From: Phycisphaerae bacterium
GTDB lineage: Bacteria > Planctomycetota > Phycisphaerae > UBA1845 > PWPN01
Assembly: GCA_012729395.1 (NCBI GenBank)
Contig: JAAYDF010000343.1
Location: forward strand, 1-34,780
DNA length: 34,780 nucleotides
Reading direction: 5' to 3'
Shown: positions 1-34,780 of the stretch, piece by piece
How the letters are laid out: each line of letters begins with the position of its first letter
Position numbering within the stretch: position 1 is the stretch's first letter
Position numbers and translations under genes: made by a program
The notes under the pieces: model-generated
Told to the model about the DNA's origin: nothing
The model's input: only the letters and a program-made list of their open reading frames with translations
Databases searched by the model: none

Positions 1-127
1 ACGGCGTCACCGCTATCCGCTCATGAAAAAGCCCCGACAAGAGCTGCGCCAAGAAATCGGAAAAACGTAACCGCCCCGCGGAACGCAACTTCCGCACGGC
101 AGTACCATTCATCCTGACACCATTTTC

Positions 128-1318
128 TCAGAGCGGGAACTCGAGCATGCCGGGGCGGACGTGCCACTTGAGACGCTCGGGGTCCACCTCGACGCCCCAC
201 CCGAGGCCGGGCAGCGGTAGCGGACGGCCACCATACCCGAACTGGATCGGGCGGCGGACCACATCGCCGCGCAACAGTCGCCGCCCGTAGCTGCCCTCGG
301 CGAAAGCAATCCCGGGCACGTTCTCGATGAATCGCCGCCCCACGGCCGAGAGAATGCTCGTCTCGCCGACCATGCAGCCCAGTTGCAGCAACAAGCTATG
401 GCGGCGAGCCAGATGCGCCAAACGCAAAGCGGGCAAGAATCCGCCGTTCTTGCTGAGCCGGATGTTCAGACCATCGAGGGCCCCGATGCCGTACAGCCGC
501 TCCGCATCATCCAGGGTCGCCAGCGACTCGTCGGGGATGATGGCCACGCCGGCTCGCTCCTTGAGGGTCACGAAGCCGGCATCATCATCACGGGCCAAGG
601 GTTGCTCGACACAGCGGATGGGCACATCCTTCACCGCCTCGAGCACCTCGCAGGCCCTATCGAGCGTCCAGGCGCCGTTGGCGTCGAGCCGAAGTGTCAG
701 CTTGCGGCCGAGTCCTCGCCCCAGCGCCCGAGCCACCAAGCGAATGCGATCCGGGTCGTCGGGATAGCCGACCTTGAGCTTGAAGTCCCGCAAGCCGTAA
801 AGCCGCATGAGACGTACCGAGCGACGCAGCCGCCGCGTCTCGTCGCCACCGAGCACCCCGCTGTAGCGAACGCTCCGCAGGCTGCCCGGCGAGCCGAAGC
901 CCGGCAGGCCGTACCAACCCACCGCCTCGCTGATCGGTTTGCCGAAGTGCCGGCTGTAAGCATCGAGCAGAGCCAACTCCACGCCTGCCCGGGCCGCGGT
1001 GACTACTCGCCCCTCCGTGTCGTGCGTGGACAAGGCCTCGATCCGCTCGAGAGCCTCGGGGAAGTGCCGTGGATGGTAGCTCGCCAAGGCATCCAGCATC
1101 TCCCGTCGGATCCAACTGATGGCCGACTCCACCGTCTCGCCCGATACGTACGGCCGCGGCAAGGTTTCACCGAAACCCAGCGTGCCGTCCGCCAGCTCGA
1201 TCTGCACGACCAAGGGGTCCGCCTCGTGGCGAACGTGGCCGGCATGCGAGAACTTGCGGCGAAGTGGGATCGCCAGCGGATACAGGCGAATGCACCGGAT
1301 GTGCGAACGAGAGGTCAC
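128..1318 (-). CDS. Enolase-superfamily enzyme (mandelate racemase/muconate lactonizing type)
   Basis: A 396-residue protein with the complete enolase-superfamily barrel signature. The KxK pair is K180/K182 in FKLKVG. The three metal ligands are D212 (LRLDANGAW), E238 (CVEQPL) and D263 (IIPDESL). A second catalytic lysine, K290, sits in NIRLSKNGG. This arrangement fits the muconate-lactonizing/dipeptide-epimerase branch, whose members abstract a proton alpha to a carboxylate and stabilise an enolate on Mg2+. The C-terminal barrel has LGCMVGETS where classic dipeptide epimerases have a different specificity loop, so the substrate is unknown. The start is GTG, sharing GTGA with the stop of the upstream membrane microprotein, so translation is probably coupled. 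The operon suggests that its substrate is imported by the symporter at 1455-3236. Fold assignment is confident; specificity is not. Confidence 0.88.
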   Translation of the reverse strand: MTSRSHIRCIRLYPLAIPLRRKFSHAGHVRHEADPLVVQIELADGTLGFGETLPRPYVSGETVESAISWIRREMLDALASYHPRHFPEALERIEALSTHDTEGRVVTAARAGVELALLDAYSRHFGKPISEAVGWYGLPGFGSPGSLRSVRYSGVLGGDETRRLRRSVRLMRLYGLRDFKLKVGYPDDPDRIRLVARALGRGLGRKLTLRLDANGAWTLDRACEVLEAVKDVPIRCVEQPLARDDDAGFVTLKERAGVAIIPDESLATLDDAERLYGIGALDGLNIRLSKNGGFLPALRLAHLARRHSLLLQLGCMVGETSILSAVGRRFIENVPGIAFAEGSYGRRLLRGDVVRRPIQFGYGGRPLPLPGLGWGVEVDPERLKWHVRPGMLEFPL

Positions 1319-1458
1319 GACTCTTGGTTTTCACTGAGCCGGCGGAACATCTTCTTCACATCGAAGAACCCGCCGATGCTGATCACGACGGCCAAACCGA
1401 AGTAACTGACCAAGGCCAGGATCAGAACAATGCACCAGAAGATACCCCACGCACTCAT
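1315..1458 (-). CDS. Single-pass membrane microprotein between symporter and enzyme
   Basis: A 47-residue ORF. It begins MSAWGIFWCIVLILALVSYF, continues as one hydrophobic segment to about residue 31, then has a short charged tail (DVKKMFRRLSENQES). Its ATG overlaps the symporter stop as ATGA, and its own stop overlaps the next start as GTGA, so all three genes are chained by 4-base overlaps. Small hydrophobic subunits encoded beside SSS and NSS transporters are known, and this is probably one of them, placed in the inner membrane with the symporter. The function is inferred from position and topology only. It is short enough to be missed by length-filtered gene calling. Confidence 0.8.
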   Translation of the reverse strand: MSAWGIFWCIVLILALVSYFGLAVVISIGGFFDVKKMFRRLSENQES

Positions 1459-3236
1459 GCGCCACCCCCTGCCATAAAGGAGCCCGTGCCCACACGCGGC
1501 CCGTTGGCTGAATCATGCAATCGTTCACTGATCACCGAACCCACCACCATACCCAGGATGGCCAGCGGGAAGCTCAACAGACCCGTGTAAGCTTCAGTCA
1601 GCCATTGGCTCATGCTCGCGATGATTCCCTGGGCTTCGTAGCCCGCCTGGCGCACCTCTGGTTCAACGATCAGGCTGGCGATCCGCAGGAAGAGGTAGGC
1701 CAGACCGGGCAGTGCTCCTCCGACGAGCCCGAGGTAGGCCCCCATCCGGTTGGCCCGTTTCCAGTAAAGGCCCATGGCCACCAGCGCCGCTGCTCCGGAG
1801 ATGTACATCGTGCCGGTCATGGCCAGGTAGTTCCAGATGGCCCCCGGGGCCTTGAACCACAACCCCCAGCCTAGCAGGAAACCTCCCAGGCAGAGGATGA
1901 AGAACCGTGTGATCCAAATCCGCGAGCGCTGCGGAACCTCGCAGCCAAGGAGCCGTGAGATCGGCACCACGAGATCCTCGGTCAGCACGCCGCTCCAGGC
2001 GAGCAGGTAACCGGAGTGGGTGGACATGAGGGCGGCGAGCATGCCTGCCAGCAGGAAGCCGACCAGCCCGGCTGGCAGATGAGTCAGGAAGCTGGGCATG
2101 GCCTGCAGAGCATCAAGCTTGGCGAGGCTCGCGCTGTCGAGGTGGTGGCTGAAGTAGGCCAGGGCGGCGATGCCCCAGAGGATGGGAATGATCGCCCGGC
2201 CGAAGTAGTTGATCGCGGTCAGCGTCCACATGGTCTGGGCGGTGCGCGGCGAATCGGTGGCCGCAGTGCGAAAGGCCTGCGTCTGCCAGGTATTCGTGCC
2301 CGTCCAGTGCATGCTTTGCCAGATGACCCAGGCCAAGCCGAGCCCCAGGACCCCGGTGGCCGCCTCCTGCGTGGTGAAGGGGTTCATGCCATAACCGGGC
2401 CGATGCTCCTGCACGGCGGCCACAATGCCCGACAGCCCGCCCACGTCCGAATGAGTCAATACCCACCACGTTGTCAGCCCCATCCCGATCGACAGCACGA
2501 TGAACTGGACATAGTCGGTCAGCGCGACCGACACCATGCCGCCCATCAGGGTATAGAGCAGCACCAGGATGAGGAGCACGGTCATGGCCAGCTTGATGGA
2601 GGGGATGACCCACACGTCCTCTGGAGTAGCGGGTTGCCCGGCCAAGGCATCGCTCACACCATCCGGGCCGGGCTGCGCCACGTCGGCCGGGTTCGTGTCG
2701 GCCTGCTGCGCCGGGGCGACGGGATCCGTCCACACGAAGGAGACCTTCATATCCGAGGCAATTTTCACGTCGGGCATGCCGGTGATGATCCGCACGAAAT
2801 CGGCCTCGACCCGGAGGAAGACACCGTAGTTGAGGATGCCGGCGGTCGCGATGATGAAGCCGCCCAGGATGCGCACGTTACCGCCGTACCGCTTCTGGTA
2901 GTACTCGGCCACGGTGGTCACGCCCGAGGCCCGCAGGCCGCTGACCATGAAGCCGGTGAGTCCGACCACGAGAGTCGCCACCCCCGCGATCACGCCGAGC
3001 ATCATGGCCGACAGGCCGTTACGGTAGCCGAACTCGGCCATGTACATGACCGTGACCAAGCCCATCTCGGTCGCGGTGAGCGTGGCGGTGGCCAGAAAGA
3101 TACTGAGCGTCCGGCCAGCGAGAAGGAAGTCATCCTGGCCCCGAATGAACCGCCGACAGAGGAAGCCGGGCAGAGTGGCCACCAGGATGTAGACGCCGAC
3201 GATCCACCAGTCGACTGTGGCAAAGGCAAGAGGCAT
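1455..3236 (-). CDS. Sodium/solute symporter (SSS family)
   Basis: A 593-residue polytopic membrane protein with about 13 hydrophobic segments and the layout of the SSS (SLC5-like) family. It opens with VDWWIVGVYILVATLPGF, followed by the RGQDDFLLAGRTLS loop typical of family N-termini. Further on come TTVAEYYQKRYGG, MGGMVSVALTDYVQF and the GMLAALMSTHSGYLLAWSGV helix, which resembles the sodium-binding helix of the family. A hydrophilic insert rich in Pro, Ala and Asp lies at about residues 155-200. The chosen ATG has CGGAG eight bases upstream; the frame stays open further 5', but that sequence is antisense to the neighbouring gene and does not look coding. It is first in a coupled operon with the microprotein and the enolase-superfamily enzyme, so it probably imports that enzyme's carboxylate substrate. 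The solute is unknown. Confidence 0.9.
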   Translation of the reverse strand: MPLAFATVDWWIVGVYILVATLPGFLCRRFIRGQDDFLLAGRTLSIFLATATLTATEMGLVTVMYMAEFGYRNGLSAMMLGVIAGVATLVVGLTGFMVSGLRASGVTTVAEYYQKRYGGNVRILGGFIIATAGILNYGVFLRVEADFVRIITGMPDVKIASDMKVSFVWTDPVAPAQQADTNPADVAQPGPDGVSDALAGQPATPEDVWVIPSIKLAMTVLLILVLLYTLMGGMVSVALTDYVQFIVLSIGMGLTTWWVLTHSDVGGLSGIVAAVQEHRPGYGMNPFTTQEAATGVLGLGLAWVIWQSMHWTGTNTWQTQAFRTAATDSPRTAQTMWTLTAINYFGRAIIPILWGIAALAYFSHHLDSASLAKLDALQAMPSFLTHLPAGLVGFLLAGMLAALMSTHSGYLLAWSGVLTEDLVVPISRLLGCEVPQRSRIWITRFFILCLGGFLLGWGLWFKAPGAIWNYLAMTGTMYISGAAALVAMGLYWKRANRMGAYLGLVGGALPGLAYLFLRIASLIVEPEVRQAGYEAQGIIASMSQWLTEAYTGLLSFPLAILGMVVGSVISERLHDSANGPRVGTGSFMAGGGA

Positions 3237-3407
3237 AGGCTGGTCTCCGCTCCTTCCTGTGAGTTGCCGGGTTGGTCGCCAACGCCCATTCTCGTCCGGC
3301 CAAATGCCGATCGACCAACCGGGACGCGTGGCCGATATTCTCGGACCCACGCGACCACTTGTCCAGTGCGGCATCAGGGTGGATCCTGACAGGTGAGGCG
3401 GGGGTTT

Positions 3408-3469
3408 CCAGCGAGCGGCGGGGTTCATCCCCGCCGAGCAGCGCCGGGATGCACCCGGCGGCTCGCTGG
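3408..3469. repeat. Perfect three-way-junction palindrome
   Basis: A 62-base element in the 318-base gap between two divergent genes. The outer arms CCAGCGAGC (3408-3416) and GCTCGCTGG (3461-3469) are perfect complements. Directly inside lie two perfect hairpins: GGCGGGG-TTCAT-CCCCGCC (3417-3435) and CGCCGGG-ATGCA-CCCGGCG (3442-3460). They are separated by GAGCAG. Every arm is fully paired and both loops are five bases. It could be a REP-type element, a structured RNA or a protein-binding site in the shared promoter region. I see nothing else definable in the gap apart from the two ribosome binding sites. Confidence 0.85.
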
Positions 3470-3554
3470 CGTGGCGACTCGCCGGGGTCCACGGCCGGTT
3501 ACTGGCCCTGGGCCCCGATCGTGCCGATAAACCACCATCGGAAGGAGTCTGCGC

Positions 3555-4250
3555 ATGGATCGAGCGGTGATCCTTCTCAGCGGCGGGATCAACAGCACCG
3601 TGGCAACGGCCGTCAGCCGGGAGCAATACGAGCCCGCGCTGCTGCACGTCGCATGGGGACATCGGGCCGCCGAGCGCGAGCTGCTGGTGTTCGAGCAGTT
3701 GGCGGCCGAGTTCCATATCGAGCAGACCATGGTGGCGGAGTTGTCCTGTCTGGCGATGTTCGGCGGCAACAGCCGGGTATCGCGCCGCCTGCCGATCGAG
3801 GATGCGGCCACGCTGGGCTCCGCGATCCCGGCCACCTTCGCGATGGGGACGATCCCCGCCATGCTGAGCGTGGCCGCCACCTGGGCCGCCAGCATCAAGG
3901 CCAAGCGGATCATCGTTGGGATCAGTGAGAACCACCGCATACCCGGGCCGGCTGTTTGCGATCTGTACCCCGATCACCGGCGTGACTTCCTGCAAACCTT
4001 CAACCTCATGCTGCACTACGCCAAACCGGCTGAACGAGATCTCTTCGTCGAGGCCCCGCTGATTGATTTGAGCCGGGCCGAGGTGGTCAAGCTCGGCCAG
4101 CGGCTGGGTGTGCCGTTCGATAAGACCTGGAGCTGTTACGCGAACAACGACCGGCCATGCGGTCGATGCCGCCCCTGCACCACCCGGGCGGCGGGATTCC
4201 TCCAGGCCGGCCTACCCGACCCGCTCTTGCTCGAACCCGCCCAGGCATAG
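3555..4250 (+). CDS. QueC-like PP-loop enzyme (7-cyano-7-deazaguanine synthase family), divergent
   Basis: A 231-residue protein of the QueC/ExsB family, which makes preQ0 from 7-carboxy-7-deazaguanine with ATP and ammonia. Family marks are the N-terminal PP-loop SGGINST (residues 9-15), YPDHRRDFLQTFN (138-150) matching the YPDCRxEF region, and the C-terminal zinc site C194, C202, C205, C208 followed by RAAGF. Length is normal. Two departures stand out: the Asp of the canonical SGGxDS loop is Asn13, and the usual VPxRN segment is replaced by TFAMGTIPAML (94-104). The protein may therefore be altered in ATP or substrate handling. GGAAGGAG lies seven bases before the ATG. No queD, queE or queF is nearby. 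Family membership is clear; the canonical activity is uncertain. Confidence 0.8.
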   Translation: MDRAVILLSGGINSTVATAVSREQYEPALLHVAWGHRAAERELLVFEQLAAEFHIEQTMVAELSCLAMFGGNSRVSRRLPIEDAATLGSAIPATFAMGTIPAMLSVAATWAASIKAKRIIVGISENHRIPGPAVCDLYPDHRRDFLQTFNLMLHYAKPAERDLFVEAPLIDLSRAEVVKLGQRLGVPFDKTWSCYANNDRPCGRCRPCTTRAAGFLQAGLPDPLLLEPAQA

Positions 4251-4409
4251 CCCGTTCACGGCCTCGCATCCCTGCACGCCCGCCATCACCGGTTGACCCT
4301 CTTGCCGCAATTGACTACAACACCATGCAACCAAGGCGTTGGAGATCTCGCGCCGAGCGGGCCATGGCCGCGCCGCGCGATGGCCATACCTATCGAAGAG
4401 GTGATAGCT

Positions 4410-5726
<1,317 letters not shown>

Positions 5727-5830
5727 GGACCTCTGCGGTACCCCTTCTTGTGCAACTGGGAGGTGGCCTGCAGCGCGGGTTCGCCCACAGGACTACACGG
5801 CTTGCCGTTATGGTCACCCCCGCCGCCGCG

Positions 5831-5859
5831 GCCTGCCCGCCGTGGCGGGGTGGACAGGC
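5831..5859. repeat. GC-rich hairpin downstream of xylA
   Basis: An imperfect palindrome: GCCTG (5831-5835) pairs with CAGGC (5855-5859) and CCCGCC (5836-5841) with GGCGGG (5844-5849). The 15-base core CCCGCCGTGGCGGGG recurs exactly at 7501-7515, so this is a dispersed repeat. It could act as a transcription terminator for xylA about 110 bases upstream, but there is no T-run. Further GC-rich sequence including GGCCGCTAC lies about 50 bases downstream. Confidence 0.55.
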
Positions 5860-5986
5860 TGTGGCGACCGCTGGCTTGCATGGGATTTTGACGGCTGCCA
5901 GGGACAACGGCCGCTACGGGACTTCATGAGATACCCTGGCAGACAGTTCACGGCAGTTGGAAGTCAGTTAAGGAGTGGACACAAAT

Positions 5987-6523
5987 ATGCTGTACATTCT
6001 GCTTGCACTACTGGTAGTTCTCGCCATCGGGGCATTGGCGGTCATCTTTTCTCGGCTTCAGCCACAGGCCAAGGCACCCAGACTGCCTTACGTCAAGAAG
6101 AGCTATCTCTTAACCAAGGCCGAGAAGGCATTCTACGGGGTTCTCCTTCAGGCCGCACCGGAAGACTACGTGGTCTTGCTCAAGGTCCGGCTTGCCGACG
6201 TCCTCGATGTTGAACGCGGGGCCAATCAGCCCCAGGGCCACCGCAACCGGATCGACCGCAAACACTTGGACTTGCTGTTGTGCGACAAGCAGCGGCTTGA
6301 ACCGCAAGTGGCCATCGAGCTTGACGACGCCAGCCACCAGCGGCAGCATCGGCAAGACCGCGATGCGTTCCTCGACGGAGCCTGTGCCGTCGCAGGCCTG
6401 CCGCTTCTGCGTATCCCAGCACAGAAAAGCTACCACCTCCGCGAGCTACAATCGGCGATTCAAAGCCACTTGGGCAGCCACCTCCCTCCCAATACAGAAC
6501 CGCGGGAGCCCCGGACCATATGA
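5987..6523 (+). CDS. Membrane-anchored DUF2726 protein
   Basis: A 178-residue protein. Residues about 2-20 form one N-terminal transmembrane segment (LYILLALLVVLAIGALAVIF). The remainder matches the DUF2726 pattern: LLTKAEKAFYGVLLQA, YVVLLKVRLADVLDV, RKHLDLLLCD, a VAIELDDASHQR core, and RDAFLDGACAVAGLPLLRIPA. This domain has been regarded as related to very-short-patch-repair and other restriction-like nuclease folds; I treat any nuclease activity here as unproven. ATG at 5987 is preferred over an in-frame GTG at 5975 because AAGGAG lies 11 bases before the ATG and overlaps the GTG. Its stop overlaps the next start (ATGA), coupling it to the lipoprotein at 6520. Confidence 0.8.
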   Translation: MLYILLALLVVLAIGALAVIFSRLQPQAKAPRLPYVKKSYLLTKAEKAFYGVLLQAAPEDYVVLLKVRLADVLDVERGANQPQGHRNRIDRKHLDLLLCDKQRLEPQVAIELDDASHQRQHRQDRDAFLDGACAVAGLPLLRIPAQKSYHLRELQSAIQSHLGSHLPPNTEPREPRTI

Positions 6524-7383
6524 GCAATTCCGCAACGATGAGATTCTCATGGAATCTGCGTTCGCAGTCCAAGGAAGGCCACGGACTCATCGTGTCGATA
6601 CTCCCGGCAATCATCCTGGCGACGGTCTGCGGCTGCCAGGAACCGGGCGGGCGAGCGCTGACGTTGGTGAGCTGGAACGTGCGCCACTGCGAGGCAGGGG
6701 TGGACGCGGTGGCGGCGGAGCTGCGATCGGTCGGCCCCGACGTCATCTGCCTACAGGAAACGAAGTCCGGGCGCTGGACGCCGGACGGGATACACCAGGG
6801 AGAGCGCATCGCCGAGCAACTGGGTATGCGCCAGTTGTCCTCGGACGAGGAGCTGGTCGAAGACCACGAGGAGCAGGCCAGTCTCCTCTACCGTGGCGAG
6901 CTGCGGAATACGGAGTTGCTCAAGGCGGGGAACGGACGGGCCTACGGCGTGACCACGGTCATCGACTGGGAAGGCGTGCCGATTCGGGTGGTCTGTCTCC
7001 ATCTGACCGACAACTCGCTGGCGGACCCGGTATGGTTCTTGAGAACCGGATGGCATCGCCTGCGTGAGGTGGCCGACCTGGGTCGCCGGCTGAACCGCTG
7101 GAAGGGCGAGATCATCGTCGCGGGTGATTTCAACGCCATCCCCGGCATGCCCGAGCATCTCATCATGGCCTCACGGCTGCTCTGGGTGCCGTTCATCCAC
7201 CCCACTCATCCGACGGCCCTGCCGCTGCTGTGTCTTGACCATGTCTACCATACCCGCGGCCTGCACGTCGGTTCACTCGAGATCCGATCGAGCAGCGCTT
7301 CCGATCACCTCATGGTCGTCGCTCGCGTGCAAGTCCGCGTCGGCAGCCAAGAAACCGGACACAAGCCGGAAAATGGCGAATAA
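6520..7383 (+). CDS. Lipoprotein of the endonuclease/exonuclease/phosphatase fold
   Basis: A 287-residue protein with an N-terminal hydrophobic segment (about 22-37) ending in the lipobox-like VCGC, so Cys39 is the probable lipidation site. The mature part has the metal-dependent phosphoesterase signatures in order: LVSWNVRH (49-56), ICLQETK with the metal-binding Glu, HLTDNS, VAGDFNAIPG, CLDHVY and the C-terminal SASDHLMV with the catalytic Asp-His. Members hydrolyse DNA, phosphoinositides or other phosphodiesters; the substrate cannot be told here. The lipobox suggests an extracytoplasmic location. The start overlaps the DUF2726 stop (ATGA). Pairing a possible nuclease-like membrane protein with an exported phosphodiesterase could point to a shared nucleic-acid or envelope role, which is inference. 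Confidence 0.86.
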   Translation: MSNSATMRFSWNLRSQSKEGHGLIVSILPAIILATVCGCQEPGGRALTLVSWNVRHCEAGVDAVAAELRSVGPDVICLQETKSGRWTPDGIHQGERIAEQLGMRQLSSDEELVEDHEEQASLLYRGELRNTELLKAGNGRAYGVTTVIDWEGVPIRVVCLHLTDNSLADPVWFLRTGWHRLREVADLGRRLNRWKGEIIVAGDFNAIPGMPEHLIMASRLLWVPFIHPTHPTALPLLCLDHVYHTRGLHVGSLEIRSSSASDHLMVVARVQVRVGSQETGHKPENGE

Positions 7384-7500
7384 CAGACAGCCGTCAGCGG
7401 GCACGTACGTTTTGAGCGCCTTTCCAGAGTACAGCCTCGTCCGTGCTGGGACCGACATTCATGCCGGGTCGGCCGGATCCGACCGTCCGGCTCCCTGCAG

Positions 7501-7515
7501 CCCGCCGTGGCGGGG
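7501..7515. repeat. Copy of a 15-base palindromic core
   Basis: CCCGCCGTGGCGGGG, identical to the core at 5836-5850, lies between two convergent genes (lipoprotein ending 7383, HD-GYP gene ending 7581). About 30 bases upstream is a second weak inverted repeat around GGATCC. It may serve as a bidirectional terminator; no T-run is present on either strand. Confidence 0.5.
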
Positions 7516-7580
7516 CAACTCGTGGATGGTTGCCTGCCTCGGTCATTGGCCTTCTGAACGGTCATGAATCTCGAAAGGGT

Positions 7581-8816
7581 CTACGGGAACGCCGCCTCGA
7601 TGGGGGTACGAAAGCCTTCGCGGGTGGCAATCTCGGGCGGCTGCTCGTTATAGAGGTACGCGAGGTCTTCGCCGCGGAAGGATCTGACTCGCAGATCCGG
7701 CCGCTCTTCAAGGCACAGGGGTCCTTCCATGTCGGCCTGGGGCAATGGACGGTTGTCGGCGTCGAAGGCGACGACGACGGTGGGCAGGAACGGCCGGTGA
7801 CGATTGTAGCGAACCACGACCGCGTAACGCCCATCTTGCAGGTGGAGCTTGGCGCCGATCGGAAAGGGCTGAATGAGCCGGGCGAAGACCGCCATGAGCT
7901 CCGGATCGTAGGCGTGCCGATAAGGGCCGTTGGACATCTCCCAGAGCACCCGCCCGGGCGATTTGGCCTGGCGGTAAACGCGTTCCGAAGTGGCGGCGTC
8001 GTAGGCGTCGGCGATGCGAACGATCCTGCTGAAGACGTGCAGCTTCTCGGCAACGATGCCCTTGGGGTAGCCGGAGCCCGCGAAGTTCTCATGGTGAGTG
8101 CGGACGATCATCCGGGCGACGGCGGAGAAGTTGTCCGGCAACATGTCGGCCCCGACGTTGGGGTGTTTGAGGACGGCCTGGCGGTCGGCCTCGCTGAGCG
8201 GTTTGTCGCTGGTGAGGACGTGTTGGATGGGCAGCATGCCCAGGTCGATGAAGATGGCCCCGAGTCCCAGCGGGGTGAGGTCCGAGGCGAAGTCGTGCCG
8301 CAGGCCCCGGGCCAGGGTTTGGCGCTGACGCTCGGCGGCGACGTACGTCTGCACCGCCGAACCGAGCAGCATGCTCAGATAGAATACGTTGCCAGCGTGG
8401 GTGCTGAGGTAGTTGGCCGGATCCAGGCTTCGCGCCAGCAGGGCGACCGTGTTGCGATGACCCCGCAGGTACTCGAGGATTTCAGCGACGGCGGCGTGGA
8501 TCGCGTCGAAATTGACCCCTTGCAGCGAAGCGCGTTCGGAAAAGCGCTGCTGCACGTCGACCATCGATTCCGAGATTCGCTGTTGGGCGAAACTGGCCGC
8601 GTCGCGTTCTCGGGCGTCGTCCTCAAACTCGATCACGTCGTCGAGAATGGGGTCGCCGACACGCACGCTGAGTCCCGGATACCGCCGCTTGAGTACGTCG
8701 ATGTCACCGGCGGTGAGCGACTTGCCGCCCTGCAGCATGACTCGCTCGCCGGAGACGATGGGCTCGAAGAGCCGCATTCCCGGCTCCAGCTCATCACAGG
8801 CCACTAAAATCGGCAC
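7581..8816 (-). CDS. HD-GYP-domain protein with altered HD dyad
   Basis: A 411-residue cytoplasmic protein. The N-terminal 60 residues (EPGMRLFEPIVSGERVMLQGG) resemble the segment that often precedes HD-GYP domains. The HD-GYP domain spans about 135-300: H140 (STHAGNVFY), a degenerate dyad at 189-194 (FIDLGM where the family has LHDIGK), KHPNVGADML, HHE at 241-243, the GYP motif in GSGYPKG (247-253), and FSRIVRIADAYDAATSERVYR with D270 and D273. The dyad His is Ile190 (codon ATC), so metal binding and cyclic-di-GMP hydrolysis may be impaired. The C-terminus (about 305-411) is a beta-rich region seen in many HD-GYP proteins. The start is GTG with GGAGG eight bases upstream. It lies beside a chemoreceptor on the same strand, 370 bases apart. 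Confidence 0.88.
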   Translation of the reverse strand: MPILVACDELEPGMRLFEPIVSGERVMLQGGKSLTAGDIDVLKRRYPGLSVRVGDPILDDVIEFEDDARERDAASFAQQRISESMVDVQQRFSERASLQGVNFDAIHAAVAEILEYLRGHRNTVALLARSLDPANYLSTHAGNVFYLSMLLGSAVQTYVAAERQRQTLARGLRHDFASDLTPLGLGAIFIDLGMLPIQHVLTSDKPLSEADRQAVLKHPNVGADMLPDNFSAVARMIVRTHHENFAGSGYPKGIVAEKLHVFSRIVRIADAYDAATSERVYRQAKSPGRVLWEMSNGPYRHAYDPELMAVFARLIQPFPIGAKLHLQDGRYAVVVRYNRHRPFLPTVVVAFDADNRPLPQADMEGPLCLEERPDLRVRSFRGEDLAYLYNEQPPEIATREGFRTPIEAAFP

Positions 8817-9026
8817 AATCTAGTCCTCCCTGCTCACCTGGCGGATAGCCCGTCCGTTGCCGTCACACCTCTGGCCACGTTGTTCTGACAGAAGTGTACC
8901 ATGTTGAGTATCGTCGGCGGGTGAGTTGGCCGAAATTCAGCAAAAAAAACCGGCGCGAGTTCCCGCGGACAGACTGCCCGAATGTAGCCTTTTCTGTGCG
9001 GCCGGATGATGACGTCCGAGAAGTGG

Positions 9027-9068
9027 GCGGACCCGCGGTCCAGGGGGTTTCCCGGACCGCGGGTCCGC
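9027..9068. repeat. Long perfect inverted repeat
   Basis: A 15-base stem: GCGGACCCGCGGTCC (9027-9041) is exactly complementary to 9054-9068. The 12-base spacer (9042-9053, AGGGGGTTTCCC) can itself fold GGG on CCC. It lies in the 370-base gap 8817-9186 between the chemoreceptor gene and the HD-GYP gene, both on the minus strand. The rest of the gap has the chemoreceptor terminator (9135-9168), an A-run at 8942-8949 and no gene I can support. Confidence 0.8.
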
Positions 9069-9134
9069 GGTATCGCGCGTCACGATGGGAGGTCAGTGAC
9101 CGGATACCAGGGGCGAATGGGGTATCCTGACAGA

Positions 9135-9168
9135 CCGGCCAGCCACCCCCCGACGAGTGGCTGGCCGG
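9135..9168 (-). terminator. Terminator-like hairpin after the chemoreceptor gene
   Basis: CCGGCCAGCCAC (9135-9146) and GTGGCTGGCCGG (9157-9168) are perfect 12-base complements around a 10-base loop, starting 19 bases beyond the stop of the chemoreceptor gene. No T-run follows on the minus strand, so termination by an intrinsic mechanism is likely but not certain. Confidence 0.65.
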
Positions 9169-9186
9169 CCGCTTACGTTGCGCCCG

Positions 9187-11190
9187 TCAGAAATCACTGG
9201 GCTCGTTGTCAGAGTCCATTGGCAGAAACGTGTCGGCATCTGCGTGAGCGGCACGCTGACGGGCGGACTTGTGTGCGCGACCCGAACCGCGGGCGGCGTG
9301 GGTGCCCACGGGCTTCCTGGCGGCTTTCGTGGTTGCCGCCGCGTGAGGTACATGTTCTTCGGCTTGCCCGGCCGCCCCGCCGACCATGGCCACCAGGTCG
9401 CCGACCATGCCCTTGACCGCTTGGGCCTGGGCCGCGAGCTCCTCGGCCGCGGAGGCCGACTCTTCAGCGCCAGAGGCGTTCTGCTGAGTGACCTTGTCCA
9501 TCTGCGACACGGCCGTGTTGACCTGATCCACGCCCTGGGCCTGCTCGTCTGAGGCCTTGGCGATCTGGGCGATCAGGCTGGCCACCTGGCCTGCAGACTC
9601 GCCGATCTTGGCGAAGCTTTCACTGGTCGTCTTGTTCAGATCGACACCGCGGGTGACCCGCTGCACCGTCTGATCGATGAGGTCCCCGGTCTCCTTCGCC
9701 GCCGTCGCCGCCCGTTGGGCCAGGTTACGCACCTCGTCGGCGACGACCGCGAAGCCCTTGCCGTGCTCGCCCGCTCGGGCGGCCTCGACGGCCGCGTTCA
9801 ATGCCAGCAAATTGGTCTGGAAGGCGATCTCCTCGATGACCTTGATGATCTTGCTGATTTGGTCGCTGGCATCGGCGATCTGGTTCATGGCCTCGGAAGC
9901 CTGCGACATGGCCTGGTTGCCTTGGACTACAATCTGCTTGGCCTCCTCCATTTTGTCGTTGGCGTCCTTGGCGTTGCTCGCGTTGGTCCGGGTCATGGCG
10001 GCCATCTGCTCGAGCGCGCTGGAGGTTTCTTCGAGGGAGGACGCCTGCTCGCTGGCACCCTCGGCCAACTGCTGCGAGGCGCTGGAGACCTGGCCCGCCG
10101 CGTCGTTGACCTGGTCGGCGCCTTCGTTGAGCTGCGTCGAGATGCGAGTCAGGTTCCGGTTGATGCCCCGGGTGATGAGAATGCCCAAGCCCATTGCCGC
10201 GACCACGCCGATGATCGCCGCCGCAAGCGAAATGATCTTGAGCAACGCCGCTTGATTCTGGCTGCTCTGGATCTCGGCTGTCGCCGCGTCGCGGTTGGCC
10301 TGCACGGTCTGGTCCAGCAATCCGAAAGCGGCGAGTTGTGCGTTGGCCGCCGGCCCGAGCAGGAACTCCTGGGCCTTCGCCATCGTAGTCAGAGAGTCGT
10401 TGGCCATTGCCAGCATGCCGTCGAAGCCCTTGAGGACTTCATCCATCTGCGTGACCATTTCGGACTGGTAAACACGCTGGGCTTCGTCGCGTTTGCCCTC
10501 GGCGACGAGATCCTTGATTTTGCCGACCGCTTCGTGGAATCGGCGATGCGGGGCTTCGAAACCGCGTAGCAACGTGGTCAACTGTGGATTATCGGTTCTG
10601 ACGGTCGGCAGCCATCGGCCGGCATCACAGGTGGAGTAGTCGTCGCCCCCCTCAAATGCCGCGCCGTCCGTGTACAACAAGTGGAGCACCTTCTGAGCCA
10701 GCGCATAGTGGTCCTTGGCAAACCCCTCGATCTGGCGAGCCAGCTCGGCGGGGTCCGCGATTCCCGCAGCGTCGAACTGCTTGCGCATCTCGAGAAACTT
10801 GTTGTTCTCGGCTCGCCAGTTATTCCACGCGGGCACGAACTGGCTCCATAGCTGGGCTGCCTCAGCGGTCTGAGGCAGAGCTTCGTAGACCTTCCACGCG
10901 TTTTCGTATTCTTCACGCGCGGCCGTGAGGTTGTTATGTTGCCGCCGGAGCATCTCCGGCAACAGGCCGGGAATGCCCAGTGTGCGCAGGGTTCCCCGGA
11001 CATTGTCGCCTCCCGCCTTGACCGCCAGGAGGCGATCCACGCTCGGCATGCGTGCCGCCCCGATCACGTCGATGTGATTTGCCCCGCTGACGACGGCATA
11101 GTAGCCAACCCCGCCCAGGATTGCGGTAATGGTGCTTACCAGTAGAAAAGATGCCACCAGTTTTCGCCCGATCGTCCAGCTTGTAGTCAT
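9187..11190 (-). CDS. Methyl-accepting chemotaxis protein with CZB-like motif in the sensor region
   Basis: A 667-residue transmembrane chemoreceptor. TM1 is about 11-33 and TM2 about 318-340, enclosing a helical periplasmic region. A HAMP-like segment follows, then the cytoplasmic signalling domain, whose hairpin tip is [20 protein letters not shown] next to [20 protein letters not shown]. Inside the periplasmic region, H161-Y, C188 in CDAGRW and H215/H219 (PHRRFH) have the order and spacing of the chemoreceptor zinc-binding (CZB) motif. Such domains are usually cytoplasmic, so the location is notable. The C-terminal 60 residues are Ala/His/Arg-rich and ends in EPSDF. AAGGAG lies eight bases before the ATG. 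No other che genes are in the window. It probably senses a small molecule, zinc or a zinc-reactive oxidant, which is inference. Confidence 0.95.
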
Positions 11191-11835
11191 TGCCGAGTCT
11201 CCTTATTCGGCGAGTTTCGAATGCAGCGTCTCCGGTCTTGCGACACCGTTTACACGGCGTCCAAGATGCCAATTGCAGACCCGCTCGGCTTGGCCGGCGC
11301 TTCGTCGAGCCGGGCACGAACAGCGCACTGTTCGTGCCGCCCTTGGGCGTCGCGCGCGACCATCCGATTGGCTCTATGCATTCAAGGCGTCAGGAGGAAC
11401 AGCGTAACCCGTGTCCTGGCGCTGAACTCTGTGCTACGACATGTGCGCGATGTGCGCCCATGTGCGAAGCTCACCGTGCCCGTCAAGCGGTTCCGTCGAG
11501 TGAGCGTCGGAGTTGGTTTGATTACACCCGGCGGTTGCTTCAGGGCGTCCCTTGTTCACTTCAGCTATCGTCTTCGGGGGGGTAGGGCATAAGTAGTACT
11601 CATTAGGTATTTACGCTATAGAACTGACAAAGGGTATGGAGCCAAAGACTGAGGGTCGCCAGGGATAGGCGCGGGAGGGTGGCCGTCCAACGCCGGAACA
11701 CATGGGGTCCGATAAGAACGGTGCGGCGAATGCGACGGGACGCTGGGGCATTCCGCGTGATGGCGAGGAGAGTCTGGGGGTTGGGTGACGATCGTGCGAC
11801 AGGTGCGCGACAGCCGTCCTACCTCTATGCGACAC
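11191..11835. other. 645-base gap without a supported gene
   Basis: Upstream region of the chemoreceptor gene and downstream of cysK, both on the minus strand. It holds the palindrome at 11313-11338, three copies of ATGTGCG spaced 9-10 bases apart (11441, 11450, 11460), and an AT-rich patch at about 11588-11630 that reads TTGTCA on the minus strand with several A/T hexamers after it, a weak promoter candidate. Open frames here show no recognisable protein. Confidence 0.5.
11313..11338. promoter_or_regulatory. Perfect palindrome upstream of the chemoreceptor gene
   Basis: GGCACGAACAG (11313-11323) and CTGTTCGTGCC (11328-11338) are exact complements around CGCA, about 120 bases before the chemoreceptor start. 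It could be a dimeric-regulator operator or an RNA hairpin in the leader. The GAAC/GTTC halves are eight bases apart, so it does not match the LexA boxes I know. Confidence 0.5.
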
Positions 11836-12723
11836 CTAGAGCAGGGCGGTACTGAAGTACCGTTCGGCGCGGTCGGGCAGGATGGTGGCGATATTGCCCT
11901 TGATGCGGGCAGCGAGTTGCCGGGCGGCCCAGACATTGGCGCCGGATGAGATCCCCACCAGCAGGCCAAAGTTCTGCCCGAGTTGGCGTGTCGTGGCGAT
12001 CGCGTCCTCGTCGGTGACCTCGATGACCTCATCGACGAGGGAGACATCAAGGATCGGCGGGATGAAACCGTCGCCGATGCCCTGGATCTGGTGCAGGCCG
12101 GGCTCGTGGCCCAGCAGGGCGGAGACGTTCTTGGGCTCGACGGCAGCGATGTGTACGTCGGGTTTGTGCTCTCTGAGAAAGCGGCCAATGCCTTGCAGGG
12201 TACCACCGCTGCCGACACCCGCGACGAAGCAGGCGATGTTGCCGGTCATTTGCCGCCAGAGCTCGACGGCGGTCTCCTCGTAATGCACGCGGGGGTTGTC
12301 GGGGTTCTCGAACTGCTGAGGCACGAAAACGCGGGGATCCTCCGCGGCCATCTCCCGTACGCGGCGGACCGCTCCGGGGATGCTCTCGGCGTCGGGCGTG
12401 AGAATGAGATCGGCGCCGAGGGCTTTGATGAGCTTCTTGCGTTCGACGCTCATGCCTTCCGGCATGACGATGCGGACGCGGTAGCCCTTGAGCCGGCCGA
12501 CAAGGGCGACCCCGATTCCCGTGTTGCCCGAGGTGGGCTCGACGATGATGGAATCGGGCTTGAGGCGTCCGTCGCGCTCCGCTCCTTCGAGCATTGCCCG
12601 GGCGACGCGGTCTTTGACGCTGCCGCCGGGGTTAAGAAACTCCGCCTTGGCGTAGATGTTCTCGCCTTTGAGTTGGATGAGCGGCGTCTGGCCGATGAGA
12701 TCGAGGATGTTGTTGGTCAGCAT
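11836..12723 (-). CDS. cysK: Cysteine synthase (O-acetylserine sulfhydrylase family)
   Basis: A 295-residue fold-type II PLP enzyme that makes cysteine from O-acetylserine and sulfide. It shows the PLP lysine in NPGGSVKDR (Lys37), the phosphate/substrate loop EPTSGNTGIG (62-71), the PLP-phosphate loop GVGSGGTLQG, GIGDGFIPP, VGISSGAN near the pyridine ring, and the terminal LPDRAERYFSTALL typical of CysK. Length is slightly short of the usual 305-320 but complete, with no CBS or regulatory domain. ATG at 12723 was chosen because MLTNNILDLIGQTPLI matches the family N-terminus; an in-frame upstream ATG would add twelve unrelated residues. No serine acetyltransferase is adjacent. A CysM-type specificity cannot be excluded. 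Confidence 0.93.
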   Translation of the reverse strand: MLTNNILDLIGQTPLIQLKGENIYAKAEFLNPGGSVKDRVARAMLEGAERDGRLKPDSIIVEPTSGNTGIGVALVGRLKGYRVRIVMPEGMSVERKKLIKALGADLILTPDAESIPGAVRRVREMAAEDPRVFVPQQFENPDNPRVHYEETAVELWRQMTGNIACFVAGVGSGGTLQGIGRFLREHKPDVHIAAVEPKNVSALLGHEPGLHQIQGIGDGFIPPILDVSLVDEVIEVTDEDAIATTRQLGQNFGLLVGISSGANVWAARQLAARIKGNIATILPDRAERYFSTALL

Positions 12724-13002
12724 GAATACACCTTGGGTAGTTAATCGTCGCGGAAGCATAACACGGGTAGGTATCGGTGCTCAAGGGGCCGGTTTGCGGG
12801 AAACAGAATCACGGGAACATCCACCGAACCGTGGCGGCTGGCGGGCCCGGCACGCGCCGTCGCGTGCCACTGCTGTGTCAGCGTGCCTCTCCCGCGAGAA
12901 AGACTGCTCACAGCGGATGAGGCCTGCCCCCAAACATAAGCTGCAGCCCAGAATCACGGGAGGGAATCGGGCGTGGAGTTGGCGCCGCAAACGCCAGCCA
13001 CT

Positions 13003-14457
13003 TCATGGGCGAAGGCGTTCGGTGACCGGGCAGACAGCCAACTCGGGCTGGATGGTTGGCGGGGCAACAGCCGAGGCCGCGGGTGTGTGCTCGGAGGGCA
13101 ACAGGGTGTCGTTCATTGCCGCCCGCAGGCCCCCACGACGCAGCCCGATGACTTGAACCACGGCCGAGACAAGCTGAAAACCCGCGTTGCCCGCGACGGC
13201 GAGGATCACACCCTCGTGGGACGCCAGATCCAATGTGAGGGCGACGGTCAGCAGGCCGACCATACCAGCTACATTGCCGGCGGTCACCCAGATGGTACGC
13301 CCGGACCGGGTGTGCAGGGCGTTCACCAAGTGGTTGATCGCGGTGATGGTGGGCACGGGGATCAGCCAGAAAAGTGCGGTGAAGGTCAGGCCCAGAATCG
13401 CCGCGTTGTCCACCTCCATCCAGCGTACAAAGATCAACTCGCGAAGGCTGGTGACGGCCAACAAGACGGTCACGGCGGTGATGGCGACAAGCAGAACGGC
13501 GGCGAACTTCAACACCACATGGAAGTTGTGCCGGGATGTCGCATGGGCGATGACCGCGGGCTGCACGGCCATGAGCATGCTGACCACAATCCAGATGGTG
13601 TCGCGGATCAGGTTGTAGGTAGCGCCGTTTTCTACAGACTGATGGGCACGGTTGATCATGAAGATAAGGACCGGGCCGGCCAACTGCTGTAAGAGGCTGC
13701 CGAGCATGAGCGGGCCTGCGTAGCGGAAGTAGCCTGCCAGGTCCATGGTGGTGCCGGCGACATGTGTACGCCATTGGCGCTTGCCCACGAGGGTCAGCAG
13801 GACGAAGGCGGTTTCCGCCCCGATGCCCGTCAGGTAAGTCAATCCGCCCAGAACGGGCCCGGTGAGTTCGGTGTGGACGGCGTAGCCGAAGACAAAGACG
13901 GCCATGGAGGAGAAACGCAAGAGCGTCCCCACGCCGACGTACCAGGTCTGCCCGTTGGTGATGTGGCAACCTTGGCCGAGGCCCCGCAGTGCGACGAACA
14001 ACGGGATCGGAACGAAAGCCATTAGCCCTTCCCGGGCGAGGTTCTCCGCCACGGACGAAGCCCCAAGCAGCCGGCCGAACATCAAGTGGCCGATCAGATC
14101 GCTCTGGCTGACGAGGATCAGCAGGGTGCCCGAAATCAGGCTGCCCACCGCATAAAAAAGGGTGAACGTACGCATCGAGCGGCGATCCGCGACGGTGCGG
14201 ATAGCCACGTTGCGGGCGGTGAACATCGGGCTGTAGATGAACAGAGCGGTCACGAAAGTCATGAGGAACGCCGACAGGTGAATGCGTTCGCCTTCGGCGC
14301 CGTGCATCCAGGTGATGCCGTTGCTGACCAGGGGAGCGGCTCCGGACATCATCAGGAAGGTGAGGGCCAGCGGTGCGCTGAACCAAACGAGGTAGGGCAC
14401 AGTGAGCGCGCGTTTGGCTTGGGTCGGCGGGGTCGTCAATTGCGGGTGTGCGCTCAT
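13003..14457 (-). CDS. Multi-pass membrane transporter, MATE/MOP flippase-like
   Basis: A 484-residue integral membrane protein with about 12 hydrophobic segments in two similar halves, typical in size and shape of the MOP superfamily (MATE exporters, polysaccharide flippases, ANKH-like proteins). The half-repeats begin at VPYLVWFSAPLALTFLMM and FRYAGPLMLGSLLQQLAGPV, the second resembling the start of a MATE repeat. The cytoplasmic C-terminus (about 445-484) is Pro/Ala-rich and looks disordered. No family-specific motif identifies the substrate. The ATG overlaps by one base the stop of a 28-codon ORF (TGATG), with no good ribosome binding site of its own, so translation may depend on that ORF. 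No glycan-synthesis genes are adjacent. Confidence 0.7.
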   Translation of the reverse strand: MSAHPQLTTPPTQAKRALTVPYLVWFSAPLALTFLMMSGAAPLVSNGITWMHGAEGERIHLSAFLMTFVTALFIYSPMFTARNVAIRTVADRRSMRTFTLFYAVGSLISGTLLILVSQSDLIGHLMFGRLLGASSVAENLAREGLMAFVPIPLFVALRGLGQGCHITNGQTWYVGVGTLLRFSSMAVFVFGYAVHTELTGPVLGGLTYLTGIGAETAFVLLTLVGKRQWRTHVAGTTMDLAGYFRYAGPLMLGSLLQQLAGPVLIFMINRAHQSVENGATYNLIRDTIWIVVSMLMAVQPAVIAHATSRHNFHVVLKFAAVLLVAITAVTVLLAVTSLRELIFVRWMEVDNAAILGLTFTALFWLIPVPTITAINHLVNALHTRSGRTIWVTAGNVAGMVGLLTVALTLDLASHEGVILAVAGNAGFQLVSAVVQVIGLRRGGLRAAMNDTLLPSEHTPAASAVAPPTIQPELAVCPVTERLRP

Positions 14458-14543
14458 CAGTTGCTTGGGGGCGTCAGGGTCAGTTCTTCCTCGTGGGCCA
14501 GTTCCTTGCGGAAGCCGTGACGGATCCCCACGGCACTCTCCAT
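14457..14543 (-). CDS. Possible 28-codon leader ORF coupled to the transporter
   Basis: ATG at 14543 opens a 28-residue frame that ends LTLTPPSN. Its TGA shares one base with the transporter ATG (TGATG). The peptide is charged in the middle (FRKELAHEEE). There is no clear Shine-Dalgarno sequence before it. It may be a translational leader or simply a chance frame; the support is the termination-reinitiation arrangement and the lack of a ribosome binding site for the transporter. Confidence 0.35.
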   Translation of the reverse strand: MESAVGIRHGFRKELAHEEELTLTPPSN

Positions 14544-14814
14544 TGTACCGCATTAGGGCGTGCCTGACGAGCCCCGGCAGAGCTGTCCAGAAGACCGAGT
14601 TAACTTGTTGATGGACGTGTCCAGGTGTGGGTGACGAACGTCAACAAGTTGCCTTGGTCCTGGGGAGCAGCGATCGGTTGCCTTGGTCCGGGGCACGGAC
14701 CGCTCGGGCGGATGGCAGCCGGGTGTCTTGCGGGATCGGCCGGGCGGCCGGTAAGGTATCGGACGGTGGCCAAGGGTATCGAGCGGTTGCTTTACTGGTG
14801 AGAAGAGGTGTCGC

Positions 14815-15651
14815 ATGTCGTCGGAACCCGCCGTCAGAAACCTGCTACAGGGGGCTCGGGCGTACCTTTCCGGGCCGATGGATTTCGTGGCCTCGCGGGC
14901 CCATGAGAAGAAGTTCGGCTGGCGCAACCGGGTAAGTGAGTTTCTGGGGCATTGCGGGGTCACGGTGTTCGATCCGTGGCACAAGCCGGCCGTGCGTGGT
15001 ATGCGAGCCTACGGCGAGGAAGACATCAAGACGATCGAGGTGCGGGAGCAGTGGACGTTCGCGCCAGGGGCGAAGGGGGCCGCCGCCCGGGCCCGGTGTG
15101 CCGCGACCTTCGGCGAAACCGTGCACATCGACCTGCGCATGGTGGACATCAGCGATTTCGTGATCGCCTACTGCCCGACGAACATCTACAGTGTGGGTAC
15201 GCCGCACGAAATCATCGTCGCGACCCAGCAGCACAAGCCGGTGCTCTTCGTCAGCCCGCCGGTGCATTTCCCGACCCTGCATCGCCTCGAAGAGCACGCG
15301 GGCAACGACCCCAAGCTTCGCGAACTCGTCGAAGCCCTCAAGACGGAGATCCCCATCCGCGAAAACCCGCGAGGCATTCCCAGCCTTTGGTACATGCCCA
15401 TCGTGGGCGGCGAGAATTTCTTCGACGGTTTCGGTTTCGCGGCTTACCGGGAGCGTTTCGGGTGGGAGACGGACCACACCATTGGGCGGGAGCTGGATAA
15501 CCCGCCCGTTCGCCCGCTCCTTCCGTTCCTCGAGACGCTGACGCGGGGCAAGTACCCGCAGCGATGGAGCCGACGAGACGAGGACTTCAAACCGGACGAC
15601 GATTGGCTGTTGCTCGAAGACGTGCTTGAGGTGGGCCAGCAGGCGGAGTGA
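14815..15651 (+). CDS. Nucleoside 2-deoxyribosyltransferase-like protein
   Basis: A 278-residue protein with the Rossmann-like layout of the nucleoside 2-deoxyribosyltransferase superfamily. The first strand and loop are ARAYLSGPMDF (14-24), followed by GWRNRVSEFLGHCGVTVFDPW (35-55), then VDISDFVIAYCPTNIYSVGT (111-130) with PHEI holding the candidate catalytic Glu133, and KPVLFVSPP as the next strand. The C-terminal third (about 170-278) is longer than in minimal family members and ends in acidic sequence. The family cleaves N-glycosidic bonds of (deoxy)nucleosides or nucleotides, and some members serve phages or defence. GAGG lies about eight bases before the ATG. The next gene is an O-methyltransferase 57 bases downstream. 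Reaction not assignable beyond family. Confidence 0.7.
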   Translation: MSSEPAVRNLLQGARAYLSGPMDFVASRAHEKKFGWRNRVSEFLGHCGVTVFDPWHKPAVRGMRAYGEEDIKTIEVREQWTFAPGAKGAAARARCAATFGETVHIDLRMVDISDFVIAYCPTNIYSVGTPHEIIVATQQHKPVLFVSPPVHFPTLHRLEEHAGNDPKLRELVEALKTEIPIRENPRGIPSLWYMPIVGGENFFDGFGFAAYRERFGWETDHTIGRELDNPPVRPLLPFLETLTRGKYPQRWSRRDEDFKPDDDWLLLEDVLEVGQQAE

Positions 15652-15708
15652 GCAACTGCCCGCGAGGATCGACCGGGCCCGCGGTCATTCGTGTACTGGA
15701 GGCTGCGC

Positions 15709-16704
15709 ATGGGTTCGAGATGGACGCCCGATGCGGTGCTGGATCTGGCTCGCGCGTATCAGCCGAGCTGCGTGCTGGCCACCGCGTCCGACTGGGACGT
15801 GTTTACGGTTCTCGCCAGGGAGCCGCAATCGGCCGCGGCCCTTGCGGGGCGGTTACATGCCGATGTGCGCGGGCTGACGGTGTTGCTCGACGCGTTGGCG
15901 GCCATGTCACTTCTGCACAAGCAGGGTGATCGCTACAGCGTGCCGCCCGACGTGGCCCAAGTGCTCACCGAAGACGGGTGCGACAGTGTTCTGCCGATGG
16001 TGCGTCACCAAGCCAACTGCCTGCGCCGCTGGGCGCAGCTTGCTCGCGTCGTGCAGACTGGCAAGTCGGCCGACGACGTGGCGAGCATCCGCGGGGCTGC
16101 CGCCGATCAACAGTCCTTCATCGGCGCGATGCACACCATCTGCGGGCCGGTCGCGGAGACGATCGTCGCGGAGATCGGTGTGCGTTCGTTCCGCCACCTG
16201 CTGGACGTCGGCGGCGCTTCCGGCACGTGGACGATCGCCTGGCTGCGGGCGTTTCCAGAGGCGACAGCCACCCTGTTCGATCTGCCCGAGGTGATCCCGA
16301 TGGCCGCCCGGCGTCTGGCCGATGTGGGCCTGGCCGATCGAGTCACGCTGGTGCCGGGCGACTTCGATACCGACGAGTTGCCGGCTGGTGCCGATCTGGT
16401 ATGGCTCAGTGCGATCGCTCACCAGAACTCGCGCGAGCAGAACCGCGGCTTGTTCGCCAAGGCCTACCGTGCGATGGTCGCTGGGGGCGTATTGCTGATT
16501 CGCGACGTGGTCATGGACGACACCCACACCGAGCCGGTCGGCGGCGCGATGTTTGCCGTCAACATGCTCGTCGCTACCCAGGGCGGCTCGACCTATTCCA
16601 TGGCGGAGTACGGGGAGGATCTGACGGCCGTGGGTTTTGTGAATCCCACGCTCTGCCGTCGCGATCCATGGATGAACTCTATCGTTCGGGCGGAGAAGGC
16701 TTGA
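15709..16704 (+). CDS. SAM-dependent O-methyltransferase (acetylserotonin OMT-like)
   Basis: A 331-residue class I methyltransferase in two parts. The N-terminal winged-helix dimerisation domain is about 1-85, with the pattern DVFTVLAREPQSAAALAGRL then LTVLLDALAAMSLLHKQGDRYSV. The Rossmann domain carries motif I at 164-174 (LLDVGGASGTW), the acidic residue after strand 2 (ATLFDLPEV), VTLVPGDFDTDELP and GGVLLIRDVVMDD. This matches small-molecule O-methyltransferases of the type found in secondary metabolism and bacteriochlorophyll-linked methylation. ATG at 15709 has GGAGG six bases upstream; an earlier in-frame start would cover that site. It shares a strand with the deoxyribosyltransferase-like gene and may be co-transcribed. 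The acceptor is unknown. Confidence 0.85.
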   Translation: MGSRWTPDAVLDLARAYQPSCVLATASDWDVFTVLAREPQSAAALAGRLHADVRGLTVLLDALAAMSLLHKQGDRYSVPPDVAQVLTEDGCDSVLPMVRHQANCLRRWAQLARVVQTGKSADDVASIRGAAADQQSFIGAMHTICGPVAETIVAEIGVRSFRHLLDVGGASGTWTIAWLRAFPEATATLFDLPEVIPMAARRLADVGLADRVTLVPGDFDTDELPAGADLVWLSAIAHQNSREQNRGLFAKAYRAMVAGGVLLIRDVVMDDTHTEPVGGAMFAVNMLVATQGGSTYSMAEYGEDLTAVGFVNPTLCRRDPWMNSIVRAEKA

Positions 16705-16733
16705 GCGGCAGCCGCCCGGCACCTGGTACCTGC

Positions 16734-16862
16734 CTAGTATGACAGCGCCGGGTGGCGTTTTGCGTAGCGGCCGCCCCCTGTGGCGGCCGGCGCGTGAAAG
16801 CTCTCCTGCGGCTCAGCGGCCACCACGGCGGCGGCCGCTACCAAGCAGCGCTGTCATACTAG
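16734..16862. repeat. Nested inverted-repeat element (129 bases)
   Basis: The ends 16734-16748 and 16848-16862 are perfect 15-base complements (CTAGTATGACAGCGC and its reverse complement). Inside, GTAGCGGCCGCC (16764-16775) pairs with GGCGGCCGCTAC (16830-16841), and GGCCGCC can alternatively pair locally with GGCGGCC at 16782-16788. It sits in the 296-base gap between the methyltransferase and the beta-helix gene. It contains no ORF of note and resembles a miniature, non-autonomous repeat. The inner core recurs elsewhere in the window. Confidence 0.8.
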
Positions 16863-17000
16863 ACCGCGGATACACTCGTCCTCGGCACCCAGTGAGACAG
16901 GAGGTGTGTCTCACAAAGTGCGGGCGGGCTTCGGGAAATGAGACATCATCCTGATGACCTCACGGGGTAGTGCGAAGTGATAAACAAAGGAGCGTGCTGG

Positions 17001-18164
17001 ATGACGAGCTGGGTGAATACGATGGCCAAACGGTGTGATCGAGGCCGGTCGGCCTGGCCGTGTGGTGCGTGGCTGGCGGCGGTGTGTGTCTGCGCCGCGG
17101 GATTGGCGAACGGTGAGCCCGCGGCGACCCGCCCGGCTGCCGAGCAGGTGGAACGATTTGGGGCCACTGACGATGTCCTCGGGCCGCTCGGCGGTGGCGA
17201 GGGCTACCGGCGGCTGGTCACCGACGCCCACGTCCGCGTACGAACCGAGCAGCAACTCATCGACGCCCTCAGCAAGGCCGAGGCCGGACAGGTGATCTAC
17301 GTCGAGGACGGCATCGAGTTGGATTTCTCCGCCTGGGTGCTGGGCGAGAAGCTGGTGCTGGAGGTTCCCGGAGGTGTCACGCTGGCCGGCGGACGTGGCA
17401 AACCCGGCGTCGAGCCGGCCCTGCTCTGCAGCGACGCCTTTGCGACCAGGCCCCTGATCCGGGCCATGGGGCCGAAGGTTCGCATCACAGGCCTGCGCGT
17501 CCGCGGGCCGGATACCAAGATCCGCCACGAGCCCCTTCACCGCTGGATCGTCGAGGACGAGAAACGCGTCGGCAAGCGAGAACGCTACTACGCCTTCCCC
17601 ACCTCCGACGGCATCTCGAGCGCGCATCCCGGCCTGGAGGTCGACAACTGCGAGATCTGGGGCTGGGGCCACGGGGCGGTGTCCCTGGGCAAGGGGGCAA
17701 TCGACGCTCACATCCACCACAACTACATCCACCACAACCAGCGAGCGGCCCTCGGTTACGGCGTGGTGCTCAATCAGGCGGTGGCGCTGATCGAGAGCAA
17801 CATCTTCGACTACAACCGGCACGCGATCGCGGCCACCGGCCGGCCGGGCACCAGCTACGAGGCAGCCAACAACCTCGTCCGCGAAAACGCCAACGGCCAC
17901 CTGTTCGACATGCACGGCGGGCGAGACCGCAAAGACGGCACCGACATCGCCGGTGACTGGATGAAAATCCGCCACAACACCTTCCAGGCGACCCACGTGC
18001 CCGCCTTCGTCATCCGCGGCCGACCACGCGAGAAGGTCGAAATCCATCATAACTGGTTCTACATGGAAGCTCAGGCCAAGGCGATCATCTCTCGCGTGTC
18101 CCCGACCGATTTCCTGGAAATGCGGCGCAATCAGTTTGGACCCGAGCGTAAGGTGAGCGAATGA
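17001..18164 (+). CDS. Secreted right-handed beta-helix protein (pectate-lyase-like)
   Basis: A 387-residue protein with an N-terminal signal peptide (hydrophobic core about WLAAVCVCAAGLANG, cleavage probably before EPAAT). The mature protein reads as a parallel beta-helix: RVRTEQQLIDALSKAEAGQVIYVEDG is the usual start of such folds, followed by VRITGLRVRGP, the Asn/His/Gly-rich rungs VDNCEIWGWGHGAVSL (about 213-228), HIHHNYIHHNQ, ALIESNIFDYNRHAI and MKIRHNTFQ. This pattern is shared by pectate lyases and other polysaccharide lyases or glycosidases. I do not see a calcium site clear enough to name a family. AAAGGAG lies eight bases before the ATG. Its stop overlaps the start of the GH71/99-like gene (ATGA), so the two are coupled and probably act on one glycan outside the cytoplasm. 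Confidence 0.8.
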   Translation: MTSWVNTMAKRCDRGRSAWPCGAWLAAVCVCAAGLANGEPAATRPAAEQVERFGATDDVLGPLGGGEGYRRLVTDAHVRVRTEQQLIDALSKAEAGQVIYVEDGIELDFSAWVLGEKLVLEVPGGVTLAGGRGKPGVEPALLCSDAFATRPLIRAMGPKVRITGLRVRGPDTKIRHEPLHRWIVEDEKRVGKRERYYAFPTSDGISSAHPGLEVDNCEIWGWGHGAVSLGKGAIDAHIHHNYIHHNQRAALGYGVVLNQAVALIESNIFDYNRHAIAATGRPGTSYEAANNLVRENANGHLFDMHGGRDRKDGTDIAGDWMKIRHNTFQATHVPAFVIRGRPREKVEIHHNWFYMEAQAKAIISRVSPTDFLEMRRNQFGPERKVSE

Positions 18165-19249
18165 AGTGCATAGACCTCACGGGCATCATCATGACCTGGG
18201 CTCTCGCGGTCTCGGTGACCACCGCGGCCGATCCGCCCGCCCGGCAGGCCGAGGTCCGACCGGCCATCGGCATGTGGCTCACCGTCTGGTGGACCGAGGA
18301 CGACCAGTACCGCCACTGGGTCAACTGCCACCGCTTCCCCAGCCGCGGACGTTACACCGCAGGCGATCCGCAGGTTGTGGCCGACCACTACCGCCAGTTC
18401 CGCGACTTGGGCGTGGACTTCATCATCATGGACGACACCAACGGTCGGCACGCCGACGGCGGGCGGATCATCGACAACATCCGGGCCTGGTTCGACTTCA
18501 TGGACGCCAAACCGCCCGCCGAACGCATCCCCATCTGCATTGGCGGCGGCGGAGAGATGCGCTCCGGCGGGGCGCCGAACCAGCAGAAGGCCGCCGACTT
18601 CTACCACGAGCAATGGGCCCAGCGCCCCAGCTACTTCCTCCTCGATGGCAAGCCGCTGCTGCTGATCGATACCGACAAGAACTACGGACCGGGCGACTTC
18701 GACGACCCGCGCTTCGCCGTCCGCTGGGCCTACAACGGCGACAACCACGCGGCCATGGCCCGAAATAGGGCCTGGGGCTGGGGTTCCTACTACCCCATGC
18801 CCATCCTGGAAGAGTCCATGAGCATGTGGCCCGGCCACCGCTTTCCCAAGTTCGTCGAGGAGCAGGGTCGGGATCCGCTCGAAGAACCCCGCGAGGGCGG
18901 GCGACTTTATGTGCGCATGTGGCTGCGGGTGCTCAAGGCCCGACCGCGGTTCGTGACCATCGCCGACTGGAACAACTTCGAGGAAGAGACGGCCATCGAG
19001 GACAGCTACGCCTGGGAGGATGCCTACGGCCACGCCACCCCTAACCTCTACACGCGCATCACCCGGGCCTACGCCCGCCTGCGCACCGGGGAGCTGGTCA
19101 AGGGCGAGTGTTACCGCGACGAGAATCAACCGGAGGTCTACTTGTTTGACGGCGAGAAGCTCGTCCATCAGGGCGCCGAGCCTCGTCGGGCCGCGATCAT
19201 CCTGACGCCCGCCGGTATGCTGGGCGAGATTCGCGCACGCCTCAAGTAG
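18161..19249 (+). CDS. Secreted GH71/GH99-like TIM-barrel protein
   Basis: A 362-residue protein with a signal peptide (GIIMTWALAVSVTTA, cleavage around residue 23). The body resembles the glycoside hydrolase 71/99-like family: IGMWLTVWWTEDD at the first strand, HYRQFRDLGVDFIIMDDTNG (about 77-96), SYFLLDGKPLLLIDTDKN, RAWGWGSYYPMP, and RFVTIADWNNFEEETAIE (about 262-279) where the family has its acidic E/DWNxWxE region. GH99 enzymes are endo-acting mannosidases and mannanases; the substrate here is not known. The gene overlaps the upstream beta-helix gene by four bases, suggesting joint action on one polysaccharide. Confidence 0.78.
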   Translation: MKCIDLTGIIMTWALAVSVTTAADPPARQAEVRPAIGMWLTVWWTEDDQYRHWVNCHRFPSRGRYTAGDPQVVADHYRQFRDLGVDFIIMDDTNGRHADGGRIIDNIRAWFDFMDAKPPAERIPICIGGGGEMRSGGAPNQQKAADFYHEQWAQRPSYFLLDGKPLLLIDTDKNYGPGDFDDPRFAVRWAYNGDNHAAMARNRAWGWGSYYPMPILEESMSMWPGHRFPKFVEEQGRDPLEEPREGGRLYVRMWLRVLKARPRFVTIADWNNFEEETAIEDSYAWEDAYGHATPNLYTRITRAYARLRTGELVKGECYRDENQPEVYLFDGEKLVHQGAEPRRAAIILTPAGMLGEIRARLK

Positions 19250-19302
19250 TCCGCCCCGAGTTCGCTATCGTCGCATACCCGGCCGGCGGGGGTTGCGGTC
19301 TG

Positions 19303-19642
19303 TCAACGCTCGGTCTTGGTCAGAATGGCCGCGCCGGCGATGGCGCAGGCCACGCCCTCCACGAGCAACACGCCGGCCGGCAGGCACGCTCCCGCAACGT
19401 GAAGCCTCGCCAGATCCCGCCTTCCAGGCTCAGAATCGCCCACCGCACCGGGCTGACGCAACCGACGGCGTCCATCCAGGGCGGCATGAGCATCTGCGGC
19501 ACCATCCCGCCGCCCAACATGGCCATCACCAGCAGGCAGGTCCACGCCGCCCCACCGACGGATGATTCCGTCTTGCCCAGCACCAGATAAGCACCCTCCG
19601 CGCCGCGGGAAGGGTCCATCCCCACTGCCAGCGGCAGCCAGT
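19303..19642 (-). pseudogene. Frameshifted 3' remnant of an ABC-2 type permease gene
   Basis: On the minus strand the frame from about 19640 reads WLPLAVGMDPSRGAEGAYLV, then a hydrophobic stretch, then MLMPPWMDAVGCVSPVRWAI followed by LEGGIWRGFTLRE. That is the typical last segment of ABC-2 permeases. At about 19385 the sense continues only in a neighbouring frame (ACLPAGVLLVEGVACAIAGA then ILTKTER and stop), so there is a frameshift. Upstream the frame is closed by a TAA just before HWLPL. Only about 110 of the usual several hundred codons remain. The gene is broken at the 5' end and internally. Confidence 0.65.
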
Positions 19643-19685
19643 GTTACCACCGCACCGCCGGCCAGAGTCAAGCGACTTGACCCGG

Positions 19686-19712
19686 ACATGTTATATGCTA
19701 TCATTCGCATGT
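19686..19712. promoter_or_regulatory. Candidate ArsR operator/promoter
   Basis: ACATG (19686-19690) and CATGT (19708-19712) form an inverted repeat, with ATATGC and GCAT closer in, in an AT-rich stretch immediately before the ArsR-family start at 19717. The position suits autorepression of the operon. The repeat is imperfect, and the promoter hexamers are not clear enough to assign. Confidence 0.55.
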
Positions 19713-19716
19713 GGCC

Positions 19717-20040
19717 ATGAACCTGAAATCCCGACGACAGTATGAGGCTCGGGCGCGGATCGCCAAGGCCCTCGCCCACCCGAGCCGGCTGCTCATTCTT
19801 GATGCCCTGGCGGATGGGGAGCGGTGTGTTTGTGAGCTGACGCCGCTGGTCGGGGCGGATCAGTCCACTGTCTCCAAACACTTGGCGGTACTCAGGAACG
19901 CCGGCATCGTGGAAGACCGCAAAGACGGCGTCATGACCTACTACCGCGTTAAAATATGTTGCTTGCAGGGCTTGTGGCAGTGCATCGAAAGCGTGCTGAA
20001 GCAGAACTTCGATGAGCAGCGGGCCGCGATGGAGGTATGA
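19717..20040 (+). CDS. ArsR-family metal/metalloid-responsive repressor
   Basis: A 107-residue winged-helix regulator. It shows IAKALAHPSRLLILDALADG (15-34), then ERCVCEL with C37 and C39, then the recognition helix QSTVSKHLAVLRNAGIV (49-65) and the wing RKDGVMTYYRV. The CVC pair at the start of the DNA-binding motif matches the ELCVCDL site through which ArsR-type sensors bind arsenite, while C81 and C82 could give extra thiols. ATG at 19717 is preferred; a GTG two codons earlier is possible. It heads an operon of a permease and thiol-redox proteins, and is expected to repress them until metal(loid) binds. The inducer (arsenic, antimony, copper, zinc) is not settled by sequence alone. Confidence 0.88.
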   Translation: MNLKSRRQYEARARIAKALAHPSRLLILDALADGERCVCELTPLVGADQSTVSKHLAVLRNAGIVEDRKDGVMTYYRVKICCLQGLWQCIESVLKQNFDEQRAAMEV

Positions 20041-20291
20041 GGCAAAAGAGGCTGCGTGTTTTTTTTGTGGCGTATTCATGGCGATATGGCCATGAAAGAA
20101 AGGATAGCCGGGCAGTAAGCCGGCGGAAGGGGCGAGGATGCGGTGCAGCGAGGCAGTGAGGGACTTGGTCAGCCGTTGCCTTCGGCTTGCCGCTTCTCGG
20201 CCGCGCGCAACTGCGATGCACGGTTCGGACGCCACGGGTGGCGGCCACGACTGGAGCATTCACTCAAGGGATAGCTGGGAGTGATCGGTTC

Positions 20292-21641
20292 ATGGACTGG
20301 AAGGTCGAGTGGAAGAGACTACTCTGGGGCGTGGTGGTCTTCGCGGCGTGCTTTGCCATGCCGGTGGACTGGCCGCGGTTCAGCCGCTCGGTCTTCGAGG
20401 CCCTGGCCCTGACCAAGTGGTACGCCCAGGAGCACGTGCTGCTGTGCCTCATCCCCGCGTTCTTCATTGCCGGGGCGATCAGCGTGTTCGTGAGCCAGGC
20501 GTCGGTGATGAAGTACCTGGGGCCGAGGGCGTCCAAGCCGCTGGCGTACGGCGTGGCTTCGGTCAGCGGGACGATCCTGGCGGTGTGCTCGTGCACGGTG
20601 CTGCCGTTGTTCGCGGGTATCTGGCGGATGGGGGCGGGGCTCGGGCCGGCCAGTGCTTTCCTGTACGCCGGCCCGGCCGTCAACGTGCTGGCGATCATCC
20701 TGACCGCCCGGATTCTCGGGGCGGAGATCGGCATCGCCCGGGCGGTGGGCGCGATCGTCTTCAGCGTGGTGATCGGGCTGGCCATGCACCTGATCTACCG
20801 CAAGGAGGAGACGGCCAAGGCCGACGCGGCCATGGCTATGCCCGAGGCCCAGGTTGAGCGGCCTCTGTGGCAGAACATCGTGTACTTCGGGGCCATGGTG
20901 GGAATCCTGGTGTTCGCCAACTGGGGACGTCCCCGCGATGCCGAGGGACTCTGGCACGCGATCTGGGCGACCAAGTGGCTGATTACCGGCGGCTTCGCGG
21001 TGGGCCTGGCGGTCATCCTGATCGCGTGGTTCGGGATCCGCTGGTGGAAGCTGGCCCTGGTGGTGGCGGCAACGGTGGTCGCCTGGGGCGTGACGGCGGC
21101 CGTGCTGAACGTCGCGGTGCCGGCGGAGTTGTCGGCGGAGCATCTGCCCTGGGCGGCCATGGTGCCGTTCGCGGTCGCGGTGGTCGGGCTGTCGATCATC
21201 CTGGCAGGGCGCAAGGACGCCTCCGGTGAGTGGTTCACTCAGTCGTGGACGTTCACCAAGCAGATCACACCCTTGCTGTTGTTCGGCGTGCTGGTGGCGG
21301 GTTTTCTGCTCGGGCGGCCGGGCGAGGAAGGCATGATCCCAAACGCGTGGGTGGCCGGCCTGGTGGGCGGCAACTCGCTGTGGGCCAACCTGTTCGCCTC
21401 GGTGGTCGGAGCGTTCATGTACTTCGCCACGCTGACGGAGGTGCCCATCCTGAAAGGCTTGATGGACTCGGGCATGGGCAAGGGGCCGGCCCTGGCCATG
21501 CTGCTGGCAGGACCGGCGTTGAGCCTGCCCAGCATGCTGGTCATCCGCAGCATCATGGGCACGCAGAAGACTATCGTATTTGTGTCGCTGGTCATCGTGA
21601 TGGCCACGATCTCAGGGATGATCTTCGGAGCGTTGAGCTGA
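20292..21641 (+). CDS. Permease of the ArsP/SO_0444 (DUF318) family
   Basis: A 449-residue polytopic membrane protein with two related halves. The first half has LLCLIPAFFIAGAISVFVSQ, then SGTILAVCSCTVLPLFAGI with C99 and C101, then GPASAFLYAGPAVNVLAIIL. The second half has LWANLFASVVGAFMYFATLTEVPI and GPALAMLLAGPALSLPSMLV. The cysteine-containing SGT...CSCTVLPLFAGI segment is the hallmark of the family, which includes ArsP exporters of trivalent organoarsenicals and SO_0444-type transporters linked to copper and zinc. GGGAG lies about ten bases before the ATG; earlier in-frame sequence is not convincing. The preceding 250-base gap has a T-run at about 20059-20066, possibly ending some transcripts after the regulator. 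It probably exports a metal(loid) with thiol-redox partners from the next genes. Confidence 0.85.
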   Translation: MDWKVEWKRLLWGVVVFAACFAMPVDWPRFSRSVFEALALTKWYAQEHVLLCLIPAFFIAGAISVFVSQASVMKYLGPRASKPLAYGVASVSGTILAVCSCTVLPLFAGIWRMGAGLGPASAFLYAGPAVNVLAIILTARILGAEIGIARAVGAIVFSVVIGLAMHLIYRKEETAKADAAMAMPEAQVERPLWQNIVYFGAMVGILVFANWGRPRDAEGLWHAIWATKWLITGGFAVGLAVILIAWFGIRWWKLALVVAATVVAWGVTAAVLNVAVPAELSAEHLPWAAMVPFAVAVVGLSIILAGRKDASGEWFTQSWTFTKQITPLLLFGVLVAGFLLGRPGEEGMIPNAWVAGLVGGNSLWANLFASVVGAFMYFATLTEVPILKGLMDSGMGKGPALAMLLAGPALSLPSMLVIRSIMGTQKTIVFVSLVIVMATISGMIFGALS

Positions 21642-21659
21642 CCATGGGGAGGTTATGGC

Positions 21660-21902
21660 ATGAAAATCGAGATTCTCGGGACCGGTTGCGCGAAGTGTGA
21701 GAAGCTGGCGGCCAGCGCGGACGCTGCGGCTAAGTCGCTTGGCGTGCCTTACGAACTGGTCAAGGTCAAGGACTTGGCGGAGATCATGCGGCGAGGTGTG
21801 GTCTTCACTCCCGCGCTGGCCGTGGACGGCGAGGTCAAGGTCAGCGGCAAGGTTGTGGACGAGGCGGCGATCAAGACCATTCTGTTGGCGGCGGCTTCGT
21901 GA
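21660..21902 (+). CDS. Small thioredoxin-fold protein (redox-active disulfide protein 2 type)
   Basis: An 80-residue cytoplasmic protein with the thioredoxin/glutaredoxin-like fold. It begins MKIEILGTGCAKCEKLAASA with the active-site CAKC at C10-C13, and has the conserved cis-proline region GVVFTPALAVDGEV. Length and start match the redox-active disulfide protein 2 family, which often accompanies permeases and ArsR regulators. It starts 18 bases after the permease stop, with GGGGAGG about eight bases before the ATG. It could reduce the permease, its metal(loid) cargo or the regulator. Confidence 0.88.
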   Translation: MKIEILGTGCAKCEKLAASADAAAKSLGVPYELVKVKDLAEIMRRGVVFTPALAVDGEVKVSGKVVDEAAIKTILLAAAS

Positions 21903-22109
21903 TTCCTTGTGGCGGCCGTCCCCCGCGGCGGCCGGGGGCCGCGGCGGAGGATCTGACCGAAGGTGGGCACCGGATGCATAACGTTTCGGGCGGTGTGTTG
22001 GATTCGTTTGGCCAGGACGGTTGCGGTCCGGAGATTGCCACCCAATTGGGGCCAACTGTCGCCGCCGGACCGGCCATGCACCCGCAGGCACCGGCGAGAC
22101 GCAGGTGCC

Positions 22110-22153
22110 GCACCATGGCGGCCGCCACGGGGGCGGCCGCTACGGAGTGGTGC
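22110..22153. repeat. Intergenic palindrome with GGCGGCCGC core
   Basis: GCGGCCGCC (22118-22126) pairs with GGCGGCCGC (22132-22140), and outside that GCACCA (22110-22115) pairs with TGGTGC (22148-22153). The right arm GGCGGCCGCTAC matches the inner arm of the element at 16830-16841. It lies in the 285-base gap between two thioredoxin-fold genes and may interrupt or tune the operon. A related GC-rich repeat lies at 21909-21946. Confidence 0.7.
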
Positions 22154-22187
22154 ACCCATACAACTCTCGAAGGCTGGAGTGCTGGCG

Positions 22188-22676
22188 ATGAAGAACATAC
22201 TGGTTATCGTGGGAGTGGTGGTAGTCGTGGTCGGCGTCGCCTGGTGGCGAAGCGGACCCGAGGCGGTCAGTCGGGCGGGTGATCTGCCGCGACTGGTCGA
22301 GCTGGGGGCGGGCAAGTGCATGGCCTGCAAAGAGATGAAGCCGATCATCGCAGAGCTGGCCCGCGAGTTTGAGGGCCGGCTACTGGTGGAAGCGATCGAC
22401 GTCAAGGAAGAGCCCAAGCGGGCCGAGGTCTACAACTGGCGGCTGATTCCCTGCCAGGTATTCCTGGCTCCGGATGGCCGGGAACTGTGGCGAAATGAGG
22501 GCTTCCTGCCGAAGGAGGCAATCCTCGGCAAATGGGCGGAACTGGGTTACGACCTGGGCACCAAAGTTGCCGCAACGCAAGGGAGTGGCAGGGCAGAAAC
22601 ACCCGCGAACCAGAATGTGGAGCCATTGCCCCCCCCAGATGGCGACGCGGAGGCGGCTCCGAGCGACAGCCGCTGA
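22188..22676 (+). CDS. Membrane-anchored thioredoxin-like protein
   Basis: A 162-residue protein. Residues 4-20 are an uncleaved-looking signal anchor (ILVIVGVVVVVVGVAWW). The following domain is thioredoxin-like: LPRLVELGAGKCMACKEMKP with the active-site CMAC at C44-C47, LLVEAIDVKEEPKRAEVYNW and a cis-proline at RLIPCQVFLAPDG, which adds a third cysteine. The C-terminal tail (about 125-162) is Pro/Ala/Glu-rich and looks disordered. GGAG lies eight bases before the ATG. It is probably the extracytoplasmic reductase that receives electrons from CcdA, encoded 18 bases downstream, and passes them to substrates at the outer face of the membrane. Confidence 0.88.
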   Translation: MKNILVIVGVVVVVVGVAWWRSGPEAVSRAGDLPRLVELGAGKCMACKEMKPIIAELAREFEGRLLVEAIDVKEEPKRAEVYNWRLIPCQVFLAPDGRELWRNEGFLPKEAILGKWAELGYDLGTKVAATQGSGRAETPANQNVEPLPPPDGDAEAAPSDSR

Positions 22677-22694
22677 CCAGGAGGACGCGCCATC

Positions 22695-23372
22695 GTGTTT
22701 GAGCAGTTGACCGAGACGCTGACGCGGGTCATCGAGACCAATGTCTGGGTAGCCCCGCTGGCGGCCTTCGCGGGCGGTACGTTGACCGCGGCCAATCCGT
22801 GTGTGATCGCGGCGGTTCCGCTGACCATGGCCTTTCTGGCCGAGCAGGACAAGCGCACCGTCGGGCGTTCCTTCCTGCTGTCGCTGACCTTCGCCATCGG
22901 CCTGACGGTGATGTTCACGCTGATGTTCATGGCCACCTGGACGGCGGGCAGTTTCCTCAAGGCCCATTGGTGGCTCTACATCACCGCCGGGGTGTGCTTC
23001 CTGATGGGCCTGCACCTGTTGGGCGTGTTGCACTTCACCATTCCCGCACCGGCGGGCGTGCAGCCGTCTCAAAAGGGGTTCATCGGCGCGTTCCTGCTGG
23101 GGTTGCTGTTCGGGCTGGTATCCCTGCCCTGTGCGGGGCCGATCCTCCTGGTGCTCTTGTCAATGGTGCCACTCAAGGGTGCGGCATTCGGGGCCACCTT
23201 GCTCATTGCCTACAGCCTCGGGCATTGCCTGTTGATCCTGATCGGGGGCACGTCGATGGGGTTCGTGCAGAAGATGATCGAATCGCGGAACTTCCAGCAG
23301 GCGAACCTATGGTGCAAACGGATCGCCGGCGTGGCGGTCCTCGGCGTGGGGGCCTACCTGCTGGTCATGTAA
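22695..23372 (+). CDS. ccdA: Cytochrome c biogenesis protein CcdA family (transmembrane thiol reductant carrier)
   Basis: A 225-residue protein with six hydrophobic segments, the normal CcdA size. The two conserved cysteines are C36 in TAANPCVIAAVPL and C146 in LVSLPCAGPILL, one in each pseudo-repeat, where they relay electrons from cytoplasmic thioredoxin to extracytoplasmic thiol proteins. The start is GTG with AGGAGG ten bases upstream. It directly follows the membrane-anchored thioredoxin, its likely partner. No cytochrome c assembly genes are present, so here it most likely serves the metal(loid) permease operon rather than heme attachment. Confidence 0.9.
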   Translation: MFEQLTETLTRVIETNVWVAPLAAFAGGTLTAANPCVIAAVPLTMAFLAEQDKRTVGRSFLLSLTFAIGLTVMFTLMFMATWTAGSFLKAHWWLYITAGVCFLMGLHLLGVLHFTIPAPAGVQPSQKGFIGAFLLGLLFGLVSLPCAGPILLVLLSMVPLKGAAFGATLLIAYSLGHCLLILIGGTSMGFVQKMIESRNFQQANLWCKRIAGVAVLGVGAYLLVM

Positions 23373-23498
23373 GCGCGGGGTTCTTTGATGCCCCCATTCG
23401 ATGAGTCATCCGGTGTGCCGCCTTGTCCAACGGCATATCGCCGCTGTACACTGCGTGCGAGTGCCCAGTGATCACCGTACATGAGCCTTGGCGGACGT

Positions 23499-23846
23499 AT
23501 GATTGTCGTACTGAATCTCTTTGATCTGATTCCCGGGCAGGAAGCGGTCTACGCGGAGTATCTTCGTCGCGTCCAGTCTCTCCTCGATCGGCATCGTGCC
23601 CGGGTGTTGTGCTACGGCCAAACACGGGCCCGCTTCATGGAAGGCCAGAGCCAGGAATACTGCGGCATCATCGCCTACGAAAGCCCCGACGACCTCTGCC
23701 GCTTTTCCCGGGATCCCGAGTTCGCGGAAATCCGGGCGCTCCGAGACCGCTCAACCACAAACTACGCCCTGACGGTAGTCGAGCAGGTTGGAATCGAAGA
23801 AACCGCCCGCATACTGGCCGGTGAAGCCCAGCGGACTGAGAAGTGA
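23499..23846 (+). CDS. DUF1330-like dimeric alpha/beta-barrel protein
   Basis: A 115-residue protein. MIVVLNLFDLIPGQEAVYAEYLRRVQ, a middle GIIAYESPDDLCRFSRDPEF and the end YALTVVEQV follow the beta-alpha-beta pattern of small ferredoxin-like dimers such as DUF1330. ATG at 23499 fits that pattern; an in-frame ATG at 23481 would add six residues. No catalytic residue can be named. It is 126 bases after ccdA, across a gap with no clear promoter, and converges with the kinase gene that ends 18 bases downstream. Confidence 0.6.
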   Translation: MIVVLNLFDLIPGQEAVYAEYLRRVQSLLDRHRARVLCYGQTRARFMEGQSQEYCGIIAYESPDDLCRFSRDPEFAEIRALRDRSTTNYALTVVEQVGIEETARILAGEAQRTEK

Positions 23847-23864
23847 GTTCGCTTTGTCCCCAGC

Positions 23865-24716
23865 TCAACGGGCGTTGTGTCTCCGGGCCCTTCTTCGCAT
23901 ACCCTCCGCCTTGGCCGCCACCCGTCGAGCCAGCTCGCGCGCCGATCCGAAGCGGTCGCACGCCCGCACATATCGGCAGAGGAAACGCAGGCGGTCCCAT
24001 CGGCTGAACCGGTCCGCGGGGGTTGAAAAATCGAGCGCCGCCAGGTCCTTGACCACCCAACGACGGCGGCGCCACCGCGGCCGGAATACCCGTTGCAGAT
24101 CGATCAGGGCAAGAAGGTTGGTGTCGGTCTCGCAGGGCCGGCCGTGGCCATCAAGCCGCACAAACACGTGGCTGAGGTATAGGTCGCGATGGGCAAACCC
24201 GGCCCGGTGAAACGCGGCCACGAAACCCGCCAGTTGGTTGACCAGTCGGCGTCGCAGGGGCTGCCCTTCGGCGTCGTCCAGCGGCGGCATGTGAGCGGGC
24301 ACCCACCGCTCGAGGGCTTCGCCCGGCACTTCACCCAGCAGGAGGAAACTGCGCCGCTCCCATGGGCCGACCATCCGCTCGCCATAGGCCACCGCCGTTG
24401 CCGCGTTGATGCCCGCAGCCGCCAGTTGCCGGGCGTTGTCGCACTCGACCCCGGCCGTACTCCGTTGCCACTGCCCCTCCAACCATCGCTGCATCTGGCG
24501 GCGAAGCCGTGGATGGTCGAAACGCTTGAGATACAGAACCTCTGAAGTGCCGTCCGGGTCTGCTATTCGTACTCGCCAGCGCTGCCGCCAGTCTTCGAGC
24601 GTCGGCTTGTCCAGCCGATCGCCCGCTTGCCACGCGAATACGGCGCCCAGGTCGCCCAGGCCCTGCTTGGTCAGCGTCGCCGCGTATTGGGGATCCACCC
24701 AGAATCGCTCGCTCAT
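23865..24716 (-). CDS. Lipopolysaccharide-type kinase (Kdo/WaaP family)
   Basis: A 283-residue small protein-kinase-like enzyme. The nucleotide-binding lysine is K64 (LYLKRF), the C-helix acid is probably E91 (VECDNARQL), the catalytic loop is HRDLYLSHVF with D178, and the metal-binding Asp is D206 in LIDLQR, in place of DFG. This order and the HRDLxxxHxF variant are those of the lipopolysaccharide kinase (WaaP/KdkA) family, which phosphorylates lipopolysaccharide core sugars at the inner face of the membrane. The C-terminal 70 residues are very Arg-rich, as often in this family. No lipid A or core genes are adjacent, so the acceptor is not established. No obvious ribosome binding site precedes the ATG. 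Confidence 0.85.
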   Translation of the reverse strand: MSERFWVDPQYAATLTKQGLGDLGAVFAWQAGDRLDKPTLEDWRQRWRVRIADPDGTSEVLYLKRFDHPRLRRQMQRWLEGQWQRSTAGVECDNARQLAAAGINAATAVAYGERMVGPWERRSFLLLGEVPGEALERWVPAHMPPLDDAEGQPLRRRLVNQLAGFVAAFHRAGFAHRDLYLSHVFVRLDGHGRPCETDTNLLALIDLQRVFRPRWRRRRWVVKDLAALDFSTPADRFSRWDRLRFLCRYVRACDRFGSARELARRVAAKAEGMRRRARRHNAR

Positions 24717-24747
24717 GGTTTCGGCACTCAGAGAGCTATTCTAGGGC

Positions 24748-24927
24748 ATTTCATCCAAGTGTGCATGGGGGCCACTTCGAGATTGGAGATCTGGGATCTG
24801 AGATTGGGGATCTGGGATCTGAGATTGGGGATCTGGGATCTGAGATTGGGGATCTGGGATCTGAGATTGGGGATCTGGGATCTGAGATCTGAGATTCGAG
24901 GATTTCATCCAAGTGTGCAGGGGCCAC
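24748..24927. repeat. 21-base minisatellite between 18-base direct repeats
   Basis: Five tandem 21-base units run from 24779 to 24883 (GAGATTGGGGATCTGGGATCT plus one variant), followed by a partial unit to about 24899. Units 2-5 are identical. The array is bracketed by exact copies of ATTTCATCCAAGTGTGCA at 24748-24765 and 24902-24919, each followed by a G-run and GCCAC. The period is a multiple of three, so short frames with seven-residue repeats run through it, but none has a start or context to be a gene. The rest of the 371-base gap 24717-25087 holds nothing I can identify. Confidence 0.9.
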
Positions 24928-25087
24928 CGCCTTAGGTAGCCGGTGGATTTTCCAGACCACACGTGGCTCGCCGCGTAGTGATACCCATTGGGCACATCAT
25001 GGCATGCCAGACTGCCTTATCAGCAACCGCAGTGATTGGGCGGCGCTCATCGAGGTCGATGCACTGCTTGGGTGGTGGTGCTGGTCC

Positions 25088-26431
25088 TCATTGCTGCCTT
25101 CGAGGTTCGAATGGCAGTATGGCGTCCGGCGGGAACGAGCTGAGAACGGCAGACAACCGCTGGCGGGCCTCGGCGACCTCGGCCCGGGCGTCCGTTGCCA
25201 AGTCATTTTTCTCCTGCGGGTCGGCGATCAGATCGTAGCATCGCCCGTCCGAGAAGACCTTGAACCGCCGGTCCCGGACCACGCGGACTTTGCCCAGTTG
25301 CGAGAAGATCCACTCGCGACCGACGTGGTTTGCGTCGCGGCCCAACAGTAACGCGGCAAACGACCGTCCATCCAGCGTGACTCCGGTCGGCAACTGGGCA
25401 CCTGCCAACTCGGCGAGCGTGGGAAACACGTCCGAGATGTCCAGCAACTCTTCGCTTACCCGCCTTTCCGGGATGCGTCCCGGGCAACTCGCGATCAGTG
25501 GTGTGCAGATCCCCGATTCGCGCGACGTGCCCTTGCCCCCGTTGACAAGTTGGCCGCGGCGACCGCACTTCACGCCGCTGACCGTGCCGTTGTCCGCCGT
25601 GAAGATAATCACCGTTCGCCCACGGATACCCAAGTTGTCGAGGTGTTCCACCAGCCGACCGACCAGGATATCCACATAGTCCACCATGCCCGGAAACAGG
25701 GGAATGCCCTTCAAGTCCGTATCCCGGTTGGCCGGCGTGGTGGTGAACGGGGTGTGCGGAAGCACCATGGGGTAGTACGCAAGGAACGGTCGATCCTTGT
25801 GGCGTGTCATGAAGTCCATCAGGAAATCGACAAAGACGTCTTCCCCAAACGCGCCCTCCCTCGTGCCGCGCCGGCCGTTCTCCTGGATGAATGGATTCCA
25901 ATATCGCTCCGCACTGGGAGGATTGTCCTTCTCGAAACCCACCCACATACAATGCTCGTCGAACCCGTGCTCTCGTAGCGCTTCAGGCTGCGTACGCAGA
26001 TCATTGACCTGCCACTTGCCGGCGATGGCGGTCGCGTAGCCCGCCGACCGCAGCACCCGGGCGAAAGTGATCTCCCTCTGCCAATCGAAGTATTGCCCGC
26101 CCCAGCGTGGGGCGTCGTGGTGTACCGTCCAGCCGGTGCGAAACGGGTAGCGCCCGGTCAGCAGCACATTCCGCGTCGGGGTGCACAGTGGGGTCACGTA
26201 GAAGCTCTCGAAGCGCATCCCCTGGTCCGCGAGGTGGTCGAGGTGTGGCGTGCGGTGACACTCACTGCCGTAGCAGCTCAGCCACTCCTTGCCCAAATCG
26301 TCGGCCATGATGAACAGGAAGTTCGGGCGGTCCATCCTTGCCGGTGGTTCTGCCGCCGAGGTCTGCCCAAAGACGGCTTGTCCGGCGGTTAACACGGTGC
26401 ACACGATTCCCAGCATGAGCTTGTTCTTCAT
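25088..26431 (-). CDS. Secreted sulfatase (formylglycine-dependent)
   Basis: A 447-residue type I sulfatase with a signal peptide (MKNKLMLGIVCTVLTAGQAVFG). RPNFLFIMADDLG (35-47) supplies two metal-binding aspartates. The active-site signature is CTPTR (83-87) followed by LLTGRYPFRTG, where Cys83 would be converted to formylglycine. Further marks are AIAGKWQVND, LAYYPMVLPHTPF and FTADNGT for the remaining metal and substrate contacts. It hydrolyses sulfate esters, probably from sulfated polysaccharides outside the cytoplasm. The ATG has GGAG five bases upstream. No anaerobic or FGE-type maturase lies in the window, and the gene stands alone, so the substrate is open. In type it suits planctomycete-like carbohydrate degraders. 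Confidence 0.94.
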   Translation of the reverse strand: MKNKLMLGIVCTVLTAGQAVFGQTSAAEPPARMDRPNFLFIMADDLGKEWLSCYGSECHRTPHLDHLADQGMRFESFYVTPLCTPTRNVLLTGRYPFRTGWTVHHDAPRWGGQYFDWQREITFARVLRSAGYATAIAGKWQVNDLRTQPEALREHGFDEHCMWVGFEKDNPPSAERYWNPFIQENGRRGTREGAFGEDVFVDFLMDFMTRHKDRPFLAYYPMVLPHTPFTTTPANRDTDLKGIPLFPGMVDYVDILVGRLVEHLDNLGIRGRTVIIFTADNGTVSGVKCGRRGQLVNGGKGTSRESGICTPLIASCPGRIPERRVSEELLDISDVFPTLAELAGAQLPTGVTLDGRSFAALLLGRDANHVGREWIFSQLGKVRVVRDRRFKVFSDGRCYDLIADPQEKNDLATDARAEVAEARQRLSAVLSSFPPDAILPFEPRRQQ

Positions 26432-26970
26432 TGTCGCTCCACTTCCCGGTCACTCAGTTCTGATTGGGCCGGTTTGCTACCGATGCACCATCAATGCGAT
26501 CCGAAGGGTAACTGCTCACACGGATGACCGCAGGCAGTATAAGGCATCAGTCGCGGGTGCGGGAGGAGGGGGCATCGGTGGGCAGCGAGGGGCCATTTCC
26601 CCGGTTTGACGGCAGGGCCGCTACTGACCGAGGATATGGTGCTTACCGACGGGCAAGCGGTGGACGTCTTCGGGCGCGTCAGAACGCGTCGCGGGCATTT
26701 GCAGAGCGTGCTGCGAAGCTTCCGCGGGGTACGCTCCGGGCTACTACCTCGGGTTGATCAGAGCGTTCTTCGATCCGCGGACGGGCGCGTCGGCCGCTCG
26801 CGGTTCGGGTTTGGCTGCCAAGCCGGCCGGTCCGAGGTCTGTCGAGCCGGCCACCGGTCACACCGCCGCCGTCTACGAGTTGAACCCACCGGAAGCATCA
26901 TTGAACAAACAGGTAACCGAGCAAACAGAGGGCAACGGCCTGTTCGGTCGTTCACGTATCCGGAGGCCTG
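26432..26970. other. 539-base gap with no intact gene
   Basis: Upstream region of the sulfatase gene. One plus-strand frame at about 26690-26900 contains plausible protein-like sequence (YAPGYYLGLIRAFFDPRTGA) but lacks a credible start and runs into the repeat at 26901-26932, so it could be a decayed gene fragment. A repeat related to those at 34211-34417 is present; see the next entry. Confidence 0.45.
26901..26932. repeat. Single-arm copy of the window-end repeat family
   Basis: These 32 bases match, with about six differences, the reverse complement of 34252-34283, and begin with the same TTGAACA seen in the other copies. Here only one arm is present, so the palindrome is incomplete. Confidence 0.65.
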
Positions 26971-27750
26971 TCAGAGATATGGGTCGTTCCGCCTGGCGGT
27001 GGACAGGATCTCGCGGCGCCACTTTGGGTCGGTGCTGGTCAGCAATACGTGCAGGACGGTCTGGAGCCATTCGCGCCGTTCATCGGGCAGTAGGGTGCCG
27101 AACTTGATCGTGCGATCCGCTTCGATGGCGATCAACTCTTTGGCCTGATCGTCCGACTTCCATGACGACTTCCCGATGGTCACGCGGTGCACCTGGGTAG
27201 GATCGAACCTGCGACGCCACACCAGGAATCCGACGCCCGTCTTGACCACGGCTTGGCTGTCGCCGATGAGCACCTCGATCTTGCCGGCCGCGGCGAGGAG
27301 TGCCGCCCCGACCAACGACAGGCCTACGAGAACGAACGGCGTCAGGAAGACGCAAAGAAACAGCGCCATCCCCGGCGACATTGAATCATCCATCTCCGGG
27401 GCGGGGAACCATTCGGGCAACGGGCCGACCAGATTCGCGTATAAGCCGCTCAAGGCAATGAGGACAAACACAGAGACGATGCCATTCCAGAAGAGCGCGA
27501 CAGCGAGTGCACCCAAGAAATGCGAGACCGAGCGCAAGGTCGCGTGCACGACCACTTCATGCCCCCACTCGGCCACCGAGCATCCCGCGGGAGGCTGACG
27601 CAGGATCTCGGCCAACGGCCGTCTGCCGCTGACGACGTCCGACAGGCGGGACAACCGTCCGCAACCCGGACACAGGGCCACCCCCTCGGATATGTTGATG
27701 GCCTCCGCAGGAAGCTCTTCACCACAAGATGGGCAGAGGCTATCACTCAT
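26971..27750 (-). CDS. Zinc-ribbon membrane protein of unknown function
   Basis: A 259-residue protein. The N-terminus is a zinc ribbon: C6-C9 (CPSCGEEL) and C27-C30 (CPGCGRL). Two hydrophobic stretches follow, about 77-108 (LGALAVALFWNGIVSVFVLI) and 127-156. The C-terminal domain (about 157-259) is soluble and beta-rich, with IEVLIGDSQAVVKTGVGFLVWRR, and resembles bacterial PH-like domains of membrane proteins. ATG at 27750 has GAGGAA seven bases upstream; a longer frame start is unlikely. The role is unknown. It shares a strand with the DUF6498-like gene 147 bases upstream, perhaps one transcript. Confidence 0.72.
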   Translation of the reverse strand: MSDSLCPSCGEELPAEAINISEGVALCPGCGRLSRLSDVVSGRRPLAEILRQPPAGCSVAEWGHEVVVHATLRSVSHFLGALAVALFWNGIVSVFVLIALSGLYANLVGPLPEWFPAPEMDDSMSPGMALFLCVFLTPFVLVGLSLVGAALLAAAGKIEVLIGDSQAVVKTGVGFLVWRRRFDPTQVHRVTIGKSSWKSDDQAKELIAIEADRTIKFGTLLPDERREWLQTVLHVLLTSTDPKWRREILSTARRNDPYL

Positions 27751-27897
27751 CGTTGATTCCTCACAGAGTACCTCCCCGGCCGAATGCGTCACCAAGCTTC
27801 AGATCGGCAAAGGAGCAGATCGCAGCCTTTCACGCACCGTCCTCCAATGGTTGCTGGATCGCTTCCTCGTCTTCATCGTTCACGGCCACTTCTCGTC

Positions 27898-28695
27898 TCA
27901 CGCACACGTTGACGCACCGTCCGCTTCTGTCTTGGGCGACGATCTCGCCTGCCTGACCTCACGCCAAGGAAAGAGGTAGACGAGATAGACAACCGCATAG
28001 ACCAGGAACGAATCCGCACTCATCGCGTGACAGAATGCGAAGAAGAATATCAGTAGGTGCATGCGGATCACATTGGCGTAAGGCCGAGTCATCACATCGC
28101 CTACAGAAGAACCCTTCTTGCCGGGACACCCCCTGGCCACATCCTCCGGCGGGACGTCCGAAGCCCTTTCCATGCGCACGGCCTGAACCGTTGCGATCAG
28201 AGGCCGAAAGACATGATTCCTTTCCGCAATGATCGCGGCGACAAGAAAGAGCCCATACGGCGCGACGAGGTGCCGGAATACAAGCAACCACAGCAGCGGC
28301 GGATTCATGAAAGCCTGCCCGAATCCGTCACGGGGCATGCCTTCGACCGGGAAGAAGTGTTGGAGAAACACGGAATGGACTGCGTGAAATGCACAGAAAT
28401 GCAGGGAGAAGAACCCCAACAGAAACAAGCCGATGGCGGTACCGATGATGATTGCCGGGATGCGGTGCTGCTTCTTGAACTCTTTGTGCCTGATCATCTG
28501 CAGTCCGACGTAGGCGCCGGCGGCAATTGCCGACAACACGGTCAAATACCCCAACACCAGGCTCCCGAGCCACAGGCTCCACACCAGATCCTTGACCTCC
28601 CAGTCAAACAGGTAAGCAATGCCCAGACTCGCGCTAAGGGCTGCGACATCCGGAAGGACTCTCACGATCGATAATCTGTGACTATCCGCGATCAC
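27898..28695 (-). CDS. DUF6498-like multi-pass membrane protein
   Basis: A 265-residue protein with about six hydrophobic segments, including DLVWSLWLGSLVLGYLTVLS (36-55), IIIGTAIGLFLLGFFSLHFC, LLWLLVFRHLVAPYGLFLVA and a C-terminal pair. The C-terminal PYANVIRMHLLIFFFAF resembles the conserved end of DUF6498, a membrane family of unknown role in planctomycetes and other bacteria. Its start is GTG. A hydrophilic loop (about 170-205) carries most of the charge. The last residues are polar. Family identity is from recall of the pattern, not a search. Confidence 0.6.
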   Translation of the reverse strand: MIADSHRLSIVRVLPDVAALSASLGIAYLFDWEVKDLVWSLWLGSLVLGYLTVLSAIAAGAYVGLQMIRHKEFKKQHRIPAIIIGTAIGLFLLGFFSLHFCAFHAVHSVFLQHFFPVEGMPRDGFGQAFMNPPLLWLLVFRHLVAPYGLFLVAAIIAERNHVFRPLIATVQAVRMERASDVPPEDVARGCPGKKGSSVGDVMTRPYANVIRMHLLIFFFAFCHAMSADSFLVYAVVYLVYLFPWREVRQARSSPKTEADGASTCA

Positions 28696-28782
28696 GGTCC
28701 TCGGTCACCTCATCACCATTCTGAACAGACATGCATTCCCGCCTCGCACTTTCACCACCCACGAATCGGCTCACCATTCCCC

Positions 28783-30171
28783 TCACGCGCATCCTGTGGA
28801 GCCGAACGCCCCGGCCAGGCCGCCGGTGGCTGTCTCGCGGTACTTGGCCTGGAGGTCGTGCCCGGTCTGCTTCATGACGCGGACCGCCCGGTCGAGACTC
28901 ACCAGGTGGTTGCCATCGGAGGCCAGGGCCATAGCGGCCGCGTTGAGGGCTTTGATCGCCCCCATGGCGTTGCGTTCGATGCAGGGGATCTGCACCAGGC
29001 CGCCGACGGGGTCGCAGGTCAGCCCGAGGTGGTGCTCGATGGCGATTTCCGCCGCCGCCTCGATTTGCCGGGCATCGCCTCGCAGCATGGCGACGGTCGC
29101 GGCAGCGGCCATCGCCGACGCCGTCCCGATCTCGCCCTGGCAGCCCACCTCGGCCCCACTGAGCGACGCGCCGCGTTTGACAATGGCCGCCACCAGGCCC
29201 GCGACCAGCAAGCCGTCCAGAATCGCCGTGACGGGCAGGTTCTGCTCGCGGGCCACTTCGTGCAGCGCGGCAGGAAGGACACCGGCCGCTCCGTTGGTCG
29301 GGGCGGTCACGATCCGCCCACCGGCCGCGTTGTGCTCGCCCACGGCCATTGCGTAAGCACTGGTGCGGAGATCCGCGTGCCTAGCCAGCGGCAACCGCTC
29401 CGATAGGCTGTGCCGATAAAGCCGACCGGCACGTCGGGGCACGTTCAAACCACCCGGCAGAACCCCATCCGTCGAGAGCCCGGCATCGATCGCTTCGCGC
29501 ATGATCCGCCAGCGGTCGAGGAGCCCGTCTCGTACCTGCGCTAAGGTCATGCCGCGGGCCAGCTCGTTCGCCAAGGCCACCTCCGCCATCGTGCGGCCCT
29601 GAACTCCGCATAACTCCACCAACTCCGCCGCCGTGTCGAACAGATAGGGTACCCGCACCTCCGGGGCCTGCTCATCCACAAGCGGGCCGGCGTCACCATC
29701 ATACTCCACAAACCCTCCGCCAACCGAACGGGCGGTCAGCTCGATCGAGGGGCTGGCGGCGATGAAACGCAGGGTGTTGGGGTGGCGCAATGGCTGCTCG
29801 GGCGGCGGCATGGCCTGCCAAGTGATATCCCGCTCGGGCATGAAAGCGATCGAGGCACCGCCGATCCGCACGCCGCCCGCCCGACGGATCTCGTCCATGG
29901 CACCCCAAATCTCCGCCATGGGCGAACCGGCTGGGTCGAGCCCCATCAGCCCCGCGCACACCGCCTCGTCGGTCCGGTGCCCTTTGCCAGTCGCCGCGAG
30001 GCTGCCGAGTAACTCAACCCGCAGGGACATTCCCGGCGAGGCCCCGTGACGCTCGATCATCTCTCGAAATCGCCGGGCGGCCAGCATCGGGCCGACGGTG
30101 TGCGAACTCGACGGGCCGATACCGACGCGAAGAATGTCGAATACGCTGATGTCCGATGCCCGAACGACCAT
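28783..30171 (-). CDS. sdaA: L-serine dehydratase (single-chain, iron-sulfur)
   Basis: A 462-residue enzyme that deaminates L-serine to pyruvate and ammonia. Both regions of the single-chain form are present. The beta part has [20 protein letters not shown] (9-28), and the alpha part has [20 protein letters not shown] (278-297). The three iron-sulfur cysteines are C344 (VGCQGEIG), C386 (TCDPVGG) and C397 (IPCIERN). Length is normal for SdaA/SdaB. ATG at 30171 fits the family N-terminus ([13 protein letters not shown]); an in-frame ATG upstream adds unrelated residues. No clear ribosome binding site precedes it. The gene appears monocistronic and lies back to back with the large secreted protein at 30489. 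Confidence 0.95.
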
Positions 30172-30488
30172 CGGTCGGCTCCCACAGACCCTCGATGCGG
30201 GCCGCACGCATTGTACCCGCAATCCCGGGAGGGAACAGGCACTTTCTTGCCTTGAGGCCTTTCTGACGCAACGCTATCGCCATGCGGTCAAGCGACTGAT
30301 CCGCGTGGACGGCCTCCAGGCCGATAGAGAAGAGCCGGTCCCCGGACGCTGGACCTGTCACGCATCCATCCGCGAGCGGCGACGGGCGGCGCGATTGACG
30401 CCCCGAGTATCGCGGCGACAATGACCGGAGTCGCAGACTTCTCGGGTAGACGTCTCAAGCAGATTCGTTCGCAGGAGGTCCATCGCAC

Positions 30489-33400
30489 ATGATCCGCCAT
30501 CGCCAGAGATTGTCCCTGCCGCACGCGCGTATCAGTCGCACGTCCGTCGTCGTCGCGCTTGCCGCCCTGCTGCCCGCCGGCCCGCTCGCCGCCGAGAACG
30601 ACCAGGGGCGGAGCCTCGTGGAACTTGGTTGGAGCGACGACCTGCGCATCGACCGCGGCTGGCTGGCCGAGCCTTGGGAGGTTGCCAGTCCGGACGACCA
30701 AGCCGTCGGCCGGTTCACACCCGATGGTGCGGTCTTCTCCGTCGCCACACCGGACCGAGAGATGGTCTGGACACGCACCACCAATCCCGTCTGGGTCGCC
30801 GACTTCCCGTTCCTGGAGATCCGCTACGAGGTCGTGGGCACGCCGGCCGGTTCGTTAAAAACCGTGTTACACCTGAACGACGACTGCAACGGCCCAATCA
30901 CCCCGGGAGCCCTGAACCCGGAAAACCCGGCCGCCCAGGGGGGCACGGCGGACCTCGGCCCCGCAACCGCCGGGCGTCACCATGTGGTCATCGACCTGCG
31001 AACGGTGTTCCAGAGCGATCGCGTCGCGAGGCTCAGTTGGCGACTGCAGGCCGGCGGCGAACCGGTCAGCCTCAAGGTCGATCGCATCGCCTTCTGGGCC
31101 ACTGATCCGCGCGAGCCTTCGGCGCCGGCCGCCGCTGCCGACGCCCCACCGCTGCTGCAAGCGCATCCTCTGGCGAGACCCGCTGTCGCGGCCGAGTGGA
31201 AACCGATCGCGTTGCCTTCGGGGCCGGCCTTCTCGGCAGACCGGCTGGCCTGGGCCTGCTCCGCCCGGGCGAACTGGCCGGCCGATAGGACGTTCGAATC
31301 AGCGCTGGTTCCATTTCGCCTGCAACCCGCCGGCGAGGCCGCCTTGGCCACGAGGCTCATGGAGATCGAAGACATCGAGCTGCGCGGCGAATGGCAGGGC
31401 AGCGAACTGGCTCTGCTGCTGGCCACGCGACAGGTCGGCAGTGACCAGGCCTCGTTCGGACGAGCGACCGGCCCACGGCGCGGTTTGATCACCTCGCCCC
31501 ACCGCCTGCGGGTCGAGCTGGAATACGCAGATGGCACCACCCGCCAGTTCTTCCCCTGGTCGCCGGTGCGGCACAACTGGTCGGTGGCCGCCCTCGCCGA
31601 GCCGGTCATCGTCCCACTGGATCGCGAGCGGCAACTTCAGCGCGTCGTGGTGCGCGACCGCATGACCTTCGGGCAAGTCTTCCTGCTGGCCGCCTCGATC
31701 AACACCGCCCAAGGGCGCGTCTTCGCATCGCTGGCCCACGAGCCCTTGCATCAGCCCGCCCGCTCCCTCGACCGCCCGCAGCCGGTACCCGTGAAGTGGT
31801 CGCATGAAGACGGCCGACTCATTGTCGAGAACGCATGGCTGCGACTGGTCGCCCGAACCGCGTCGGGGCTCGACGTCGAATCGCTGACCCTGCTGCCCGC
31901 TGCCCGTGAGATCGTCGCCGCCGGCCAGGGACAACCCCTCCTGCAGGTGCCCGAGCCCAACGGCGCCGCCTTGCCCCTGCGATTCGAGAACGTCCGCGCC
32001 GAGCCGGACACCGCCGAGCTGACCTTGCGGCTTGCGTGGTCGGTGGCCGGGACCGCCGACCGGCGCGTCGAGCTCGAACTGACCGTGCCACGCGAGGGCC
32101 GATTGCACCTGCGGCCCACGCTCGTCAACCAGAGCTCCGCCGTCTGGACCGCCGCCCTGACCTGCCCGAACCTCACCGCCTGCCGCATCTCACCCGAACC
32201 CAACGATCGCTACTACCTGTTGGGCAGCCGCAGTACCTCCATGGGCTGGGCACCGCTGGAGATAGACCTGCCCTACTCGGGCCTGTTCCCGCTGCAATTC
32301 ATGGATATCTACGCTCCGCGGGCCGGCGGCGGCTTGGCCCTCTGGGTCGAGGACCGCGATCAGACGCCCAAACGCTTCCGCTTCCGCCAGAACCCGCAGC
32401 AGACAGACCTGTCGGTGCATTACCCGACGGTCAGCGTTCCACCCGGCAAGCAAAGCACACTGCCACCCAGCGTGCTCATGCCCCACGCCGGCGATTGGCA
32501 TGAGGGCTACCAACGCTACCGCGGCTGGATCCGCCAAGTCATCGGCCCCCGGCCCGCCCGACTCAACAGCATGTTCTTCTGCCGTCGCGATTACCCCGTC
32601 GGCGGCACCGGCTTCCTCTTCGACCTGTGGCGCCGGCACTACACGCCTCGCGGGCTCATCGACGAGTCGCAGCGCCACCTCGGCGGCATCGACATGATCG
32701 ATATCTCGAGCTGGGCCTACAACGAAGCCAACGGCCGCGTCGGCGAGTATCGAACCAACGATCTCGGCGGCCTCGACGAGCTACGCCGCGGCGCCCAGGC
32801 AGCTCACAAGGACGGCGTCAAACTGGGCCTCTACTTCGAGGGTTACTTGATCGACCGACGATCCACGCTCGGCGAGGCCGGCTTCCCCGAATGGCAAATG
32901 CTCAACGCCCAGGGCAACCCCGTCTGGTGGGGCAACGAACAGATCGAACTCTTCGCCTGCCCCGGAGTGCCCGCCTGGCGCGAGGCCTTCTCCGAGACCT
33001 ACGCCGACGTCGCCGCCGCCACCGGAGCCGATGCCGTCTACGTCGATCAGTTCGGCACCGCCGATGAACACAAAGCGTGCTGGTCGGCGGCCCACGGCCA
33101 CCCCGTACCCTCCAACCCCCTTGTCGAAGAGCGGGCCATGCTCACCGCCATCCGTCAGGCCCTCGATCGCCAGACGCCCCATACCGCCGTCTACATCGAG
33201 TACACGCCCGTCGATACCCTCACCGGCCTGATCGACGCCGCTTTCGACTATGGCATGACCCACGACGTCCGCCAGCCGCACCCGACCAAATTGCCCCTGC
33301 ACCGATACCTCTTCCCCGAGGTGTCGTTCGTGCAGATGGTCGGGTTCGGCATCCGCCCCATCCCCATCGGGCCCGAAGACCTGCACCGCTGCATCTTTCA

Positions 33401-33791
33401 CGGCGTGGCCCTGTGGCTCAAGGGCCGCGCCGCCGCCTGGTACAGCCAGGACTTCCTCGACCTGGCCGCCAAGGCACACCCCATCCTTCGCGAGCACGCC
33501 GACCTGTTCGCCTCCGGCACCTGCGAGCCGCTCGTTCCCACACTGCGGCAGGATGTCTACGCCAATCGCTTCGCGTCACCCGCCCGCACGCTTTACACCG
33601 TCTACAACGCCCGCTTCAGCGATGTGGCCGGCGACCTGCTGCGCATCGAAGGCTCGCCCGATACCGTCGGCGCGGTGCTCGACCTGTGGACCGGCGAACC
33701 GGCCACCACCCGTCGCGAACCGAGCGGCCTGGTGATCCAGGGACGCATCGCCCCCCATTCCACCGGCCTGTTTCTGCTGATCCATCAGTAA
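30489..33791 (+). CDS. Large secreted TIM-barrel protein (DUF6259/alpha-galactosidase-like)
   Basis: An 1100-residue exported protein with a signal peptide (VVVALAALLPAGPLAA, cleavage near AEN). The N-terminal 600 residues are beta-rich, including a possible carbohydrate-binding beta-sandwich (about 25-200) and a galactose-mutarotase-like region (about 440-640, ENAWLRLVARTASGLDVESL). The C-terminal half reads as a barrel: HLGGIDMIDISSWAYNEANG, DGVKLGLYFEGYLIDRRSTL and GADAVYVDQFGTADEHKACW (about 847-866), where Asp in YVDQFG is a catalytic candidate, then a C-terminal beta-domain. This matches the DUF6259-type glycoside hydrolase-like proteins. AGGAGG lies ten bases before the ATG. It stands alone and is probably a polysaccharide hydrolase of unknown specificity. 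Barrel boundaries are approximate. Confidence 0.75.
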   Translation: MIRHRQRLSLPHARISRTSVVVALAALLPAGPLAAENDQGRSLVELGWSDDLRIDRGWLAEPWEVASPDDQAVGRFTPDGAVFSVATPDREMVWTRTTNPVWVADFPFLEIRYEVVGTPAGSLKTVLHLNDDCNGPITPGALNPENPAAQGGTADLGPATAGRHHVVIDLRTVFQSDRVARLSWRLQAGGEPVSLKVDRIAFWATDPREPSAPAAAADAPPLLQAHPLARPAVAAEWKPIALPSGPAFSADRLAWACSARANWPADRTFESALVPFRLQPAGEAALATRLMEIEDIELRGEWQGSELALLLATRQVGSDQASFGRATGPRRGLITSPHRLRVELEYADGTTRQFFPWSPVRHNWSVAALAEPVIVPLDRERQLQRVVVRDRMTFGQVFLLAASINTAQGRVFASLAHEPLHQPARSLDRPQPVPVKWSHEDGRLIVENAWLRLVARTASGLDVESLTLLPAAREIVAAGQGQPLLQVPEPNGAALPLRFENVRAEPDTAELTLRLAWSVAGTADRRVELELTVPREGRLHLRPTLVNQSSAVWTAALTCPNLTACRISPEPNDRYYLLGSRSTSMGWAPLEIDLPYSGLFPLQFMDIYAPRAGGGLALWVEDRDQTPKRFRFRQNPQQTDLSVHYPTVSVPPGKQSTLPPSVLMPHAGDWHEGYQRYRGWIRQVIGPRPARLNSMFFCRRDYPVGGTGFLFDLWRRHYTPRGLIDESQRHLGGIDMIDISSWAYNEANGRVGEYRTNDLGGLDELRRGAQAAHKDGVKLGLYFEGYLIDRRSTLGEAGFPEWQMLNAQGNPVWWGNEQIELFACPGVPAWREAFSETYADVAAATGADAVYVDQFGTADEHKACWSAAHGHPVPSNPLVEERAMLTAIRQALDRQTPHTAVYIEYTPVDTLTGLIDAAFDYGMTHDVRQPHPTKLPLHRYLFPEVSFVQMVGFGIRPIPIGPEDLHRCIFHGVALWLKGRAAAWYSQDFLDLAAKAHPILREHADLFASGTCEPLVPTLRQDVYANRFASPARTLYTVYNARFSDVAGDLLRIEGSPDTVGAVLDLWTGEPATTRREPSGLVIQGRIAPHSTGLFLLIHQ

Positions 33792-33843
33792 CCACGCGAA
33801 CCATACGCCCATCGGCCAGGCGAACAGCCTGCGGCGGGACCCC

Positions 33844-33890
33844 GGCGGGACACAGTCCCGCCCGTAGCGGTCGCCCCCCCGCGGCGACCG
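33844..33890 (+). terminator. Tandem hairpins after the large secreted protein gene
   Basis: GGCGGGAC-ACA-GTCCCGCC (33844-33862) is a perfect 8-base stem. It is followed by CGGTCGCC-N7-GGCGACCG (33868-33890). They begin 53 bases after the stop and probably terminate or stabilise the transcript. No T-run follows. The second belongs to the GTAGCGG-type repeat family of the window. Confidence 0.6.
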
Positions 33891-33947
33891 GCGAATGCTT
33901 CACAGCCACAATGGACGGACCTGACCCGTTGCCCACGTCCTCATATC

Positions 33948-34453
33948 GTAACCGTTCACAGGCACAAGTACGCCACGGCTCGGAGCCTGCCCCGAAGGTA
34001 ACCGTTCACGGGGCTCCGTGTGTCGCGGCGATTCAACACTGCCGACGGGTGACATCGCGAGTAACTTGAACCACCAAGACACAGAGACACCAAGAGGAAT
34101 GATCTGCGAGAATCGAGCGTACGACTGCTTGACCGGGCTGCATTCTTTGTGTCTTGGTGCCTTGGTGGTTCAGCTCGTGAACAGCTACCCGCGAAGGAAC
34201 CACTCAGGCTTTGAACAACGAGGCAACAGAGTAAACGGAGGACGGCCCGCCCCCTCTGTTTCCTCAGTTGCCTCCTTGTTTAATGATCTTTCCCTGGAGA
34301 GATTCGTGAACGGTTACTTCTACAGAAAACAACCACGCAGATGTTAAACACGGAGAAAACAGAGGGAACAGAGGGCAGACTGAATCCTCTCTGTTTCCCC
34401 AGTTTCCTCCTGTTCAATGATGACTCCTGCGGGCTCGGCCCGTGAACGGTTAC
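33948..34453. repeat. Nest of imperfect palindromes punctuated by a 12-base motif
   Basis: The gap 33792-34454 contains no gene I can support. Three imperfect inverted repeats follow each other: 34067-34096 with 34143-34172 (CCACCAAGACAC-type arms), 34211-34241 with 34253-34283 (GAGGCAAC-type arms, about five mismatches in 31), and 34344-34374 with 34386-34417 (related arms). The motif GTAACCGTTCAC occurs at 33948-33959 and 33998-34009, and its complement GTGAACGGTTAC at 34306-34317 and 34442-34453, with a two-mismatch copy at 34177-34188. The last four copies sit at edges of the palindromes. Confidence 0.8.
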
Positions 34454-34454
34454 C

Positions 34455-34652
34455 TCATATCTTCATCCATTCCAGATACAACACCCAACGATCGTCCTCC
34501 TTGCAGATCACCACATGTACGTAGTTCCTGTCGAGCTCGTATCGCCTCTCCACCCTCGCCGCACCTGTCGGCTTCCACCACGCGACCTTCTCAGTCAATG
34601 ATCCGCTCACGCTACCGTCAACATTGCGGAGTTGTCCGATCTGGCTTGCCAT
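34455..34652 (-). pseudogene. 3' fragment of an unknown gene next to an insertion-sequence end
   Basis: A 65-codon frame from ATG 34652, beginning MASQIGQLRNVDGSVSGSL and ending ICKEDDRWVLYLEWMKI. The composition looks like real protein. The frame is open a further four codons upstream, then meets a TGA inside the sequence 34658-34684, which resembles an insertion-sequence terminus. The simplest reading is the C-terminal part of a gene cut by that insertion; an intact small gene is the alternative. I do not recognise the family. Confidence 0.5.
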
Positions 34653-34657
34653 CGCGA

Positions 34658-34780
34658 GGTAGTGTCAAGTCCTGTGTAAATTGCCTCGGGGCATCCTGCC
34701 GGTCCAATTCGTTACGCCACTTTCGATTTCTTCTTTGAGGATGAAGAGGGTAGCGGCACCGTCGGGCACAGGTGTGCCGA
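34658..34780. mobile_element. Probable insertion-sequence end (IS256-like), cut by the window edge
   Basis: GGTAGTGTCAAGTCCTGTGT (34658-34677) followed by AAATTG resembles terminal inverted repeats of IS256-type elements, which often read TTTACACA...TTGACACTACC from the inside. On the minus strand a frame ending SSSSKKKSKVA then TAA at 34712-34714 could be the last codons of a transposase, but too little is present to identify it. The element would continue beyond 34780. The family name is tentative. Confidence 0.45.

Follow-up and report, generated by a model that had tools for sequence, protein, structure and literature searches.

The window, by which we mean the whole stretch of 34,780 nucleotides that was analysed, is the entire contig C327 of a 5.74-Mb draft genome in 370 contigs, and the palindrome nest that it carries is very probably an IS66-family, ISBst12-like non-autonomous element of the MITE type into which another MITE of its own family inserted, with the palindromes as cargo of separate origin. 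Among named genomes, the best match to one of this genome's proteins comes from a Phycisphaerae MAG (74% identity), which makes a planctomycete host likely. The nest has IS66 ends, target duplications, one element lying inside another, homologous copies, and palindrome families in common with the flanks of GxxExxY genes. As a case of nested MITEs it is clear but ordinary, with an unusually readable history; the new part is the tie of its palindromes to the putative GxxExxY nuclease genes.

A sequence-only reading of this DNA had placed the nest at 33948–34453, which is exact, and had described three imperfect palindromes from two arm families, which are real, their arms being built of 8-bp repeats. 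It had passed over the perfect 8-bp direct repeat CTCATATC directly outside both ends of the nest, and also the CCCCGAAG/CCGCGAAG pair that borders 33998–34188. The nest and its surroundings comprise the following features.

33948–34453: outer non-autonomous IS66-type element, composite, 506 bp, with 12-mer inverted repeats at both ends and the perfect 8-bp CTCATATC outside
33940–33947: target-site duplication CTCATATC, left, from the sequence
34454–34461: target-site duplication CTCATATC, right, from the sequence
33948–33959, plus strand: terminal inverted repeat, left end of the outer element, exact 12-mer
34442–34453, minus strand: terminal inverted repeat, right end of the outer element, exact 12-mer
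33998–34188, plus strand: inner element A, 191 bp, inside the outer element, from its genome copies and 8-bp flanks matching at 7/8
33998–34009, plus strand: terminal inverted repeat, left end of A, exact 12-mer
34177–34188, minus strand: terminal inverted repeat, right end of A (GTGAACAGCTAC), 2 mismatches
33990–33997: target-site duplication of A, left (CCCCGAAG), 7/8 against the right
34189–34196: target-site duplication of A, right (CCGCGAAG), 7/8 against the left
34306–34317, minus strand: internal right-end motif between B1 and B2, probably a bypassed end, exact 12-mer
34067–34172: palindrome A, arms 34067–34095 and 34144–34172, CACCAAG-type 8-bp units, 25/29 paired
34211–34283: palindrome B1, arms 34211–34240 and 34254–34283, AACAGAGG-type units, 25/30 paired
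34344–34417: palindrome B2, arms 34344–34373 and 34389–34417, 24/30 paired

Five copies of the 12-mer GTAACCGTTCAC had been counted in the earlier reading, in one orientation at the left of the nest and in the opposite one at the right. The orientations hold, with two plus copies at the left and three minus copies at the right, and four copies are exact, at 33948 (+), 33998 (+), 34306 (−) and 34442 (−), but the fifth, GTGAACAGCTAC at 34177–34188, differs from GTAACCGTTCAC by two mismatches. At up to one mismatch, chance would yield 0.09 matches, and four were reached in none of 100 shuffles; at up to three mismatches the background in the window is high, with 31 found against 19 expected. The internal motif at 34306–34317 is followed by TTCTACAG, 8 bp that correspond to neither of the two left flanks. 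If A and one copy of its duplication are taken out, 307 bp of outer element would remain, with a single left end and two right ends; the duplication adjoins only the outer one of these two. As a DNA strand, element A folds better than all 200 of its shuffles (z −3.67). There was no Rfam match in 33780–34780 and no sigma-70-like promoter was found, and terminator-like sites numbered two against 0.7 expected. The last 125 bp of the window (34656–34780) recur unchanged at the end of contig C206 (L013); this is a repeated sequence at which both contigs break, and it resembles an IS end.

Short, non-coding, multi-copy, and bounded by inverted ends and a target duplication, element A has the properties of a MITE, with eight full-length copies in the genome, the window one included, and more that are diverged or partial elsewhere. 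The closest full-length copies, on C131 and C254, are 98% identical. The 8-bp flanks match at seven or eight positions in six of the eight full-length copies (window 7, C131 8, C34 7, C168 8, C260 7, and C135 7) and at two positions on C254 and C130, where the 191-bp unit has no duplication; outside the window, five of the seven full-length copies have one. C130 holds a composite similar to the nest, whose 319-bp outer pair has a 7/8 duplication and three mismatches at its right end. When the outer window element is added and C130 is left out, seven of eight flank pairs reach at least seven matches, against 9 of 16,000 random pairs. Contig C211 carries a 90% copy of 34318–34453. The genome contains the exact 12-mer 12 times and the reversed control not once. 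Two of the loci in the genome (L001 on C6 and L002 on C128) hold single exact 12-mers with no opposed copy (up to one mismatch) within 3 kb, which may be solo ends or chance.

The suggestion that the motif marks an element boundary recognised by a protein was well placed, since the 12-mer turns out to be a terminal inverted repeat of the IS66 type. It occurs exactly in 109 of 298 genomes of the host's class, with a maximum of 206 copies in one genome (control, 1). We took 11 regions with 12-mers from other class genomes, and in five of them opposed exact 12-mer pairs lie 1468–1647 bp apart, each with a frame of 462–482 codons; four of these five long elements have open antisense frames of comparable length as well. 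All three proteins scanned from the five match the DDE_Tnp_IS66 profile, and the other two were assigned to the IS66 transposases by reading. One long element (L218) has an 8/8 duplication, and the other four match at only two or three of eight flank bases. Among the shorter pairs, those of 415, 255, and 71 bp (the MITEs L219, L220, and L221) have flanks matching at 8, 7, and 8 of 8 positions, those of 237 bp (L222) and 405 bp (L223) at 4 and 3, and the eleventh region (L224) has no proper 12-mer pair. The 71-bp element (L221 206–276, G110:C47) is a very small MITE, consisting of little beyond two IS66-type ends in a palindrome within a perfect 8-bp duplication. On several contigs of two genomes, G246 and G086, the 12-mer stands at a near-constant distance from the contig ends (64–77 and 112–126 bp, respectively), as is to be expected when copies of a single element are where many of the contigs break.

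Seven of 13 genomes in the family, this one included, gave IS66 matches, and an IS66 in one genome of this family (L052) has GTAAGCG ends and a perfect 8-bp duplication. The sole IS66 match in the own assembly is a fragment, covering profile positions 192–269 of 284, with no motif copy within three mismatches in its 3-kb locus; the mobilising enzyme was thus not found in this 370-contig assembly. No intact matching transposase was found in the same genome, which is a draft assembly, and none is required of a MITE. The elements of the window share their terminal inverted repeat with an IS66 transposase gene and have the 8-bp target duplication (8/8 for the outer element, 7/8 for the inner one, and in six of eight A copies; one of five long elements elsewhere has it).

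Within IS66, the nearest likeness is to the ISBst12 group, which has a single-ORF transposase and includes ISDge4 with an 8-base direct repeat (PMC12898284). The window elements resemble this group in their ends, beginning GTAA or GTGA, and in the 8-bp direct repeat (PMC12898284), but they lack a transposase. A further difference is the 12-mer GTAACCGTTCAC, which is that of the IS66 relatives found in the class genomes. Bacterial MITEs, including Chunjie and QMITE2, are likewise ~190–500 bp long and non-coding, with inverted ends, target duplications, and truncated copies (PMC10969869); the nest differs from them in being a nested pair and in carrying palindromes from another repeat system, one linked with a nuclease gene.

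In the course of events that we favour, the 12-mer would be the end recognised by the transposase, and an IS66 transposase acting in trans would have cut there and integrated the DNA, duplicating 8 bp of the target. The composite L1-B1-R2-B2-R3 probably landed first, at CTCATATC, with R2 as an older right end that was bypassed, and element A would then have landed inside this outer composite. The palindromes are very probably members, lacking a gene, of the group of palindromes with 8-bp units found on either side of GxxExxY PD-(D/E)XK nuclease genes.

A search of the genome gave four GxxExxY genes (TIGR04256 / PF13366), on C168, C169, C276, and C317. All four have palindromes on both sides, each gene its own type, with four different arm types. 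Palindromes like A lie on both sides of the gene on C168, and palindromes like B1 and B2 on both sides of that on C169. Palindrome A is identical to the C168 flanks at 83 of 106 aligned positions (score 42), and B1 and B2 are identical to the C169 flanks at 55 of 71 (score 37) and 55 of 75 (score 33), respectively; the two cross comparisons that were run scored 13 (A against C169) and 12 (B1 against C168). The A-type octad pattern has 18 matches in the genome, of which 14 fall within element A or its partial copy on C67, and the remaining four are the arms beside the C168 gene. At this gene (L021 1044), the GxxExxY frame starts inside the palindrome arm, where a GTG is a possible start codon, and the arm and the N-terminus of the protein may overlap. 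In the sequence-only reading, absence of the 12-mer from other copies of the palindromes was to refute the interpretation, a test that it passes in part. The motif does accompany element A, with both ends within one mismatch in six of the eight full-length copies, although the window copy and that at C168:343 have two mismatches at one end, but there is no exact 12-mer beside the GxxExxY flanks of the same arm families, nor beside any of the four genes. The motif and the palindrome are therefore two separate things that travel together in the nest.

Arms beside GxxExxY genes were seen in genomes of several phyla, mostly within 200 bases of the gene. Gapless hairpin scoring of the flanks was too strict, with 12 of 158 flank windows above the 99% control level. 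The best 80 of 86 loci in a set of named genomes suggested a motif of three RCNRAG cores. With fixed spacers, this octad motif reached 2.72/kb in the flanks of the named set against 0.058/kb in the control and stood on both sides in 51, on one side in 15, and on neither side in 8 of 74 loci (6 of 80 with incomplete flanks left out), figures that do not count as a test since the motif was drawn after viewing the same 80 loci. In the class set it gave 14 matches in 26 kb against 7 in 41.6 kb, with both sides in 5, one in 4, and none in 17 of 26 loci (3 of 29 with incomplete flanks left out), and it performed poorly there because the spacers vary from 2 to 4. A variable-spacer motif, drawn from arms seen earlier and coded before any locus of the phylum set was viewed, pointed inward on both sides in 12, on one side in 2, and on no side in 6 of the 20 complete loci of that set (6 of 26 with incomplete flanks left out; L243 is from a class genome already in the pool). 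Its density was 3.25/kb in the flanks against 0.69/kb further away, with 34 inward and 5 outward matches, and at up to one mismatch there were 31 matches in the flanks against one in the controls. By eye, several of the loci scored as none have arms of other sequence. On the sets already viewed, the variable-spacer motif was inward on both sides in 54 of 74 and 22 of 26 loci. Its background is ~1/kb in GC-rich DNA, with 34 matches in the window outside the nest and 5 inside. For the control family PF05635 in the class (25 complete loci of the 30, L281–L310; 5 with incomplete flanks left out), it was inward on both sides in 1 of 25, at 0.93 against 0.82/kb.

A motif-free score of left-right inverted repeats is less specific. 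In 50 of 104 GxxExxY loci it lies above the 99% level obtained from 397 same-locus controls, and so it does in 9 of 20 loci of the phylum set, whose own 100 controls have a higher 99% level of 34. The PF05635 loci also reach the level in 9 of 25 cases; inverted flanks are thus not unique to GxxExxY, and it is the arm code that differs. Genes of PF05635 (four-helix-bundle, 23S rRNA IVP) are often flanked by inverted arrays of their own, with ~7-bp units such as GGGACTTGGGACTAGG and AGCCACTAGCCATTAG, and this appears to be a second gene family with the same layout and a different code. Arm similarity rises with GxxExxY protein similarity, with a rank correlation of 0.305 over 71 loci (a reduced set of the 97 that have arms among 124) that was reached in none of 999 permutations; the arm score with the protein-nearest neighbour was 15.4 against 10.0 for all others and was the higher one in 55 of the 71 loci. 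Some of this agreement can come from whole loci having descended together. We also considered whether IS66 ends in general carry GxxExxY palindromes, but at the class IS66 ends octad arms occurred at 0.47/kb inside, 0.67/kb outside, and 0.75/kb far away (30 loci). With no enrichment there, the tie of these MITEs to GxxExxY palindromes is a local matter of certain genomes and not general.

Between groEL and dnaJ, the gene and its arms are present or absent together. The GroEL end was used to search 100 genomes of the G024 family, and of the 30 loci that this gave, all of which were read, nine have a GxxExxY gene between groEL and dnaJ. Three genomes of one genus include two with the gene (~545 and ~550 bp between groEL and dnaJ) and one without it (~80 bp and no arms). 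Arms were seen in the nine gene-bearing sites, weakly in L254, and in none of the nine gene-less sites viewed of 21. This shows that gene and arms appear or disappear together as one unit, in a pattern compatible with either direction of change; no target duplication was identified for the unit at these sites.

In 39 aligned GxxExxY proteins, E31, Y34, D71, E81, K83, and Q95 are invariant, and the D...ExK core of acidic residues and lysine places the family among the PD-(D/E)XK proteins. The predicted structure (pLDDT 94.8) has its best solved match in SSO0001, which we take to be a Cas4 (Z 9.6, rmsd 4.6 over 103 residues), and the archaeal Hjc resolvase also matches (Z 7.2, rmsd 3.2 over 86 residues), with the reservation that the best Foldseek E was only 1.1e-3 and that Z below 8 may mean only a common arrangement. 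The likeness to the Cas4- and Hjc-type nucleases thus lies in the predicted fold; unlike these, GxxExxY stands alone at ~130 aa and has the invariant GxxExxY helix. From the model it is reasonable to infer a structure-selective or end-trimming nuclease, which may act on the palindromes in a partnership with them. Two GxxExxY proteins tried gave no PADLOC or PHROG match, and one tried gave no PDB sequence match. Among the open-access PMC papers searched, we met no description of a partnership between GxxExxY and palindromes, either in those that matched GxxExxY, the family accessions TIGR04256 / PF13366, or the arm strings (a wallaby linkage map) or in the top-ranked ones on palindromes, MITEs, and PDDEXK; no paper matched the GTAACCGTTCAC 12-mer, and we found no assigned function for the family.

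Several other origins of the nest palindromes have to be weighed. Repeated insertion of a non-coding element into its own copies, as proposed in the sequence-only reading, did take place in so far as the outer element contains A, which has a 7/8 duplication of its own, and C130 holds a similar composite; that it did so with no transposon family behind it is extremely unlikely, since complete IS66 transposons end in the same 12-mer, which refutes it as the whole story. The palindromes might instead be internal MITE sequence, with the likeness to GxxExxY flanks arising from MITEs that landed beside those genes, and the confinement of the A-type octad pattern outside the C168 gene arms to element A and its C67 partial copy (14 of 18 matches) would agree with this. 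Such landings hardly account for four genes of four flanked on both sides by four arm types with no exact 12-mer beside them, for arms flanking GxxExxY in several phyla while class IS66 ends are not associated with arms, or for inward arms on both sides in 12 of 20 newly read loci; this explanation is largely refuted and we regard it as improbable. A classical REP/BIME system with a RAYT (Y1 tyrosine transposase) would share the REPtron layout of dispersed palindromes and a gene flanked by them, and in TIRtrons, too, a gene is bordered by palindromes or inverted repeats of its own (PMC3733652). The palindromes of the window are 73–106 bp long with arms of 8-bp units, and no GTAG or CGTC tag stands at the edges of A, B1, or B2; in distinction from REP and TIRtron elements (PMC3733652), the arms have three repeated 6-bp cores (RCNRAG) 2–4 bases apart with no GTAG tag. 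The sequence-only reading had proposed to look for a REP-type or other transposase gene with such flanks, and the gene found belongs to a PD-(D/E)XK nuclease family instead. We therefore give the REP/RAYT explanation almost no weight, and the reading of the nest as IS66-type MITEs with palindromes as cargo is retained.

What the palindromes do at the GxxExxY genes is a wider question. Gene-less arm arrays are spread over the genome, and GxxExxY genes are enclosed by inverted arrays in most loci read. A tentative reading, to which we give somewhat less than an even chance, is that GxxExxY is the core of a widespread and apparently undescribed selfish cassette of arm, nuclease gene, and inverted arm, in which each nuclease would have an arm code of its own (three RCNRAG-type units) and would spawn gene-less palindromes that disperse through genomes, here in IS66-type MITEs. 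The nuclease might recognise the arms as hairpins or cruciforms and promote their spread or upkeep, as a PD-(D/E)XK counterpart of REP/RAYT, and PF05635 would have the same layout with ~7-bp units. Alternatively, the arms may be regulatory or terminator hairpins only, beside an ordinary accessory gene, which we consider rather unlikely. They do lie mostly less than 200 bases from the gene and could form RNA hairpins, the groEL-dnaJ pattern fits gene loss as well as gain, and PF05635 also often has inverted flanks of other sequence; against this, the genome has palindromes of the same families scattered at places with no gene, likeness between arms follows that between the proteins, and at groEL-dnaJ the nine sites viewed that lack the gene lack arms as well. 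If the nuclease does act on the arms, this would explain a common type of intergenic bacterial palindrome and give GxxExxY a testable function.

Some individual loci elsewhere have notable arrangements. The GxxExxY genes of L169 and L178 stand within long arrays made up of the triple-unit arm and AACGGC-type repeats in alternation. In Draconibacterium orientale (L086), a GxxExxY gene with one arm on each side lies between two consecutive large mutase-type genes, presumably those of the methylmalonyl-CoA mutase subunits, and L097 shows a similar arrangement.
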